A DNA stretch of 64,000 nucleotides from Acetomicrobium hydrogeniformans (GTDB lineage: Bacteria; Synergistota; Synergistia; Synergistales; JAFGMB01): positions 62,001-126,000 of the forward strand of contig JAENYO010000002.1 of the NCBI GenBank assembly GCA_016841745.1, given 5' to 3'. Positions 1 to 64,000 of the stretch are shown in pieces (position 1 is the first letter of the stretch; each line of letters begins with the position of its first letter). Under the pieces are notes generated by a model. The model was not told where the DNA came from. It did not search any database and saw only the letters and a program-made list of their open reading frames with translations. The translations under genes and the position numbers were made by a program.

Positions 1-238
1 ATATCACTCTCTTCCGACTGTGCCCCTTACGGCAATTATCGCTTCCTTCAAGACTCTTGCCGTTCTTGGGGTAGCCAAGATGATCTTCCATCTCCGCTTC
101 CATTGCCCGTTCCAAGAGCCGCTTCTTCAGCTCCGCAAAGATTCCGTTCTTGCCCAGAAGATCTTCCGGGTTACTGTAATCCTTCAAAAGTTCGTCCAGT
201 AGTTCTTCGCGTATCCTGTCCTTCTGCGTTTTGGCCAG
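1..238 (-). CDS. IS256-family transposase, N-terminal fragment
   Basis: The minus-strand translation contains the family signature ELLDELLKDYSNPEDLLGKN, followed by a region ending in EDHLGYPKNGKS, which matches the start of IS256-type transposases. The catalytic DDE region would lie beyond the left edge. The frame has no ATG, GTG or TTG after the preceding stop. A GGAGG at 254-250 precedes a CTG at 238, so the start is uncertain and may be CTG or degenerate. Only the first 79 or so codons are present. Confidence 0.75.
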   Translation of the reverse strand, partial: MAKTQKDRIREELLDELLKDYSNPEDLLGKNGIFAELKKRLLERAMEAEMEDHLGYPKNGKSLEGSDNCRKGHSRKRVI

Positions 239-311
239 AGCTTCTTCTACCTCCAGTAATGATTATCTGATATTAACACTACGACCATTTACACAAAATT
301 CTGTACAGACT
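1..311 (-). mobile_element. IS256-family insertion sequence, truncated by the window edge
   Basis: The minus strand encodes the N-terminal part of an IS256-type (mutator-like) transposase. The outer end, about 281-311, carries a sequence typical of IS256-family terminal inverted repeats (TGTACAGAATTTTGTGTAAA on the minus strand, about 286-305). The other end lies outside the window, so completeness cannot be judged. A broken membrane-protein gene follows directly, which fits a disturbed locus. Confidence 0.75.
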
Positions 312-327
312 CGAGTCGTGAAAATTC

Positions 328-994
328 ATGGACTTGATCCAGATACCAACTGAACAGACCACGGCCTTCACCGATCTTATCCTTGGCATGGGTTCTTTAT
401 TCTTCTCTTTTCTCGTAACAAAGATTTTTGCCAGAGTCAGGTTTCAACAGAAAATATGGTTTTTCTTTTTCTTTTTTCTTGGGTTGGCATCAATGATCGG
501 TTCCTTTGTTCATGGAGTCGAGTTGTCCCCTGATCTAAACAGTCTCCTCTGGCATCCATTTTATCTCTCTCTAGGCTTGTCGGTGGCATTTTTTGTAATG
601 GGGGCTGTTTTTGAGTTTTTGGGAGAGAAGAAAACAAAAAAAGTCTTTCCCTGGATGTTATCTGCCGCTATCCTGTTTTTTCTCATTACGATCTTTATTC
701 CCGATTCTTTTGTGATCTTCAATGTATATGAAGGATTATGTTTTCTTTGTTGTCTTATTCTGTTCCTGCTTAAGTTTTTTCGAACAAAAAGGGCCGTTTA
801 CTATCTTATGATTCTAGGGATCCTTATCACAGTTCTTGCCGCAGTTCTGCAGTCAATGCAGGATATATTGTTTCGGTTTATCTGGGAATTCGATCATAAT
901 GGGATCTTTCATCTGGTACAGATAGATCATCGGGCTTATTTCCATCTACAGCGCTGCCAGGCAGTTATTGAATAGCGATAAAAAACTGGCTTGA
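328..994 (+). pseudogene. DUF6962-type integral membrane protein, frameshifted near the C-terminus
   Basis: This is a small membrane protein with about six to seven hydrophobic segments and no known function. The sequence resembles the DUF6962 family, including the conserved tail WEFDHNGIFHLVQ. Straight after that motif (about 922-928) the frame goes wrong. The uninterrupted frame reads IDHRAYFHLQ and stops at 975. The +1 frame reads IIGLISIYSAARQLLNSDKK and stops at 994, and this is the tail expected for the family. A single-base indel is therefore likely, either a real mutation or a sequencing error. No clear ribosome binding site precedes the ATG at 328, which lies just outside the insertion-sequence end. 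Confidence 0.6.
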
Positions 995-1151
995 TCCCGT
1001 CTTGATCATATAAATTTCAGGAACATGAATCTTGCCTGAATTTAGAGCAGAGAAGAGCTCTTCCAAATATAACTGATATCCGATATCATATAATTTTTAT
1101 AAAGTCTCAGATTGACCATTCAGCGCATTCAGACCAAGGAGGAATTTTACA

Positions 1152-1529
1152 ATGGCATTTTTACCTGAATCAGTAAGCAGGGCATGGGAGGATCGAGATG
1201 GAGCAGTGGTCCTTACAACGGTAGATGAAACTGGAAATCCCAACAGCATATATGCCACCTGCGTGGGCAAGTTCAGTGAAAATACCCTGGTAGTTGCAGA
1301 CAACTATTTTGACAAGACGCGAAAAAATATTCTTGCGGGAAGCAGGGGATCAATCCTTTTCATAACGAAAGAGGGGAAATCTTTCCAGGTAAAAGGTTCC
1401 ATAGAGTACATAACCGAAGGTGAAGTATTCGATTTCATGAAAAGCTGGAATCCCGAAAAACACCCTGGTCATGCAGCCACTGTATTAAAGGTAGAGGAGG
1501 TCTACTCCGGAGCCCAGAAGCTTCTTTAA
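1152..1529 (+). CDS. pyridoxamine 5'-phosphate oxidase-like flavin split-barrel protein
   Basis: A 125-residue soluble protein of the FMN-binding split-barrel superfamily. It opens with a short helix, then strand patterns such as DGAVVLTTVDETGNPNSIYA, and ends with the usual VLKVEEVYSG strand. Members bind FMN, F420 or haem and act on small molecules. The substrate cannot be told from sequence. The ATG at 1152 follows a strong AAGGAGG at about 1136-1142. The gene stands alone and is closed by a hairpin at 1604-1636. Confidence 0.8.
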   Translation: MAFLPESVSRAWEDRDGAVVLTTVDETGNPNSIYATCVGKFSENTLVVADNYFDKTRKNILAGSRGSILFITKEGKSFQVKGSIEYITEGEVFDFMKSWNPEKHPGHAATVLKVEEVYSGAQKLL

Positions 1530-1603
1530 GCCCACCAGGAGGTAGTATTTCATAGTGGTTTCACCAGCCTCTTAGAATCAAACGATAATCCGAATATTTT
1601 TCG

Positions 1604-1640
1604 AAAGAGCAGGACCTGTTCAAGGTCCTGCTCTTTCTTA
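1604..1640 (+). terminator. rho-independent terminator after the split-barrel gene
   Basis: A perfect 13-bp stem (AAAGAGCAGGACC with its complement) closes a 7-nt loop. The T-run is short. The rest of the 1530-1846 gap holds no gene. It contains a short inverted repeat, ATCTAT-CGAT-ATAGAT, at 1703-1718 and the ribosome binding site of brnQ. Confidence 0.75.
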
Positions 1641-1846
1641 CGTTAAAGGAGTTTCTGGGAATTTGTATGTCATTTTCGACAAACCCCCTGGGGTAGGGTA
1701 ATATCTATCGATATAGATTATCATTACCAAAAGAGTCAGAAATTTAATTGAGTAGTTTGGGACACAGGAAGGGAGGCAATCCATTTTGTCCGAAGCAGGT
1801 TTTTATTTCCCATTATTCAATACGACCCGAGGAGGAGTTTGAGATC

Positions 1847-3160
1847 ATGAGTAAAAAAGAGTTATTGCCCGTATCTGTACTTATTCTTATAAGCGGTGCC
1901 ATGTTTTCTTCACATTTTGGAGTGGGAGATCTTATTTTCCCTCCCATTCTTGGAAGGGATACAGGAACAAGCTGGTTCACTGCATCCATGGGATATGCCA
2001 TTATCAACAGTATAGGAGTATGGCTGGCCTATCTTGCCTGTGCCCATCAGAACCAGTCCCTGGGAGGAATAGCGACCAGAACTTTGGGAAACGTTTTCGG
2101 AAGAATATATACTGCCATACCAGTTTTGATAACAGTATTCTTCATTCTTCCCCGTGTTGCATCTGCAACCCATGAGATGGCTGTACTCCCATTGTTTCCG
2201 GGAGTTCCCCTCTGGCTTTCACTTGCAGTCTTTTTCCTTCTGAGTTTTTATATTGCCTATACCAGGGCAACAGTAATTGATAAGCTGGGCAAATTACTTG
2301 CTCCAGCCCTTATCATCTTTGTAGTGATCCTCGTTCTGAAGGGTGTCTCGTCACCTCTTTCAGTTCCCAAAAGTCCAGGTTCTGCTACAGCATTGAAAGA
2401 AGGGATGCTCAATGCCTACAACACCATGAATGCAATCGCTGCTCTCCTTTTCGGGGGATGGGTCCTTCATGAACTGAAGATGAGAAATATAACAACAAGA
2501 GAGGGGCAGGACAGGAACCTTAACGTTATCGGTATAGGAACTGCTCTCCTTCTTGGAATAACATCAACTGTGCTTGTTTATCTGGGAGCCACTTCCGGAT
2601 CTTCCTTTCCCGATGCTTCCATAGGGGTCCTCTCTACGGAAATCGCAAAGGGACTGCTTGGTCAGGTTGGCCTTGTCAGTTTCGCTATTATAATGGCCCT
2701 CAGTTGTCTGAGCACTTCAGCTGCTATAACTTCCATGTCAGGAGATATGTTCCAGGAAATGACAGGAGAAAAACTCCAGTACAGGATTATTGTTATAGCA
2801 AGTACTCTTATAGGATTTACCCTTGGCCTTGTCGGTTTAAGCAAGATAGTTAAATATACGGTTCCATGGCTTGTACTCCTTTATCCTTCGGTGATAGTAC
2901 TTATCCTGACCGGACTTTACTACAAGTTCGACAGGATCAGAAAGGCAGTTACCGTGGGTATGATCGTCGCCCTGATCTTTGGTCTTGGAGATATGCTCTG
3001 CTTCTATGGCATTACCGGCAATATGATAACAAAGTTTGCATCATCCCTTCCCTTTGGTGACAAGGGCATAGGCTGGGTTCTTCCTACCATTATCTTAATG
3101 GCTGCTGCCCAGATGATATTCCGTCCAAAGGCAGAAGAGATTCAGCCTGAGAGTAAGTAA
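1847..3160 (+). CDS. brnQ: branched-chain amino acid transport carrier (BrnQ, LIVCS family)
   Basis: A cation-coupled importer of leucine, isoleucine and valine in the cytoplasmic membrane. The 437 residues form about twelve hydrophobic segments, and the N-terminus contains the family sequence SSHFGVGDLIFPP, followed by FFILPRVASATHEMAV. The ATG at 1847 is chosen because GAGGAGG sits at 1829-1835; upstream in-frame codons lack a ribosome binding site. The next gene begins two bases after the stop, so the two are co-transcribed. A decayed copy of an internal part of this gene lies at 4558-4764. Confidence 0.9.
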   Translation: MSKKELLPVSVLILISGAMFSSHFGVGDLIFPPILGRDTGTSWFTASMGYAIINSIGVWLAYLACAHQNQSLGGIATRTLGNVFGRIYTAIPVLITVFFILPRVASATHEMAVLPLFPGVPLWLSLAVFFLLSFYIAYTRATVIDKLGKLLAPALIIFVVILVLKGVSSPLSVPKSPGSATALKEGMLNAYNTMNAIAALLFGGWVLHELKMRNITTREGQDRNLNVIGIGTALLLGITSTVLVYLGATSGSSFPDASIGVLSTEIAKGLLGQVGLVSFAIIMALSCLSTSAAITSMSGDMFQEMTGEKLQYRIIVIASTLIGFTLGLVGLSKIVKYTVPWLVLLYPSVIVLILTGLYYKFDRIRKAVTVGMIVALIFGLGDMLCFYGITGNMITKFASSLPFGDKGIGWVLPTIILMAAAQMIFRPKAEEIQPESK

Positions 3161-3162
3161 AG

Positions 3163-4296
3163 ATGGAAGAAAAAGTCGGATCCTTTATTAATTCGAATAT
3201 TGAAAAGGGTTTCTATGCCGGCGGCCAGGTTCTTGTAGCCCACCGGGGAGAAGTCCTCGCTGACCTTTCCTGCGGTTACATGGTTAAGGGATCAGACAGC
3301 CCTGTCGAAAGGGTCAATTCGGATACACTCTTCAATATAGAATCAATTACCAAGGTGATGGTCACCCTTCCCCTGGCCTTTAAGCTTATCCAGGAGGGCA
3401 GGCTCTGTCTTGAAAACAAGGTTTACGATTTTATTCCTGAATTTGGAAGGGATGAGGAAAAGAAAAGGATCACCATAAGGGATATGCTCAACTTCACCGC
3501 GGGGATTTCCCTTGAAGACCCCCAGGGTTGTGAAAAAGCCGCTTTTGAGGATGACCAGGAACTCGCCTGGAATATGCACTATTCCCAGGAATTGGCGACA
3601 AGTCCCCGGAACAGGGTGTTTTACAGTGATGTTTCGTGCAGGATCTTTGGAAAACTCCTCGAAAGGGTTATGGGGAAAGATCTTGCCTCTGCGGCAAGAG
3701 AATGGATATTTGAGCCTATCGGGATGAAAGATACCATGTTCAACCCTCCGGCAAAGAACAGATGTGCCGCCACTGGAGTTTCCGAAAGGGGACGCCGTTT
3801 GAGGGGAGAACTTACCCAGGATCTGGAACATTACATGGGAGAAGTGCTCGGATCTGATGGGCTATTTACCAATGCCCGGGATATGTTCGTTTTTTCTGAG
3901 ATGCTCCTTAATGGAGGAGTTTATGGAGTTAGAAGGATCCTGGGTGAAATAACTGTGGATAAAATGATCGGAGAGGTCTCAAATGGTGATCTCTTCGAGG
4001 TTCCTTCATCTTACCTGCATTATATTCTGAGCGGACCCAAGGCCTGGTTCTGGGAATACGCCTGTTCTCCCTATTCTTTCTTCGGAGATCTTGTTTCTGA
4101 AAGGGCCATCGGGAAAATGGGTGGAGCAGGTACTTTCCTGCTGATCGATCCGGAATATGACCTGGTGATAGTCTACCTGACCAATTACGGTCAGCCTGAG
4201 CATACCCTTGCAGGTCATGATGCCTGGAACAAGTTCCAGAATGAAATAAACATGATGGGTCTATGTAATCTGGTTATAGGCAATCTTCCAAATTGA
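3163..4296 (+). CDS. serine hydrolase of the beta-lactamase/penicillin-binding-protein fold
   Basis: A 377-residue class C beta-lactamase-like hydrolase. The nucleophile motif S61-I-T-K64 is clear, Y154-S-D fills the usual YxN site, and KMGGAGT near the C-terminus stands for the KTG motif. Such proteins include esterases, D-aminopeptidases and transpeptidases. No signal peptide is visible, so it probably acts in the cytoplasm. Tight coupling to brnQ suggests it handles an amino-acid derivative or peptide linked to that importer, which is inference. The ATG at 3163 overlaps the brnQ stop region, with ribosome-binding sequence inside the end of brnQ. Confidence 0.8.
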   Translation: MEEKVGSFINSNIEKGFYAGGQVLVAHRGEVLADLSCGYMVKGSDSPVERVNSDTLFNIESITKVMVTLPLAFKLIQEGRLCLENKVYDFIPEFGRDEEKKRITIRDMLNFTAGISLEDPQGCEKAAFEDDQELAWNMHYSQELATSPRNRVFYSDVSCRIFGKLLERVMGKDLASAAREWIFEPIGMKDTMFNPPAKNRCAATGVSERGRRLRGELTQDLEHYMGEVLGSDGLFTNARDMFVFSEMLLNGGVYGVRRILGEITVDKMIGEVSNGDLFEVPSSYLHYILSGPKAWFWEYACSPYSFFGDLVSERAIGKMGGAGTFLLIDPEYDLVIVYLTNYGQPEHTLAGHDAWNKFQNEINMMGLCNLVIGNLPN

Positions 4297-4330
4297 AATA
4301 CAAGGCCATCAGCTGGCAGATAAAGATGTT

Positions 4331-4365
4331 AAGGAGGGGCGGGTCTATGATCCGCTCCCTCTTTC
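4331..4365 (+). terminator. possible terminator after the brnQ-hydrolase pair
   Basis: GGAGGGGCGG and CCGCTCCCTC can pair around an 8-9 nt loop with one bulge, followed by CTTTC. The stem is imperfect and the T-run is weak. Nothing else recognisable lies between here and 4558. Confidence 0.4.
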
Positions 4366-4557
4366 ATATAGAGCATAGAGGGATAAATAAAATAAGGGTC
4401 AGGTCTGGAAGCAACAGTATAATTGCAGCATTTTGTTTGTAAAAAGCAAAAAAGAGAGTTGTTCCCTTTCGGGTAAATCCCACTATTCATATAAAAATAA
4501 AATAAACAAGAATATATCCATACCCCTTAAAGAGATGTATCTTCAATCAGGACCTGC

Positions 4558-4764
4558 TTGATCCTGAACAATTATAATCAGCCCATGAGTGGAATAGCTG
4601 GTAGAACCCTGAGAAACGTTTTGGCAAGAGCTATACAGCCATTCCTGTCTTATAACACTTTTTATATATTTCCCCGTGTCCCCTCCAGAACTCACGAGAT
4701 GATAGAGTTACCGCAATTTTCAAGATGTACCGAGGGCTGTATTGTGTATATATTCACTAATTAA
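4558..4764 (+). pseudogene. decayed internal fragment of a brnQ gene
   Basis: The translation includes NQPMSGIAGRTLRNVLARA and FPRVPSRTHEMIELPQF. These align in order with NQSLGGIATRTLGNVFGRI and LPRVASATHEMAVLPLF of the intact BrnQ upstream. The DNA also aligns, for example AAACGTTTT and TTTCCCCGTGT. Only about 60 codons from the region around BrnQ residues 66-122 remain, and the transmembrane context is lost, so it cannot be functional. It is the remnant of a second brnQ copy, either a tandem duplication or a diverged paralogue. Confidence 0.75.
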
Positions 4765-4825
4765 ATCAATTGACAATTATTGTAATTAATGTTAGAAATA
4801 TTGTAATTGTTTAAAAACAGAACGA

Positions 4826-4844
4826 TGTTCTTAATATGAGAACA
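4826..4844 (+). promoter_or_regulatory. inverted-repeat operator candidate for the IclR regulator
   Basis: TGTTCT-N7-AGAACA is a perfect inverted repeat lying 14 bases before the ATG of the IclR gene. A TTGACA at 4770-4775 with a weak -10-like TAGAAA at 4793-4798 lies upstream, so a bound protein would sit in the early transcribed region. Autoregulation is inferred. Confidence 0.5.
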
Positions 4845-4858
4845 AAGGGGTCTTTTTT

Positions 4859-5611
4859 ATGAATGGAGTAGGCAAAGCTGTTTGGATGTTAAAGAGACTT
4901 GGCAATCCTCCATACGAAATGGGAGTGACGGATATAGCCAAAGAAATGGGCATAGTAAAAAGTGGTGTTCACTCAATCCTCCGCGAACTCTTAAAGGGAA
5001 ATCTTCTGGTGAAAGATCCCTCCACAAAAAAATATTCTCTCGGTCCAGCAGTTTTCCGTCTGGGTCACGTCTACAGCAATTCCAAAGGTTTACATGAGAT
5101 ATCCGGCAGTGTTATGGATTCTATCAGTAAATTGACCGGTATGAGCGTTTTTGTAGGTATTCGAGAAGGATTGGTTCCTATTCTTGCCTACAAACAAAAT
5201 GGGTCTGATGACTTTCTTTACGAAGAGCAGATAGGAGAAAGTTTTCCTTTCAATGCCAGTGCCATGGGAAAACTTCTCACTGCTTATTTAAAGCAGGAAG
5301 AGATTGAATATATCCTTGAGAATGAAACATTTGAAAAGATTACCCCAAAAAGTATTACAGATCCTGAAAAACTGAAAAAAGATTATGAATTGATACGGAG
5401 CCAGGGTTTTTGCGTGAGTACCTCCGAAAACAGGGTCGGTGCTTTTGGTATAGCTTTTCCTATTGTGGGCAGATGGGGCAATGTCAAGGCTTGCCTTTGC
5501 ATGGTAGGACCATTGGAGAAGTTTGTTCCGGAAGTGAGAGATCAGTGGATGAGCCTTCTTAAATCTGGAGCTGATGAAATATCTTATCGTTTAGGATTCA
5601 GAAATATCTGA
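4859..5611 (+). CDS. IclR-family transcriptional regulator
   Basis: The 250 residues show an N-terminal winged helix (about 1-65; MGVTDIAKEMGIVKSGVHSI is the recognition region) and a C-terminal IclR effector domain (about 75-245). That domain contains the usual FPFNASAMGKLLTAYL and GFCVSTSENRVGAFGIAFPI segments. IclR proteins sense small carboxylates or amino-acid breakdown products. The gene starts at ATG 4859 behind AAGGGG. It stands 26 bases before the AspT-like carrier, so it likely controls the following genes to about 11.1 kb and itself. Confidence 0.9.
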   Translation: MNGVGKAVWMLKRLGNPPYEMGVTDIAKEMGIVKSGVHSILRELLKGNLLVKDPSTKKYSLGPAVFRLGHVYSNSKGLHEISGSVMDSISKLTGMSVFVGIREGLVPILAYKQNGSDDFLYEEQIGESFPFNASAMGKLLTAYLKQEEIEYILENETFEKITPKSITDPEKLKKDYELIRSQGFCVSTSENRVGAFGIAFPIVGRWGNVKACLCMVGPLEKFVPEVRDQWMSLLKSGADEISYRLGFRNI

Positions 5612-5637
5612 GCGGATAAAGCATTGAGGGGAGAAAT

Positions 5638-6804
5638 ATGGAATCATTGTCGATCTGGTTTAATTCATTAAGTTCAAGTGCTGTCTTTGTATTAAACCTC
5701 GCGGTTATCCTGGGTCTTCTGCTAGGTAAGGTTTCATTTAAGGGGATAAGCCTGGGTACTTCGGGGGTGCTATTTTCATCACTCATATTGGGTATGTGGG
5801 TTAATGGGTCTTACTCCGGTTTCTTTGAGTGGAATCTAGTCCTTTTTGTAGTATCCGTGGGTCTCCTTTCCTCAGAGGATTTTTTCTCTGTTATGAAGAA
5901 ATATGGTGCCAGATTTGTGCTCTTAGGTATTGTAGTGACATTTGTCGGGGCTTTTACGACATCCGTTCTTGCATTTGTCTTTTCAAAAAATATAGATTCT
6001 TTCCTTGTAGCAGGAACGTACACTGGTGCTCTTACAAGCTCTCCAGGTTTGGCCGCGGCCCTTGAAATGACTGCTGGAAACCCTCTTGTCATTATTGGTT
6101 ATACTTTGAGTTATCCATTGGGGATGGTATTTGTAGTTCTTTTAGTCCAGATAATTCCATTGCTTCTCGGCATTGATTTAAAGAAAGAACAACGGCAACT
6201 CGACGAAACTTTGCGTGTGCCAGGTACTGAAAAAAAGAGTCTTGGGGATCCCACTTTTTCTGTAGCTGTTTTTGTTTTTTGTGTCATTGGCGGCATCGCA
6301 TTGGGTAAGATCAAAGTACATTTCCCATGGGTAGGATCTGTTTCTCTTGGATCTACAGGAGGTTGTCTCCTTTTTGCCCTTTTCTGTGGGGCACTGGGCC
6401 AAACAGGTCCTTTTCGTATGAACCTTGAGAAAAAAGTTCTTGGTGGTATACGTTCTATTTCTCTGGCCTATTTTCTTGCTGTTATGGGACTTTCTGCGGG
6501 TCCCAAATTTATCGAGGTATTGAAGAATCATGGGTTGATCCTTATAGGGATAGGACTTGTAACAGCTGTTATGTCAGGAGGTATTGGATTCCTGGTAGGC
6601 AGATATGTTTTCAAGATAAACTGGATCCTTCTTGCCGGATCCATCTGCGGTGCCATGACAAGCACTCCTGGTTTGGGAGCAGCGATAGATGCGACTGGAG
6701 GGGATGATTGTACTGCCGGTTATGGTGCAACCTATCCCGTGGCTATAGTTTGTATGGTTCTATTTACGAAACTGATGATATTGATTTTAGGCGGTACTGT
6801 CTGA
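5638..6804 (+). CDS. AspT/YidE-type antiporter-like permease without RCK domains
   Basis: The 388 residues are mostly hydrophobic and form two related halves, each with the Asp-Al_Ex signature: GALTSSPGLAAALEMT in the first and GAMTSTPGLGAAIDATGG in the second. The aspartate:alanine exchanger family normally carries two TrkA_C/RCK domains between the halves. Here only a short polar linker (about residues 181-203) remains. It probably exchanges a carboxylate or amino acid across the membrane; the substrate is unknown. ATG 5638 follows GAGGGGAG. The M81 peptidase gene follows closely. Confidence 0.75.
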   Translation: MESLSIWFNSLSSSAVFVLNLAVILGLLLGKVSFKGISLGTSGVLFSSLILGMWVNGSYSGFFEWNLVLFVVSVGLLSSEDFFSVMKKYGARFVLLGIVVTFVGAFTTSVLAFVFSKNIDSFLVAGTYTGALTSSPGLAAALEMTAGNPLVIIGYTLSYPLGMVFVVLLVQIIPLLLGIDLKKEQRQLDETLRVPGTEKKSLGDPTFSVAVFVFCVIGGIALGKIKVHFPWVGSVSLGSTGGCLLFALFCGALGQTGPFRMNLEKKVLGGIRSISLAYFLAVMGLSAGPKFIEVLKNHGLILIGIGLVTAVMSGGIGFLVGRYVFKINWILLAGSICGAMTSTPGLGAAIDATGGDDCTAGYGATYPVAIVCMVLFTKLMILILGGTV

Positions 6805-6849
6805 TTACTGCAAATTCTTTAGGATCTGATAATAACTGAGGTGAGTTTG

Positions 6850-8334
6850 TTGAAAAAAGTATTAATAGGCGAGTTCAAACATGAAACAAATATTTTCTGT
6901 TCTGTTCCAACTACAAAAGCTGACTATGAAGCCAGATCCCTGAAATATGGTGAGAATATAATCAGTTATTTCGAAGGCAAAAAAGTTGAACTTGGAGGAA
7001 TAATCGAAGCATGCAGGCAAAATGAACTTGAAATACTTCCAGTGATCGCAGCCAATGCTTCGCCGGGTGGAATCGTGTCGAGCGATTTTTTTGAGCATGT
7101 TAAAGAAGAACTTTTTGAAGCAATTGATCAAATTGACGATCTGGAGGGTATTATTCTATCCCTTCATGGTGCAATGGTTACCGAAGATACCCGCGATGGC
7201 GATGGAGAACTTTTGATGGCTTTGCGGGAAAAGACAGGCCCTGATGTTTTCATTGTTGCGACTCTTGATCTTCATGCAAATCTTACTTCAGCAATGATCC
7301 AGGCGGCAGATGTTCTTTTCCCCTACGATTCTTACCCCCATGTCGACTATTACGATAGAGGCTTTGAGGCTGGCAATTGCATGGCCAAACTCCTTTCCGG
7401 AAAGATCCGCCCTTTTATGAAAGCACGCTGGCTTCCCATCCTTGTTCCTGCTCTCACTACCTTACTTGAGCCCATGGCAAGCCTGAATGATCGATCCAGA
7501 GATTGGGAAGAACGGGATTCAGCTATTAATGTGACCATAGTCCATGGTTTTCCATGGGGAGATACGGAAAATTCCATGCTCTCAGTTCTGGTAACTACCA
7601 ATAGCGATGAAACCCTGGCAGAAGAGATCCTTCAGGACATGGATAAGGCAATTTCAGAAAGAACAGGGGAATTTGTTTCCAGTAGCATTCCAACAACTGA
7701 TGCCGTAAGAAGAGCAATGAATTCAGAAAATGGGCCTGTCGTGCTTGCTGAAGAAGCGGATAATCCTGGGGGAGGTGCTCCTTGCGATGGAACGTTCCTT
7801 CTTTCAGAGCTCATTGCCCGAAACGTCTGTAATGCAGCATTAGCAGTTATCGTCGATCCCGAGACAGTAGCTAAAGCAATAAGCGTGGGAGTAGGAAATA
7901 GAGGGTCATTCCTTCTGGGAGGTAAGGTTGAAGATTCAAAGATCAATGGTATTTCCCTTGAAGTATCTGCGAGTGTAAAAACCATTTCTGACGGAGTTTT
8001 CACCAATAAGGGGCCCATGGCAAATAAACTTGTAAACAGGTTAGGACGGACAGTGGTTTTGGAAATTGGCGGCATTGATGTTATCGTCTCCGAACAGCGA
8101 GTTCAACCATGGGATCCGGAAATATTCCGTCGTCATGGTATCGAGCCGACCGAAAAACAGATATTGGCGGTGAAATCAGCTGCCCATTATAGGGCTGCTT
8201 TTTCAAAATTTGCTGCTGAAATGATCAATGTTACAACACCTGGACTTCTTTCAGCTGATTTTAATTCTTTCCATTTTAAAAATATCCCGGATAATGTTTT
8301 TCCTCTTGCAGGTCAGGGAGAAGACAAAAAATAA
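6850..8334 (+). CDS. M81-family metallopeptidase (MlrC-like)
   Basis: A zinc peptidase or amidase of the family named after MlrC, which finishes microcystin breakdown. The start KKVLIGEFKHETNIF, the SLHGAMVTEDTRDGDGE block, DLHANLT and PYDSYPHVDYYDRG supply the typical His and Asp ligands, and the C-terminal MlrC domain follows with EADNPGGGAPCDGT. Length 494 is normal. TTG 6850 is preferred because GAGGTGAG (6838-6845) is six to seven bases upstream; a GTG at 6841 would lie inside that site. It stands between a carrier and an M20D amidohydrolase, suggesting breakdown of an amide-linked amino-acid compound. Confidence 0.85.
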   Translation: MKKVLIGEFKHETNIFCSVPTTKADYEARSLKYGENIISYFEGKKVELGGIIEACRQNELEILPVIAANASPGGIVSSDFFEHVKEELFEAIDQIDDLEGIILSLHGAMVTEDTRDGDGELLMALREKTGPDVFIVATLDLHANLTSAMIQAADVLFPYDSYPHVDYYDRGFEAGNCMAKLLSGKIRPFMKARWLPILVPALTTLLEPMASLNDRSRDWEERDSAINVTIVHGFPWGDTENSMLSVLVTTNSDETLAEEILQDMDKAISERTGEFVSSSIPTTDAVRRAMNSENGPVVLAEEADNPGGGAPCDGTFLLSELIARNVCNAALAVIVDPETVAKAISVGVGNRGSFLLGGKVEDSKINGISLEVSASVKTISDGVFTNKGPMANKLVNRLGRTVVLEIGGIDVIVSEQRVQPWDPEIFRRHGIEPTEKQILAVKSAAHYRAAFSKFAAEMINVTTPGLLSADFNSFHFKNIPDNVFPLAGQGEDKK

Positions 8335-8424
8335 GTAGTATAAAGAACCTGTTTTTTATTTTACACAATAAATTCTCTGGTTATCCTGGAACAGTAACAC
8401 AATATTTTGAAAGGGGAAACGCCA

Positions 8425-9570
8425 ATGTCTGAATTGATGGATGAAATCAGTGCAAAAAAAGAGCAGATACTCAAAACTTATAAAACGCTCCACTCTATAC
8501 CTGAATTAGGGTTTAAGGAATATAAGACAACAGAATATCTACGAAACAGGCTGGAAAACGCGGGAATAGAGATTTCTTCGATACCAGGTATGGAAACAGG
8601 TCTTGTCGCAACTATCCGAGGAACTGAGGATGGTCCAGTTATGGGTCTTCGTGCTGATATCGATGGACTTCCGATTCTTGAGGATACCGATTTGCCTTTT
8701 GCTTCTGAGCATAAAGGTGTAATGCATGCCTGCGGTCATGATGCAAACGCTACAATGCTTCTGGAAACACTTGAATTCCTGGTAAGCAAAGGAATATCAA
8801 AAGGGACATTGAAGGCCGTTTTTCAACCCAACGAGGAATGTGGAGAAGGTGCTTTAGGAGTAATTGGAAGCGGAGTATTGGCGGATGTACAGGAGTTAGT
8901 GGGTATACACCTCCGCCCTGCAAATGAAGCAGCTTTAGGGCAGGCAACAGCAGCTTTGATGCATGGTTCTTCATGTGTTATTACTGCGGAGGTTTCGGGA
9001 AAATCTGCTCATGGAGGAAGGCCGCATAAAGGGATTAATGTTGCGGATGTAGCTGCAGCTATTGTGAGTTCTATAAATGCATTGAGGGTTGATCCGGCTG
9101 TTCAGCACTCTGTGAAAACTACAAAAATTGTCACAAACAGCAAGGCTCCCAATATTATTCCTGACAAGGCCGAACTTGCTTTCGACTTGCGTGCCCAGAC
9201 AAATGAATTGATGGATGAGTTGAGGGATATGGTACCAGTAGTAATTAAAAAAACTGCGGAAGTCTACGGTGCCGATGTTGAAATTATAGTTCGGGAAGGG
9301 ATGCCTGCTGCTTCCTATGATTCGGACGTTACGAAGCTTGTTGAAAGCGCCATAAAAGAAGTGTTGGGAGACGTTCTTCCTCCTATTGTAAGCCCCGGAG
9401 GAGAAGATTTTCATTTCTACAGCTGTAAGGGGCTGATAAAAACAGGTTTTGTTGGTTTAGGGGCTGATCTGAATCCGGGTCTTCATCACCAGCAAATGAC
9501 TTTTGATCTTAAGGCATTAGTGTATGGTGTACAGATTTTAACCACTATTGTCACAAAAAGGCTGAACTGA
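8425..9570 (+). CDS. M20D-family amidohydrolase (hippurate hydrolase/N-acyl amino acid deacylase type)
   Basis: A binuclear metal amidohydrolase that frees amino acids from N-acyl derivatives. MGLRADIDGLPI, MHACGHDANATML, NEECGEGA and the C-terminal GGEDFHFYS are the metal-binding and catalytic blocks, with a dimerisation domain around residues 180-290. The 381 residues match the family. ATG 8425 has AAGGGGA eight bases upstream. It probably acts with the preceding M81 peptidase and the following YfcC carrier in one catabolic unit; this is inferred from order and strand. Confidence 0.88.
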   Translation: MSELMDEISAKKEQILKTYKTLHSIPELGFKEYKTTEYLRNRLENAGIEISSIPGMETGLVATIRGTEDGPVMGLRADIDGLPILEDTDLPFASEHKGVMHACGHDANATMLLETLEFLVSKGISKGTLKAVFQPNEECGEGALGVIGSGVLADVQELVGIHLRPANEAALGQATAALMHGSSCVITAEVSGKSAHGGRPHKGINVADVAAAIVSSINALRVDPAVQHSVKTTKIVTNSKAPNIIPDKAELAFDLRAQTNELMDELRDMVPVVIKKTAEVYGADVEIIVREGMPAASYDSDVTKLVESAIKEVLGDVLPPIVSPGGEDFHFYSCKGLIKTGFVGLGADLNPGLHHQQMTFDLKALVYGVQILTTIVTKRLN

Positions 9571-9707
9571 TGTTCAATCTTCAAAGGGGAGGTGTTTGCT
9601 CCAAATTAGATCAATTAAAAATGTTAGTGTAAACAAACGATGGGCTTTTCGACATCTAAAAGAACGAGGCTTCTTTTAGTAAGAGGAAACAATAAGGAGG
9701 TTCCACC

Positions 9708-11108
9708 TTGAATAATCTTGGAGAGTCAAAATTTAAACTAAGAGTTCCTGATACTTACACATTGATCTTCTTTTTTGTCATTATAGCAGCGGTTCTGACA
9801 TACCTTCTCCCCGCTGGAGTTTATGAAATGGTTAAATCAGAGGGTTTGAGCCGGGCAGTTGTTGATCCTACTTCCTATCATGGAGTAGATGCAGCTCCCG
9901 TAGGCCTGATGCAGTTTCTCCTGGCCATTCCCCTTGGAATGAAAAGAGGAGCTACGGTTATCTTCATGGTAATGATCGTTGGTGGAGCTTTTCAGATCAT
10001 CAGAGATACAGGTTCCCTTGATGCACTTATAAATCTGGGAATAAGGAAATTCAACAATCGTGCATTATTGATAATACCCTTGGTAATGCTTCTTAATACC
10101 TTTCTGGGTGCGGCTGGAATAATGGTTAACTCTGCCATTGCCTTTGTGCCGATCGGTGTAGAAATAGCAAAAAAACTGGATCTTGATCCCATAGTTGGAA
10201 TGGCGATAATGTATTTGGGAGCATATTCCGGATTTATCGCTTCTCCATTTATACCAAGTACACTGGCTCTAGCACAGGAGATCGCCGGTGTTGAGATATT
10301 CTCCGGTTTTGCACTACGAGCAGTAGTATGGCTTTGTATTTTTGCAGTAACTGTCATTTATACATACAGGTATGCTTCAAAGGTCAAAAAAGACAAGAGC
10401 AAGAGTGTATATCGTACTTTTTCCGATAATGTGGAAAAATCGGCTGAAAGTGCAATAGAAAGTTTCACATTCACCCATTTCCTGGTCGTTGTTACTTTTG
10501 CTATAGGTTTTATTCTTTATGCCTATGGTTCACAGAACTGGAAATGGAGAATGGATCATCTGAGTGCAATTCTTCTGGCTGTTGGAATAATTGCAGGGAT
10601 ATTGGGACGTATGTCCTTTGATGACATCTCAAAATCCTTTATTAATGGATGTAAAAGCATGGTTTATGGAGCTCTGGTGATCGGTTTTGCAAGTGCAATT
10701 ATTATTATCCTTACCGAAGGAAAGGTTATCCATACTATCATCTACTATCTTACCCTTCCCCTTCAGCAGATGGGTTCCATGTTCTCCGCAGTCATAATGT
10801 TCTGGGTCAACCTGGTATTTAATTTCTTTGTTCCTTCAGGAACCGGGCAGGCAGCTGTTGTCATGCCTCTTATGGGACCCATGTCCGATATCCTCGGATT
10901 TTCCCGCCAGGTGGCAGTTGCGGCTTATCAGTGGGGTGATGGTATGTCCAATACCATCATACCGACATCTGGTGTTCTTATGGCCTGCGTAGGTGTTGCT
11001 GGTATTCCCTATTCCAAGTGGTTCCGCTGGATGTTGCCCCTCTTTGGCATCTGGGTAGGTATCGGTACGCTCGCCATTGTTTTTGCAGTTGCCACAGGTT
11101 GGGCATAA
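9708..11108 (+). CDS. YfcC/DcuC-type carboxylate or amino acid carrier
   Basis: An integral membrane protein of 466 residues with about twelve hydrophobic segments, resembling the YfcC (C4-dicarboxylate anaerobic carrier-like) family: VPDTYTLIFFFVIIAAVLTYLLPAG at the start, then GAAGIMVNSAIAFVPIG and FFVPSGTGQAAVVMPLMGP. Bacterial members are annotated as arginine/ornithine antiporters or peptide-associated carriers, so the substrate is uncertain. TTG 9708 follows AAGGAGG. A clear terminator follows at 11146-11181, ending the likely IclR-controlled group. Confidence 0.8.
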   Translation: MNNLGESKFKLRVPDTYTLIFFFVIIAAVLTYLLPAGVYEMVKSEGLSRAVVDPTSYHGVDAAPVGLMQFLLAIPLGMKRGATVIFMVMIVGGAFQIIRDTGSLDALINLGIRKFNNRALLIIPLVMLLNTFLGAAGIMVNSAIAFVPIGVEIAKKLDLDPIVGMAIMYLGAYSGFIASPFIPSTLALAQEIAGVEIFSGFALRAVVWLCIFAVTVIYTYRYASKVKKDKSKSVYRTFSDNVEKSAESAIESFTFTHFLVVVTFAIGFILYAYGSQNWKWRMDHLSAILLAVGIIAGILGRMSFDDISKSFINGCKSMVYGALVIGFASAIIIILTEGKVIHTIIYYLTLPLQQMGSMFSAVIMFWVNLVFNFFVPSGTGQAAVVMPLMGPMSDILGFSRQVAVAAYQWGDGMSNTIIPTSGVLMACVGVAGIPYSKWFRWMLPLFGIWVGIGTLAIVFAVATGWA

Positions 11109-11145
11109 AAATACCGCTTTAGAACAAAATGGCAAGACATCAATT

Positions 11146-11181
11146 AAAAGCCTCTGGATATCAATATCCAGAGGCTTTTTT
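11146..11181 (+). terminator. rho-independent terminator after the YfcC-type carrier
   Basis: A 16-bp perfect stem built on AAAAGCCTCTGGATAT with a 2-nt loop, running into TTTTTT. Confidence 0.9.
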
Positions 11182-11389
11182 AGTATTTTCATTTAAAATC
11201 GAAAGGATGTTCTCCCGGATAAGAACTAAATACTTTTTAAAGATCTCACAACCAGGGTCTGTTCTTGAAATAAAAGTTTAGCAAGGTTCGTATATTTCAA
11301 AAGCATCGTGGCTATCTTTGTAATATACTGAAGTGGAGTTGGAAATTGAAGGACCTGTAATTTTATCTCAGCTTTTTCAGGAGGGAGAG

Positions 11390-12628
11390 ATGGAGATGTC
11401 TTCTGTGGTAGTGCGTTTTCTGAAATATGTTTCCTTTGATACCCAATCCATTGAAAATGCGGGTGTGGTTCCGAGCTCGCCAGGGCAGATGGACCTTGCC
11501 AGGGAAGTAGTTTTGGAGATGGAAAAGCTCGAAATGACGGATGTTTCAATTGATGAAAATGCCTATGTCATGGGAACCCTGCCCGGGAATATGGAAAGGG
11601 AGAATGTTCCTTCCATAGGTTTTATTGCCCATTTCGATACGGCCAGGGAGGTATCGGGACTCAATGTCCGTCCCAGGATAGTAAAGGATTACGATGGTGG
11701 AGATATCCTTCTTAACAGGGATGAGAAAATAGTGCTCTCTCCCCGTGAATTCCCGGAGCTAAGGGATTATAAAGGTCAGGACCTCATCGTAACTGATGGT
11801 ACCACCCTTCTGGGTGCCGATGACAAGGCAGGTATTGCTATCATTATGGCGGCTGTTCAGTTTTTTAAAGAACATCCGGAAATTAACCATGGTCCCATGA
11901 AAGTCTGTTTTACTCCCGATGAGGAGATAGGTCACCAGGCCAGACTGCTGGATATCGAAAAATTCGGCGCTGATTTTGCTTATACTGTGGATGGAGGAGC
12001 CCTGGGGGATCTTAACTACATGACCTTCAATGCTGCAAAAGCTGACATAATGATCCATGGCCGCAACGTGCATCCCGGCAAGGCCAAGGGTAAGATGATA
12101 AACTCTGTTCTCATAGGAAACGAGTTCCTATCCATGCTGCCGCCGGATGAGATCCCCGCAATGACAGAGGACTTTGAAGGTTTTTATCATGTTCTGTCCT
12201 TTAAGGGAGATGTAGAAAAAACCGAACTGAAATACATTATCCGCGATCATGGCATGAGTAAATTCAGGGAAAAAAAGGCAAGAGTGGAAGAGATTACAGC
12301 ATTCCTTAAGGCGAAATATGGAGATAATGTTATTGAGCTTCACATGGAGGATCAGTATTACAATATGTCAGAACATCTTAAGGACTCCATGCATATAGTG
12401 GAGACTGCCGAAATGGGCATGAGAGCCATAGGAGTTGAGCCAAGGATGGAGCCGGTTCGCGGGGGGACCGATGGTGCAAGTCTTTCTGCAAGGGGGCTTC
12501 TGACTCCCAATATCTTCACGGGAGGTCATAATTTCCATGGCCGTTTTGAGTATATCCCCATATCTTCCATGGAAAAGGGTGTCGAACTGGTGGTGAAGAT
12601 CCTGGAGTTGTATGGAGATATGAAATAG
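11390..12628 (+). CDS. pepT: peptidase T (tripeptide aminopeptidase, M20B)
   Basis: A cytoplasmic zinc exopeptidase that removes the N-terminal residue of tripeptides. The dinuclear metal site is visible: FIAHFDTA, GTTLLGADDKAGIA, FTPDEEIG, YTVDGG and, near the end, GGHNFHGRFEY. Length 412 fits the family. The start is ATG 11390 or ATG 11396, both just after AGGAGGGA (11379-11386). It is transcribed alone and closed by the terminator at 12705-12734. It fits the peptide-fermenting character of the region. Confidence 0.93.
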   Translation: MEMSSVVVRFLKYVSFDTQSIENAGVVPSSPGQMDLAREVVLEMEKLEMTDVSIDENAYVMGTLPGNMERENVPSIGFIAHFDTAREVSGLNVRPRIVKDYDGGDILLNRDEKIVLSPREFPELRDYKGQDLIVTDGTTLLGADDKAGIAIIMAAVQFFKEHPEINHGPMKVCFTPDEEIGHQARLLDIEKFGADFAYTVDGGALGDLNYMTFNAAKADIMIHGRNVHPGKAKGKMINSVLIGNEFLSMLPPDEIPAMTEDFEGFYHVLSFKGDVEKTELKYIIRDHGMSKFREKKARVEEITAFLKAKYGDNVIELHMEDQYYNMSEHLKDSMHIVETAEMGMRAIGVEPRMEPVRGGTDGASLSARGLLTPNIFTGGHNFHGRFEYIPISSMEKGVELVVKILELYGDMK

Positions 12629-12704
12629 ACTGAAGCCATGGGAGTGAATATCTGATCAGAGCGTTTTAAAATGATTTTGGAGCAATCTTTCTAACTCAAA
12701 ACTT

Positions 12705-12735
12705 AAGGAGAGGGAAAATCCCTCTCCTTTTTTGA
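12705..12735 (+). terminator. rho-independent terminator after pepT
   Basis: AAGGAGAGGG pairs with CCCTCTCCTT around AAAAT, followed by a run of T. Confidence 0.9.
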
Positions 12736-12782
12736 TCTTTTTCTTTGATCTTCCTGTCTATGTGACCCGGTTATCGGTAAGA

Positions 12783-13994
12783 TCAGGAGGTATAGTGCTG
12801 AATGATCCAGGAGTATATCTGTGAACATTTCAGAACTTCTTCAAGGTCCACATATTCATCTGCCGTATGAGCCTGTTCAAGGTTCCCGGGTCCTAGAATT
12901 ACACAGGGAATCCCGGCTAGAGGTCCAAGTTTACTTGCGTCGGAGCTGCAGGTCAGAATTCCCGGTTCGACCCTTTTTCCGGTGAGTCTTCCACATGCCT
13001 TCAGGGCAGCCCTTACAACTGGTTCATGGAGGTCGGAGCAGACCGGCAGGTCGATCAGGGACGGGTCACTTCTCCTGTAACTGAAATTATAATTATCCCT
13101 GGCAAGTTTCTCCAGCATCAGATCTACCTCTTTCAGAATTTTCTCAGGGTCTTCTCCTGGCACTGTTCGTCTATCTATGTCTATTACACAATGATCGGGT
13201 ACCACGTTGTTCTGTGTCCCTCCCCTTATGGTTCCAACATTGAGTGTTGGTTCTCCTATCAGTGGGTGGGCCTGCTGTGGAAGCTTGTTTTCAATATCTG
13301 CCAATTCTGATAGAACAAGGTTCATATTCATTATGGCGTTAATCCCAAGGTTTGCAGTGGAACTATGGCAGGCTTTGCCAAAGGTTTCTATTTCCCATCG
13401 TACCAGTCCCTTATGGCCTATACAGGGAAGAAGCTTTGTCGGTTCACCAACTATCGCTGCGTCAGCCCTTATGCCTGAATCTATAAAAGCCATAGCCCCT
13501 GTAGCTCCCACCTCTTCATCAACTACGGCGCAGAGGATGGGCAGTACGGAAAGGTTTTCTGGAGATATTCCCTTAATGTTTTCAAAGGCAAGGAGGAGTG
13601 ATGCAAGGGAGCCCTTGGTATCACAGCTCCCTCTTCCATAAAGGCGATCTTCTTCCCACCGGGGATCCCGATATTCTTCTTTCATGGATGAGCGGGCTAC
13701 TGTATCCAGGTGGATTTCAAATAACAGCACCGGCTTTGTTGAGATAGACCCTTTTTCGAGAATGTGGCCGCAACCTGGAAGTGTGGCAAGGATATTATTT
13801 CTATCCGGATGAACCTCCTGTTCCTTAACCTCAAAATTCAATTGCCTTAGAAATGAAGCGACGTATCCGGCCATTTCCCTTTCTCCGGGACAACCTTCTC
13901 CAAGAAAAGAATTGGAACTATCTATGGAGACCATCTCATAAAGGATCTTTCTGGCTCGTTCTCTATTAACGCTCGGAATATTGATTTTCTCCAG
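12783..13994 (-). CDS. M20-family deacylase (ArgE/DapE/acetylornithine deacetylase-like)
   Basis: A metal-dependent amidohydrolase. EIHLDTV, YGRGSCDTKGSLAS, AVVDEEVGATGA and the late CSSDASKLGPLAGIPCVILG give the catalytic pattern. The first in-frame ATG is at 13934, but the frame stays open upstream and encodes NRERARKILYEMVSIDSSN, a typical family N-terminus, so translation must begin earlier. No ATG, GTG or TTG is available there. A CTG at 13994 lies nine bases after AAGGAAGTGATC, an 11-of-12 match to the ideal ribosome binding site, and is the best start (403 residues). It is the last gene of a minus-strand group with a dehydratase and a cyclodeaminase-like gene. Confidence 0.8.
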   Translation of the reverse strand: MEKINIPSVNRERARKILYEMVSIDSSNSFLGEGCPGEREMAGYVASFLRQLNFEVKEQEVHPDRNNILATLPGCGHILEKGSISTKPVLLFEIHLDTVARSSMKEEYRDPRWEEDRLYGRGSCDTKGSLASLLLAFENIKGISPENLSVLPILCAVVDEEVGATGAMAFIDSGIRADAAIVGEPTKLLPCIGHKGLVRWEIETFGKACHSSTANLGINAIMNMNLVLSELADIENKLPQQAHPLIGEPTLNVGTIRGGTQNNVVPDHCVIDIDRRTVPGEDPEKILKEVDLMLEKLARDNYNFSYRRSDPSLIDLPVCSDLHEPVVRAALKACGRLTGKRVEPGILTCSSDASKLGPLAGIPCVILGPGNLEQAHTADEYVDLEEVLKCSQIYSWIIQHYTS

Positions 13995-14077
13995 GGCTGA
14001 TCACTTCCTTCATTTTTAAACAGGAACAGGATTTCTGCCGGGGGATATTTCTATTTTTCAACCATGATCCTTGTGGT

Positions 14078-15055
14078 CTATTGATGGTATTTCTGAAGTA
14101 TTTTCAGAAGCTTTCCATCGTCTACGTTTCCTCCGGAGATCACTATCCCGACTTTACGTCCCTTAACATCTACTTTGTCTGACAGCAGGGCTGCTACGGA
14201 GGTAGCGGAACCGCCTTCAATCACCTGGTGATGATGCTGATGGGTAAAGGCCATGGCTTCTTCCATCTCTTCCTCTGATACCGCGACTACTCCAGCCAGG
14301 CGGTCTTTCAGGAATTCAAAGAGAGGCTGGGAAGCACCTCCACAGAGAGCATCTGCGATAGTTTCCTCTTCTTCTACCGGTACAACTTTTCCTTGCTTAA
14401 AGGCTTCAGGCCAGGCTGGATTCGCGGATGCATGGACTCCCCAGACCTGGATACCCGGTTTAAGTGCCTGGGCTGCCAGGCTGACACCGGAAATGAGTCC
14501 CCCGCCGCTTATGGGGCATAGAATAACATCCAGTTCCGGTTCATCCATAAGCATTTCAAGTGCCAGAGTTCCCTGTCCGGCTGCGATCATCTGATCTTCA
14601 AAGGCGGATACGTATGTCAGGCCTTCTTCATCACGAAGCCGGAAAGATTCTATCTCGGCATCGTTATAGAAATGACCTATCACTCTCAGGTCCACATATT
14701 CCCCACCCAGGCTGCGTATGGCCTTTCTCTTTGTTTCAGGACACATTCCCGGAACGCAGATAATTGCCCTGGTTTTGAGCATTTTTGCAGCCATGGCGAC
14801 TCCCTGGGCATGGTTCCCAGAAGATGATGTTACAACTCCAAGGGTTTTTTCCTCTTCAGAAAGGGAGAACATTTTATTTAATGCCCCACGGATCTTGAAA
14901 GACCTGCATATCTGCTGGTTTTCCCATTTAACATAGACCTCTGCGCCGCTTTTTTCACTGAAGGGAAAAGAATATTCCGTAGGTGTTCTGTGAATACGTC
15001 CCTTAAGAAAACGGGCAGCTAATAAAACATCAGTAATGGTTGGTTCTATTTTCAT
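14078..15055 (-). CDS. threonine/serine dehydratase-like fold-type II PLP enzyme
   Basis: The 325 residues show RSFKIRGALN with the PLP lysine, SSGNHAQGVAMAAK for the phosphate and substrate loop, and SGGGLISGVSLAAQ. This is the catabolic dehydratase family that turns hydroxy amino acids into keto acids and ammonia. ATG 15055 follows AAAGGAG; the longer upstream frame lacks a ribosome binding site. Its partner upstream is ornithine-cyclodeaminase-like, and its partner downstream is an M20 deacylase. The same trio occurs in ectoine degradation (EutB, EutC, deacetylase), and a related pair occurs in the beta-hydroxyaspartate cycle, so plain threonine is not certain as the substrate. Confidence 0.85.
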   Translation of the reverse strand: MKIEPTITDVLLAARFLKGRIHRTPTEYSFPFSEKSGAEVYVKWENQQICRSFKIRGALNKMFSLSEEEKTLGVVTSSSGNHAQGVAMAAKMLKTRAIICVPGMCPETKRKAIRSLGGEYVDLRVIGHFYNDAEIESFRLRDEEGLTYVSAFEDQMIAAGQGTLALEMLMDEPELDVILCPISGGGLISGVSLAAQALKPGIQVWGVHASANPAWPEAFKQGKVVPVEEEETIADALCGGASQPLFEFLKDRLAGVVAVSEEEMEEAMAFTHQHHHQVIEGGSATSVAALLSDKVDVKGRKVGIVISGGNVDDGKLLKILQKYHQ

Positions 15056-15177
15056 GATTATGAACTCCTTTCTCATAGTTCCACGGTCTCTCTTCAGCAT
15101 ATTTAGAAAAGGTATCCGGGATCATTTCAATTGCTTTCTTTGACTCTCTGTTCCTCATTAAGGTCCGACATCTATCC

Positions 15178-16173
15178 CTACATCTGTATAACTGTCCCAA
15201 GATCTTTTTCGATTGCACGACGAAGTGCAAGATCCGCAGTAATGATGTCCTGAAGGGCCATACCGGTGGCATCGAAAAGGGTTATGTCTTCTTCTGATCG
15301 ACGACCTTTATTTTCTTCGGCAAGGACCTTCCCGATTTCGGTGACACTTTCTTCCCTTATAAGACCCTGTTCAAAAGCATGATGAGATTCTCCATGGTGA
15401 AGGGTCTGTGTTTTGGAGTCAACAAAAATCAGGGCAGATGCAACCAGGGAAGGTTCAACTTCCTGTTTTAAGGTCATATCTGCACCAATGGCATTAATGT
15501 GTGTGCCTGGCTTGATCCAGGCTTTTTTGAGGAATCCTTCTCTTGAAGGAGTGCATGTAACTATGATATCTGAAATGGATGCAGGTTCTCCTATTTTCTC
15601 CCATGGGACGGATCTGATGGATAAGCCAGGAAATCTGGCAGACATTTCCTCCACGTATATTCTGTCCATTTCCGGGTCCATACTTGCTGCTGTTACGGAG
15701 TTAAGTTCGGGAAGTACTGTTATGAGACCTTCCAGTTGAGCTCGCCCCTGAGCTCCGGTACCTAGGATCAGAGCCTTTTGTGAATCCTTCCGGGCCAGCC
15801 ATTTGGCTCCTACAGCCCCAGCTGCACCGGTCCGGAGATTGGTAATGGTCATACCGTCAACAAGTCCCAGAGGTTGTCCGGTTTCAATGCTCATAACCAT
15901 TACGAGGCCGGACAGGGCAGGTGCCTTAAGTTTCATGGGGTTATCAGCGGCATAACCCACGATCTTCAAGCCGAAAAGGCCAGCACCTTCAAGGTATCCC
16001 GATTTGATGTCCATGTCCCTGATACCAGGTTCAAACTCGTGGAAAATAACAGGCCAGAGGCCTGCTTTATCTGATGAGTAAAGGTCGTAGGCTTTCTCTA
16101 CACACTCCACAACTTCGGTCATTGAAAGAAGACCTTCCAGAGCCTTGCAGTTGAGTACTCTCATATTGTACAA
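15178..16173 (-). CDS. ornithine cyclodeaminase/mu-crystallin-family NAD(P) enzyme
   Basis: About 331 residues. The Rossmann segment is LILGTGAQGRAQLEGL, preceded by MTITNLRTGAAGAVGAKWLA and followed by DIIVTCTPSREGF and INAIGADM. Members include ornithine cyclodeaminase, alanine dehydrogenase, imino-acid reductases and EutC. A TTG at 16173 lies eight bases after GGGAGG and is preferred to the ATG at 16164. It heads the minus-strand trio with the dehydratase-like and deacylase genes; about 120 bases separate it from the dehydratase. The exact reaction cannot be fixed from sequence. Confidence 0.85.
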   Translation of the reverse strand: MYNMRVLNCKALEGLLSMTEVVECVEKAYDLYSSDKAGLWPVIFHEFEPGIRDMDIKSGYLEGAGLFGLKIVGYAADNPMKLKAPALSGLVMVMSIETGQPLGLVDGMTITNLRTGAAGAVGAKWLARKDSQKALILGTGAQGRAQLEGLITVLPELNSVTAASMDPEMDRIYVEEMSARFPGLSIRSVPWEKIGEPASISDIIVTCTPSREGFLKKAWIKPGTHINAIGADMTLKQEVEPSLVASALIFVDSKTQTLHHGESHHAFEQGLIREESVTEIGKVLAEENKGRRSEEDITLFDATGMALQDIITADLALRRAIEKDLGTVIQM

Positions 16174-16406
16174 GAATAACACCTCCCGGATCTCGATAAT
16201 GCTCTTCAATGTAGCCTGTGTGCTTCTTTCTGTCAACGAAAAGGGGTTTGTTAAATATACATATCTGATCTGTGATCATGAAAAGCATGTAAGGAATAAT
16301 GCCGAGACAAATTTATCCTGAAATATTCATGGAAATAGCATGTCCGAAAACCGCCAGTTTTTTAACGCAAAATAAGATATAGTTCTCTCCATGGAGATGA
16401 TAGCCT

Positions 16407-17873
16407 ATGAAACTTGATAATGATGTCTGCGAAAGGGCCCGGCTTTCCCGGGATCCCAGGTTCGATGGCAAATTCTTTACTGCTGTTAAGACAACGGGGA
16501 TTTTCTGTCGTTCCACTTGCCCTGCTCCTTTGGCGAAAAAAGAGAATGTGGTTTATTTCCCAACTGTCTCCGAAGCAATAGAAGCCGGTTTTCGTCCTTG
16601 TTTAAGGTGCAGGCCAGAAGGGGCACCGGGTTCTTCAGCCTGGCAGGGCTCTTCAGATCTTGTCCAAAGAGCTCTTGGGTTGATAAGACAGGGTGTCCTT
16701 AATGAATCATCAGTGGAGGATCTTGCGAAAAAACTGGGAATAAGTGTCAGGCATATGAGACGTCTTTTTCACGATAATCTCGGAATATCTCCTGTCAGGA
16801 TAGCCAGGTACCAGAAGGTTATGTTTGCAAAAAAACTGCTCTTCGAAACAGACCTCAATATCACCCAAATTGCAATGGCCTCAGGTTTCGGAAGCATACG
16901 TCAGTTTAACCACACCTTCCTTTCAATCCTGGGATTATCTCCCGGCCGTATAAGAAAAGAGATGAAAGGAAAGGGCATAACGTCTCTGGATCCTTTCCAG
17001 CTTGACCTTTCCTACCGGCCTCCCTTTGACTGGGAGGAAATGCTGGCCTTTCTCCGACCAAGGGTAATTCCTGGTGTTGAATATGCCGGATCGGATCGAT
17101 ATGGAAGATCTTTTCGTCTTGATGAGGATTGTCAGGGCTGGTTTGAAGTATCTGATAACCCTGACACTAATTCCCTGAAACTGACCCTCTCTCTTAATCG
17201 CCTGGACAAACTGATGACCATTCTTCAGAGGGTCAGGGATATGTTTGATCTCGATATGGATCCTATGGCAGTAGGGGAAGTATTGGGCCAGGATGAGTTT
17301 CTGCGGGAAGTTGTCGAGGATTATCCCGGCATGAGAGTTCCAGGGGCCTGGGATCCTTTTGAATTTGCTTTCAGGGCGATCCTGGGGCAGCAGATATCGG
17401 TGAAAGGGGCGTCAACCCTTGCGGGCCGGATCGCAAGTCAATACGGGAGAAAATGCAGTGAAGATTTTCCTGAAGGAATGACATATTTTTTCCCCAATTC
17501 TCTTGAACTGGAAAATGCAGATCTCTCGAAGATCGGTATTACCAGGAAAAGGCTGGATACACTGACCGGCTTTGTGAAGGCTGTTTTGAATAAAGATATA
17601 TCCCTTGAATATGGTCAGGATCTTGAAGGTTTTGTAAAGTCTTTTACCCGTCTCAGCGGGATCGGCCGATGGACTGCCCATTACCTGGCAATGAGAGGCC
17701 TCCGAATGCCCGATGCATTCCCCGACAGTGATCTTGGAATTAAAAAGGCCCTTGCTGTGGGAGAGAGGTTCCCAACCTCCAGAGAAATCCTGAAAAAGGC
17801 TGAAAGATGGAGTCCCTGGCGGGCTTACGGGGCTGTGTATCTGTGGAAAAAACTTCAGGAAGAAAAGGGGTAG
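16407..17873 (+). CDS. alkA: Ada-type regulator fused to AlkA DNA-3-methyladenine glycosylase
   Basis: An alkylation-damage protein of 488 residues with three parts: the Ada zinc domain (about 1-80, Cys34, Cys38, Cys65 and Cys68), an AraC-type helix-turn-helix (about 85-185, SVEDLAKKLGISVRHMRRLF), and an AlkA N-domain plus HhH glycosylase (about 200-485). The glycosylase shows AILGQQISVKGA, LSGIGRWTAHY and FPDSDLGI with the predicted catalytic Asp442. It likely senses methylphosphotriesters and excises alkylated bases. The stop is followed at once by ogt, forming a repair operon. ATG 16407 has a GGAGATGAT upstream. Confidence 0.9.
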   Translation: MKLDNDVCERARLSRDPRFDGKFFTAVKTTGIFCRSTCPAPLAKKENVVYFPTVSEAIEAGFRPCLRCRPEGAPGSSAWQGSSDLVQRALGLIRQGVLNESSVEDLAKKLGISVRHMRRLFHDNLGISPVRIARYQKVMFAKKLLFETDLNITQIAMASGFGSIRQFNHTFLSILGLSPGRIRKEMKGKGITSLDPFQLDLSYRPPFDWEEMLAFLRPRVIPGVEYAGSDRYGRSFRLDEDCQGWFEVSDNPDTNSLKLTLSLNRLDKLMTILQRVRDMFDLDMDPMAVGEVLGQDEFLREVVEDYPGMRVPGAWDPFEFAFRAILGQQISVKGASTLAGRIASQYGRKCSEDFPEGMTYFFPNSLELENADLSKIGITRKRLDTLTGFVKAVLNKDISLEYGQDLEGFVKSFTRLSGIGRWTAHYLAMRGLRMPDAFPDSDLGIKKALAVGERFPTSREILKKAERWSPWRAYGAVYLWKKLQEEKG

Positions 17874-17877
17874 AGTG

Positions 17878-18351
17878 ATGTATTACCATATCTTTGATTG
17901 TGTCTTTGGAGAAATGCTTGTTGCGGGAGATGATGAAGGTCTCAGATATGTAAATCTTCAGGTCCCGCAGAAGTCATTCAGGATAAAAGAAGAATGGATC
18001 CGGGACAAAGAGGCAGCAGCAGATGTTTCCGAACAACTGAATGGATATTTTGCAGGAGAATTAAAGACCTTTGATCTTACTCTAACTCCTGGAGGTACAG
18101 AATTTCAGAAAAGGTTATGGAAGGCCCTGCTCCATATCCCTTATGGAGAAACTGCGTCTTACAGGGATATCGCCTGTTCAATAGGGAATCCATTGGCCAG
18201 TCGTGCTGTTGGGATGGCCAATTCCCGTAATCCCATTCAAATAATAATTCCATGTCACAGGGTGATAGGTTCCAACGGAACGCTGACAGGCTATGCCCAT
18301 GGTCTTGAAATAAAATCCCGACTCCTAGATCTTGAAGCGAAATCCATATAA
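17878..18351 (+). CDS. ogt: methylated-DNA-[protein]-cysteine S-methyltransferase
   Basis: A single-use repair protein that takes the O6-methyl group from guanine onto its active-site cysteine in IIIPCHRVIG (Cys126). The helix-turn-helix region IPYGETASYRDIA and the arginine-finger region are normal; length is 157. ATG 17878 lies seven bases after AAGGGG, four bases past the stop of the Ada/AlkA fusion. It supplies the methyltransferase domain the fusion lacks. Confidence 0.95.
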   Translation: MYYHIFDCVFGEMLVAGDDEGLRYVNLQVPQKSFRIKEEWIRDKEAAADVSEQLNGYFAGELKTFDLTLTPGGTEFQKRLWKALLHIPYGETASYRDIACSIGNPLASRAVGMANSRNPIQIIIPCHRVIGSNGTLTGYAHGLEIKSRLLDLEAKSI

Positions 18352-18497
18352 GGATAAGGATGCTAGAGAATATTTACAGGCTAAAGCTAAGCAATTGAGG
18401 AGATTTTAGTATTATGAAACAGGCGAGAGACACCTGCTTCATAATACTCTGTTCCTATGTAAAAGGATCTCTCAAGGGGTTAACTGTAAACACTCTT

Positions 18498-19331
18498 TTA
18501 GTAAAACCTCTGAAATTCGTCTTTCTCTATATCGAAACAGTGTTCAGACGCAGGGTAAGTTCCTTTTTCTGTTTCATCATGCCAGGTATCAAAAGATCTC
18601 AATATCTCATCATAAAGATGGACATATTGTTTAACGAACTTAGGGACAAATTTATCAACAATTCCAAGAAGAGCATAGGCATTAAGATTTTGAGCAGATG
18701 TATGTGGCCCAGATCCATATCCTATGGTTGGTATATGCAGTTCTTTGTCAATAACTTTAGCTAATTGGCTGGGGAGACATTGAAGCACGATTGCGAATGC
18801 TCCGGCATCTTCGAGAGATCTGGCCTCTCCAAGAAGCTTTTGCGCCACCTCTGAATTATTCCCCTCTACTTTAAAATTACCGCTCATACCCGTAGCCAAT
18901 GGAGTAAGACCGATATGGGCAATCACTGGAATTCCAGCTTTTACAACAGCCCTTACGGTTTCAACAATATCCATTCCACCTTCCATCTTTACACAATCTG
19001 CTCCATTTTGGAGCAAAATCCCTGCATTTCTTATCGCTTCTTTCCTATCAATCTGATATGAAAGAAATGGCATGTCTCCTACAATAAAGGTGTTTGGAGC
19101 ACCTCTTCGTACTAGTTGCAGGTGGTAAATAATATCTTCAAGATTTACGGACAGGGTGCTGGTGAGACCCTGGATAACAGTACCCAAAGAATCTCCCACA
19201 AGGATCATTTCTATGATAGACCGGTCTACTATTGAAGCCATGGGAAAATCATAAACAGTTATCATATTGAATTTGTCTTTTGACAGTTTTTTTGCTTTTA
19301 TTTCAGGAATTGTGATTTTTTTCTTTGACAT
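18498..19331 (-). CDS. PanB-like ketopantoate hydroxymethyltransferase paralogue with altered catalytic residue
   Basis: A TIM-barrel protein of 277 residues clearly homologous to PanB, which makes ketopantoate from 2-oxoisovalerate and methylene-THF. The metal and substrate positions are kept: VGDSLG (Asp47), VGDMPF (Asp86), KMEGG (Lys115, Glu117), AHIGLTP (His139). The general base, Glu181 in E. coli in the sequence LECVP, is glutamine here (IVLQCLP, Gln184). The usual IGIGAG..TDGQ segment reads IGYGSGPHTSAQ. No panC or panD is nearby. ATG 19331 follows GGAGGAAT. It may be a weak PanB or an aldolase or lyase for another substrate. Confidence 0.8.
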   Translation of the reverse strand: MSKKKITIPEIKAKKLSKDKFNMITVYDFPMASIVDRSIIEMILVGDSLGTVIQGLTSTLSVNLEDIIYHLQLVRRGAPNTFIVGDMPFLSYQIDRKEAIRNAGILLQNGADCVKMEGGMDIVETVRAVVKAGIPVIAHIGLTPLATGMSGNFKVEGNNSEVAQKLLGEARSLEDAGAFAIVLQCLPSQLAKVIDKELHIPTIGYGSGPHTSAQNLNAYALLGIVDKFVPKFVKQYVHLYDEILRSFDTWHDETEKGTYPASEHCFDIEKDEFQRFY

Positions 19332-19361
19332 TACCAGATTCCTCCATTCTTAATATATCTA

Positions 19362-19649
19362 TTATTTAGAAAATAGCGCACTTGCCATCCAGGATGAAGC
19401 CATTATTGAACATCGGTCTATGTTATTTTCTGGACTATATGTTTTTTGGTTCATATCTGTTTTATAAAGTGTATAGAGATGAAGTTTCTTTTTCAAGGTC
19501 AGTTGTTTGTAACGTTTTCTATGAGTTCCTTTTGCGCTGATATCGACACTGCTGTAGCGAATCGCCGTTTCTCCACCACCCTGAAGGAAGGTATACTTGT
19601 AAGAGAAATTCAGGTCCCTTTTTAAATTTTTCTTACAATACTTTATGGT
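19362..19649 (-). pseudogene. open, start-less relic of unknown family
   Basis: This minus-strand frame is open for 95 codons with no ATG, GTG or TTG near its upstream end. It is rich in Lys, Arg and Tyr (for example QGGGETAIRYSSVDISAKGT, then HRKRYKQLTLKKK). Just upstream, another frame (AENWLKKVQNKFRDTEGVDE) could continue into it after one frameshift. I do not recognise the family. It may be the rest of a decayed gene or chance. No intact gene is visible between 19332 and 20154. Confidence 0.25.
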
Positions 19650-19911
19650 TCATCAACCCCTTCAGTATCTCGAAACTTATTTTGTACCTTCTTAAGCCAG
19701 TTTTCAGCGGCCTTTTTTCATTATCTATGGAGAAACATTTCTAACAACACTAGTTGAATCTAATTAATAAAATCTATCATCTGCAATAAATGAAACCTCT
19801 TTGTCCTATCTTGCAGTCATTATTATTTGATCGCAGCGCTATGAAAATTTAGAGAAAACGCTGTATGTATCCAGAGTTTTCTTACTGATAGAGATTGACT
19901 ATTGTCAGGTA

Positions 19912-19963
19912 AAAATGATATATAATAATCTATAATCGATTATAGATTATTATATATCATTTT
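19912..19963. repeat. 52-bp perfect palindrome, A+T rich
   Basis: Two 26-bp arms meet with no spacer: the left arm 19912-19937 ends in CTATAATC and the right arm 19938-19963 starts with GATTATAG, a perfect reverse complement. It lies in the 800-base gap between the PanB-like gene and the threonine-synthase-like gene. It could be a cruciform or hairpin, a target of a dimeric protein, or the scar of an inserted element. A run of T does not follow. Confidence 0.9.
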
Positions 19964-20154
19964 AATCTACATATTTTACGATTGTTTCTGAATTAAAAGA
20001 TTACTCGAATGAAATAATTTTTATCTTCCATAGTGATTCTATTTTAGGGATGTTATGGTTGTGATTCAGGTTTTATAAAAGAACATATAGAAAAATGTCT
20101 AAGCAGAAAGATTTTGAGCATAAGGAACATATCTAAAGAGAGGTGAAAAGTTTA

Positions 20155-21258
20155 ATGAACTTTTTTTGCCGTGAATGTGGGAAGAAATATTCAATTGAGG
20201 ATCTTGTGTGGCGTTGTTCCTGTGGAGGTTGCTTGAATACAGTCCCATCGGAAGCTTGTCTTGAACCAGACATAAAACACGATCAACATTCACTTTGGAG
20301 GTATGAAAAGGCTTTACCATTTCAGATGTCAGATTCTCTTGTTTCTTTTCAGGAGGGGCTTACTCCTCTTGTTCAAGATACATGGGAAAATCATGGGATT
20401 CATTTGAAATTAGATTATCTTATGCCTACTGGTTCTTTTAAAGACAGAGGCGTAGTAATGATGGTGAATTATCTAAAGGTTTTAGGTGTCAACAATGTCG
20501 CAGAAGATTCGTCAGGTAATGCTGGTTCTTCTTTGGCTGCCTATTGTGCAAAAGCGGGAATCCAGTGCGATATTTTTGCTCCGGCTAATGCAGCAGAGGG
20601 TAAACTTGCTCAAATAGCGCTATATGGCGCGGTTTTACATAAAATACCAGGAACACGGCAAGACGTTACGATTGCTGCTCAACAATTTGCAAGGAACAGT
20701 TTTTACGCGAGTCATAATTGGCATCCCTTGTTTTTAGAGGGTACAAAAACATTGGCCTATGAGGTTTGGGAACAGTTGGGATACTGCTTCCCGGATAATA
20801 TTTTTGTACCGATTGGTGCAGGCAGTTCTCTGTTGGGTTTCTACAAGGGATTCGAGGAACTTATGTTAGCAGGTATGAGCTCAACGATGCCCAGGATTTT
20901 TGGTTTTCAGGCAGAAAACTGTTCACCATTACTTGATCTTTCCCATGATATCGTTCCTTCACCAACCATTGCAGAAGGGATTGCGATTGCCCATCCGATG
21001 AGAGGAAAAGAAATTACTGACGCAGTTGATAAAACTGGTGGATCTATTGGTGCTGTTACTGAAGAAGAGATTATTGCAGCTCTTCGTAAGGCTTCTTTGA
21101 AGGGGTATTTTATTGAGCCTACATCAGCAGTAACTCTTGCCGGATTCGAAAAATCTCTTCGTTCAGGTGTTATCCCAGATGATGCTGTTAACGTTATTCT
21201 TCTAACCGGAAGCGGTTTAAAAGCGGCCAATGAAATAACAGCCCTCTTAAGGAATTAA
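20155..21258 (+). CDS. threonine-synthase-like fold-type II PLP enzyme with N-terminal zinc ribbon
   Basis: The 367 residues begin with a Cys4-type ribbon (FCRECGKKY and WRCSCGGC), then PTGSFKDRGVVMMV with the PLP lysine (about Lys96), DSSGNAGSSLAAYCAKAG for the phosphate, IPIGAGS-type loops and LLTGSGLKA. This matches the threonine synthase and cysteate synthase group. No homoserine pathway genes are nearby and the context is catabolic, so it may act on another O-phospho or beta-substituted amino acid. ATG 20155 follows GAGAGGTGA. It opens the plus-strand cluster that runs to 32 kb. Confidence 0.8.
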   Translation: MNFFCRECGKKYSIEDLVWRCSCGGCLNTVPSEACLEPDIKHDQHSLWRYEKALPFQMSDSLVSFQEGLTPLVQDTWENHGIHLKLDYLMPTGSFKDRGVVMMVNYLKVLGVNNVAEDSSGNAGSSLAAYCAKAGIQCDIFAPANAAEGKLAQIALYGAVLHKIPGTRQDVTIAAQQFARNSFYASHNWHPLFLEGTKTLAYEVWEQLGYCFPDNIFVPIGAGSSLLGFYKGFEELMLAGMSSTMPRIFGFQAENCSPLLDLSHDIVPSPTIAEGIAIAHPMRGKEITDAVDKTGGSIGAVTEEEIIAALRKASLKGYFIEPTSAVTLAGFEKSLRSGVIPDDAVNVILLTGSGLKAANEITALLRN

Positions 21259-21389
21259 ACAAGAAGCTTTATTGCTTTTGGTTTGGGCAAGGGGATTTTA
21301 ATTGAGTCCAAAGTCTATCTTGCCGTAAAAGGAATTGAATTTAACATGTCAGGGGAAAAAGGATCGCCTTTTGAAGGGGTGCTAGTAGA

Positions 21390-22046
21390 AAAGAATAAAT
21401 TACTGTGAAATGCTGTGGTAAAAGAACTTGAAAAAAAGAATTCTCTGCTCTTTACGTAGATACAAAGCTGGAAGCTCTTGGAGAAGTCTTGAATATTATC
21501 CCTGGGGGAGCCTCTGTAGGAATCCCTGGAAGTATCACTGTAAGGGAGATAGGAGTTATTGAAAAACTTAAAGAGAGAGGTAACACCGTTTTCCATCATG
21601 GAGATCCTTCTTTATCTCCTGAAGATAAAAGGAAAATGCTAAAAAATTAAATCCATGCATATATTTATCTTACAAGTTCTAATGCTTTCACTCAGGATGG
21701 GATGCTTGTAAATATTGACGTCACGGGCAACAGGGTAAGTGTAATGGCATGGAGTAATAACAAAATCATTTTCGTAGTAAGTGGGGGTTAATAAGATAAC
21801 TAATGATCTTGATTCGGCTATTCGAAGACTCAGAGATTAAGCAACTCCCCCAAATGCAATAAGATTAAAAATAAATACCCCATGTTCTCGTACTGGTCAC
21901 TGTATTAATTGCGATTCTCCGAAAAGGTTATGCGGGGCTTTTTTGAGACTTGAAAGAGCAACCATTGGGAGGAATCTCATTTACTCATAGTAGGGAAAGA
22001 ATGGGTTACTGATCAAATTTTAAAGTTATTAGATTCAACTCTTTAA
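21390..22046 (+). pseudogene. decayed LUD-domain (LutC/YkgG-type) protein gene
   Basis: Pieces of a LUD-domain protein appear in order but in different frames with several stops: KLEALGEVLNIIPGGASVGI followed by TVREIGVIEKLKERG (about 21465-21580), then TSSNAFTQDGMLVNIDVTGN (about 21675-21735), then NTPCSRTGHCINCDSPKRLC and the tail KEWVTDQIL. LUD proteins serve lactate utilisation and related electron-transfer complexes. At least two frame changes and internal stops make it non-functional. An open stretch at 21305-21390 (FNMSGEKGSPFEGVL) may belong to the same or another lost gene. Confidence 0.75.
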
Positions 22047-22061
22047 AGGAGATGAAGCATC

Positions 22062-22760
22062 ATGACAGAGAAAATAATTGGTGTTTTAGGAGGAATGGGA
22101 CCAGCCGCAACGGTAGATATTTTTCAAAAACTGTTAAGGGCTAATCCCTGTAATACTGATCAAGAGCAGTTAAGAATTATCATTGATTGTAATTCTAAGA
22201 TCCCGGATAGAACTCAGTATATTATGCATAATGGACCTGACCCAATGCCTTACCTGAAAGATTCTGCAGAAAGACTTGAGAATGCGGGAGCTGATCTGAT
22301 AGTTATTCCTTGTAATGCTGCCCACTATTTCCATGCTCAAATTCAGGATTCAGTAAATATTGCAGTACTGCATATTATGCAATCTTCTTTTGATTATATA
22401 TTGAAGCAATATCCTTCAGTGAAAAGTGTTGGGCTATTAGCTGCGACTTCGACTATCCAGGTAGGTTTATATCAAAAGATATTTGAACAAAACGGAATAA
22501 GTATAGTAACACCAAATCACCAATATCAGGAAGATGTTATGTCTGTGATATTTGATAAGGTCAAATGCGGAGTTATTGATAAAGAAGCTTCAGAAATGAT
22601 TTGTAATGCTGGGAAATATCTTGAATCCAATGGTGCTGAGGCCGTAATTGCGGGTTGTACAGAAATTCCTATTGTCTTGGAAAATGGGGATCTGGATGTC
22701 CCTGTAGTTGATGCTACGGATGCTCTTGCCAGAATGGCTGTTAAGTTAGCTCTGGAGTAG
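22062..22760 (+). CDS. aspartate/glutamate racemase family protein
   Basis: A PLP-independent racemase of 232 residues. The two catalytic cysteines are Cys84 in VIPCNAAHYF and Cys199 in AGCTEIPI, and the start IIGVLGGMGPAATVDIF is typical of aspartate racemase. It probably interconverts D- and L-aspartate (or a close relative) in the cytoplasm. ATG 22062 follows AAAGGAG. An aspartate dehydrogenase and a dicarboxylate symporter in the same cluster support aspartate as the substrate. Confidence 0.88.
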   Translation: MTEKIIGVLGGMGPAATVDIFQKLLRANPCNTDQEQLRIIIDCNSKIPDRTQYIMHNGPDPMPYLKDSAERLENAGADLIVIPCNAAHYFHAQIQDSVNIAVLHIMQSSFDYILKQYPSVKSVGLLAATSTIQVGLYQKIFEQNGISIVTPNHQYQEDVMSVIFDKVKCGVIDKEASEMICNAGKYLESNGAEAVIAGCTEIPIVLENGDLDVPVVDATDALARMAVKLALE

Positions 22761-22891
22761 GATTCCCGGGTATCCCTGATTGCCTGAACTATTTTCAGTA
22801 AAATGTTTTCCGGAGTTATGGCAATGATGCCTTTTATTAAATTATTCATTCAAAATATGAATAGATCTGATATATATTGCGAGGTAATCTT

Positions 22892-24337
22892 ATGAATATA
22901 GAAGAGATCTTTTCCCCAGAAATTCCTTTTACTCCTTTGGTGACAAAGAAAACGATAGGTATTACTGAAACATCATTTAGGGATGGTCAACAATCGATAC
23001 TGGCTACACGTCTTCGAACAGAAGATTTATTACCCGCAGCGGAAATGATGGATGAAGTTGGTTACCATTCACTGGAGGTCTGGGGTGGTGCGACTTTTGA
23101 TTCCTGTATAAGATTTCTGAATGAAGATCCCTGGGAAAGACTAAAAAATTTAAGGAAAAAATTCAGGAAATCTAAACTTCAGATGTTACTGCGGGGTCAG
23201 GCCCTTGTTGGATATAGACATTATTCGGATGAAACAGTCAAAGAGTTTGTTAAAAGGGCTCTTGGAAACGGGATTGATATCATTCGTGTTTTTGATGCTT
23301 TGAATAGCCTGCAGAATGTAGAAATTGCCGCTGAATGTGTAAAAAAAGAAAAAGGCCATCTGGAAATGGGCATGATTTACACCATATCCCCTGTTCATAC
23401 CCTGGAATTTTTTGCAAACCTTGCCGTAGAAATGGAACATATGGGTGCTGATTCTATTGCATTAAAAGATGTTGCAGGCATTATGAATCCCCTTGATGCT
23501 TATAATCTTGTCCATATGATAAAGAAACGGATAAATGTGCCTTTGCACGTGCATTTCCATTGTACCAGTGGTATGGCTATGATGGGTTATATGGCATCCA
23601 TCCTTGCCGGTGCAGATGTAATAGACTGTGCGATCTCTCCTCTTTCTATGGGAACCAGCCAGCCTGCTACAGAGACAATGGTGGCTGCATTAGGAGGAGG
23701 TCCTTACGATACTGGACTTTCTATCGATTCCCTTATGCCAATTACTTCTTACTTTAACAAGATCAAGAAGAAGTATGGTGAATTTATCCTGGGCGTAGAC
23801 AGTGTGGATGTTAATGTTATCAAGTATCAGATTCCAGGGGGGATGTACTCCAATTTGAGGAGCCAACTGAAAGACATGAATGCATCGGATAAATTCCAGG
23901 AGGTGTTGCAGGAAGTTCCTTTAGTAAGAAAGGAAATGGGATATCCTCCACTTGCTACACCTACCAGCCAATTAGTAGGTAGCCAGGCTGTTTTTAATGT
24001 ACTTGCTGGAGAACGCTGGAAAATAATTCCTAACGAAGTAAGAGATTATTTTGCAGGTTTATATGGCATTGCCCCAGGTCCAATGGATGAGGTGATTCAA
24101 CGAAAAATTATAGGAGATCAAGAACCTGTCACTTGCAGGCCAGGAAAACTTATCCCTCCTGAGCTAAAAGAGGCCAGAAATAAAATTAAATATTGGTTTG
24201 TACGAAAAGAGGATGTTCTTACCTATGTCCTTTTCCCTACGATTGCAGAAAAACATTTAAGAAATAAGTACTGTAAAGTTGTAATGCGAGATATAGGATT
24301 AGAAGAATCAGTTGATGGAACTGCTTACCCTGTGTAA
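22892..24337 (+). CDS. carboxyltransferase (oxaloacetate decarboxylase alpha/5S type) without biotin domain
   Basis: The 481 residues contain the HMGL-like TIM barrel of pyruvate and oxaloacetate carboxyltransferases: TSFRDGQQS (metal Asp31), EVWGGATFD, ALKDVAGIM (Lys192, normally carboxylated) and HVHFHCTSG (His221 and His223), then the conserved carboxylase domain with VPGGM-like IPGGMYSNL. It ends without the C-terminal biotin carrier found in decarboxylase alpha chains, like the transcarboxylase 5S subunit. No biotin carrier or beta subunit is in the window. It could feed oxaloacetate from aspartate into pyruvate. ATG 22892 follows GCGAGGTAA. Confidence 0.85.
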   Translation: MNIEEIFSPEIPFTPLVTKKTIGITETSFRDGQQSILATRLRTEDLLPAAEMMDEVGYHSLEVWGGATFDSCIRFLNEDPWERLKNLRKKFRKSKLQMLLRGQALVGYRHYSDETVKEFVKRALGNGIDIIRVFDALNSLQNVEIAAECVKKEKGHLEMGMIYTISPVHTLEFFANLAVEMEHMGADSIALKDVAGIMNPLDAYNLVHMIKKRINVPLHVHFHCTSGMAMMGYMASILAGADVIDCAISPLSMGTSQPATETMVAALGGGPYDTGLSIDSLMPITSYFNKIKKKYGEFILGVDSVDVNVIKYQIPGGMYSNLRSQLKDMNASDKFQEVLQEVPLVRKEMGYPPLATPTSQLVGSQAVFNVLAGERWKIIPNEVRDYFAGLYGIAPGPMDEVIQRKIIGDQEPVTCRPGKLIPPELKEARNKIKYWFVRKEDVLTYVLFPTIAEKHLRNKYCKVVMRDIGLEESVDGTAYPV

Positions 24338-24360
24338 AACCCTGATAAGGAGGTCGTCAT

Positions 24361-25524
24361 ATGTTAAATAACGATTTGATCAACGAAGAATTTGCTCATT
24401 TGAGGGATGTGGTTTTTTTAAATGCTTCCTTAGTTATTATTCCTCCCAAGAGTGTTCAGGATGCATATTTCGGATTTACGAAAAATTATATCGAAAATTT
24501 TGCAGATAATCTGATACCAAAAGCGTGGGAAATGGTAGGAGAAACAAGAAAAGAAATTGCGAAACTCATAGGGGCTAAACCGGCAGAAATTGCATTTGTG
24601 AAAAATACGACAGAAGGCATTGGAATTATAGCAAATGGATATCCTCTGGAGAAAGGAGATAACATTATCCTTGCTGACCAGGAACATACTGCTAATCTTT
24701 ATGCGTGGATAAATCTTCAGCCAAAAGATATTGAACTAAGGGTCGTTAGCAGTAGGGATAACAAGGTTCTTATAGAAGATATTCTTGAAAAAATAGATGA
24801 AAATACAAAGATCATTACAACATCTACCGCCCAGTTCAGTACTGGATATTCTATAAACTTGGAAAAACTTGGATCTATATGTAAAGAGCGGGGTATCCTT
24901 TTTGTTGTTGACGGAATTCAGTCCATGGGAAAACTCGATATTGATGTAAAAAAATGTAACATCGGTTATCTTGCCTGTGGAGGTAATAAGGGGTTATTGG
25001 GAATGATTGGTGCTGGATTTGTGTTTTGTGATGAAAAAATAGTCCATAGAATAATTCCACCTTATGCATGTTATCAAAGTGTTGAAAATTATGTCAAACC
25101 TCCCGCATTAATCACTGATTATTCAAAAATAGACTGGCGTAAAGACAGTCGGCGCCTTGAATCCGGGAATCTTAACTATGCTGGTATTGCAGCAATAGGC
25201 GCTGGAGCTAAACTTATCAATAAAATCGGTATAAAAGAAATTCAAAGTCATATCTTGAACCTGGAAGAAAAATTGATCGAAGGCTTAAAGGATATGCCAT
25301 TCCAGTTAAGAAGCCCTGTCGAAAAAGAATGCCTATCAGGCCTGCTTTGTGTGTACTATCCAACGGATATAGAAGATGAAGTTAATAAAATATTAAAAAA
25401 ATATCGAATTTACGTAACTTTGCGTGGAGGATATATACGGATCAGCTTACATTTATACAATACTGAGGAAGATGTAAATATTATGTTAAAGGCATTTTCA
25501 GAAATTGCACAGTTAATGGCATAG
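24361..25524 (+). CDS. class V aminotransferase-fold PLP enzyme
   Basis: The 387 residues resemble the cysteine desulfurase, kynureninase and isopenicillin-N epimerase group: FVKNTTEGIGIIANG, DQEHTANLYAW, VVDGIQSMGKLDID (Asp184) and CGGNKGLLG with the PLP lysine (Lys210). The active-site cysteine loop of true desulfurases is not evident, and there is no scaffold gene nearby, so a sulfur-transfer role is unlikely. Possible reactions are beta-elimination, epimerisation or transamination. The ATG follows AAGGAGG, 23 bases after the carboxyltransferase stop. Confidence 0.8.
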   Translation: MLNNDLINEEFAHLRDVVFLNASLVIIPPKSVQDAYFGFTKNYIENFADNLIPKAWEMVGETRKEIAKLIGAKPAEIAFVKNTTEGIGIIANGYPLEKGDNIILADQEHTANLYAWINLQPKDIELRVVSSRDNKVLIEDILEKIDENTKIITTSTAQFSTGYSINLEKLGSICKERGILFVVDGIQSMGKLDIDVKKCNIGYLACGGNKGLLGMIGAGFVFCDEKIVHRIIPPYACYQSVENYVKPPALITDYSKIDWRKDSRRLESGNLNYAGIAAIGAGAKLINKIGIKEIQSHILNLEEKLIEGLKDMPFQLRSPVEKECLSGLLCVYYPTDIEDEVNKILKKYRIYVTLRGGYIRISLHLYNTEEDVNIMLKAFSEIAQLMA

Positions 25525-25563
25525 TTCACAATGCCTTTTGTTTTTAATTAGGAGGGGAAGAAT

Positions 25564-26367
25564 ATGGATTTAGTTTTTATAGGTTATGGGACTATTGCAC
25601 ATATTATAGGGGCCGAGCTCAAAACACAACACATGGCAGAAATAAAAATAGTAGGTGTTTTGGATCCCGTGATAACAGAAGATCAGACAAGAGAACTATT
25701 CGCTGAAAATATATCTGTTTACAAGGACATTGATCAGGTTATTGAAAGGAAACCCGATTTAGTCATAGAAGCAGCAAATACAGAGGTGGCCAAGAAATAT
25801 ACCCCCTTCCTTCTCTCAAAAGGAATTAACGTGATGTCGATGAGTGTTGGGGCGTACCTTGATCCCAAAGTCATGAAAGAGATCAGGAACGAAGCGACAG
25901 GAAGATTGTATCTTTCAAGTGGAGCGTTGCCATGTGTGGATGCTGTAAAAGCTGCTTCCGTAAGAGGGATAAATCTTGTTCAGCTGACGACTCGTAAACG
26001 GCCCTTGGCTTTAGTAGGTGCTCCGGGTCTATCTGATCTGGATGTGGAACTGGACAAAATAAAGGAACCCTGCGTTGTTTTCGAGGGAAACGCCATCGAA
26101 GCAGTAAAAGCATTTCCGGCTAATGTAAATATTGCTGCGACCCTTAGTTTGGCAGGAGTAGGTCCCCTTAGAACCAATGTAAAAATAATCGCTGATCCCT
26201 CCGTTACACGAAATATACATACCATTCTAGTGGAAGGGGATTTCGGAAAGTTAGAGTCAACTATTGAATGTATGCCTTCTGAAAATCCTAAAACATCCTT
26301 AATAGCAGCTCTAAGTGCAATAGCTCTTTTAAAAGATCTAATTAGTCCGGTCAAAATAGGTTCATAG
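25564..26367 (+). CDS. nadX: L-aspartate dehydrogenase
   Basis: An NAD(P)-dependent amino-acid dehydrogenase turning aspartate into iminoaspartate, then oxaloacetate and ammonia. It has the Rossmann start FIGYGTIAHIIGAEL, VIEAANTEVAKKY, LSSGALPCVDAVKAAS, VFEGNAIEAVKAFPANVN and the C-terminal block with Asp211 and His219 (ADPSVTRNIHTIL), followed by PSENPKTSLIAALSAIALLK. This closely follows the characterised NadX/AspDH family. Length 267 is normal. No nadA or nadC is beside it, so it is more likely catabolic than for NAD synthesis. The ATG follows AGGAGGGG. Confidence 0.88.
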   Translation: MDLVFIGYGTIAHIIGAELKTQHMAEIKIVGVLDPVITEDQTRELFAENISVYKDIDQVIERKPDLVIEAANTEVAKKYTPFLLSKGINVMSMSVGAYLDPKVMKEIRNEATGRLYLSSGALPCVDAVKAASVRGINLVQLTTRKRPLALVGAPGLSDLDVELDKIKEPCVVFEGNAIEAVKAFPANVNIAATLSLAGVGPLRTNVKIIADPSVTRNIHTILVEGDFGKLESTIECMPSENPKTSLIAALSAIALLKDLISPVKIGS

Positions 26368-26486
26368 GACGAATCTGAAACTTTAAACATGCAGTACAGG
26401 ATCTTCTGCTGACAAATGCTACAAGAATATAGTTGCTAAACCACGTATGGGACCACATATTCTTTAAAAACTGGAGGAGTGTTCCT

Positions 26487-27677
26487 GTGAAAATATCAAA
26501 AAAAGCTATGCAGGTAAAACCCTCGGCTACGCTTTCAGTCTTTGCAGAGGCTAAAAAAATCCAGTTAACAGGGGAACATGTTATTAATTTTGGTGTTGGG
26601 GAACCAGATTTTATATCACCTCCACCAGCTCTATTTTACGCAAAGAGAGCAATTGATAACGGTAAAACACATTATAATCCTGTATCTGGTCTTCCTGAAC
26701 TAAAAATAGAGGTATGTAATTATTACCAGTCTCGTTTTGGGCTGAACTTTTCCCCATCTGACGTCATTATTGGCACAGGGGTAAAGCCCCTTCTTTTTGA
26801 AGCCTTATATTCATTATTAGATACCAATGATGAGGTTGTGGTGTTTACTCCTGCCTGGGTTAGCTATGTAGAACAAATTAGGCTTTGTGGAGGGAAAGAA
26901 GTTCTTATAGATACAACCAGAAACTCATTCCAGCCGGATATTGAAGTTTTGCATAAGAGTATCAATTCAAAAACCGTAGGGATCATAATAAATAATCCCT
27001 GTAACCCCACTGGTGCAGTATACAGTTCATCTTCGTTAAACGCTATTGCAGATATTGCTTTAGAAAAAGATATCTGGATCATCTATGATGAAATCTATGA
27101 ACGCCTGGTTTATGGAGAAGAAAAATATCACAATATCCTTAAGTTAAGGCCGGATCTGAAAAATAATGTGATTCTTATGAATGGTGTCAGTAAAGCTTTT
27201 GCTATGACTGGTTGGAGAATAGGTTATGCTTTAGGGCCAGAAGAAATTATATCAAGAATGATTTCTATCCAGGGACATATTACGTCAGATGCAGCTTCTA
27301 TATCACAATGGGCATCTGTGGGAGCACTTAAAGAGGCTGATCCTGATGTCGAAAATATGAGAAACGAGTTTGCAATGAGAAGAGACCTTATTCTGGAACT
27401 ATTGGCTGAAATACCATACATTTCCTTTAATCAGCCGAAGGGTACGTTCTATGTTTTTCTTGATATCAAAGATTGTCTGGGGAAGCATCATGACCAAATA
27501 TTGCTGGAAGATGATATATCCTTCTGTTCAACCTTGTTAAAGAGCAAGAAAGTAGCTACAGTGCCGGGAAGCGCATTTATGGCACCCGGTTTTCTCAGAA
27601 TTTCTTATGCAAATTCCAGAGAAGATATTCTTGAAGGGATGAGGAAGCTTCGACAGTATCTTGAAGAATTATCCTAG
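26487..27677 (+). CDS. class I/II PLP-dependent aminotransferase (AspB-like)
   Basis: A fold-type I aminotransferase of 396 residues: INFGVGEPDF, the NNPCNPTGAVY block, YDEIYERLVYG and MNGVSKAFAMTGWRIGYA with the PLP lysine (about Lys236), and the C-terminal arginine region. The family includes aspartate and aromatic aminotransferases. GTG 26487 lies after GGAGGAG; the frame upstream has no binding site. In this cluster it may link aspartate or a relative to 2-oxoglutarate. Confidence 0.88.
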   Translation: MKISKKAMQVKPSATLSVFAEAKKIQLTGEHVINFGVGEPDFISPPPALFYAKRAIDNGKTHYNPVSGLPELKIEVCNYYQSRFGLNFSPSDVIIGTGVKPLLFEALYSLLDTNDEVVVFTPAWVSYVEQIRLCGGKEVLIDTTRNSFQPDIEVLHKSINSKTVGIIINNPCNPTGAVYSSSSLNAIADIALEKDIWIIYDEIYERLVYGEEKYHNILKLRPDLKNNVILMNGVSKAFAMTGWRIGYALGPEEIISRMISIQGHITSDAASISQWASVGALKEADPDVENMRNEFAMRRDLILELLAEIPYISFNQPKGTFYVFLDIKDCLGKHHDQILLEDDISFCSTLLKSKKVATVPGSAFMAPGFLRISYANSREDILEGMRKLRQYLEELS

Positions 27678-27736
27678 AAATTAATACTAAGAATTCTGCT
27701 CCTGGTTTTGTTCAGTAGAAGGAAGGTATAGTAATT

Positions 27737-28792
27737 TTGAATATAATTGATTTACTAAGTGACACATTGTCTCTTCCGACCGATGAAATGTATGCCTCAA
27801 TAGCGGAAGCTGAATTAGGAGATGATGGCAGGTTTACCAATAACCAGGGTGAGGATCCCACGGTTAATAAATTGCAAGAACTTGCTGCAGAAAAATTAGG
27901 CAAAGAAGAGGGGCTTTTTCTCCATAGTGGAACTATGGGTAATATGCTGTCTCTTTTAACTCATGCAGAACGTGAAGATTCAATAATTGTGGGAGAAAAA
28001 GCACATATTTTTACAAATGAGAAAGGAACTTTTGATAATAATTGCTGTGGATTCAGGCCTGTTATTGTTCCCGATCATGAAGGCTATTTAGACCCTCAAG
28101 CTTTAGAAAGAAATCTTAATTCGACAAAAGCTTCCCTGGTATGTATCGAAAATTCCCATAATTTCAGGGGTGGCACTGTAATTGCACCTGAAATTACAAA
28201 TGCAATAGTGGATATTGCTCATAAGCATCAGATTCCGGTCCATCTTGATGGTGCCAGAATATTTAATGCTGCTGTTGCTCTCAAGACAGATGTCAAGCTA
28301 CTGGTTGAAAATGTAGATAGTGTTATGTTTTGTCTCTCTAAAGGTTTATGTGCTCCTATTGGTTCTGTTGTGGTAGGGTCACAGACATTTATTAGAAAAG
28401 CTAGAGAAAAACGAAGAATCTGGGGTGGGCAACTTAGGCAAGCCGGTATCGTTGCGGCTGCAGGGATTGTTGCACTCGAAAAGATGACCGAAAGGCTATC
28501 TGAAGATCATGAGTTGACGACACAATTAGCAGAAGGATTATCTCCGATCCCTGTTTTTAATATTAACACCCAGAAAGTTAAAACTAATATACTGAAAATA
28601 CGTTTGGACAACTCTTTTATGTCTGCTTCTGAGTTTTGTGAAAAGCTTTTTCATGAGCATAAAATCAGAATTGGTGCTGTTTCCAGGAATGAGATAAGAA
28701 TAGTAGTATATCGTGGTATAAGCCACGAGGCAATTTTAGAGGTTATAGAACGGATAAAAAACTTTGTGGATAAGCGTAAGGCTCAAAGATAA
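27737..28792 (+). CDS. threonine aldolase/beta-eliminating lyase family PLP enzyme
   Basis: The 351 residues match low-specificity L-threonine aldolases: start LLSDTLSLPTDEM, GEKAHIF (His90), VHLDGARIFNAAVAL (Asp171 and Arg174), CLSKGLCAPIGSVVVG (Lys202). Family members cleave beta-hydroxy amino acids, including threonine and beta-hydroxyaspartate. The neighbours point to a C4 dicarboxylic amino acid. TTG 27737 follows GGAAGG. Confidence 0.85.
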   Translation: MNIIDLLSDTLSLPTDEMYASIAEAELGDDGRFTNNQGEDPTVNKLQELAAEKLGKEEGLFLHSGTMGNMLSLLTHAEREDSIIVGEKAHIFTNEKGTFDNNCCGFRPVIVPDHEGYLDPQALERNLNSTKASLVCIENSHNFRGGTVIAPEITNAIVDIAHKHQIPVHLDGARIFNAAVALKTDVKLLVENVDSVMFCLSKGLCAPIGSVVVGSQTFIRKAREKRRIWGGQLRQAGIVAAAGIVALEKMTERLSEDHELTTQLAEGLSPIPVFNINTQKVKTNILKIRLDNSFMSASEFCEKLFHEHKIRIGAVSRNEIRIVVYRGISHEAILEVIERIKNFVDKRKAQR

Positions 28793-28873
28793 TAGCAATT
28801 TATTAAATCTTCGGGGACTTGATTTTACCACAGCAGCAATCACTTTTTTTGATAATCTGGAGGTTATTTGTTC

Positions 28874-29734
28874 ATGACAGGGATTGTTCTTGTCCTGGTA
28901 ATTTTATCGTCCATATTACATGCAATTTGGAACCTTATCGCTAAAAAAGTCTCAGGAGGATTACATTTTGCGTGGATTCTGTGGTTTTTTTCCACTCTAT
29001 TACTTACGCCTTTTGCAATAAGGGATTTTGCACATGGAGATTTTCGTATTACGTGGTTTCCGTTAGTTATCATTTGTATGTCATCTTTGCTACATGCTGG
29101 ATATTTTTTAATGCTTCAAAAAAGCTATAAATATGGCGATTTGTCAATTGTTTATCCAGTTACACGAGGACTTGGTCCCCTGATATCTGTCATTTTGGCG
29201 ATTGTAATTTTACATGAAAGACCTACTCTTGTTGCTATTTCAGGGACTGTTGTCATCACAATTGGGATTTTTCTGTTAGCTGGAAAAATGAAGATGTTTA
29301 ACGGGAGAGAAACCCGCATTTCTTTCCTGTACAGCTTTATAACATCCCTGTTTATCGGTGGCTATCTGATTGCTGATAAGTATGCTGTAGGGATTGCAAT
29401 GGTTTCTCCCATTTTTTTCAGTTGGTCTTATGAATTGGGGCGAACATTAATTCTTCTTCCCTCAATCTTCAAGAGCCTTGATAAAATCAGTTACGAAATA
29501 AAGGTCCATTTCAAAGAATGTGTTTTTATGGCTTTCCTTGGAACATCGAGCTACTTACTGATTCTGTTTGCTTTTCAATATGCTCCCTTAAGCTATATTG
29601 CTCCAGCAAGAACATTAGGAATTGTTTTTGGGACTATTCTTGGGGGGATTTTGCTGAAGGAAGAGGAAATCTCCAAACGTATATTCGCTTCATGTGTAAT
29701 CGTTACAGGGTTGGTATTGTTAAGTATAGGTTGA
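28874..29734 (+). CDS. EamA/DMT-superfamily transporter
   Basis: The protein has about ten membrane segments in two EamA repeats, 286 residues. It opens with IVLVLVILSSILHAIWNLIAK; the first repeat ends in VYPVTRGLGPLISVILAI and the second in YAPLSYIAPARTLGIVFG. DMT carriers often export amino acids or metabolites. ATG 28874 is chosen, ten bases after GGAGG; TTG 28868 is the alternative. It may export a product of the cluster. Confidence 0.85.
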   Translation: MTGIVLVLVILSSILHAIWNLIAKKVSGGLHFAWILWFFSTLLLTPFAIRDFAHGDFRITWFPLVIICMSSLLHAGYFLMLQKSYKYGDLSIVYPVTRGLGPLISVILAIVILHERPTLVAISGTVVITIGIFLLAGKMKMFNGRETRISFLYSFITSLFIGGYLIADKYAVGIAMVSPIFFSWSYELGRTLILLPSIFKSLDKISYEIKVHFKECVFMAFLGTSSYLLILFAFQYAPLSYIAPARTLGIVFGTILGGILLKEEEISKRIFASCVIVTGLVLLSIG

Positions 29735-29876
29735 AGCTTTTGGATAGGAACCACACTAGTTAAATTAATGCAGAGTACTGTGATGTGTATCTGAAAATTT
29801 ATCATGAATATCCTGATTTTTATGATGAGAATCTTAGCATTTTTCTATAATTTTCAATAGGAGGTATTGGATATCA

Positions 29877-30545
29877 ATGGCAAGCAATGCCACACCCTTA
29901 AAACGACGTACTTTGAGAGATGAAGTTCTTGATTATTTATTAGATCGAATCTTTAAACAAGAATATAAACCTGGTGATCGTATTGTGGAATCTAGAATAG
30001 CCAAGGAGTTACAAATAAGCCAGGGTGCTGTCAGGGAAGCTTTTCGTGATTTTGTTGCCATGGGTTTTCTGGAAACAAAACCATATACAGCTACACGACT
30101 ACGTGGTTTTACTAAAGAAGAGCTTCTCGATTATTACGAATTCAGGACCGAAATAGAAGCGCTTGCCATCAAATGGGCAATAGAGAAACACCATTCCACA
30201 CTATTTGATTTCCCTTTTATGAAGCAATGTATAGATAAACTATATGTTATTCATACCGATGAAGACCCTCTTGCTAGAAGTAAGGTCGGCCTTGCTTTTC
30301 ACGGAGCAATTGTCAAAGCTTCAGGAAGTAACTCTTTGGAAAAAGCCTGGAATTCATTAGGTCAGTACTACTGGTCTTTGATGGGAATCCATTTTAAATT
30401 TATACATTCTCAATTGCCAACAAAAGAAATAGATAAAAGAAACGCAGAACAACATTTCCAAATATATTCTACTCTTTTGGAGGGGGATTTGGAGAAGGCC
30501 TGTACGTTAATGAAAAAACACTTCCAGGCTGCGATGCAGTTCTAA
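29877..30545 (+). CDS. GntR-family regulator, FadR/FCD type
   Basis: The 222 residues consist of an N-terminal winged helix (about 10-75; YKPGDRIVESRIAKELQIS and QGAVREAFRDFVAMGFLE) and a helical FCD ligand domain with conserved acidic and histidine residues. FCD domains bind carboxylates or amino acids, often through a metal. It lies within the cluster and just before the DAACS gene, so it probably controls these genes. The 8-2-8 inverted repeat at 30599-30616 is a candidate site. ATG 29877 follows AGGAGG. Confidence 0.9.
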   Translation: MASNATPLKRRTLRDEVLDYLLDRIFKQEYKPGDRIVESRIAKELQISQGAVREAFRDFVAMGFLETKPYTATRLRGFTKEELLDYYEFRTEIEALAIKWAIEKHHSTLFDFPFMKQCIDKLYVIHTDEDPLARSKVGLAFHGAIVKASGSNSLEKAWNSLGQYYWSLMGIHFKFIHSQLPTKEIDKRNAEQHFQIYSTLLEGDLEKACTLMKKHFQAAMQF

Positions 30546-30598
30546 AGTTAAAGATATTTTGATATAATTAAAATTAAAGTTCTATTTATCTAAAGGAA

Positions 30599-30616
30599 AA
30601 ACACGATGTCGTGTTT
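30599..30616. promoter_or_regulatory. inverted repeat before the DAACS gene
   Basis: AAACACGA-TG-TCGTGTTT has perfect 8-bp arms. It lies between the GntR gene and the symporter, with a TATAAT at 30563-30568 upstream. Operator for the adjacent GntR protein is the favoured reading; a small hairpin in the leader is the alternative. Confidence 0.4.
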
Positions 30617-30744
30617 CTGTAATAATATTGCATATTGTTTTTAGTTGAAACATTATCTTTCAAAAAGAAAGGGGGACAGGCAGAAGTTATTAAAGCAATA
30701 TTGAACTTCAATACAAAATTCTTTAAGGGGAGAGGTGTCATATT

Positions 30745-31962
30745 ATGAAGCGTTGGACACAAATGAGTTTACCTAACAGAATTTTATTCTTTATTGTTCT
30801 TGGAGTTATTGCTGGCTTGGTATTAGGGCCAAATGCACAAAAATTAAAGCCTGTTGGGGATGTATTTGTCCGTCTTGTTCAGATGATGGTTATTCTATTA
30901 GTTACTCCAGCTTTAATAAGTGGTATGGCCGAACTTGAAGATCCCAAAAAGATTGGTAGAGTAGGAGTTAAGATTGCTGTAATATTTATTTTAACAACTG
31001 TAGTTGCTGGAGTATTAGCGCTCTTATTAGGAAATATCTTGGGTCCTGGGCGTGGTTTTGAGATGGCTCTACCTGAAGGTTTTAAATATACGAAACCAAC
31101 CCAAACCATGATGGACGTATTTGTAGGAATTGTTCCCAAGAACCCTATTGCAGCCTTTGCCCAAGGAAACCTTCTCTCAATTCTTTTTGTAGTGTTGTTT
31201 ATGGGTTTTGCCCTGGCTAGTCTTAAAGATACGGGCCGTGTCATGCGTAGCTTCTTTGCAGAGTGGACCCAACTGTCAATGAAAATGCTTTCCTGGATAA
31301 TGGAACTAGCTCCCTTTGGGGCAGGAGCACTTCTCGCCTACAGTGTGGGGGTCCATGGGCCCAAAGTCTTGGGACCATTGGGTTTATTTGTTCTAGTCGT
31401 TTACCTGGGAGAGATTTTAATCTTAGTTGAGTATACATTTATAATGCTGTTTTCGGGAATTAATCCCGTAAGGTTCTTTAAAACAATGATTAAACCTATG
31501 ATGATTTCATTTACCACATGCAGTAGCATGGCTACACTCGCTGTAAATGTTGAAGCTACGGAAGAAATGGGTGTTCCAAATGGAGTTGCGACATTTGGTA
31601 TAACACTTGGAAATGTTATTAACATGGACGGAACCGCTTTATACCAGGCCCTTGCGGTTCTTTTTGTAGCTCAAGTGTATGGATTGTCCTTACCCTTGGC
31701 TAGCCAGATAATGGTTGTATTCATGGCTTCTGTTGTCACTATTTCGATGGTTGGTGTTCCTGGAGCAGGAACCGCGACTTTAGGATTATTGCTAATGGCT
31801 GTGGGTTTGCCTGTTGAAGGTATAGGTCTGGTATTAGCAGTTGATAGGATTTGTGATATGCCTCGTACTATGAATAATGTAATTGGAGACTCTATGGTTA
31901 CAGTCTTATCAGCTAAAACAGAAGGATTACTTGCGAAGGATAGCATTTTGTTAAAAAAATAA
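30745..31962 (+). CDS. dicarboxylate/amino acid:cation symporter (DAACS family)
   Basis: A glutamate-transporter-fold importer of 405 residues. The substrate and sodium region shows TTCSSMATLAVN (the serine-rich hairpin), NMDGTALYQALAVLFVAQ and GVPGAGTATLGLLL, with Asp and Arg of the last helix in DRICDMPRTMNNVIGD. These residues are typical of aspartate, glutamate or C4-dicarboxylate carriers. ATG 30745 follows AAGGGGAGAGG. It ends the cluster of aspartate-related enzymes and would supply its substrate. Confidence 0.92.
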   Translation: MKRWTQMSLPNRILFFIVLGVIAGLVLGPNAQKLKPVGDVFVRLVQMMVILLVTPALISGMAELEDPKKIGRVGVKIAVIFILTTVVAGVLALLLGNILGPGRGFEMALPEGFKYTKPTQTMMDVFVGIVPKNPIAAFAQGNLLSILFVVLFMGFALASLKDTGRVMRSFFAEWTQLSMKMLSWIMELAPFGAGALLAYSVGVHGPKVLGPLGLFVLVVYLGEILILVEYTFIMLFSGINPVRFFKTMIKPMMISFTTCSSMATLAVNVEATEEMGVPNGVATFGITLGNVINMDGTALYQALAVLFVAQVYGLSLPLASQIMVVFMASVVTISMVGVPGAGTATLGLLLMAVGLPVEGIGLVLAVDRICDMPRTMNNVIGDSMVTVLSAKTEGLLAKDSILLKK

Positions 31963-32041
31963 TTAAAAAATTAGAGCTAATTACCATCATTAACAGCTAT
32001 CTTGTTTCAATGTGCAGTTGTTTTAGATCAAAAATATTCTT

Positions 32042-32073
32042 AAGAGGAGTGAGTTTATAGCTTACTCCTCTTG
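32042..32073 (+). terminator. hairpin after the DAACS gene
   Basis: AAGAGGAGTGAG pairs with CTTACTCCTCTT (one G-T pair) around a 7-nt loop, without a good T-run. The remainder of the gap 31963-32292 shows no gene. Confidence 0.55.
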
Positions 32074-32292
32074 TTATGATGTAAAGAAAGAAATGGGTAA
32101 ATGAAACCATCACTATTGATCCAAGAGACCCATTTTATAAAAATTTCTATTTAATTTGGTATCAAATTAAAAGAATTCCCAGAATCTATGAACTGTTAGA
32201 AATATGTTTTGTAGTATTATTAACGTCAGTAATTATTGAAAGATCTACAGGTACCCATTACGTTGTTTCCACTTATATGACTGGAGAGCAAT

Positions 32293-34098
32293 ATGATCCC
32301 TAGAACCCGTAGTATCAAGACGAAATTTATCATTTCCATTTTTGTTACAGTCCTTCTTTTTCTGGGTGTACTCCTTGCTTTGAGTTATAATACTCTCAAG
32401 GAGGGTGCCCTTAAGAATGCCCATGATCTTTCCATTGCGATCCTGACCCAGACAGATAAACGGATCAATACATTTTTTTCGGAAATAGAAAAACTTGCCA
32501 TGACAATGGCGGGTTATCCCCAGTTCTATGAGGTTCGCCCCGGGGAAATGAAGCCCATAATACTTTCTGCAGTTACTACCCGAAGTGATTACCTCAGGGC
32601 CATATACCTCGGCACTGTTACAGGTAAAATGTATGAATGGGGTATAGGAGAGGGTTTTGTAGACAATGCCCCCATCCTTGAACCTGACTATGATCCCCGG
32701 AAGAGGCCATGGTTCCGTGAGGCTATTGATGAAGGAGGTTTCTCGATTTCTGAGCCCTACATGTATGCCAGTGTCAAAGCCATGGGAATAACGGCAGTCA
32801 CACCAGTTTATGACAGGAGAGCATTTCTTGTGGGTGTTCTGGGTATCGATATGATGCTCGATGATCTCAAGAGTATAATCGAACAGCTCGAAATTCCAAA
32901 GGAGGGCAGGATAGTCCTTCTTAATAAAAGTGGCGAAGTAATAGTTAACCAGTTCAATGGCAAGGTCCATAGCGAAGGGGATATGGAACTGAAAAAATTC
33001 AGTCTCTTCAGCGTAGAGGATCTGAAGTTCTGTGACAATGGACAGATGGTGACACCTCTGGGGTTTAAGGACAGGTACTACATTACCTGTACGGAGAACG
33101 GAATGACGGGCTGGAAGCTTATCCTGGCCCTTCCCTATTATTCTGTTATGGCTCATGCTGTAAGCAGTATGGAATTTATTATTTTCCTGGATATTCTGTT
33201 GATGTTGATGCTCATAGTCGTTCTCAGTTATCTCAGCAATGCCATGATAATAAATCCCATGGAAGGGATCATGGGTGTGATGCGCCGTCTTCGAGATGGA
33301 GAAAATGATGCTCGTATTCCCGAGAAAAAAAAGGATGAGTTCGGAGTCCTTGCACGTCAGTTCAACCGTCTAATCGAGACGGTGAACGATTACTCCAGAA
33401 GCCTTGAAGAAAAGGTGGAGAAACGTACCAGAGCCCTTGAAGATCTGCAGAAGGAAAATATTCGCCTTCGGGTAATAGAAGAAAAGGAACGCATATACGG
33501 CTATCTTCACGATTCACTGGGAGCCCGCCTGACAAATATCTTCATTTCCAACAGTGTGGCTCAGTCAGCGGTGGAAAATAACCCAAGGGTTCTAAGGGAC
33601 ATGCTGGACCGTATAGGAAACAATACAGAGCAGGGCATTGCAGATCTTAAAGAGATACTTCACAGTTCCGAGAGCGATAGTCGGAGATTCATCGACTTCA
33701 ACAAACTCATCCAGGTCAATATAAGGAAAAGACTGGAGCTGAAGCACATCAGTCTTTCCTATACCATGACCACTCCCTCTGAACTGAATGAACTGAGCCG
33801 GGAAATGCGCTTTGAGCTTGAGAAGATTCTTCAGGAACTGGTGAGCAATATTCTGAAACATTCAGGAGCCTCGAAGGTTGAACTTGTTCTTGAGATCCGT
33901 AATGGAAAGATATTCCTGGTAATATCAGATGATGGTCAGGGCGGAGCTGAAAATGGAATGGAAAGGGGTGGATTCGGTCTGAAAAACATCCAGAACAGGG
34001 TCGTACATCTGGGTGGTTCTTTCCACCTTCATTCACCCCAAGACAAGGGAACCCGAATCAAGATATACATTCCGCTGCCCACAATGGGAGGCTGCTAA
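32293..34098 (+). CDS. sensor histidine kinase (dCache, HAMP, NarL-type kinase)
   Basis: The 601 residues run: membrane helix (about 9-30), extracytoplasmic dCache-like sensor (about 35-280; DYDPRKRPWFREA is the signature), second membrane helix (about 285-310), HAMP (about 312-365), coiled coil, the dimerisation helix with LHDSLGARLTNIF (His406), and a C-terminal ATPase domain (LQELVSNILKHSG; SDDGQGG). dCache sensors often bind amino acids or carboxylates. The stop overlaps the ATG of the response regulator, and a DAACS carrier follows, so it probably senses that carrier's substrate. Confidence 0.9.
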   Translation: MIPRTRSIKTKFIISIFVTVLLFLGVLLALSYNTLKEGALKNAHDLSIAILTQTDKRINTFFSEIEKLAMTMAGYPQFYEVRPGEMKPIILSAVTTRSDYLRAIYLGTVTGKMYEWGIGEGFVDNAPILEPDYDPRKRPWFREAIDEGGFSISEPYMYASVKAMGITAVTPVYDRRAFLVGVLGIDMMLDDLKSIIEQLEIPKEGRIVLLNKSGEVIVNQFNGKVHSEGDMELKKFSLFSVEDLKFCDNGQMVTPLGFKDRYYITCTENGMTGWKLILALPYYSVMAHAVSSMEFIIFLDILLMLMLIVVLSYLSNAMIINPMEGIMGVMRRLRDGENDARIPEKKKDEFGVLARQFNRLIETVNDYSRSLEEKVEKRTRALEDLQKENIRLRVIEEKERIYGYLHDSLGARLTNIFISNSVAQSAVENNPRVLRDMLDRIGNNTEQGIADLKEILHSSESDSRRFIDFNKLIQVNIRKRLELKHISLSYTMTTPSELNELSREMRFELEKILQELVSNILKHSGASKVELVLEIRNGKIFLVISDDGQGGAENGMERGGFGLKNIQNRVVHLGGSFHLHSPQDKGTRIKIYIPLPTMGGC

Positions 34099-34736
34099 TG
34101 ATCAGGGTAATGATCTGCGAAGATGTTCAGGATGTGAGGGAAGGTCTGAGGTATCTTCTTAACATGGATCTCGAGATAGAGGTGGTGGATGCAGTTCCCA
34201 CAGCTGAGAAACTTTTTCTGACAATGGAAAAACACGGTGCGCCGAATATCATCCTTATGGACATCGTGTTGCCGGGAATGGACGGGATCGAGGCCACGAA
34301 AAAACTTAAGGGCCGGTATCCGGAGGTAGATGTCCTTATCCTGACCATTTTTGAGGAGGAGGAAAAGATCCTTAGTGCCATACAGGCTGGTGCCACAGGA
34401 TATATCCTCAAAAACACGAGACCGGGAGAACTGATTGCCCAGATAAAAGCCCTGCATTGCGGCGGTTCTCCCATAAGCCCCAATGTGGCAAGGGTGCTGC
34501 TCCACGAGTTTCAAAGGGAAAAAGGACATAACGGAAGGGATGAATACAATCTTACCCCTCGGGAAAAGGAAATCATGCAGGGTATTATCAAGGGTTACAC
34601 CTACAGGGAAATCGCAGAAGAATATAACATAGCGAGTTCAACTGTAAAAAAACATATTCTCCATATATACAAGAAACTTAATGTAACTTCCAAGGTAGAG
34701 TTCATTAAAAAAGTTATGGACTGGAACCTCCATTAA
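34098..34736 (+). CDS. NarL/LuxR-type response regulator
   Basis: A receiver domain (about 1-120; phospho-acceptor Asp55 in ILMDIVLPGMDG) and a LuxR helix-turn-helix (about 145-210; LTPREKEIMQGIIKGYTYRE). Length 212 is normal. It is translationally coupled to the kinase gene through a TAATG overlap. Its likely target is the DAACS gene 155 bases downstream, given order and direction. Confidence 0.93.
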   Translation: MIRVMICEDVQDVREGLRYLLNMDLEIEVVDAVPTAEKLFLTMEKHGAPNIILMDIVLPGMDGIEATKKLKGRYPEVDVLILTIFEEEEKILSAIQAGATGYILKNTRPGELIAQIKALHCGGSPISPNVARVLLHEFQREKGHNGRDEYNLTPREKEIMQGIIKGYTYREIAEEYNIASSTVKKHILHIYKKLNVTSKVEFIKKVMDWNLH

Positions 34737-34891
34737 AGCTTCTTATACACCAAATGGTCTACTCTTTTGCCTTGAAAATTTTTCAACAGTGTTAAAATAC
34801 CTCCTTTGGTTAATTTACCTTTCCTCTCCTTTTGATCTAAACTGAAAACTGAGGTGTAATATCCCTTTTTCTATTAGGGGGGGGTTGTTTT

Positions 34892-36181
34892 ATGAATGCA
34901 AAGGGGGGGAACGGAGGAGCCTTTGATTGGTATTTTAAATCCAATCTTCTCATGAGGATCCTCATTGGGCTTGTCCTGGGTGCGGTCGCCGGTCTGGCAG
35001 CAGGGGATGCCATTCTTTGGGTCGCACCCTTTGGCAGCCTGTTCGTAAGGCTCCTGAAGATGATAGTGATGCCTGTTATACTTACTACCCTTGTGGTGGG
35101 AGCAGCGAGCATCAGCCCGGCAGAGCTGGGAAAGGTGGGAGTGAAGATAGTGATATTCTATCTTCTCACATCTGCTTTTGCGGTAGCCATAGGCCTTCTT
35201 ATGGGCAATGTTTTCAAACCTGGTCTTGGGCTTGAACTTGGCGCACTCGGTGAGGCAGCAGGAAGGGCTCTGCAGAAACCATCTCTTACTGATACACTCC
35301 TTAATATCATTCCGACGAATCCTTTTGATGCTCTTTCTGGGGGGAAAGTGCTTCCGATAATATTCTTCGCGGTGATATTCGGTATAGGTATAAGTTACCT
35401 GAAGATAAGCAAGGATGAGCGTATCAGGAATGCCGGGGAAACTCTGTTAAGCGTTTTTGACGGTGCCGCTGAGGTTATGTATCTCATTGTCCGCTGGGTT
35501 CTCCAGTATGCTCCTATAGGTGTTTTTGCCCTTATAGCAGTGGTATTTGCAAAACAGGGTACGAAAGTAGTAGGACCTCTGGGAACGGTTACCTTGGCAT
35601 GTTTCCTGGGTTACTTCCTTCATGTAATAATTGTTTATGGAGGGCTTCTTTCCATGAACAAACTGAATTTCATGACCTTCCTGAAGGGTGCAAAGGAAGC
35701 CATGATAACTGCCTTTGTTACCAGAAGCAGCAGCGGAACCCTTCCGGTAACAATGAGATGTGCTGGCGAAAATCTGGGTGTACCCAGAAACGTATATTCC
35801 TTTACCCTTCCCCTGGGAGCCACTATTAATATGGATGGAACTGCCATTTACCAGGGAGTCTGTGCCCTCTTCATAGGTTTTGCAGTGGGGATGCCTCTCG
35901 ACCTTACCCAGCAGTTAACTGTAATTCTAACGGCTGTGCTTGCTTCTATCGGGACCGCAGGGGTACCGGGGGCAGGTGCAATAATGCTCCTTCTGGTTCT
36001 CAATACGATTGGACTTCCAATAGAAGAGGGATCGGCTGTAGCTGCAGCTTACGCTATGATCCTTGGGATAGATGCTATCCTGGATATGGGAAGGACATGT
36101 ATCAATGTAACGGGAGATATGACTGGAACAGTTATAGTAGCGAAGAGCGAAAAACTGTTGGATCTTGCAAAGTGGAAATGA
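34892..36181 (+). CDS. second dicarboxylate/amino acid:cation symporter (DAACS family)
   Basis: A 429-residue glutamate-transporter-fold protein: [48 protein letters not shown] and [16 protein letters not shown]. It differs clearly from the symporter at 30745, with a serine-rich hairpin of a different sequence, so it is a paralogue and not a copy. The ATG at 34892 follows a run of eight G residues. Control by the adjacent two-component system is inferred. A strong terminator follows. Confidence 0.92.
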
Positions 36182-36229
36182 CCACTAGCTGCAAACCGGA
36201 AATCGTATAATTTCATTGCAATACATCGC

Positions 36230-36280
36230 AACCCGACCCTGGATAGGGCATTATGTCCATCCAGGGCTGGGTTTATTTTT
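36230..36280 (+). terminator. rho-independent terminator after the second DAACS gene
   Basis: AACCCGACCCTGGAT pairs with ATCCAGGGCTGGGTT (one mismatch) around a 14-nt loop, then TTTATTTTTT. Confidence 0.85.
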
Positions 36281-36351
36281 TCCTCAAAAAAGTGGTAAAG
36301 GGAATTATGGATAGATTAATATAAATTTGTATAAAAATTTCCAGAAGATTC

Positions 36352-36380
36352 TTGACAAATTCTAATGGGTGCTATATACT
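36352..36380 (+). promoter_or_regulatory. sigma-70-type promoter of the first cold-shock gene
   Basis: TTGACA at 36352-36357, a 17-base spacer, and TATACT at 36375-36380 make a near-consensus promoter. The predicted leader is about 47 bases. Confidence 0.85.
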
Positions 36381-36433
36381 TTCACAGTTGTCGAAGTAGG
36401 ACAACAGAAAAAACTTTTAGGAGGCAACACATT

Positions 36434-36634
36434 TTGACAAACGGAACAGTTAAGTGGTTCAACGGCACAAAGGGTTATGGTTTCATCACCGGAGAAGATG
36501 AGAAAGATTATTTCGTGCATTTCAGCGTGATCAATGTTGATGGTTTTAAGACTCTTGATGAGGGTCAGGCAGTAACCTTCGACATCGAGAACGGTCAGAA
36601 GGGGCCCCAGGCCAGTAACGTAACGCCTGTGTAA
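36434..36634 (+). CDS. csp: cold-shock protein (CspA family), first copy
   Basis: A 66-residue single OB-fold RNA chaperone with the RNP1 motif [10 protein letters not shown] and the RNP2 motif YFVHFSVI. It binds single-stranded RNA and melts structure. TTG 36434 lies nine bases after AGGAGG. It is almost identical to the gene at 36924, and even the bases around the stop and just after it are shared, so the pair arose by tandem duplication. Confidence 0.95.
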
Positions 36635-36701
36635 GCAGCTTCCTTTCTGCTGAAATATATAAGATTTTATAAATCTCACTGTTTCACAGAACTGAAGTCA
36701 T

Positions 36702-36734
36702 AAGTGACGGCCTTTCAAGGCCGTCACTTTTTTT
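36702..36734 (+). terminator. terminator after the first cold-shock gene
   Basis: A 13-bp perfect stem (AAGTGACGGCCTT and its complement) with a 2-nt loop, ending in TTTTTTT. Confidence 0.95.
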
Positions 36735-36841
36735 ATTCACTTTGAAATAAGAAAAATCAGGAAATTACTATGCCTTTACGAGGAAAACAGCCCAAATTAG
36801 ACCTAAAATGAAATAATTACCTAAAAACTTTAAAAAAAGAG

Positions 36842-36871
36842 TTGACAAACTGGGGGATTAACCTTTATGTT
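36842..36871 (+). promoter_or_regulatory. promoter of the second cold-shock gene
   Basis: TTGACA at 36842-36847 and TATGTT at 36866-36871 are 18 bases apart. The predicted leader, about 46 bases, equals that of the first copy, supporting the assignment. The -10 box is weaker. Confidence 0.65.
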
Positions 36872-36923
36872 GGTTATGCTGCTATATAGACGGCAGATGA
36901 AAACATTTTAGGAGGTTACAAAT

Positions 36924-37124
36924 TTGAGTCAGGGAACAGTCAAATGGTTCAACGGTAGCAAGGGTTATGGTTTTATTACTGGCGAAGACGGCAAGGATTA
37001 TTTCGTTCATTTCAGCGCGATCAATGTCGATGGCTTCAAGACCCTCGATGAGGGCCAGAAGGTTACCTTTGATGTTGAGTCCGGCCCGAAGGGACCACAG
37101 GCATCTAACGTAACGCCTGTGTAA
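36924..37124 (+). CDS. csp: cold-shock protein (CspA family), second copy
   Basis: A 66-residue OB-fold protein with [10 protein letters not shown] and YFVHFSAI. Differences from the first copy are mostly conservative, and many codons differ at third positions. TTG 36924 follows AGGAGG. It has its own promoter and terminator, so it is a separate transcription unit and could respond differently. Confidence 0.95.
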
Positions 37125-37190
37125 GCAGCTTCCTTTCTGCCGGAGTGTATTTCATTTCATAGAACTTTATTTCAGCAGAAGCGAAGGCAT

Positions 37191-37223
37191 AAGCGGCGGT
37201 CCGAATGGACCGCCGCTTTTTTA
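37191..37223 (+). terminator. terminator after the second cold-shock gene
   Basis: AAGCGGCGGTCC-GAAT-GGACCGCCGCTT, a perfect 12-bp stem, followed by TTTT. Confidence 0.95.
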
Positions 37224-37420
37224 CATTAGGGTCTTAAGTCCCTTGACAAAACCTCTTCTATTAGTTAGATTCTTAGCATGGTGAATTAAAGAACTATCAT
37301 AATGTTTTCGTCCTCAAGTGAATGCTGGGAATTTATCTTTCATTTCAGAAATTGCCGCAATTATTCTTCCTGACTCGCCAATCAGTTTCTTTAACACAAA
37401 AGAATATGGAGGGGAGTGAA

Positions 37421-38422
37421 ATGATCAAGGCGATCTTTAAGGCTTTTATTGTTATTATTCTTGTTATTTTTCTTTTTTCATGTCGAGTACTTTTCTGTGA
37501 CAGGGCTTTTGCCCTCTTTCCAGGAGAACCCCTTGCTTCGAATGATGTAATAGCCTTTGGCGGTGACGATGGTTCGAATATCCTTCAAAATTCAACAGAA
37601 ATCACCCTTGAGATGGAGTATATTGGTGAAGACCTGTTGTGGACGGGGACTTCGAATGATGTTGATGGACTGTTGATAAGAACTCTGGTGAGGTCGGCAG
37701 AGATGGATGCAGTATTTCACCTTCCCTGAGGCTGACAATCCTTTACCGTGAGTTTCACGGGTATCACAGGTTCAGAGAATGTCCCAGGACTTGAATGTGA
37801 CGAAGGATATGTTCTGAAATGGGATATTCCCATGGAGGATCAGATCCTGTGGGGCAGTATGTACGTTTACAGGAAGGCTGGCAACAAACAGATTCCTGTC
37901 GATGTTGTATATCTTGAAGAAGGACTGCACCTCGATCTGTATTGTATGAACGAGAACAGTAGCCTTTCTGAAGCCTGGCCGGTTGGAGAATGTTCTGATA
38001 CGGACCTCCAGGTCTGCATAAACGATTTTGTGAAGGAATGTGAAGCAACTGATCATCTTTTCTTTGTTATTTTCAACAGGGGAACGGAAATACCTCAACT
38101 CTCCATTGAGCCGGACTGGTATAGTTATCCCAGCTTTAATGATAGCCAGGAAAGGTATCTCAATGTTGTGGAAGAAAACGGGATCCCTCCAGGTTTATGC
38201 ACCATAGTGGATCTTGGACCACTGTCAGAACTTGGAGGTCTGGCTAGTCTTTCTTTTTCTGATGGCAGCAGTCTTAACCTTACCTGGGATGAGAGTCCCG
38301 GCGGCGATGACCAGACTCCTGGAAATTCATCCTCCTCAGGTGGATGTGCTTTAAGCCTTCTAAGCAGAGAAAGCTTTGTAATATTCCTTGCCCTTTTCCT
38401 GGTATTCGTGTGGAAGCCGTAG
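37421..38422 (+). pseudogene. secreted Synerg-CTERM-type protein gene interrupted by two in-frame TGA codons
   Basis: The reading frame from ATG 37421 (behind GGAGGGGAG) encodes a signal-like hydrophobic N-terminus (about residues 7-32) and an extracellular region. It meets TGA at 37727-37729 and 37733-37735, then continues in the same frame to 38422. The end has SSSSGGC, a hydrophobic stretch and a short tail with Arg and Lys, like the Synerg-CTERM surface-sorting signal. The GTG at 37748 has no ribosome binding site, so the second half is unlikely to be a separate gene. Explanations are two compensating homopolymer indels (CCC and TTT), a real pseudogene, or stop-codon recoding. The protein's role is unknown. 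Confidence 0.65.
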
Positions 38423-38460
38423 AAAGCAGTATCCGGGCTTAAGCTGGAACTGATAGTCAC

Positions 38461-38502
38461 TATAGCCAGGCCAGGCCGAAATCTCGGCCTGGCCTGGCTA
38501 TA
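38461..38502. terminator. strong hairpin after the Synerg-CTERM gene
   Basis: A perfect 19-bp G+C-rich stem (TATAGCCAGGCCAGGCCGA with its complement) closes an AATC loop. There is no T-run, so it may stabilise the transcript end or terminate weakly. Confidence 0.7.
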
Positions 38503-38612
38503 TGAAAACAATTATCATTATGATATGGTATTAAAAACTTTCATAATGGATCTTTTAAATCATGGAACAATAAAAGATCAGAGAATGATTCTCAGCGGGG
38601 GAGGATGCATAT

Positions 38613-39425
38613 ATGAAACTTACAGTAGCAGTGGAGAACATGGCAGTATCTGGAGAACTGATGGGGGAGTATGGTTTGAGTCTTTATCTGACCGATGGAG
38701 AGAGGAATATCCTTATGGATACCGGGCAAGGCAGAACCCTTATCTATAACTCTAAAGTCCTTGGTTTAGATCTCACCAGGGTTGATACCCTCCTTCTGAG
38801 TCATGGCCACTATGATCATGTGGGTGGTTTTTCGGAGACAATTATTCAGAACAGTCAGATGAAGGTGTGGGGTCACGAAAGAATTGGAGACCCTCATATG
38901 GCTATCAGGAACGGCAAACCCACCTTTGCTGGATGTCACATCAACATGGATGTAATTGATTTCAATCCTGTTCGTGGCCTGACAAAGATAACCGATAAGG
39001 TCTGGGGTGTTGAGATTCCCGTGGAGACAAGGGATCCTGAATTCTGGGACAGGCCGGAGAACCTTGTGGTGCCCTCCGGAGATGGATGGGAACTGGATCC
39101 CTTCCACGATGATCTTGGTTTTGTGGTGGAAGGAGAGCATGGGTTGAGTGTTATCCTTGGTTGTTCCCATTCAGGTGTTCTGAACATCCTGGATACCGTT
39201 TCCAGACATTTCAATACGAATCGTTTCCATACAGTAATAGGCGGGATGCATACCAGGGCTTTCAAGGCAGAAAAACTTGGAAAACTGACAGGTGAACTTG
39301 TAAATCGCTTCGAGGTGGAGAAGTGGAGACCCTGTCACTGTTCCGGTTTTGGCGCAGCAGCAGCCCTTGCTTCCAGACATGGCAATGTTGATTGGGCAGG
39401 GGCCGGGGTTGAGCTGAAACTCTAG
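38613..39425 (+). CDS. MBL-fold metallohydrolase (dihydropterin-linked phosphate synthase-like)
   Basis: A metallo-beta-lactamase-fold protein of 270 residues with the metal motif LLSHGHYDHVGG, ILGCSHSGVLNIL and GGMHTRAF, and the late CHCSGFGA. This arrangement matches the family often annotated as 7,8-dihydropterin-6-yl-methyl-4-(beta-D-ribofuranosyl)aminobenzene 5'-phosphate synthase, but many members have unknown substrates. The ATG follows GGGGGAGG. It ends at a terminator shared with the convergent lysine aminotransferase gene. Confidence 0.8.
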   Translation: MKLTVAVENMAVSGELMGEYGLSLYLTDGERNILMDTGQGRTLIYNSKVLGLDLTRVDTLLLSHGHYDHVGGFSETIIQNSQMKVWGHERIGDPHMAIRNGKPTFAGCHINMDVIDFNPVRGLTKITDKVWGVEIPVETRDPEFWDRPENLVVPSGDGWELDPFHDDLGFVVEGEHGLSVILGCSHSGVLNILDTVSRHFNTNRFHTVIGGMHTRAFKAEKLGKLTGELVNRFEVEKWRPCHCSGFGAAAALASRHGNVDWAGAGVELKL

Positions 39426-39459
39426 CAAGTTGCCCGGACAGAATAGAACGGATAATATA

Positions 39460-39493
39460 AAAGCCCCGGGCAAATCTCTCCCGGGGCTTTCCT
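39460..39493. terminator. bidirectional terminator between the MBL and lysine aminotransferase genes
   Basis: AAAGCCCCGGG and CCCGGGGCTTT form an 11-bp stem with a 9-nt loop between two convergent genes. Confidence 0.85.
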
Positions 39494-39507
39494 GTTTCCG
39501 ATCTTTT

Positions 39508-40866
39508 CTAGAGATTCTTAAGGCACTTGCGGCTAATGTCCATGCCTTTCTGGATATCCTCAAGAGGTACATTCAGAGCCGGTCTATAGCGGATGGTCAA
39601 TGGTCCGCATGGCAGGATAAGCATCTTTTCACCATGGAGGGCCTTGAGAAGCTTATTTCTGGTTTCAGTGTCCGGAAGGTCGTAGGCACACATAAGTCCC
39701 TTACCTCTTACATTAGAGATCATGGGGAATTCCTTCTGGAGTTCCTTCAATCCATTCAGCAGGGCTGGACCAGCAGTATTGGCAACATAGTCAAGGGTAT
39801 TTTCCTCGAGGTATATTTCGAGGTAGCGCTGTGCCCTTACCATATCTACAAGGTTGCCGCCCCAGGTGGAATTGATCCTGCTCGATGTTTCCCAGCAGTT
39901 AGCTTCCACTTCATCAAGACGGGAAGTGGTGCATATTCCGCAGATCTGGGCTTTTTTCCCAAAAGCGAAAATGTCGGGCTTTACGTCATAGTGTTCAAAG
40001 GCCCACATCTTTCCTGTAATACCCATTCCGCACTGAACTTCGTCAAAGATGAGCAGCATCTCGTTCTCATCACATATTTTACGAAGGGTTCTCAGAAATT
40101 CTCCCCGGAACTGGTTATCTCCACCCTCACCCTGGATGGTTTCTACGATAATGGCACAGATATCATCGGGGTTGTCCGCAATGGCCTCGTGAATCTGCTT
40201 GATGGACTGCAGTTCAGCCCATTTGATCATATTAAGGTTTTCTTCCATGGGCCAGTAGATCTTTGGATTCAGAACCCTGATCCAGTCGTTATACTTGGCG
40301 AAATACTTATGTTTATTGGGATCATGGGTATTGGTAAGGCTGAGGGTATATCCGCTTCTCCCGTGGAAAGCCTCATTGAAATGGATGACCTTTGTTCCCC
40401 GTTTTCCCTTTATAGCTCCGCCCTCTGTAAGTTTTCCCGCAGCTATGAGTTTTCGTACCTTCCAGTCCATGGCTGCCTTCAATGCGTTTTCGATGGCCAG
40501 TGTGCCGTAATCTATGAAGAAAAGGTGTTCGAAACCTTCAGGAACTGCGACAGTGTCAAAGGCCTTAACGAACTGTGCCATTTCTATGGTGTAGATATCG
40601 GAATTGGCAACCTTGTTTATTGCAGCTCTGAAGATCTTCTCCTTGAACTCTTCTGTATTCAGCTTTGGGTGGTTCATCCCAAAGGGAGCAGATGCGAAGA
40701 ATGTGTAGAAATCAAGCCATTCGTCTCCATTGATGGCATTAACGATGTGGCTTCCCTTTGATTTCGCCATATCGATGACTATATCAAAACCATCCCTGAG
40801 CATACGGGATTCAATAGTGGAGAAAACATCCTTTGCCTCTACTGAAAAATCGAAATCTTTTACCAC
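39508..40866 (-). CDS. lat: L-lysine 6-transaminase
   Basis: A class III PLP aminotransferase moving the epsilon-amino group of lysine (possibly the delta group of ornithine) to 2-oxoglutarate. Blocks: FTFFASAPFGMNHPKL near the start, FIDYGTLAIENALKAAMDWK, HFNEAFHGRSGYTLSLTNT, IIVETIQGEGGDN, LIFDEVQCGMGITGKMWAFE and FAFGKKAQICG with the PLP lysine. These follow the LAT family and not ordinary ornithine aminotransferases. GTG 40866 lies eight bases after GGAGG; the longer TTG start lacks a binding site. It is the third gene of the ornithine carbamoyltransferase-carbamate kinase operon. Confidence 0.88.
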   Translation of the reverse strand: MVKDFDFSVEAKDVFSTIESRMLRDGFDIVIDMAKSKGSHIVNAINGDEWLDFYTFFASAPFGMNHPKLNTEEFKEKIFRAAINKVANSDIYTIEMAQFVKAFDTVAVPEGFEHLFFIDYGTLAIENALKAAMDWKVRKLIAAGKLTEGGAIKGKRGTKVIHFNEAFHGRSGYTLSLTNTHDPNKHKYFAKYNDWIRVLNPKIYWPMEENLNMIKWAELQSIKQIHEAIADNPDDICAIIVETIQGEGGDNQFRGEFLRTLRKICDENEMLLIFDEVQCGMGITGKMWAFEHYDVKPDIFAFGKKAQICGICTTSRLDEVEANCWETSSRINSTWGGNLVDMVRAQRYLEIYLEENTLDYVANTAGPALLNGLKELQKEFPMISNVRGKGLMCAYDLPDTETRNKLLKALHGEKMLILPCGPLTIRYRPALNVPLEDIQKGMDISRKCLKNL

Positions 40867-40922
40867 TTTTTCGTCCTCCCTCAAAATTGGTTAATTTTAA
40901 GTTTGCTGGGTGAAAAGCCCTT

Positions 40923-41867
40923 TCACCGGGTTATCTGGGTTCCGGCATTGCCACTGAGTGCTTCAAGGGCATGATCGAGGCTTGAGATAATGGCCCTTTG
41001 TCCCCCATTTTTCACAAATCTCAATGCAGCTTCTACCTTGGGTCCCATGGAACCGGCTTTAAAATGTCCCAGGGCCTTGAGGTCTTCCAGCTCCTGGACT
41101 GATACTTTTTCAAGCCATTTCTGATGCGGAGAGTTGTAGTTTATTGCAACATTGGGAACGTCTGTCAGTATGACGAAGATATCCGCATCAAGTTCCTGAG
41201 CGAGTTTTTCGCCTGCAAGATCCTTATCGATGACGGCTTCGACTCCTGCATAATTCCCCTTTTTATCTCTGATCACGGGGATACCGCCGCCTCCCGAAGC
41301 AACTACGATAAATCCGTCCTTAACAAGGTGTCGAATAACATCCCTTTCCACGATTCCCTTTGGATCAGGAGAGGGTACAACCCTTCGCCAGCCCCTTCCT
41401 GCATCTTCTATCCAGGTTTCACCCTTTTCGTCCATTTTATTCCGTGCCACCTCTTCGGTATAGAATGGACCTACAGGCTTGGTAGGTTTTTTGAAGGCAA
41501 TGTCTTCCGGGTCGACTTCGACCCTTGTTACTACGCAGACAGGGTTTCTGCCCGATACTCCGTGTTCAGCCATGGCATTGGAAAGACACTGGGAAAACAT
41601 GTATCCTATAAAGCCCTGGCTCTCTGCCCCGCAGTAATCCATGGGCATAGCCGGTACATGACTGCTTCCCAGTTCATTCTGGATAAGAAGGGCTCCTACC
41701 TGCGGCCCGTTCCCGTGGGTCAGCGCGACATCATATCCTGCTTCTATCATCCTTACGATCTGACTCACTGTCTTATGGACATTTGCCATCTGTTCGGAGG
41801 AAGTTCCCCTTTGACCTGGCTGTAGAATTGCATTTCCTCCCAGCGCTACTACTACTCTTTCTCCCAT
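40923..41867 (-). CDS. arcC: carbamate kinase
   Basis: Makes ATP from carbamoyl phosphate and ADP, the energy-yielding step of the arginine deiminase route. The sequence VVALGGNAILQPGQRGT, LTHGNGPQVG, VASGGGGIPVI and KVEAALRFV is typical of the family; length 314. ATG 41867 follows AAGGGGGA. It lies between the ornithine carbamoyltransferase and lysine aminotransferase genes. No arginine deiminase gene is present in the window. Confidence 0.95.
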   Translation of the reverse strand: MGERVVVALGGNAILQPGQRGTSSEQMANVHKTVSQIVRMIEAGYDVALTHGNGPQVGALLIQNELGSSHVPAMPMDYCGAESQGFIGYMFSQCLSNAMAEHGVSGRNPVCVVTRVEVDPEDIAFKKPTKPVGPFYTEEVARNKMDEKGETWIEDAGRGWRRVVPSPDPKGIVERDVIRHLVKDGFIVVASGGGGIPVIRDKKGNYAGVEAVIDKDLAGEKLAQELDADIFVILTDVPNVAINYNSPHQKWLEKVSVQELEDLKALGHFKAGSMGPKVEAALRFVKNGGQRAIISSLDHALEALSGNAGTQITR

Positions 41868-41977
41868 CACTATCCCCCTTATATCTTTCCCCTGTTTGAC
41901 CAGGGAAGGGAAAGGAAATATATGGATTCTCTTTCCCCTCTGTTTCTCTATAGGTCAGGTGAAATTGGATCTCTGGT

Positions 41978-42925
41978 CTAAAGGTTGCCTATGGTTGCTA
42001 CCATGACAGCTTTTATGGTGTGCATCCTGTTCTCAGCCTCGTCAAAAACTTTGGACGCGGCTGATTCAAAGACATCCTCAGTTACTTCCTGGCCCTTGTT
42101 CGCTGGAAGACAGTGAAGGAAAATGGTATCGTCCCTTCCTGTAGCCTTCATGACTTCTGCATTGACCTGGTAGGGCTGAAGAAGGGCCTTCCTGGCGGCT
42201 TTCTGGTCTTCCTCACCCATGGATACCCATACATCGGTATAAATTGCATCGGCACCTTTAACTGCATCAAGGATGTCTGTATGGAGTTCTATGACGCAGC
42301 CATTTTCTTCTGCTATCCTGCGACATTCCGCAACGAGACCCTCTTCAGGGAAGAGACTGTCAGGTGCGGCGATAACAAAGTCTATACCCATCTTTGCGGA
42401 TCCTATCATAAGTGAATTTGCCATGTTGTTCCTTCCGTCTCCGGCATAGACCAGCCTGAGTCCCTTAAGACATCCGAAATTCTCCTGCATTGTAAGGAAG
42501 TCAGCCAGGATTTGAGTCGGATGGTAGGAGTCAGTGAGACCGTTCCAGACCGGAACACCGGCATATTCTGCAAGTTCTTCCACCATGGACTGTTTGAATC
42601 CCCTGAACTGGATACCATCGAACATCCTTCCAAGAACCCGTGCAGTGTCCTTGACATCTTCTTTTCCACCGAGATGAATATCGTTTTTCCCCAGGAATTC
42701 AGCATATCCGCCTTCATCCTGGCATCCCACCGTGAAAGCGCACCTGGTCCTGGTAGAAGCCTTTTCGAAAAGGAGGGCAATGCTTTTCCCCTCGAGCAGC
42801 TTTGTCCTTATACCCGCCCTCTTTTTGACCTTTAGATCCATGGACAGTTGAAGCAGGTACTGGATCTCCTGGGTACTGAAATCCTTGAGTGTCAGAAAAT
42901 GTCTTCCTTTGAGATTAAATGGCAT
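41978..42925 (-). CDS. argF: ornithine carbamoyltransferase
   Basis: A 315-residue carbamoyltransferase: [12 protein letters not shown] binds carbamoyl phosphate, [18 protein letters not shown] binds ornithine, and [14 protein letters not shown] closes the site. Placement with arcC points to catabolic use, splitting citrulline to carbamoyl phosphate and ornithine. It is the first gene of the minus-strand operon. The divergent GntR gene and the palindrome at 43020-43036 suggest its regulation. Confidence 0.95.
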
Positions 42926-43010
42926 TTTCTCAAACCTCCCATTTTTTATTTTTCAAACGCTTAACGATAAAGGTTCGATAATTGAATGTGGAAATTTATT
43001 GATTCCTAGT

Positions 43011-43036
43011 ATATCATATTGATATATGATATATCA
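43011..43036. promoter_or_regulatory. overlapping palindromes between the arc/lat operon and the GntR gene
   Basis: TGATATAT-G-ATATATCA at 43020-43036 is a perfect 8-1-8 palindrome. It overlaps a second inverted repeat, ATATCATAT-N4-ATATGATAT, at 43011-43032. Location in the divergent gap makes it a strong operator candidate for the neighbouring GntR protein. Confidence 0.6.
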
Positions 43037-43172
43037 GATATCAGTTGTTTTTCAATCATTTTCTTTCAGGAGTCAATCACTGTGTAAATAAAATTTGAAG
43101 AAGGCTCCAGCGCAATGAATTGTACATCCTGCAGGAAAGACATTATTTCTGCCGGAAAAAGGGGAATATACA

Positions 43173-43850
43173 ATGATCACAGATCCGATTCTGAATAATA
43201 AATCCTTGCGTCAGCAGGTTTATGAATATCTGAGAAATGAAATGATAAAGGGCAATTTCAGGCCAGGTTCCTTTCTGAAACTGAAAGAGATCGGGGCAAA
43301 TCTGGGCATAAGTGTTACTCCCCTTCGAGAAGCCCTGCTTCAATTGGAAGTACAGGGTTTCATAACCATTTACCCAAGGCGGGGATTTGTGGTTAACGAG
43401 CTGAGCCTGGAGGATATCAAGTTTGCCTACCAGATAATAGGAGCCCTTGAGTCATCTGTAGTTATCAATGAACAAGATAAGATAAAACCCCATGTAATCC
43501 AGTTACTGAAGGAAAAGAACAAGGCTCTCCGGGTATTACTTGAAAAGGGCAACTATAATGAGTATTTTCTTCTGATGGACGAGTTTCACGATGTGCTGGT
43601 CAACCTGTCTTCCAATGAAGGTTTGAAGGATATTCTGAACATCCACAAGAGCAGGATCTATGATTTTCCCCCAAAGGGAAATTTCCCTTTCCTTGGAACC
43701 TGGGGCGATGGTTCCTGTGAAGAACATGAACATATTATACAACTTCTCGAAAAGGGCAATTTTTTTGAAGCAGCAAGGTATTTAAGGGATGAACACTGGT
43801 CTTTTACAGTCCATGAGGATTACATAAAACATTATTACCAGCCTGAGTAA
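43173..43850 (+). CDS. GntR-family regulator, FadR/FCD type
   Basis: The 225 residues consist of a winged helix (about 8-75; LKLKEIGANLGISVTPLREA) and an FCD ligand domain. It faces away from the ornithine carbamoyltransferase operon across a 247-base gap with strong palindromes, so it likely regulates that operon and itself in response to an amino acid or a breakdown product. ATG 43173 follows AAAAGGGG. Confidence 0.9.
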   Translation: MITDPILNNKSLRQQVYEYLRNEMIKGNFRPGSFLKLKEIGANLGISVTPLREALLQLEVQGFITIYPRRGFVVNELSLEDIKFAYQIIGALESSVVINEQDKIKPHVIQLLKEKNKALRVLLEKGNYNEYFLLMDEFHDVLVNLSSNEGLKDILNIHKSRIYDFPPKGNFPFLGTWGDGSCEEHEHIIQLLEKGNFFEAARYLRDEHWSFTVHEDYIKHYYQPE

Positions 43851-43872
43851 AAACAGTCTTTGTTTTTTACTG

Positions 43873-43907
43873 AAAGAGGAGACTTGAATGACACGTCTCC
43901 TCTTTTG
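43873..43907 (+). terminator. terminator after the GntR gene
   Basis: AAAGAGGAGAC and GTCTCCTCTTT form an 11-bp stem around an 11-nt loop, with TTTT at the end. It can also serve the convergent minus-strand gene. Confidence 0.8.
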
Positions 43908-44441
43908 TTATCTTCCTTTTCTTAAAAAAGTTCCTCCGAAGACGCTTTTAAGGTCTACAAGAAAGGCAAATCCTTCGTAATCGTGGGCGAGATCAAGGAC
44001 ATGTCTGTAGCTTTTCCTGTCACAGACCACTTTAAGTACGAGGCGCATACCGCCCTTGCCCTCACCTCTGAGGACGGTGGTCCCGAAACCTTCGGCCCGA
44101 AGTTTCACCACCAGTTCCAAGCCTTTCTCTACATCGGAAAGGATAGCCTCTACGAGTACATGGGCATTCATGATCTTTTCCTCAATGAAAGAGCCCATAA
44201 AGTTACCGGTAGCGAATCCTCCGGCGTAGGCGATTATATTAGCCATGTTGTCGAGACCGCCTGCTTTAAGAACATAGGTAAGGGAAAATAGATAGATCAG
44301 TATTTCGAAAAAACCGACGAAGGCCGCCTGCAGTCTTTTCCCCTTAACTATGAGCAGCATTCTGAATGTAGCCATGGAAACATCGCAGACCCTTGCTGCG
44401 AAAATAAGAATTGTAGATAGGACCACTATATTACTTAGCAA
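43908..44441 (-). CDS. UPF0316 membrane protein (DUF5698/DUF2179)
   Basis: The 177 residues form three N-terminal membrane helices (about 5-90, with ARVCDVSMATFRMLLIVKG) and a soluble DUF2179 domain (LRAEGFGTTVLRGEGKGG). The function of this family is unknown; DUF2179 is a small regulatory domain. TTG 44441 follows GAGGGG. The gene stands alone, convergent with the GntR gene. Confidence 0.85.
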   Translation of the reverse strand: MLSNIVVLSTILIFAARVCDVSMATFRMLLIVKGKRLQAAFVGFFEILIYLFSLTYVLKAGGLDNMANIIAYAGGFATGNFMGSFIEEKIMNAHVLVEAILSDVEKGLELVVKLRAEGFGTTVLRGEGKGGMRLVLKVVCDRKSYRHVLDLAHDYEGFAFLVDLKSVFGGTFLRKGR

Positions 44442-44491
44442 AATTATCCCCTCACAAGATATATATTATTTATTGACTTTTCCTGAAGGAC

Positions 44492-45709
44492 TCAGTCCCA
44501 TTTTCTGGATAGGATGACCGGAAGTGAAAGACTCGGTATAACTCCCATGAGGATCATGATGACGGGCAGTCCGAAATGGTCAGCAATAGCACCGAGAAAT
44601 ACTGTGAAAACCCCTCCGAAACCGAAGGCGAATCCCATAATGATGGAGCTTGCCATACCCCTTGCATGAGGAGCCATCCGCTGTGCCATGGCATTGGTTA
44701 TGGGTTCCGTCGCGGTAAGCAGTGAAAATCCGATCATATAGAGGCTTATAGATATTATTCCCTCCGAAAGGGCTGCCGGAACGAGAAAAAAGGGTGTGAT
44801 GATCAATAGAACTATAAGTGCCTTTCTTGGGCCAAAAAGGTCAGCCATTTTTCCGCATATTATGGGAGAGATGGATGAACCTATGGTGATTATGAAAAGC
44901 ACAGTCCCTATGGTAGCCAGAGAGCCACCTTTTGCAGCTATTACGAGGGGAAGAAAGAACCTCAGACCCTGCCCCGTGACTGCCCTCAGGAATGCAACTA
45001 TCCATATCCTGTAAACTACCTGGAACACATCCCAGAAGTTCCTGAAAAATCCTCCTGTTGCCGGTTTGAAATCCTTTCCTTCCTGGATGGACGGGATGTA
45101 GTGATAGATCAGTCCAATCGTTATCAATACGGGTATCATGGCAACAACAGGCATCCAGTGATAATTGAAGATCTTGACAAGGCCTACTGCGTAGAGCGGG
45201 CTTAAAGCCCCAGCAAGCATTCCTGCGAATCCGAAGAAGGCAAGAGATGAAGAAAGAGTCACTTCACTGCATAGATGACCTACGCTTCCACTTCCCTGGG
45301 GGTGATATACGGCAGTGCCTATTCCCCATATGAGAACAAAGACCAGGGCTGTAAGGTAATTGGGAGCCATTGGAAGAAGAGTTGCTCCCAGGCATGCTAA
45401 CACGGGTCCGGAGATCATGTACCTGGGTGAAGTTGTCTTATCTGCAAGATAGCCGAAAAGAGGTTGTCCCACCATATTTATGAATCCGGATATGGAGTTG
45501 AGAAAACCAGCCTGGGCAAGGGAAATACCCAGCTTTTCAACAATACCCGGTATGAAAGTAGGCAGGAAGGACAGATGAATATCGTTGATAAAGTGAGCCA
45601 GGCATATGATGGCTATCTGGAGAGCCGGTCTTTTTGTTTTTGTCTGGAAAATAGATATTTTGCTGTCCTCCAAATATAATATTCTAAATACAGATGTACA
45701 TTCTAACAT
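44492..45709 (-). CDS. MFS transporter, fosmidomycin-resistance (Fsr) family
   Basis: A twelve-helix major facilitator. AHFINDIHLSFLPTFIPGI and WGIGTAVYHPQGSGSVGHL are signatures of the Fsr group, which exports small molecules and is often annotated for fosmidomycin. The start is unclear. The frame opens with ATG 45709, which has no ribosome binding site. The only strong site, GGAGG, is inside the reading frame, eight bases before an ATA at 45658, and no ATG, GTG or TTG follows it before the first helix. The mature N-terminus is therefore uncertain. Confidence 0.85.
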   Translation of the reverse strand: MLECTSVFRILYLEDSKISIFQTKTKRPALQIAIICLAHFINDIHLSFLPTFIPGIVEKLGISLAQAGFLNSISGFINMVGQPLFGYLADKTTSPRYMISGPVLACLGATLLPMAPNYLTALVFVLIWGIGTAVYHPQGSGSVGHLCSEVTLSSSLAFFGFAGMLAGALSPLYAVGLVKIFNYHWMPVVAMIPVLITIGLIYHYIPSIQEGKDFKPATGGFFRNFWDVFQVVYRIWIVAFLRAVTGQGLRFFLPLVIAAKGGSLATIGTVLFIITIGSSISPIICGKMADLFGPRKALIVLLIITPFFLVPAALSEGIISISLYMIGFSLLTATEPITNAMAQRMAPHARGMASSIIMGFAFGFGGVFTVFLGAIADHFGLPVIMILMGVIPSLSLPVILSRKWD

Positions 45710-45877
45710 TGATTTTCATTATTACCATAGAAGTCTTATTGGTCGAAGAACCTCATATTCCTTCTCAGGAAGAATGTACATTGTCATCCCTTTTGATTTC
45801 TGGAGTTAGCCATTCTTTGATACAATTTTCATGTGCTTTGAATTATTAACACCAACTTATATTATGGAGGGACATAA

Positions 45878-46645
45878 ATGCGAAAGATCCGCTTTGCTTT
45901 AGCTTTAGTTTTACTGTTGATCATGCCCGTTTACTGTTCTGCCGCTGATATCCTGATAGATCTTAATGACAGGGAACATAATGATCCTTCAGCCCTTCTT
46001 TTCAAGACATTACTTACAAGGTTGGACCCGGAATCCATGACAATGGTACTTGATGCTGAACCGGCATCTGATGGAACTGTCCGCCACCTTTATCTGGATG
46101 TAAAGGGTGCCGCTTTCGACGGTTTCAGGCTGGAAAGTCTGAGAGTTGAAACCGTTTTCGGGAAATTCAATCCTGTGAAAGAGTGGAAAGAGGGCAGAGA
46201 AATAATAGTTGAGGATGTAATGCAGGGATACGTTCATGCTATCGCCAGGGAAATGGATATGAATCAGGCCCTGCTCGATATGGCCGATGAACATTGGAAG
46301 GATGTAAAGGTTGATCTCCGCCCTGGAGAACTTTTTCTCAAGGCGCGATACCACGTTAAAGGATCGGTCAGTCTAAAGATCCTTGTGGAGATTTCAACTG
46401 GATTGAAAATTATAGGGAAACAGGTATGGCTGGATAATTACATACTTGAAGTGAATAATGCCGAGAAAACATCGGTTATAAAAGACGAAATAGATAAGTA
46501 TCAGCCGTTAATAGATCTGGAGGGGTTCGTATTTCCCCTTGATCTGAAGGAAATAATCATAGATAAGGAAAAGATAGTGTTCTCCAGCAGAGTGGAGCCT
46601 AAATCCTTTGATGGCATCCGATATCTTTACAACCCTGAAAACTAA
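45878..46645 (+). CDS. secreted protein resembling the LmeA/DUF2993 family
   Basis: The 255 residues begin with a clear signal peptide (KIRFALALVLLLIMPVYCSA, cleavage near residue 23). The rest alternates short strands (LYLDVKGAAFDGFRLESLRV and VDLRPGELFLKARYHVKG), a pattern like DUF2993 lipid-binding proteins of the cell envelope. Identification rests on pattern alone. ATG 45878 follows GGAGGGA. It probably acts outside the inner membrane. Confidence 0.5.
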   Translation: MRKIRFALALVLLLIMPVYCSAADILIDLNDREHNDPSALLFKTLLTRLDPESMTMVLDAEPASDGTVRHLYLDVKGAAFDGFRLESLRVETVFGKFNPVKEWKEGREIIVEDVMQGYVHAIAREMDMNQALLDMADEHWKDVKVDLRPGELFLKARYHVKGSVSLKILVEISTGLKIIGKQVWLDNYILEVNNAEKTSVIKDEIDKYQPLIDLEGFVFPLDLKEIIIDKEKIVFSSRVEPKSFDGIRYLYNPEN

Positions 46646-46705
46646 TAAACCTACCCCATATTTCTTCTTTTTTCTATAAGAAAAAAGTAAACAGGAGACC
46701 AGACA

Positions 46706-47422
46706 ATGGAGATAGTTTCTTTGAGCTACTTTGAAGATGATACGGAACTGGAGGGCTTCCTTTTCAAACCAGAGGACCAGGGAGATTCTGTTCCCGGAAT
46801 TCTTATGATACATGAATTTACCGGAATAGGAGCCTATCTTTACCCCCATGCGGAAAGACTTGCCAGATCGGGTTACATGGTTCTTCTTCATGACATGTAC
46901 GGCAGGGGGAATATGCCGGAAAACGCCGAAGAGGCTTCCAGGATAGCCCGTTTTTACAAGAGAGAACGCAACCTTATGCGTTCAAGAGCCTTTGCCGGTC
47001 TTGAAGAACTGTTAAGCTTTTCAGAAGTGGACCCATCCCGGGTCTTTGCCATGGGTTTTTCCTTTGGAGGATGCTCAGTCCTTGAACTGGCAAGGAGCGG
47101 AGCCCCTGTTGTCGGGACAATAAGTGTTTACGGTAATCTGAATACTCCCTTTCCTGAGGATGCGGAAAAAATCCAGGGAAGTGTTCTTGCTATCCATGGA
47201 GGAATGGATCCCTTGGTGATCAACGAAGAGGTGGTAGCTTTCCTCGATGAGATGGGAGCAGCAGATGTAGATTGCCGGATAAAGGTTTTCACCAGGGCGG
47301 GGCATGGTTTCTTTAACTCAACCCTTACAAGCGATAGTACCGCAGGTATCTTTTACAGCCCTCATTTTGAAAGCCTTGCCTGGCGTGAGATCGAGACCTT
47401 CCTGGAAGAGTTGGCGAAATAG
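46706..47422 (+). CDS. dienelactone hydrolase-family alpha/beta hydrolase
   Basis: The 238 residues show the nucleophile elbow GFSFGG with Ser119 in place of the cysteine of true dienelactone hydrolases, a catalytic Asp in HGGMDPLV and His in AGHGFFN. Such serine versions are esterases or peptidases of unknown substrate. ATG 46706 follows AGGAGA. It is convergent with the PhzF gene, and the short gap holds a possible shared hairpin. Confidence 0.85.
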   Translation: MEIVSLSYFEDDTELEGFLFKPEDQGDSVPGILMIHEFTGIGAYLYPHAERLARSGYMVLLHDMYGRGNMPENAEEASRIARFYKRERNLMRSRAFAGLEELLSFSEVDPSRVFAMGFSFGGCSVLELARSGAPVVGTISVYGNLNTPFPEDAEKIQGSVLAIHGGMDPLVINEEVVAFLDEMGAADVDCRIKVFTRAGHGFFNSTLTSDSTAGIFYSPHFESLAWREIETFLEELAK

Positions 47423-47451
47423 CTTCCTCAAATCTTCCAGGAAGGTCTCAG

Positions 47452-48318
47452 CTATATTTCAAGTTCTATTTCTCCGGTGATTATGGCCTTTCCTCCTACC
47501 ATGACCCTGATGATATTCCCGTTTTCATCAATTTCAATATCAGCCAGTATCTCCGAAGGTCTGCTCATGGAATATCCCTGTTCAAAGACAAGGTTGGAGG
47601 TTCTGGTAAGCTGGTTATATTTATACAGGTAGCAGCTCAGGGCTCCGTTCGATGTCCCGGTGGCAGATTCTTCAGGGATGCCGTAAAGGGGTGCCAGGTT
47701 TCGGCAGTGGGCTGTTGATCCATATTTTGTTTCAAGACAGAAAATATGATAACCAACCACACCGTACTTCCTGCTTATCCCGGTAACAGAATCAAGATCC
47801 GGATTGATGGACAGAAGGGTTTCCAGATCTTTTATCGGGACAATAATGTCCTTCAGTCCAGTGGATACTATCTGGGGAGAAAGAGTGCCGTGGAGGTCTG
47901 ATGCAGAGATGTTCAGACTTGAGGCAATTTCTGCTCTTTCAACTTCTTCATGGAATTCAGGAAGGGCCTGCTCCATAAAAACCTGTCCATTTCCCCCTAT
48001 CTCTATATCCAGGGTTCCTGCAAGGTTTTCCTGGGAGTATTTCCCCGGCTTGAGAATACCCCTTTGAAAAAGAAGTGAAAAAGCGGCTATTGTTGCATGA
48101 CCGCAGAGATCCACTTCTTCCGAGGGTGTAAAAAATCTTACCCGATAATCTGCACATTCTGAATGTTGAAGAAAGGCTGTTTCGGAAAACCCCACCTGTA
48201 ATGCAATATTTTTCATTTCTTCTTCAGAAAGTTCTTCACTTTTCAGAACTACTCCCGCAGGGTTACCTCCTTCAGCAGTTTTAGCAAAAGAGTTCAGAGT
48301 GGATACCTTGATATTCAT
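47452..48318 (-). CDS. PhzF-family isomerase-like protein
   Basis: The 288 residues have the PhzF start TLNSFAKTAEGGNPAGVVL and FSETAFL, the FFTPSEEVDLCGHATIAAF block and SATGTSNGALSCYLYKY. The family fold resembles diaminopimelate epimerase; most members have unknown substrates and are not in phenazine pathways. The ATG follows AAAGGAG. It follows the M20D gene on the same strand with a 29-base gap, so the two are likely co-transcribed. Confidence 0.85.
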   Translation of the reverse strand: MNIKVSTLNSFAKTAEGGNPAGVVLKSEELSEEEMKNIALQVGFSETAFLQHSECADYRVRFFTPSEEVDLCGHATIAAFSLLFQRGILKPGKYSQENLAGTLDIEIGGNGQVFMEQALPEFHEEVERAEIASSLNISASDLHGTLSPQIVSTGLKDIIVPIKDLETLLSINPDLDSVTGISRKYGVVGYHIFCLETKYGSTAHCRNLAPLYGIPEESATGTSNGALSCYLYKYNQLTRTSNLVFEQGYSMSRPSEILADIEIDENGNIIRVMVGGKAIITGEIELEI

Positions 48319-48347
48319 GGGTCTACTCCTTTCCTGTTCCGGGAAAT

Positions 48348-49526
48348 TCAGTCTTTCAGTTCTTCCATGGCAATAAGGGCAGTATTAGCCAGAACACCTG
48401 CTCCTATTGCAAGAGCCCTTTCGTCTATTTTAAACTTAGGGCTATGCCAGGGATGGACGGCCCCGATCTCGGGATTTCCAACTCCCAGCCAGAAGAAGCA
48501 TCCCGGAACTTTTTCCTGGAATAGGGAGAAGTCCTCTCCTCCTGTGGATGGGGTGGGTTCAGCAATGGCTTCTTTATCTACGACCGCTTCTATGGCTCTT
48601 TCCACTATTCCTTTTGGAAGTGCCTGGTTTATTACGGGTGGTATTTCATAGATATAGGTGAGTTCGCCTTTACATTGTAGAGTTGCAGCTGTGTTTTCAA
48701 CGACTCTTCTGATCTTTTCCTCTATACTGTTTCTTACTTCAGGAGCAAAGGTCCTTACAGTACCTGTCAGTTCGACCTTATCGGGGATTATATTGTTCCT
48801 GGTCCCGCCATGGATGGTGCCAAGGCTTATTACAGCAGAGTCCAGAGGGTTGATGTTACGGCTCACTATGGTCTGAAGGTTCATGATCATTGATGCGGTT
48901 GCAACTATTGGGTCGATATCCCTGTGGGGCAGACCACCATGCCCGCCTTTCCCGGTAATTGTGATGTCTATCCTGTCTACCGCGGCCATGAGCGGTCCTT
49001 CTTTCAGGGCGACCTTACCCACAGGGATCTCCGGGTGATTATGAAGGCCGAATATCATGTCAATTCCGTTAGTTTCAAGGACTCCTTCTTTGATCATTTC
49101 CTTTGCACCGCGGTTAAGTTCCTCAGCGGGCTGGAAGATCATTGTTACTGAACCCTTCAGATTGTCCTTTAGTCCTGCCAGGAGTCTGGCAGCACCCAGG
49201 GCACAGGTTATATGTACATCGTGGCCGCACGCGTGCATCTTCCCATCAGCAGATGATGCGTAGGAAAGTCCCGTTTCTTCCTGTATGGGAAGGCCGTCAA
49301 TATCGGCCCTTATTGCGATGTTGGGGCCGGACTGGTTTCCCTCGATGCGGGCAGTCAATCCGGTTCTACCGACCCCTTCAGTTACGTTATAACCAAGATC
49401 CTGGAGATATAAAGATATCTTCCGGGCGGTTTCAAATTCCTCAAAACTTAATTCAGGATTTCTGTGAAATTCACGAAAAAGGTTTCTCAATTCATCACTA
49501 AGGGCAAAGCACTCTTCTCTTATCAT
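48348..49526 (-). CDS. M20D-family amidohydrolase
   Basis: A second metal-dependent N-acyl amino acid or aminobenzoyl hydrolase, 392 residues: IAIRADIDGLPIQEET, MHACGHDVHITCALG, QPAEELNRGAKEM, GLHNHPEIPVG and GGEDFSLFQ. It differs well from the one at 8425. ATG 49526 follows GAAGGGG. It is the first gene of a pair with phzF-like. The substrate is unknown. Confidence 0.9.
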   Translation of the reverse strand: MIREECFALSDELRNLFREFHRNPELSFEEFETARKISLYLQDLGYNVTEGVGRTGLTARIEGNQSGPNIAIRADIDGLPIQEETGLSYASSADGKMHACGHDVHITCALGAARLLAGLKDNLKGSVTMIFQPAEELNRGAKEMIKEGVLETNGIDMIFGLHNHPEIPVGKVALKEGPLMAAVDRIDITITGKGGHGGLPHRDIDPIVATASMIMNLQTIVSRNINPLDSAVISLGTIHGGTRNNIIPDKVELTGTVRTFAPEVRNSIEEKIRRVVENTAATLQCKGELTYIYEIPPVINQALPKGIVERAIEAVVDKEAIAEPTPSTGGEDFSLFQEKVPGCFFWLGVGNPEIGAVHPWHSPKFKIDERALAIGAGVLANTALIAMEELKD

Positions 49527-49605
49527 GATCTCGTCCCCTTCCAGTTCTGATTTTCTTACCAGGTTGCCTTCCAGCAGTATAACATTATGAATTGAAGTGA
49601 TGAAG

Positions 49606-49642
49606 AGAAAAAAAGAGGAGCGGCCTGAAGACCGCTCCTCTT
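49606..49642 (-). terminator. terminator of the phosphoribosyltransferase-permease operon
   Basis: Read on the minus strand: AAGAGGAGCGG and CCGCTCCTCTT stem, then a run of seven T, a classical terminator. Confidence 0.9.
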
Positions 49643-49664
49643 AACTGAGATGTTTAACCTTTTA

Positions 49665-50219
49665 TTATTTATTTTTCTTTGATGTGAAGACGGGAAGTTT
49701 TTCCAGGTAGATCAGATCATCTTCGCAATATCCAGCTTCTTCAAGAAGTACAGCTGCTTTGGCTACGATAGTGCATTCGGCTTTTGCAAGGAGATTCTCG
49801 ACAGCTTTAAGGGAACCTCCTGTAGATACTACGTCGTCGATTATGCATACTCTTCTGCCTTTGAGTTTTACCACATCAAGACCGTCGAGAGTTATGATCT
49901 GAGGCTCTCTGGTTGTAATGGATTGAACCTTTTCGATAAGGGGGTCTACCATGTAGCCTTTGACGGATTTCCTTATGATCACGTAATCGATGCCCAGTTT
50001 ATTGGCCATCACGTGGGTAAGGGGTATTCCCTTGGCCTCAGGGCATACCAGGATATCTATCCCTTCGGGCAGTTTTTTGTAAAGCTCTTCAGCAGTCCTT
50101 TCTATAAGCTCGGTATCACCAAGCATTACAAAAGAGGCGATGGTGAGATCGTCGTTTATTTTTATTTTCTTCAGTTTCCTGGTGATTCCGGCAATCTTCA
50201 GTTCATAGAAATCATTCAT
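49665..50219 (-). CDS. adenine/xanthine-type phosphoribosyltransferase
   Basis: The 184 residues contain the PRPP-binding motif VCIIDDVVSTGGSL and the family pattern CPEAKGIPLTHVMA. It joins a purine base to PRPP for salvage; adenine or xanthine is the likely base. The start lies six bases past the stop of the NCS2 permease gene, so the two are translationally linked as a purine uptake and salvage unit. Confidence 0.85.
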   Translation of the reverse strand: MNDFYELKIAGITRKLKKIKINDDLTIASFVMLGDTELIERTAEELYKKLPEGIDILVCPEAKGIPLTHVMANKLGIDYVIIRKSVKGYMVDPLIEKVQSITTREPQIITLDGLDVVKLKGRRVCIIDDVVSTGGSLKAVENLLAKAECTIVAKAAVLLEEAGYCEDDLIYLEKLPVFTSKKNK

Positions 50220-50224
50220 GAGGA

Positions 50225-51328
50225 TCAGAGTCCGAAAACAGTTTTAATTGCCAGGCCCGCAAGAAGACCGAAGAATGGATTCCATCTTGCGGAAACCAGG
50301 GTTGTAGCACCGATAACCATTCCCCAGGGTCCGAAACCGTAGGGGCCTGCAAAGGCTGGAGCAGAGGCTATGGCTCCCTGGATATTGGTTGCGAAGGTTA
50401 CAAAAGTTCCGAGGATAAAGAGAAATCCTGCTATGGAAGACTTGTGAACGTATTTACCAAGGACTGGGAGGAATCTGAACAGAAGGATAGCTGCCATGAT
50501 GGCCATCATGAATACGGAAGAGCGTACTGGATTGGGAGCAGTTGCCGTACCTGAAATGATGGCTTCAACAGGGGCTCCTCCAAAGAATGAAGATCCGATA
50601 TCAGCGAGGCTTGAATAAACAGCCAGGTGGTCGATGTTGGTTTCGACACCGGCAATGCTTCCGGTAATCTTGCCGAAGCTGATGTTAGCCCCTATGTTCA
50701 GGCAGGCCAGGGCCAGGGCCCCGAAGAGTATTCTGCTGTTTGACCAGAATTTCCACTCTATATTGCCGAGGTGAAATTTTTCGTTGGACAGATCTATGGT
50801 TGTTTCCTCTATATGGACCTTCTTTGAATACTTGAGGTAGTTATAGACAGCAGTTGAAATGATAACTGAGATGATAATGGTCTTTGCAAGATCCTGGGTC
50901 ATAAACCAGACAATAAGGGCCGATATCATAGATGCAATTCCGGACCATTTCTCGGAGTTGAAAAGTTCTATGGCAACGTAGGCAAGCATTATGCCCACAC
51001 CTGCCATCATCGAGGTAACGATGGTGGGTCCTATAAATTCAACGATAGCTTCGTTCAGGCCCAGAACCGAAGGAATCAGAAGAAAAACTGCTCCCCAGAA
51101 GACAAGGCTCAGTCTTTCTTTTATATTGTGGCCCATTGTTCCTGCCAGGGTGATAGTTTCCGCCTGGAAGGATATTGTGGCCACTGAGTTAAAAGCAATA
51201 GACCCGACAATTCCTACGAGAAAGGCAATTGCAGTAGGCAGGGCGGCAAAACCGAAACTCAGGGCCAGGATACCCTGGGGTATCCCGTTAATTACAACTG
51301 CCAATGCTGTTAGAAGATCTGTGAACAT
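50225..51328 (-). CDS. NCS2-family purine/xanthine permease
   Basis: A 367-residue membrane carrier with about twelve to fourteen segments, such as GIPQGILALSFGFAALPTA, NSVATISFQAETITLAGTMG, ALACLNIGANISFGKI and FFGGAPVEAIISGTATAP. It resembles the AzgA-like branch of nucleobase:cation symporters. ATG 51328 follows AAAAAGGAGAG. The downstream phosphoribosyltransferase supports a purine as substrate. Confidence 0.8.
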   Translation of the reverse strand: MFTDLLTALAVVINGIPQGILALSFGFAALPTAIAFLVGIVGSIAFNSVATISFQAETITLAGTMGHNIKERLSLVFWGAVFLLIPSVLGLNEAIVEFIGPTIVTSMMAGVGIMLAYVAIELFNSEKWSGIASMISALIVWFMTQDLAKTIIISVIISTAVYNYLKYSKKVHIEETTIDLSNEKFHLGNIEWKFWSNSRILFGALALACLNIGANISFGKITGSIAGVETNIDHLAVYSSLADIGSSFFGGAPVEAIISGTATAPNPVRSSVFMMAIMAAILLFRFLPVLGKYVHKSSIAGFLFILGTFVTFATNIQGAIASAPAFAGPYGFGPWGMVIGATTLVSARWNPFFGLLAGLAIKTVFGL

Positions 51329-51527
51329 CGATAATCTCTCCTTTTTCAGATAAAGTTGGATAAATAAAAGGACAACATGGTTCAAACTGATCCCGTAGAT
51401 TCAGGGAATGGTATTTGAAGCTCCTGAGGGGATTTTATACGAGGAATCTATTTATTAAAAGTTTACTTTGTGACTTTTAATGTCAGGTAAATTGAATTGA
51501 CAGCATGTTGAGGCACAGGTCTCAGGG

Positions 51528-51544
51528 GTTGGAATTATTCCAAC
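51528..51544. promoter_or_regulatory. 8-1-8 palindrome in the divergent gap before the aminotransferase
   Basis: GTTGGAAT-T-ATTCCAAC is a perfect inverted repeat. It lies in the 288-base gap between the NCS2 permease (minus) and the aminotransferase (plus). It is a candidate operator for an unidentified regulator. Confidence 0.45.
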
Positions 51545-51616
51545 ATACATATAGAATAAACAATAATTTCCCGATAGAGTTAAAAAAAACATTTTATCTG
51601 AAGGAGTGAAACAGAG

Positions 51617-52750
51617 TTGAAAATAAAAACTTTTGCTGTAGAGCGCTGGATGGACGATTACGAAGATCTTGCTATAAATAATATTGCTGAAACCTGTGTT
51701 GATTCGATGACAGTCAGGGCTCTTCTGGAAATGACAGGTAAGACCGAAGAGATAGTAAAAAAATTACTGGACATGCGCCTTACCTATGGACATATTCCGG
51801 GAAGTCCTTCATTAAGACAGGGAATTGCTGGACTTTATGAAAGCCTTACCGAAGATAATATTCTTGTCATGAATGGCGGAAGCGCAGCCAACTTCATGAT
51901 CTTTTATTCCCTGATAGAACCTGGTGACAGGGTTATCTCAGTGAATCCCACTTATCAGCAGCTTTACAGTATTCCTGAATCCTTTGGAGCCAAAGTTGAT
52001 ATTCTGCCTCTGAAAGCAGAGGATGGTTTCTTGCCTGATCTGGATAAGCTAGCTGAAATGGCAACTCCAGATACAAAAATGATCTGTATCAATAATCCTA
52101 ACAATCCCACCGGGTCCCTCATGGATAGAGATATGCTCGAAAAAATAGTTGAAATAGCCAGGGGGTGCGGAGCCTGGCTGCACTGTGATGAGGTATACCG
52201 CATGCTTGTCCATGAACCTGGCATGGATGTGCCTTCTGTTGCAGACCTTTATGATAAAGGTATAAGTACGGGAAGCATGTCCAAGGCCTTTTCCCTTGCA
52301 GGTCTCCGTGTTGGATGGATCGCCGGCTGTAAGGACTTTGTCGACAAGTGCATGATACGAAGGGATTACACCACTATAAGCTGTGGAATGATCGACGATG
52401 TTCTTGCCTCAATAGGGCTGGAATATAAGGAGAAGATTCTGGAAAGGAATATTGCCATTGTGAGTAACAATGCTGCCATACTTGATAGCTGGGTGGAGAG
52501 TGAATCCAGGATAAGTTATGTCAAGCCTCAGGGTGGCACTACGGCCTTTATTCATTACGATTATGAAATCCCCTCAAGGGATTTCTGCAGGCGTCTTGTA
52601 GAAATGAACGGAACTCTGCTCGTTCCGGGAGAATGTTTTGACATGGAGTACTACCTCCGGATAGGTTATGCCTTTGACCCTGATGTCCTTTCCAGGGGGC
52701 TTGAAGGAATATCGGAGTTTCTAAGACAGCTGGAACAAGAGGGACTTTAG
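51617..52750 (+). CDS. class I/II PLP-dependent aminotransferase
   Basis: A fold-type I aminotransferase of 377 residues: YGHIPGSPSLRQGIAGLY, MNGGSAANFMIFYSLIEPGD, NNPNNPTGSLMD, HCDEVYRMLVHEPG and STGSMSKAFSLAGLRVGW with the PLP lysine. The start FAVERWMDDYEDLAINNIAE resembles a branch annotated from capreomycidine synthase-like enzymes, but the reaction is unknown. The likely start is TTG 51617 after AAGGAG. It precedes the amino-acid racemase by about 150 bases. Confidence 0.85.
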   Translation: MKIKTFAVERWMDDYEDLAINNIAETCVDSMTVRALLEMTGKTEEIVKKLLDMRLTYGHIPGSPSLRQGIAGLYESLTEDNILVMNGGSAANFMIFYSLIEPGDRVISVNPTYQQLYSIPESFGAKVDILPLKAEDGFLPDLDKLAEMATPDTKMICINNPNNPTGSLMDRDMLEKIVEIARGCGAWLHCDEVYRMLVHEPGMDVPSVADLYDKGISTGSMSKAFSLAGLRVGWIAGCKDFVDKCMIRRDYTTISCGMIDDVLASIGLEYKEKILERNIAIVSNNAAILDSWVESESRISYVKPQGGTTAFIHYDYEIPSRDFCRRLVEMNGTLLVPGECFDMEYYLRIGYAFDPDVLSRGLEGISEFLRQLEQEGL

Positions 52751-52905
52751 GATCAGGATCGTGTCATCTATAGCATGCAAGGTTTTAAATGTTACTTCAA
52801 GGGGTGGGGAGAGATTCTCACCCCTTTTCTTTAATCTGTTACTGTTCTTTTCCTGTAAGTTACTCTAAACTATCTTTGTACATCTATAAAAGGGAGGAAT
52901 TTGAC

Positions 52906-53601
52906 GTGAAAACCATTGGCATAATAGCAGGTGTAAGCTGGGAATCTTCCATAGATTACTACAGAATACTCAACGAGGAAGTCAGCAGAAGGCTTGGTGG
53001 GCTGCATTCTGCCAAGATAGCCATGTATTCCGTTGATTTTGAAGAAGTCGAAGGGCCTTTGAGTGCAGGCAGGAGAGATGAAGCTGCAGCTAAAATAGTT
53101 GAAGCAGGAAAGAGTATCCAGAGTGCTGGAGCCGACTTCTTTGTGATCTGTTCCAATACCATAGGCATGTTCACTCCCGATGTAGAAAAGGCAACAGGTA
53201 TGAAGGGTATTTTTATTGCCGATGCCGTGGGGAGCGCTATACAGAAAAAGGGAATGAAGAAAGTTGCTCTTCTGGGCACCAGGTTCACCATGGAAGAGGA
53301 TTTCTACAAGAAGGTCCTTATTGAGAACTATGGGCTGGAACCCATGATCCCCGATGATGAAGGAAGAAAGATCGTGGATGACATAATCTGGAATGAACTC
53401 TGCGTGGGTATCATCAGGGATGAATCCAGGGAAAAATATGTAAGGATAATTGAAGATCTGGCAGCGAAGGGTGCAGAATGTGCTGCCCTGTCATGTACCG
53501 AGATCCCCCTGCTGGTAAAACAGGAGGATGTTTCGATCCCCGTATTCGATTCGACCATGATCCATTCCCTTGCAGCGGTGAAAATGGCATTGGCAGAATA
53601 G
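52906..53601 (+). CDS. amino-acid racemase, YgeA/RacX type of the Asp/Glu racemase family
   Basis: The 231 residues hold the catalytic cysteines Cys82 (VICSNTIG) and Cys197 (LSCTEIPLL); the start KTIGIIAGVSWESSIDYYR is typical. YgeA-type enzymes have broad specificity with no cofactor. GTG 52906 follows GGGAGGAA. The terminator at 53619-53647 closes the unit. With the aminotransferase it could connect D-amino acids to transamination. Confidence 0.87.
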   Translation: MKTIGIIAGVSWESSIDYYRILNEEVSRRLGGLHSAKIAMYSVDFEEVEGPLSAGRRDEAAAKIVEAGKSIQSAGADFFVICSNTIGMFTPDVEKATGMKGIFIADAVGSAIQKKGMKKVALLGTRFTMEEDFYKKVLIENYGLEPMIPDDEGRKIVDDIIWNELCVGIIRDESREKYVRIIEDLAAKGAECAALSCTEIPLLVKQEDVSIPVFDSTMIHSLAAVKMALAE

Positions 53602-53618
53602 GACGACAGGAATTACAG

Positions 53619-53648
53619 AGGCCGGTCAATATCCTGACCGGCCTTTTC
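53619..53648 (+). terminator. terminator after the racemase
   Basis: AGGCCGGTCA and TGACCGGCCT form a 10-bp stem, then TTTT. Confidence 0.9.
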
Positions 53649-53690
53649 CTTATCTGACAGGAATAAATAGTTACCCGAGGAGGGATCTTT

Positions 53691-54869
53691 ATGACCGTAT
53701 GTATAGCTGGACATGCAGGAATAGCCCATAACTTTGGTCATTCCGGGCTTGTCCAGGATGATGCACAGGGTTTCAGCGCAGCAGCAGGGATTCTAAAAAA
53801 GTATATACAAGTGGACACGTCCATCAAGGATATCTGTTTTGATGATCAGGAGGGCAGTCTCTGTATTTTTACTGCTTCAGGTGGTTGCGGTAAGGCAAGA
53901 CCGCGAAGAGGCTTGACTCCTTTTGAGAAGGAAATGCTTGCAGGTCTTAAGGGTATGGAAACAACCCTCCCACAGCTTGCTGTACTGAAGATCTTTGGAA
54001 GGTTTTATGGGCACGGTGTTACAGAGGTCTCTGCTTCTGTGGAATTTGCCCTGGCTGAGGCGGCCATAGACAGCTTTGCCAGGAACATAGAGGGGTTTGT
54101 TATTGCCAGAAAGGACTCAGACTGGTTCAGCGACATCATTGGAGGCATAAAGATAGATTCTGAAGGCCATCCATTGGTGATAATGTTGTCAATAAATGGA
54201 TCCCGAATGGGAGTTGGCCCCAATGAGGACCTGGAGGGCAATATTCCCCTTTCCATTAAAAAAGAGGTTATGGAAAAACTTCAGATCATGAAAACTCCTA
54301 CCATCATTCTTGAAAGCAAGGCTTTTGTACCAGCTTTCAAGGATATTGAAAAAGATCATTTTCTGGTCCGGTTCAACTCGAAAATCGATAACACCGTGGT
54401 AGGTTATGGTATCGAAAAAGCCCTCAAGGATCTTGAACTGCCCTATATTTTAAAAAGTGATGCTTTTCCTGAAGATCCCGGTCTTATGAAACGAGGGGTA
54501 GAAAAAGTTGCAGATATGATAGGTTCCTGTGCAGAACGTTTGAGAAACAGTACTACATCTGAAGAGAGAGTGCAGATCGGAGCCGACCTTGCTTCAATAA
54601 TTTCCGAGGATTACGGCGGAGCCATATTTATGTCTGACCCCCTTCATGAGATTGTCCGTGCAACAGGTCTCCTTCCTGGTACTGCAGCAGTTATTTCCAG
54701 AATTGTGCCGCCCTCTTACGTGAGAACGAATATTATTCCCTTTACAACAGAGGATGATGTAGAGGATATGGCAAGGGTAGCCCTTGCCGCCGTTAGCAAT
54801 ATTGAAGGTAATTCTCAAAAAGCGATGGAAGAGCTGAAATCAAAATATTTCTCGTTTGAGAGTTTTTAG
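53691..54869 (+). CDS. conserved-looking protein of unknown function
   Basis: I do not recognise this 392-residue protein. It is soluble, with no signal peptide or membrane helix. The N-terminus is rich in histidine and glycine (GHAGIAHNFGHSGLVQDDAQ; His8, His13, His17). A Cys-Gly-rich turn GGCGKARPRRGLTPFE follows near residue 64, then regular alpha/beta sequence such as NGSRMGVGPNEDLEGNIPLS. The histidines could bind a metal. ATG 53691 follows GAGGAGGG. It follows the amino-acid racemase, separated by a terminator, and precedes the arsenic operon. Confidence 0.75.
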   Translation: MTVCIAGHAGIAHNFGHSGLVQDDAQGFSAAAGILKKYIQVDTSIKDICFDDQEGSLCIFTASGGCGKARPRRGLTPFEKEMLAGLKGMETTLPQLAVLKIFGRFYGHGVTEVSASVEFALAEAAIDSFARNIEGFVIARKDSDWFSDIIGGIKIDSEGHPLVIMLSINGSRMGVGPNEDLEGNIPLSIKKEVMEKLQIMKTPTIILESKAFVPAFKDIEKDHFLVRFNSKIDNTVVGYGIEKALKDLELPYILKSDAFPEDPGLMKRGVEKVADMIGSCAERLRNSTTSEERVQIGADLASIISEDYGGAIFMSDPLHEIVRATGLLPGTAAVISRIVPPSYVRTNIIPFTTEDDVEDMARVALAAVSNIEGNSQKAMEELKSKYFSFESF

Positions 54870-54923
54870 AAGAAATATTTTGATGTAATAAGGCAATTAA
54901 ATAGAGAGTCAGGAAACCCTGTC

Positions 54924-54975
54924 TTGACTTTTTAATGATATATCTGTATATGTGGATATGCGCATATGCAGATAT
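54924..54975 (+). promoter_or_regulatory. ars operon promoter with ArsR-type operator
   Basis: TTGACT (54924-54929), a 17-base spacer and TATATG (54947-54952) form the promoter. A long inverted repeat covers the -10 region: ATATCTGTATATG at 54940-54952 and CATATGCAGATAT at 54963-54975, with one mismatch, around a 10-base centre. It includes a perfect 12-mer ATATGCGCATAT. This matches how ArsR-family repressors block transcription. Confidence 0.75.
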
Positions 54976-54999
54976 TAATATTTTCTGGAGGTGTTTAAT

Positions 55000-55326
55000 C
55001 TGGAAAAAATAACATCTTTGTTTAAAACTTTATCGGATCCAACCAGGCTTCAGATACTTCTTATCCTTCTTTTTCATGGCGAGACATGTGTGTGTCAGTT
55101 TACCCGCTGCCTTGAGGCACCCCAGACACTTGTTTCCAGGCACCTCAGGGTCCTAAGGGAAAATGGACTTGTAGAAGGGGAGCAGAAACAGCAGTGGGTA
55201 TACTACCGGATCAGTGATTCCCTGAACCATATGGAGAAACGTATCCTGAAGGTTCTGAGGGAAAATTATGAGGGTCATAGAAAAATTGATTGTTTTCTGA
55301 AGAAAATCAGTGAAAATCCGTGCTGA
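55000..55326 (+). CDS. arsR: ArsR-family arsenic-responsive repressor
   Basis: A winged-helix metalloregulator of about 108 residues: LFKTLSDPTRLQILLILL, the thiol site GETCVCQFTRC (Cys30, Cys32, Cys37) that binds As(III) or Sb(III), and ETLVSRHL-like QTLVSRHLRVLRENGLV recognition helix. The frame's GTG at 54991 lies inside the ribosome binding site GGAGG (54987-54991). The properly spaced codon is CTG at 55000, eight bases away, which I take as the start. It heads arsR-arsF-arsG-acr3. Confidence 0.88.
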   Translation: MEKITSLFKTLSDPTRLQILLILLFHGETCVCQFTRCLEAPQTLVSRHLRVLRENGLVEGEQKQQWVYYRISDSLNHMEKRILKVLRENYEGHRKIDCFLKKISENPC

Positions 55327-55357
55327 TTTATCCAGTTATACAGAAGGAGCTGATTTG

Positions 55358-55852
55358 ATGAGAGAGGGAAGAATGGTATTTATAGGGTATCCCGTTCTTT
55401 TAATGATAGTGGCGGGTTTTATCTTTCTGTTTGGGGCGGTTTTTCCATCTTCTGCCCAGGAAATGGTCCAGAACTCTGCGGTTGATAGTATCAATGGACA
55501 TGAATATGGGGAGGACAGTCAATTTGTTGTTTATTATTTTCATGGCAACAAAAGATGTTCGACCTGTAAAAAGCTTGAAAAATATAGTGAAGAAGGGGTT
55601 CATTCGCAGCAGGTTATGGACAGGACTGGCATTACCCTTCCCCTGGAGATAGTAAATTTTGATATCCCGGAAAATAAGCATTTTATGGAGGACTTTGATC
55701 TTTACACCCAGTCACTTGTAATTACAGAGGTAAGGGATGGCAAGATACTCAGGTGGGAGAACCTCGACCAGATATGGATGCTGGTAGGTGACAGGGAAGA
55801 ATTTATTGAATACATTCAGGATGGGATATGTTCATTTGTGAAGGGTGAATGA
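55358..55852 (+). CDS. ArsF-type thiol protein of the arsenic operon
   Basis: The 164 residues have an N-terminal membrane or signal segment (about 8-32) and a thioredoxin-like extracytoplasmic domain with VVYYFHGNKRCSTCKKLEKY (Cys67-x2-Cys70). It resembles proteins annotated as the ArsF-family subunit linked to organoarsenical nitro group reduction. ATG 55358 follows AAGGAG. It overlaps the next gene. It probably passes electrons to or from the ArsG membrane protein. Confidence 0.75.
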   Translation: MREGRMVFIGYPVLLMIVAGFIFLFGAVFPSSAQEMVQNSAVDSINGHEYGEDSQFVVYYFHGNKRCSTCKKLEKYSEEGVHSQQVMDRTGITLPLEIVNFDIPENKHFMEDFDLYTQSLVITEVRDGKILRWENLDQIWMLVGDREEFIEYIQDGICSFVKGE

Positions 55853-56546
55853 TGTGGGTGTCTCCCTGGTGGGTCTAGCCGGTGCTCTATGGTTGGGAAT
55901 ACTTGTTGCCGTAAGTCCATGCCCACTGGCTACTAATATTCTTGCCATTACCTACATAGGTAGAGGAACAGAAGTTCGGAGTTGGAGTGTTTTAGCCAGA
56001 GGAGGCTACTATATACTTGGCAGGGCTCTGGCTTACCTGCTTCTCGGTTACGTTCTTGCTGCCGGGGCTATGTCTGTACCATCCCTTTCACGATTCCTGC
56101 AGAATGATTTCAACAGGATCCTTGGTCCTGTACTTATAATTGCAGGCTGTTCTATTCTTGGTTTATTCAAGCTGGATATACCCTTTCTGAGAGTGGGGGA
56201 AAATCTTGCTGAAAGGGTTTCCGGAAATGGAATTACGGGAAGTTTCCTATTGGGAGTGATATTTGCCCTTTCTTTCTGTCCAGTATCGGCAGCCCTGTTC
56301 TTTGGAAGCCTTGTCCCACTTGCCATAAAGAGCCATGCCAGTTTTCTGGCCCCCCTCGCTTTCAGCATAGGGACTTCTCTCCCGGTAGTGTTATTTGCCA
56401 TCCTTCTAGCCTTTGGAACTGCTTACGTCGGAAGTGTCTATAAACATATAAAACAAGTGGAAATATGGTTTCGACGACTGACAGGAGTCCTTTTTGTAGC
56501 CGTGGGATTTTATTTTGTATTTATTCATCTTTTCAATATCTTATGA
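55845..56546 (+). CDS. ArsG-type membrane protein (DsbD/CcdA-like)
   Basis: The 233 residues form about six membrane helices with two Cys-Pro sites typical of the DsbD/CcdA fold: AVSPCPLATNILAI near residue 26 and ALSFCPVSAALFFG near residue 146. It would carry reducing equivalents or solutes across the membrane for arsenic handling. The GTG start at 55845 overlaps the end of the ArsF-type gene by eight bases, so they are co-translated. Confidence 0.75.
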   Translation: MNDVGVSLVGLAGALWLGILVAVSPCPLATNILAITYIGRGTEVRSWSVLARGGYYILGRALAYLLLGYVLAAGAMSVPSLSRFLQNDFNRILGPVLIIAGCSILGLFKLDIPFLRVGENLAERVSGNGITGSFLLGVIFALSFCPVSAALFFGSLVPLAIKSHASFLAPLAFSIGTSLPVVLFAILLAFGTAYVGSVYKHIKQVEIWFRRLTGVLFVAVGFYFVFIHLFNIL

Positions 56547-56598
56547 AAGCATCTTGAGCTTGTTGAGCAGGTAAAAAATTCTGGAGGTGCTATATTTT

Positions 56599-57816
56599 AT
56601 GGGAGAAACCAGAGCAGTCAAAACCAGTCCAAAGGGGCTTGGTTTTTTTGAGAAATACCTTACTGTATGGGTTTTTCTGAGTATCCTGGCCGGTATAGGC
56701 CTTGGAAAGGTGGCTCCAGAATTAGCTGCCGGACTGGATGGCATGGCCATATCGGTAAATGGAGCACCTGTGGTATCCATACCTATAGCCATATGTCTTT
56801 TTTTCATGATGTATCCCATCATGGTGAAAATAGATTTTGATGAGGTTGTTCAGGCCGGCAAGAGCATTAAACCGGTCGGGCTGACTCTTTTTATAAACTG
56901 GGCCATCAAACCCTTTACAATGTATGCCATATCTATATTTTTTCTTGGAACCCTTTTTCTCAAGTTTATAGGTCCTGAAGCAATTGACCTTTTGAAGATG
57001 CCCTTTGGTCTGGATCTTGCTGTGGGAGATACCTACGGAGTAGGCAGAGTCATCCTTGTAAACGGGATAAAGATGCTGGAAGTCCCCCTCTGGAGGAGTT
57101 ATCTTGCAGGGTGTATTCTTCTCGGGATAGCTCCATGTACGGCTATGGTCCTTGTCTGGGGTTTTCTGGCCAGGGGTAACGACGGACATACCCTGGTCAT
57201 GGTGGCTATAAATTCTCTAACCATGCTTGTCCTTTACGGAGTCCTTGGAGGTTTCCTTCTTGGTGTTGGAAGGATACCTGTACCGTGGGAGGCTCTCCTG
57301 TTATCCATATCCATCTATGTGGCACTGCCTTTAGTGGCTGGTTATTTCTCCCGTAAATTCATATTCAGGACCTTTGGCAGGGAGTGGTTCGAGGGGAAAT
57401 TTCTCCATGTTCTTACCCCTGTGACAATAACCGCCCTTCTTATCACCCTGGTACTCCTGTTCTCCTTCAAGGGAGAGGTTATAGTGACTAAACCTCTCAC
57501 CATATTATGGATCGCCATTCCTCTCTTTATTCAGACGGTGCTGATATTCGGGTTAGGTTACTGGCTTGCTAGGAAACTTGGCCTGAAATATGCCGATGCA
57601 GCTCCATCTGCCATGATCGGGGCTTCAAACCATTTTGAGGTCGCCATCGCTACTGCGACCATGCTATTTGGAATTTCCTCTGGAGCTGCTCTTGCCACAG
57701 TGGTGGGAGTTCTGATAGAGGTTCCTGTAATGCTAATGCTTGTCAGGATCTGTCTTAAGACTCAGCACTGGTTTGAGAAGGGTACCTCCGAATATGAAAT
57801 TGAAACAGGAGGATAA
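56599..57816 (+). CDS. acr3: ACR3-family arsenite efflux transporter
   Basis: A ten-helix arsenite exporter, about 405 residues, with [52 protein letters not shown] (conserved Cys) and [17 protein letters not shown]. It pumps As(III) from the cell. ATG 56599 follows GGAGG (56583-56587), 11 bases away. It ends the ars operon at the terminator 57835-57875. Confidence 0.93.
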
Positions 57817-57834
57817 TCCAAGAGATTGCAGATT

Positions 57835-57875
57835 AAAGGGGCTCCTGGAGGTTATACTTCGGGAGCCCCTTTTTA
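57835..57875 (+). terminator. terminator of the ars operon
   Basis: AAAGGGGCTCC and GGAGCCCCTTT form an 11-bp stem around 16 bases, then TTTT. Confidence 0.88.
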
Positions 57876-57893
57876 TACAGTGAAAAACGGGAC

Positions 57894-58706
57894 TTATGAG
57901 GTGATAAATTTTATCACTGCAGAGGCGAGTTTTTCTGGAAACTGGTAAAGCATTCCGTGGCCGCCATTTTCTATTGTCACAATGGTGGCGTCAGGAATCA
58001 GATCGAAAAGAATATCCGAATTTTTGGGCAGAACAATGGCATCTTCGGTCCCTGTAAGGAGAAGGGTTTTCTTCTGCAGTCCCTTCAGCCGTGTGAATGT
58101 TCCACTCCATGACAGGATGGCCTTTACCTGTTCTCTTATGGTGTCCATGTAGTCTACGTAAACTGTCATGGGTCTGGCGGTGAAGGCCTTTGCAAAGCCC
58201 GGTTTATCTCTTAGCCATGATGGAGGGAACATAAGATCCAGTGCTCTTTGTGTCATTTCTTCCGGAGTTCCGGTAGTATCGAAAAGTCGTTTTGTTACTG
58301 CGGCAGGAGGCAGTATAGCCTCTGAACCACCACAGTTACTGGCATAGAGGATAAGTTTCATGACCTTGTCAGGAAAATTCAGGGCCAGTTCCTGAGTTAT
58401 AAAACTTCCCATGGACCAACCCATAACATGGGCCCTGTCTATGGCCAGGGCTTCCAGAAGGTCCGCAGAATCCCTGGCGAACTGCTCTATGGAAAAGGGA
58501 GCAGAACCTTTTTCCGAGTCTCCCATACCCCTGTTGTCGAAGGCGATGACTTTGAACCTGGAGGCAAGCAGATTGATGAAGGGCATTCCCCAGTAGTCCA
58601 TAAGGGCAGCAAAACCGGTTATCAGGAGAAGAGGTTCTCCCTCTCCGTGTATTGAATAGGCAAGTTGTGTATCTCCTGTATCTACTTTGTTAAAGAAGTT
58701 AACCAT
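57894..58706 (-). CDS. alpha/beta-fold hydrolase
   Basis: The 270 residues show the standard fold: LAYSIHGEGEPLLLITGF, AFDNRGMGDSEK, the nucleophile elbow MGWSMGSF (Ser98), an acid in LLTGTEDAIVLP and His in ENGGHGMLYQ. Substrate unknown. ATG 58706 is chosen because it lies just five bases after the stop of the flavoprotein gene; a longer frame would overlap that gene. It is the last of three minus-strand genes. Confidence 0.85.
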   Translation of the reverse strand: MVNFFNKVDTGDTQLAYSIHGEGEPLLLITGFAALMDYWGMPFINLLASRFKVIAFDNRGMGDSEKGSAPFSIEQFARDSADLLEALAIDRAHVMGWSMGSFITQELALNFPDKVMKLILYASNCGGSEAILPPAAVTKRLFDTTGTPEEMTQRALDLMFPPSWLRDKPGFAKAFTARPMTVYVDYMDTIREQVKAILSWSGTFTRLKGLQKKTLLLTGTEDAIVLPKNSDILFDLIPDATIVTIENGGHGMLYQFPEKLASAVIKFITS

Positions 58707-58710
58707 TTTT

Positions 58711-60291
58711 CTATTCAGTCCATATTTCTCCATCTTTAATGTAGACAGAAACATTCTTTTTCCATTCATCCCTCTGTGTGGGATAGTCTTCACGGAAATG
58801 AACTCCCCGGCTTTCTTCCCTTACGAAGGCGGCCTTCGCTATGGACATGGCAGAATCAAGAAGCCCCCTTATTTCAAGGGCAGAGAGCAGTTCCAGGTGG
58901 TCAGTTACCTTGAGGGTCAAATAGACATTATCCAGTTCCTGCAGATTGGCTATGGACCGCTCTATTGAAGCAGCCGTTCTAACTGGCCCCAGTCCTTCCT
59001 GCACAGTTCTTTTGATATTTTTTCTTATCATTAAAGGTGACTCACTGCCCCTGGTCCAGTTCGTAACCATTTCCCTGCTTTGTATGGGCTCAAAATCTAC
59101 AGCCCTTTCAGTTACCCATTCAGAAGCGGATTTTCCTGCTATAAGTCCGAAAGTAACAATGTTCGTGAGGGCATTTCCTCCGATGCGGCTTGCACCATCT
59201 ATGCCTCCTGTTACCTCTCCGCATGCATAAAGACCTTCTATTCCGGTAAAGCATGAGGTGTCTATCTGTACGCCTCCGGTCATGTAGTGCTCGATAGGGC
59301 TTACTCCAACCGGACCGTATTCCCAGGGTTTGCGGTCCTTCGGATAAAAGGTCAGCATTTCAACCAGAGGTTCGCTTTCCCAGTCCTTTTCCGGAATCTG
59401 TTCAAGGTGCAAAAGAGCCTTTCCACCTCTTTTGAGGTGCCTTGCCAGAAATATGGAACCCTTGTCCCTGGCGTAGTAGTTTGCCTCCATTCCATCTTTC
59501 AAGCCCCAGGACTGGATCGCTTCAAGAAGAAATTCCCTGTTTTTTTCATCGACCAGGGGAACCCTGTCTATCAGCGCAAGGTCCACCAGCCAGTTAGTAA
59601 AGCCAGGTTCATCCCAGCCCAGGGGGTAGAACTGGACAAATTCCATGTCCCTCAGCGATGCTCCTGCCCGAAGGGCGAGAGAGTAGCCGTCTCCGGTTAT
59701 CCTGCTTGGGTTATCTGTCCTTTCGTAGATCTGTCCGGCTCCCCCGGTGGCGAGAATAACGGCAGATGCTCCAAACCCGCATACCTTGCCAGTTTGCCAG
59801 TTAACGCATTCAACACCGGAAATTTTCCCATCCTCTAATCTTAATTCTGTAGCAACGGTATTTTCCACAAACCGTATTCCCAGGCCCCCTGCTATACGGT
59901 ATAGTTCCTCCACCATTCCATAACCCGCCATAAAGGGGTTTGGAGCACTAGCCTTTGTGGATGCATGACCGGAATCCATCAGACTCAGGGTAACTCCCCA
60001 GGATTGCAGCTCTTCCATGGATTTTAGGGCATTTTCCGAGAAGGCCTGGACCAGCTTCAGATCATTTACATAACAGCCGATCTCCATGGTTTTTGATGCG
60101 TGCATTTCCGGGGGGACATGTCCGCAGCCCAGGGTGAAAATACCTGCTGCATAGGCAGTACAGGATCCGGTTCCAAGGGGTGTTTTACTGAGAACAACTA
60201 CTTCCGTACCGGGTTTCCTTGCAGCTATTGCCGCCACCAGACCTGCTCCTCCTGAGCCTATAACTATTATTCTTCTAGTCATTCTGTTCAC
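58711..60291 (-). CDS. FAD-dependent oxidoreductase, fumarate reductase flavoprotein-like
   Basis: The 526 residues match the FrdA/SdhA/NadB flavoprotein superfamily: FAD site IIVIGSGGAGLVAAIAA, GTGSCTAYAAGIF, EFVQFYPLGW, HYMTGGVQID and GEVTGGIDGASRIGGNAL, and a C-terminal helical domain ending SRGVHFREDYP. No iron-sulfur or membrane partner subunit is beside it, so it may act as a stand-alone oxidase or dehydrogenase. It overlaps the P1 peptidase gene by 17 bases and is followed by the alpha/beta hydrolase. Confidence 0.85.
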   Translation of the reverse strand: MNRMTRRIIVIGSGGAGLVAAIAARKPGTEVVVLSKTPLGTGSCTAYAAGIFTLGCGHVPPEMHASKTMEIGCYVNDLKLVQAFSENALKSMEELQSWGVTLSLMDSGHASTKASAPNPFMAGYGMVEELYRIAGGLGIRFVENTVATELRLEDGKISGVECVNWQTGKVCGFGASAVILATGGAGQIYERTDNPSRITGDGYSLALRAGASLRDMEFVQFYPLGWDEPGFTNWLVDLALIDRVPLVDEKNREFLLEAIQSWGLKDGMEANYYARDKGSIFLARHLKRGGKALLHLEQIPEKDWESEPLVEMLTFYPKDRKPWEYGPVGVSPIEHYMTGGVQIDTSCFTGIEGLYACGEVTGGIDGASRIGGNALTNIVTFGLIAGKSASEWVTERAVDFEPIQSREMVTNWTRGSESPLMIRKNIKRTVQEGLGPVRTAASIERSIANLQELDNVYLTLKVTDHLELLSALEIRGLLDSAMSIAKAAFVREESRGVHFREDYPTQRDEWKKNVSVYIKDGEIWTE

Positions 60292-61366
60292 TTCCTTCAG
60301 TAGCAGGGTAAATTGATCCCGGAATATGATCCATGAATTCTGCCAGGGATCTTCTGTAATTCTCGTCTCTCCCGGTTAAAGGCGAAGCGTATATCATTGA
60401 ATTCAGGATGGCTTCCTCGGTGGCTTCCACTACACCCCGGAAAAGGGGATCAATCATTTCATCGTTGAACATCTTCATAGCGATAGTGGCATTATCATTA
60501 TAATGATCGACCCGGTTAGCTGTTGTAAAGGCAAGGGCTATTTCACCGCTTCCATTCTCGATGAATGATCCCGTCCTGCTTATACCCACCGAGGCCCTTC
60601 TGCACAGTCTTTTAAGCTGTCTTTCCGAAAGAGGAGCATCCGTAGCTATTACTACGATTATTGACCCGGGATTATTATCATTATGGAGTGGAGCTGTTTT
60701 ATAAATGGCCTCTCCGGTTTTTACTCCCTTTATTGTCAGATCCTTCATTTGTCCGAAGTTCGAGAGTACAAGGGTTCCAACTGTGAAGGTTTCACAGGCA
60801 GTTTCTGCGATCCGGGATGAACTGCCGATGCCACCCTTCAGCTTGTAGCAGGACATTCCTTTGCCAGCCCCCACATCTCCCTGGTTGAATTCTGCGGATG
60901 CATTTTCTATTGCCTGGCTGACATGTTCCGGTTTTACGTGTAATGCCCTTATGTCATTAAGAAAACCGTCATTGCATTCACATATCACGGGGTTGACTGT
61001 TCCAGTATCTCTTCCTATATCTTCGTTCTTTTCAAGCATGTACTTAACAAGACCCTGGTATGCGTCGCCTACGCTGAGGGTGTTCGTCAGTATAATGGGA
61101 GTTTCTATAGTACCGAGTTCTTCCACCTGGATCAGGCCGGCTGACTTGCCGAAACCGTTTATCACATGGGATGCTGCCATAACCTTTTCCCTGAAAAGAT
61201 TTCCCTGGTGGGGGAGTATGGCCGTAACCCCTGTTCTGGCGGTACCTTCCGAGAGAGTTACATGGCCGACCGTCACACCCTTTACATCTGCTATGGAATT
61301 TAGATTTCCCTTTGGGAGGATACCTGTGTCGAAACCGATGTTTTTGAGATTTTCATGTTCTTTCAT
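60275..61366 (-). CDS. P1-family peptidase (DmpA/BapA-type aminopeptidase)
   Basis: A self-cleaving N-terminal nucleophile aminopeptidase, 363 residues, that typically releases N-terminal D- or beta-amino acids. The cleavage site is Gly234-Ser235 in NNPGSIIVVIATDAPLS; Ser235 becomes the nucleophile. Other family blocks are ADVKGVTVGHVTL, GVTAILPHQGN and GDVGAGKGMSCYKLKGGIG. It is the first gene of a three-gene operon. A D-aminoacyl-tRNA deacylase gene starts on the other strand about 140 bases away. Confidence 0.9.
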   Translation of the reverse strand: MKEHENLKNIGFDTGILPKGNLNSIADVKGVTVGHVTLSEGTARTGVTAILPHQGNLFREKVMAASHVINGFGKSAGLIQVEELGTIETPIILTNTLSVGDAYQGLVKYMLEKNEDIGRDTGTVNPVICECNDGFLNDIRALHVKPEHVSQAIENASAEFNQGDVGAGKGMSCYKLKGGIGSSSRIAETACETFTVGTLVLSNFGQMKDLTIKGVKTGEAIYKTAPLHNDNNPGSIIVVIATDAPLSERQLKRLCRRASVGISRTGSFIENGSGEIALAFTTANRVDHYNDNATIAMKMFNDEMIDPLFRGVVEATEEAILNSMIYASPLTGRDENYRRSLAEFMDHIPGSIYPATEGSEQND

Positions 61367-61509
61367 ACTCTCACCATCCCATTGTTATCTATCTCAAGCT
61401 ATTTCCGATTCATTAAACCATATTTGGTCTTATTTGGGAAAAAGTGTTCTGGTTAAGCTTTTTCGAGTATTATTTAAATCAAAAAACTGATCTGGAAAAG
61501 AGGTCTGTC

Positions 61510-62445
61510 ATGAGTCATTCTCGAAAAGCCCTTTATTTCTTCTGTGTAAAAGAACCCTGGCACTATGTTGGCAGGGATGTATTTGAAAGATCAATGAAAT
61601 TATATGACCTCAGGGAGACCCATGTTGCTGTTGACGGTTATCCCGTAATGGAATATCGGGATCACAAGGGTAATATCTTTTATTTCATGAGGCAGAATGC
61701 CCTGGTGAGCTATGAATTCGACCGTTTTCTACCAATATTGAAAGAACATTTTCCTGATGTTGAAATTGCTGGCGAGGTCAACTGGCACGGAGGGGAAAAG
61801 GCTCCCGACAGGGTGCTGACCGTCCATTCCATTGGCGACGTCGAAAAAGGTTATTTCAGCCCTGCTGTTCCTCTTTTCATGAGGAATCTGCTTTACTCCA
61901 TGGAGAAATATAGGGTTGAATTCGGACTGGATGATTTTACCGTTACCACCGAGGCAACCCACTGGACGGGTTCCATCAAGGGAGGAGATCCCTCTCTGAT
62001 CTCTGAGTATGCTGTTCCTCTGCTTGATATAGAGATCGGAAGTGTTCCTGAAACATGGGAAAACCCTGAAGCTGTAGAGATCCTTGCCCGATCCCTGGTG
62101 GAGGTTTTTGACCGGGATGAAGATCTGATCAATATTCTATGTGTTGGAGGTACCCATTTTGCGGATTGTTTTGCCGATGCAGCGAAGGCCTTTGACTATC
62201 CCCTGGGTATAAGCCATATTCTTCCAAATCAGTGGCTGGTATCCGGTGGATATGAGACTGAAGAAGGTTTAAAAAAGATGAAAGACTGTGCAGCCGCTAT
62301 ACCGGGTGGAATAAAGGCTGTGTTCTACCATGAAGGCATCAAGGGGCCTTACCGTCAGACCTGCCGTGACCTTGCCGAAGAACTTGAAATACCTGTATAT
62401 AAGCATAAGAAACTTCGAAAACTGGAAGACCTGGAGATACTGTAG
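61510..62445 (+). CDS. D-aminoacyl-tRNA deacylase, archaeal/plant DTD2 (GEK1) type
   Basis: This enzyme class removes D-amino acids from mischarged tRNA. The 311 residues contain the GEK1/DTD2 blocks: LTVHSIGD (near 103-110), TTEATHWTGS (147-155), DIEIGSVPETW (173-183) and VGGTHFADCF, with SHILPNQW. The family is known mainly from archaea and plants; bacteria normally use the unrelated DTD1. ATG 61510 lies after AAGAGG; the longer frame upstream has no binding site. The racemases and P1 peptidase nearby make D-amino-acid stress plausible. Confidence 0.75.
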   Translation: MSHSRKALYFFCVKEPWHYVGRDVFERSMKLYDLRETHVAVDGYPVMEYRDHKGNIFYFMRQNALVSYEFDRFLPILKEHFPDVEIAGEVNWHGGEKAPDRVLTVHSIGDVEKGYFSPAVPLFMRNLLYSMEKYRVEFGLDDFTVTTEATHWTGSIKGGDPSLISEYAVPLLDIEIGSVPETWENPEAVEILARSLVEVFDRDEDLINILCVGGTHFADCFADAAKAFDYPLGISHILPNQWLVSGGYETEEGLKKMKDCAAAIPGGIKAVFYHEGIKGPYRQTCRDLAEELEIPVYKHKKLRKLEDLEIL

Positions 62446-62498
62446 CGAAACTGAGTTATGCCCCTATCCTTGTACAATTTCAAAAGGAGGTTTCTGCA

Positions 62499-63437
62499 AT
62501 GGGAAAAGAACTGAAAGCATGCTGTATAGGGACCGGCACCATGGGTTCTTCCATTTCCCTGACCCTTGCCATGGGCGGTATGGAGGTTGTAATGTTCGGG
62601 CGAACCAGACCCAGCCTTGAAAGGGGGTTAAGTTCTATCGACTCTTTCTGCAGGAATCTGGTTGAGTCCGGGTTATTTGCAGATTCCGAGATGGGGAAGA
62701 TCAGAGGACGGATAGAATCTTCAACTGATCTTGAAGGTTCCCTGGAGGGTTCATCCTTTGTATCAGAGGCAGTGTCGGAAGACCTGGATCTAAAACGGAA
62801 ACTTTTCTCCACTGTGGAAACTCTCGTCCCTTCTGAAGCTGTTCTGACCAGTACAACATCCGGGCTGGATCCGGATCTCATATCCGCAGGGATGACTCAC
62901 AAAGAACGTTTTTTGGTAGCCCACTTCAGCAACCCGGCTCACCTCATGCCCTTTGTCGAACTTGTTCCCTGTGGAGCAACTTCTTCCATGGCCATGGACT
63001 TTACCAGGAAACTTCTTGAAAAGGCCGGGTTAAGACCTGTAAGCCTTTCAAGATATATTCCTGGATTTGTGTTCAATCGGCTTCAGTACGCCCTTCTGAG
63101 GGAGGCCATGTACCTTGTTGATGAAGGAATAGTAACGCCTGAAGCCGTGGATGAAGCAGTTACCTACGGACTGGGCCGCCGCCTTGCTTTTACGGGGCCA
63201 CTCAGGAGTGCTGACATGGGAGGTCTGGATGTTTTCAACAAGATCGCATCCTATCTTATGCCCATGCTCTGCAGTTCCGGTAAGGTTCCCGGCATACTGA
63301 GCGAACCCGTTGCTCATGGGAATCTTGGCTGTAAAACAGGTAAGGGTATCTTCGCCTGGACTGAAGAAGAGATAGAGGCTACAAAAAAGGAAAGAGAAAA
63401 GATCCTGATGTACTTTTTGAAAATGGAAGGATTTTAG
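62499..63437 (+). CDS. 3-hydroxyacyl-CoA dehydrogenase-family NAD protein
   Basis: The 312 residues comprise a Rossmann domain (about 1-190; ACCIGTGTMGSSISLTLAMGG start) and a helical 3HCDH C-terminal domain (about 195-310; IPGFVFNRLQYALLREAMYL, ending CKTGKGIF). It resembles 3-hydroxybutyryl-CoA dehydrogenase and relatives such as carnitine or gulonate dehydrogenase. A specific substrate cannot be named; no thiolase or crotonase is nearby. ATG 62499 follows AAAGGAGG. A hairpin and T-run follow. Confidence 0.85.
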   Translation: MGKELKACCIGTGTMGSSISLTLAMGGMEVVMFGRTRPSLERGLSSIDSFCRNLVESGLFADSEMGKIRGRIESSTDLEGSLEGSSFVSEAVSEDLDLKRKLFSTVETLVPSEAVLTSTTSGLDPDLISAGMTHKERFLVAHFSNPAHLMPFVELVPCGATSSMAMDFTRKLLEKAGLRPVSLSRYIPGFVFNRLQYALLREAMYLVDEGIVTPEAVDEAVTYGLGRRLAFTGPLRSADMGGLDVFNKIASYLMPMLCSSGKVPGILSEPVAHGNLGCKTGKGIFAWTEEEIEATKKEREKILMYFLKMEGF

Positions 63438-63528
63438 AAAAGACAATAGATGGTCTTTAGAAAATAAACTATCTTGATCGGAGAGGATCTGCACTCTGTT
63501 CAAAGAGGATTATATAACAGAAGTGATC

Positions 63529-63579
63529 ATTCCTTAACTGAATATGTCTTTGTATGTTAGCGATTAAGGAATTTTTTTC
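63529..63579 (+). terminator. possible terminator after the 3HCDH gene
   Basis: ATTCCTTAA and TTAAGGAAT pair across a 26-base loop and run into TTTTTTT. Confidence 0.55.
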
Positions 63580-63694
63580 GTTACCTGTTAAAAATCGACA
63601 GGAATTTCTGAAGAAATTACTGATATATATGGATTTGTACGATGTTTCATATAATTATGTCTGGTAAACATGTTTTATCAGCCGTAAATAGAAG

Positions 63695-63726
63695 AAGCGG
63701 GGGAGTTGGAGAGACTCCCCCGCTTC
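63695..63726. terminator. G+C-rich hairpin before the CdaR-type gene
   Basis: AAGCGGGGGAGT and ACTCCCCCGCTT form a perfect 12-bp stem with a 7-base loop. No T-run follows on the plus strand. Nothing else is recognisable in the gap 63438-63893. Confidence 0.6.
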
Positions 63727-63893
63727 GGAGGAAATAGTAAAGAAACTTTCAGGCCCATACATTCTTTTGATGTCACAATAGTCTAGGCCGATAACATCTT
63801 TCTGTCATCGTTTACACGGATCGAAAAAAGATGCTATAGTTTAAGGTATATTTGTTTATGGTCAACAAAAAAGGATAGGAAAGAGGGATTTTT

Positions 63894-64000
63894 TTGCTCG
63901 AAAAGTATGCCCAGGAGATAGTGCAGGACATCGCCGAGATAATTGGATATGAAGTTCTGATGAGCGATAGAGAGGGCATTATCATCGGGAGCAGTGATCC
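63894..64000 (+). CDS. CdaR-type (sugar diacid recognition) transcriptional regulator, 5' end only
   Basis: TTG 63894 follows AAGAGGGA by about six bases. The visible 35 codons read LEKYAQEIVQDIAEIIGYEV, then LMSDREGIIIGSSD, the start of a Diacid_rec sensor domain as in CdaR/SdaR regulators. The rest lies beyond the window. Confidence 0.7.
   Translation, partial: MLEKYAQEIVQDIAEIIGYEVLMSDREGIIIGSSD

Follow-up and report, generated by a model that had tools for sequence, protein, structure and literature searches.

A PanB-like gene of the window (the whole 64,000-nt stretch of DNA that was analyzed) is probably the survivor of a decayed catabolic IlvD-PanB operon, and its own PanB chemistry would have been lost or strongly reduced. 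The gene and its immediate features are as follows:

18498-19331, minus strand: PanB-family (ketopantoate hydroxymethyltransferase-like) gene that starts with ATG and encodes 277 aa, with Gln where the catalytic Glu would be
18690-18725, minus strand: changed conserved loop, IGYGSGPHTSAQ (family form IGIGAG..CDGQ)
18780-18782, minus strand: codon CAA for Gln184, the equivalent of E. coli Glu181
19340-19345, minus strand: ribosome-binding site GGAGGA, followed after 8 nt by the ATG of the PanB-like gene

By homology, the window protein is a full-length PanB family member (PF02548/TIGR00222). PF02548 matched over its full length with 302 bits (cut-off 28.7), and the NCBIfam models TIGR00222 and NF001452 gave 274 bits (cut-off 207.55) and 304 bits (cut-off 272), in agreement with the PanB homologue recognized by an earlier sequence-only reading; the open reading frame lies on the minus strand. 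The best solved relative was E. coli PanB (1m3u, E 8e-59), with 40% identity over 262 aligned columns. The AlphaFold2 model (pLDDT 91) has the PanB beta/alpha barrel and matched M. tuberculosis PanB (1oy0) at 1.5 Å, with a TM (target) of 0.96. Its weakest part is residues 141-160, a loop that is shortened in the sister protein L039 (pLDDT 92).

The residues D45, S46, D84, K112, E114, and H136 of E. coli PanB are all present in the alignment, so the metal and substrate residues are kept, as the sequence-only reading had it. The general base expected of a functional ketopantoate hydroxymethyltransferase is Glu181, which we take to be the proton acceptor of E. coli PanB; in the window protein this position is Gln184 (LQCLP, codon CAA), and the altered loop noticed in the same reading is IGYGSGPHTSAQ. 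Glu occupied this column in 115 of 117 PanB-family rows (Gln in 2) and in 40/40 further PanB homologues of the phylum. Thus, 155 of 157 carry Glu, and the only two with Gln, far from the many that would have spoken against the enzyme proposed in the sequence-only reading, are the window gene and L039. A sequencing error is an unlikely source of the Gln, given the same CAA codon in a sister of a different genus. On these alignments, the substitution is rare and is not noise. Among 51 near-invariant columns (conservation of 95% or more across 108 other rows), 9 were changed in the window gene and 17 in L039, compared with 4-7 in Glu-bearing members of the same branch and 0-1 in the other two paralogues of the window genome. 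The two Gln proteins also have derived changes in common, such as G149N and the loss of D217. Metal-assisted enolization of ketoisovalerate has been described for PanB chemistry (PMC7770189).

The window genome (3.04 Mb, 15 contigs; named relatives in the Synergistota) encodes three PanB homologues, so the window gene as the only panB could be ruled out. The second, canonical panB, for which a search had been proposed, was found on contig C4; it has LECVP and IGIGAGRYCDGQ and adjoins a branched-chain-aminotransferase-like gene and an ABC transporter. A further Glu-bearing copy (LEAVP) lies on contig C12, which also encodes an IclR regulator, a TRAP transporter, and a LarA-type racemase (here and below, the names IclR, TRAP, and formate-THF ligase were given by eye from translations). 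This 15.7-kb contig (L125:505-14536) carries a tartrate/isopropylmalate dehydrogenase-like gene as well, and its PanB paralogue is likely another catabolic PanB. The sequence-only reading stated that panC and panD are absent, which holds within the window but not in the genome, where panD and panC are adjacent on contig C3. Because the canonical panB, another Glu-bearing paralogue, and panCD sit elsewhere in the genome, the window gene is not the cell's pantothenate PanB. It is neither linked to pantothenate synthesis nor its sole provider, and therefore vitamin synthesis need not depend on it. The aspartate-type cluster beside which the gene had been placed does adjoin it, but in opposite orientation; strand and an 811-nt gap rule out a common operon.

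The sister gene, L039/L007, comes from the MAG Synergistales Zod_Metabat.437, which belongs to another genus of the same family. Its product is 65-68% identical to the window protein, has Gln with the identical CAA codon, and is missing 11 columns of the alignment where the conserved GLTPQ..G segment lies. The next relatives are 53-61% identical and all have Glu. These Glu-bearing branch members are:

L040, L041, and L042: Sporomusa (three species)
L043: Acetomicrobium hydrogeniformans
L044: strain Smac51
L045 and L047: MAGs

In the careful tree, nine PanB rows formed one clade (100/99), within which the window gene and L039 were paired (100/100); a quick tree of 117 rows agreed. The window gene is thus placed in the IlvD-linked PanB branch. 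The tree needs one E/Q change, and by this reconstruction Glu181 is shown to have become Gln before the two sister genera split. Parallel independent changes were rejected, as one change suffices and the two genes have G149N and the loss of D217 in common. Comparison of the flanks found no conserved neighbor or operon partner common to both Gln genomes. Just upstream of the sister Gln gene are two tandem genes that, named by eye, are LysE/RhtB-type exporter-like (L120:959-2312).

The genomic setting of the Glu-bearing members was then compared with that of other PanB loci. An IlvD-type dehydratase was present on the same strand as PanB in 7/7 Glu-bearing members, immediately upstream of it in six and, in L047, at a distance of about 6 kb upstream, compared with an IlvD in the examined flanks of 11 of 72 other PanB loci. 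These operon IlvDs are 64-72% identical to one another. A PanE-type reductase is a neighbor in L044, L045, and L047, and a second PanB paralogue stands beside the branch PanB in L040, L041, L042, and L047, as well as in L043 (contig end). TRAP transporters and IclR regulators lie near PanB in L043 and L044, and L047 has a formate-THF ligase together with a GarD-type dehydratase. In Sporomusa acidovorans, the neighbors are genes for a D-threonate-kinase-like protein, a PdxA-like protein, and a LarAH10 2-hydroxyacid racemase. To judge from gene content, the setting of the branch operons looks catabolic, directed at hydroxylated acids and not at pantothenate synthesis. Because the Glu-bearing members sit in sugar-acid-type catabolic clusters, a different keto acid is a plausible substrate of the ancestral branch. 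As a THF-independent aldolase, E. coli PanB is known to accept many different keto acids (PMC7610986, PMC10127515). The Glu-bearing operons plausibly release CH2-THF from hydroxylated keto acids.

The Sporomusa acidovorans cluster has the order IlvD, PanB, PanB, D-threonate-kinase-like, PdxA-like, LarAH10 racemase (L040:8309-15764), and it is possible that it encodes an undescribed sugar-acid pathway with two PanB steps. Several anaerobes have a PanB-type gene directly followed by a formate-THF ligase (L086:10001-10936, L108:7424-8413, L109:2836-3835, L114:10001-10931, and L047:13516-14409), an arrangement suggestive of PanB paralogues that either supply one-carbon metabolism or draw on it. 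A literature search, covering sources outside most subscription journals, returned no paper on IlvD-PanB clusters, PanB in Sporomusa, Glu181 mutants, or apionate catabolism via these genes.

Upstream of the window gene, pieces of a decayed IlvD were recognized:

19362-19421, minus strand: IlvD C-terminal remnant (IlvD residues 537-553), IDRCSIMASSWMASALFSK then stop, against LDRYSKMVSSAMDGAVFK then stop; in-frame TAA, 30 nt short of the PanB-like ATG
19618-19680, minus strand: remnant of IlvD residues about 498-518, ISFEILKGLMNHKVL, stop, EKFKK; other frame
19686-19802, minus strand: remnant of IlvD residues 457-495, KEVSFIADDRFY, stop, LDSTSVVRNVSP, stop, IMKKGR, stop, KLA, stop, EG; four stops

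The pieces are on the same strand as the PanB-like gene and colinear with the IlvD C-terminus, and the 30-nt spacing matches the operon layout, with 27 nt between IlvD and PanB in Sporomusa and 42 nt in Acetomicrobium. When the six read-through frames of the whole window were searched with an HMM of the operon IlvDs, the tile just upstream of the gene ranked first (E 0.029; next 0.71). With the upstream region alone, E was 1.1e-4, and a second colinear segment was found at the IlvD C-terminus. The matches are short and of low identity, and chance was controlled for by shuffling, by trying other proteins and other segments of the window, and by reading the opposite strand. Frameshift-tolerant alignment of the remnant scored 41, whereas the best of 3000 dinucleotide shuffles reached 38.3. 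Alignment with the Smac51 IlvD scored 62, and the best of 1000 shuffles reached 54, although some coding segments of the window exceed 62; the score of the C-terminal piece alone was reached by 10 of 2000 shuffles. A chance match was rejected on the HMM rank and the layout, which carry the argument, as coding segments can outscore the remnant in the frameshift alignment. We judge the putative IlvD remnant to be real on the concordance of its rank, strand, order, stop, and spacing. The window gene thus adjoins a decayed remnant only, and not an intact IlvD-type dehydratase. The best IlvD elsewhere in the window genome (contig C10) is 53% identical to the operon IlvDs, and the best in the sister genome, an 86% complete assembly, is 42% identical. 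Compared with the 64-72% among operon IlvDs, these values indicate that both Gln genomes lack the partner. An IlvD remnant was also looked for upstream of L039 and none was found, which counts against the decayed-operon reading. Searches of the flanks for remnants of PanE, LarA, DctP, and UxaA gave nothing convincing. The gap that separates the IlvD remnant from the next gene holds a long AT-rich palindrome (19915-19960, ATGATATATAATAATCTATAATCGATTATAGATTATTATATATCAT).

Selection on the Gln form was estimated by comparing the window gene with L039. This pair gave a dN of 0.217 and a dS of 1.51, and the other pair of PanB orthologues between these genomes gave 0.078 and 1.68. The bootstrapped dN/dS was 0.14 (0.07-0.22) for the Gln pair and 0.046 (0.017-0.077) for the other pair, ratios that are approximate because a dS of about 1.5 is close to saturation; the dN of the Gln pair was 2.8 times that of the other pair (95% 1.9-4.3). 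By these estimates, the Gln protein is under purifying selection, threefold weaker than that on the other PanB orthologue. The constraint has weakened without vanishing: neutral evolution would not have preserved the frame and 68% identity. The reading frame has stayed open since the Gln arose, and since the Gln predates the genus split, the Gln form itself was kept under selection. This speaks for a residual or altered role, and a new function stays in consideration.

For the parental operon, we make a proposal that is consistent chemically: IlvD would convert a 2,3-dihydroxy acid by dehydration into a 4-hydroxy-2-keto acid, and the PanB-like enzyme, running in reverse, would transfer the hydroxymethyl group to THF (giving CH2-THF) and leave a smaller 2-keto acid. 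Apionate would need two PanB steps, fitting the paired PanB genes, and threonate or erythronate one. In the window protein, the family mechanism predicts that Gln at the general-base position and the changed 203-214 loop would leave this chemistry lost or strongly reduced; PanB chemistry is probably lost or changed. The protein may be kept for metal/keto-acid binding, for base-independent residual reactions, or as a slowly decaying relic. In two linked and more novel readings, the Gln protein could have a new base-independent activity or a ligand-binding role on the PanB fold, and its parent branch could represent an undescribed anaerobic pathway. There, an IlvD-type dehydratase would work with PanB-type retro-hydroxymethyltransferases to produce pyruvate and CH2-THF from hydroxylated acids, such as threonate/erythronate or, over two PanB steps, apionate. 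We give these readings a low probability.

The sequence-only reading had suggested that the protein may be a new C-C lyase or aldolase, for example one acting on a different keto acid. Its different keto acid remains plausible for the ancestral branch, but new chemistry in the window gene itself was not borne out: the IlvD partner has decayed, L039 has lost the GLTPQ..G segment, and constraint is threefold weaker, all of which speak for an original function that was lost or has drifted, not for a new one gained. In its wider form, a neofunctionalized PanB-fold enzyme would act as a lyase/aldolase or decarboxylase on another keto acid through Gln184 and the changed loop, perhaps tied to the nearby amino-acid degradation genes. 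Such an enzyme would account for a Gln fixed across two genera with an identical codon, for the intact frame and ribosome-binding site, for a dN/dS well below 1 after the Gln change, and for the high-confidence barrel (AlphaFold2) with all metal ligands kept. It would have to do so with no operon partner or conserved neighbor between the two Gln genomes and under weakened constraint, and the further active-site loss in L039 is unlike a refined new active site. We consider it unlikely, and a new lyase, although possible, is less likely than an orphaned, altered member of a catabolic IlvD-PanB operon.

The opposite proposal, that the protein still carries out the ordinary PanB-type hydroxymethyl transfer with another residue or a metal-bound water in place of Glu181, draws on the retained metal and substrate residues and on a TIGR00222 score well above cut-off. 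We think it improbable, as Glu is kept in 155/157 homologues, including all Glu members of its own branch, and two other Glu-bearing copies in the genome leave no pressure to keep a handicapped one. Least probable is a plain pseudogene in progress, functionless and still open by chance. Neutral drift over a dS of about 1.5 would destroy frame and similarity, yet 68% protein identity and a dN/dS of 0.14, far from neutral, remain, together with an intact frame and a good ribosome-binding site; decay of the IlvD partner, the raised dN, and the loss of nine near-invariant residues are what such a relic would explain. The survivor of a decayed IlvD-PanB operon remains our preferred reading.

Compared with characterized PanB (EC 2.1.2.11; E. 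coli 1m3u, M. tuberculosis 1oy0), the window protein shares the fold (1.5 Å to 1oy0), the full-length PF02548/TIGR00222 match, the metal ligands Asp45/Asp84/Glu114, and Lys112 and His136. It differs in Glu181 to Gln, in changes at Q142, G149, Q153, A204, D217, and the IGIGAG..DGQ loop, and in not being the genome's biosynthetic copy. With the IlvD-linked branch, it has in common the clade (100/99), the TVYD, KMEG, and NLNAY motifs, and the ancestral order IlvD-PanB, whereas the Glu-bearing members keep Glu181, the GGFK[VL]QG loop, and an intact IlvD, often with PanE, LarA-type, or TRAP neighbors. Class II 2-keto-acid aldolases acting on formaldehyde (YfaU/RhmA) would resemble it in metal enolate chemistry on 2-keto acids. 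The E. coli PanB described as a THF-independent aldolase (PMC10127515, PMC7610986) is Glu-bearing, unlike the window protein.

Automatic annotation calls the window gene panB, despite the absent catalytic residue and two other copies in the cell. The gene is a clean example of one outliving the operon that decays around it. The Glu-bearing IlvD-PanB operons are a more interesting lead than the window gene. The IlvD-PanB pair and PanB beside formate-THF ligase recur in acetogens, Synergistota, and deltaproteobacteria. Going by this recurrence, many genes annotated as 'PanB' in anaerobes may encode catabolic enzymes that feed one-carbon metabolism, not vitamin synthesis.
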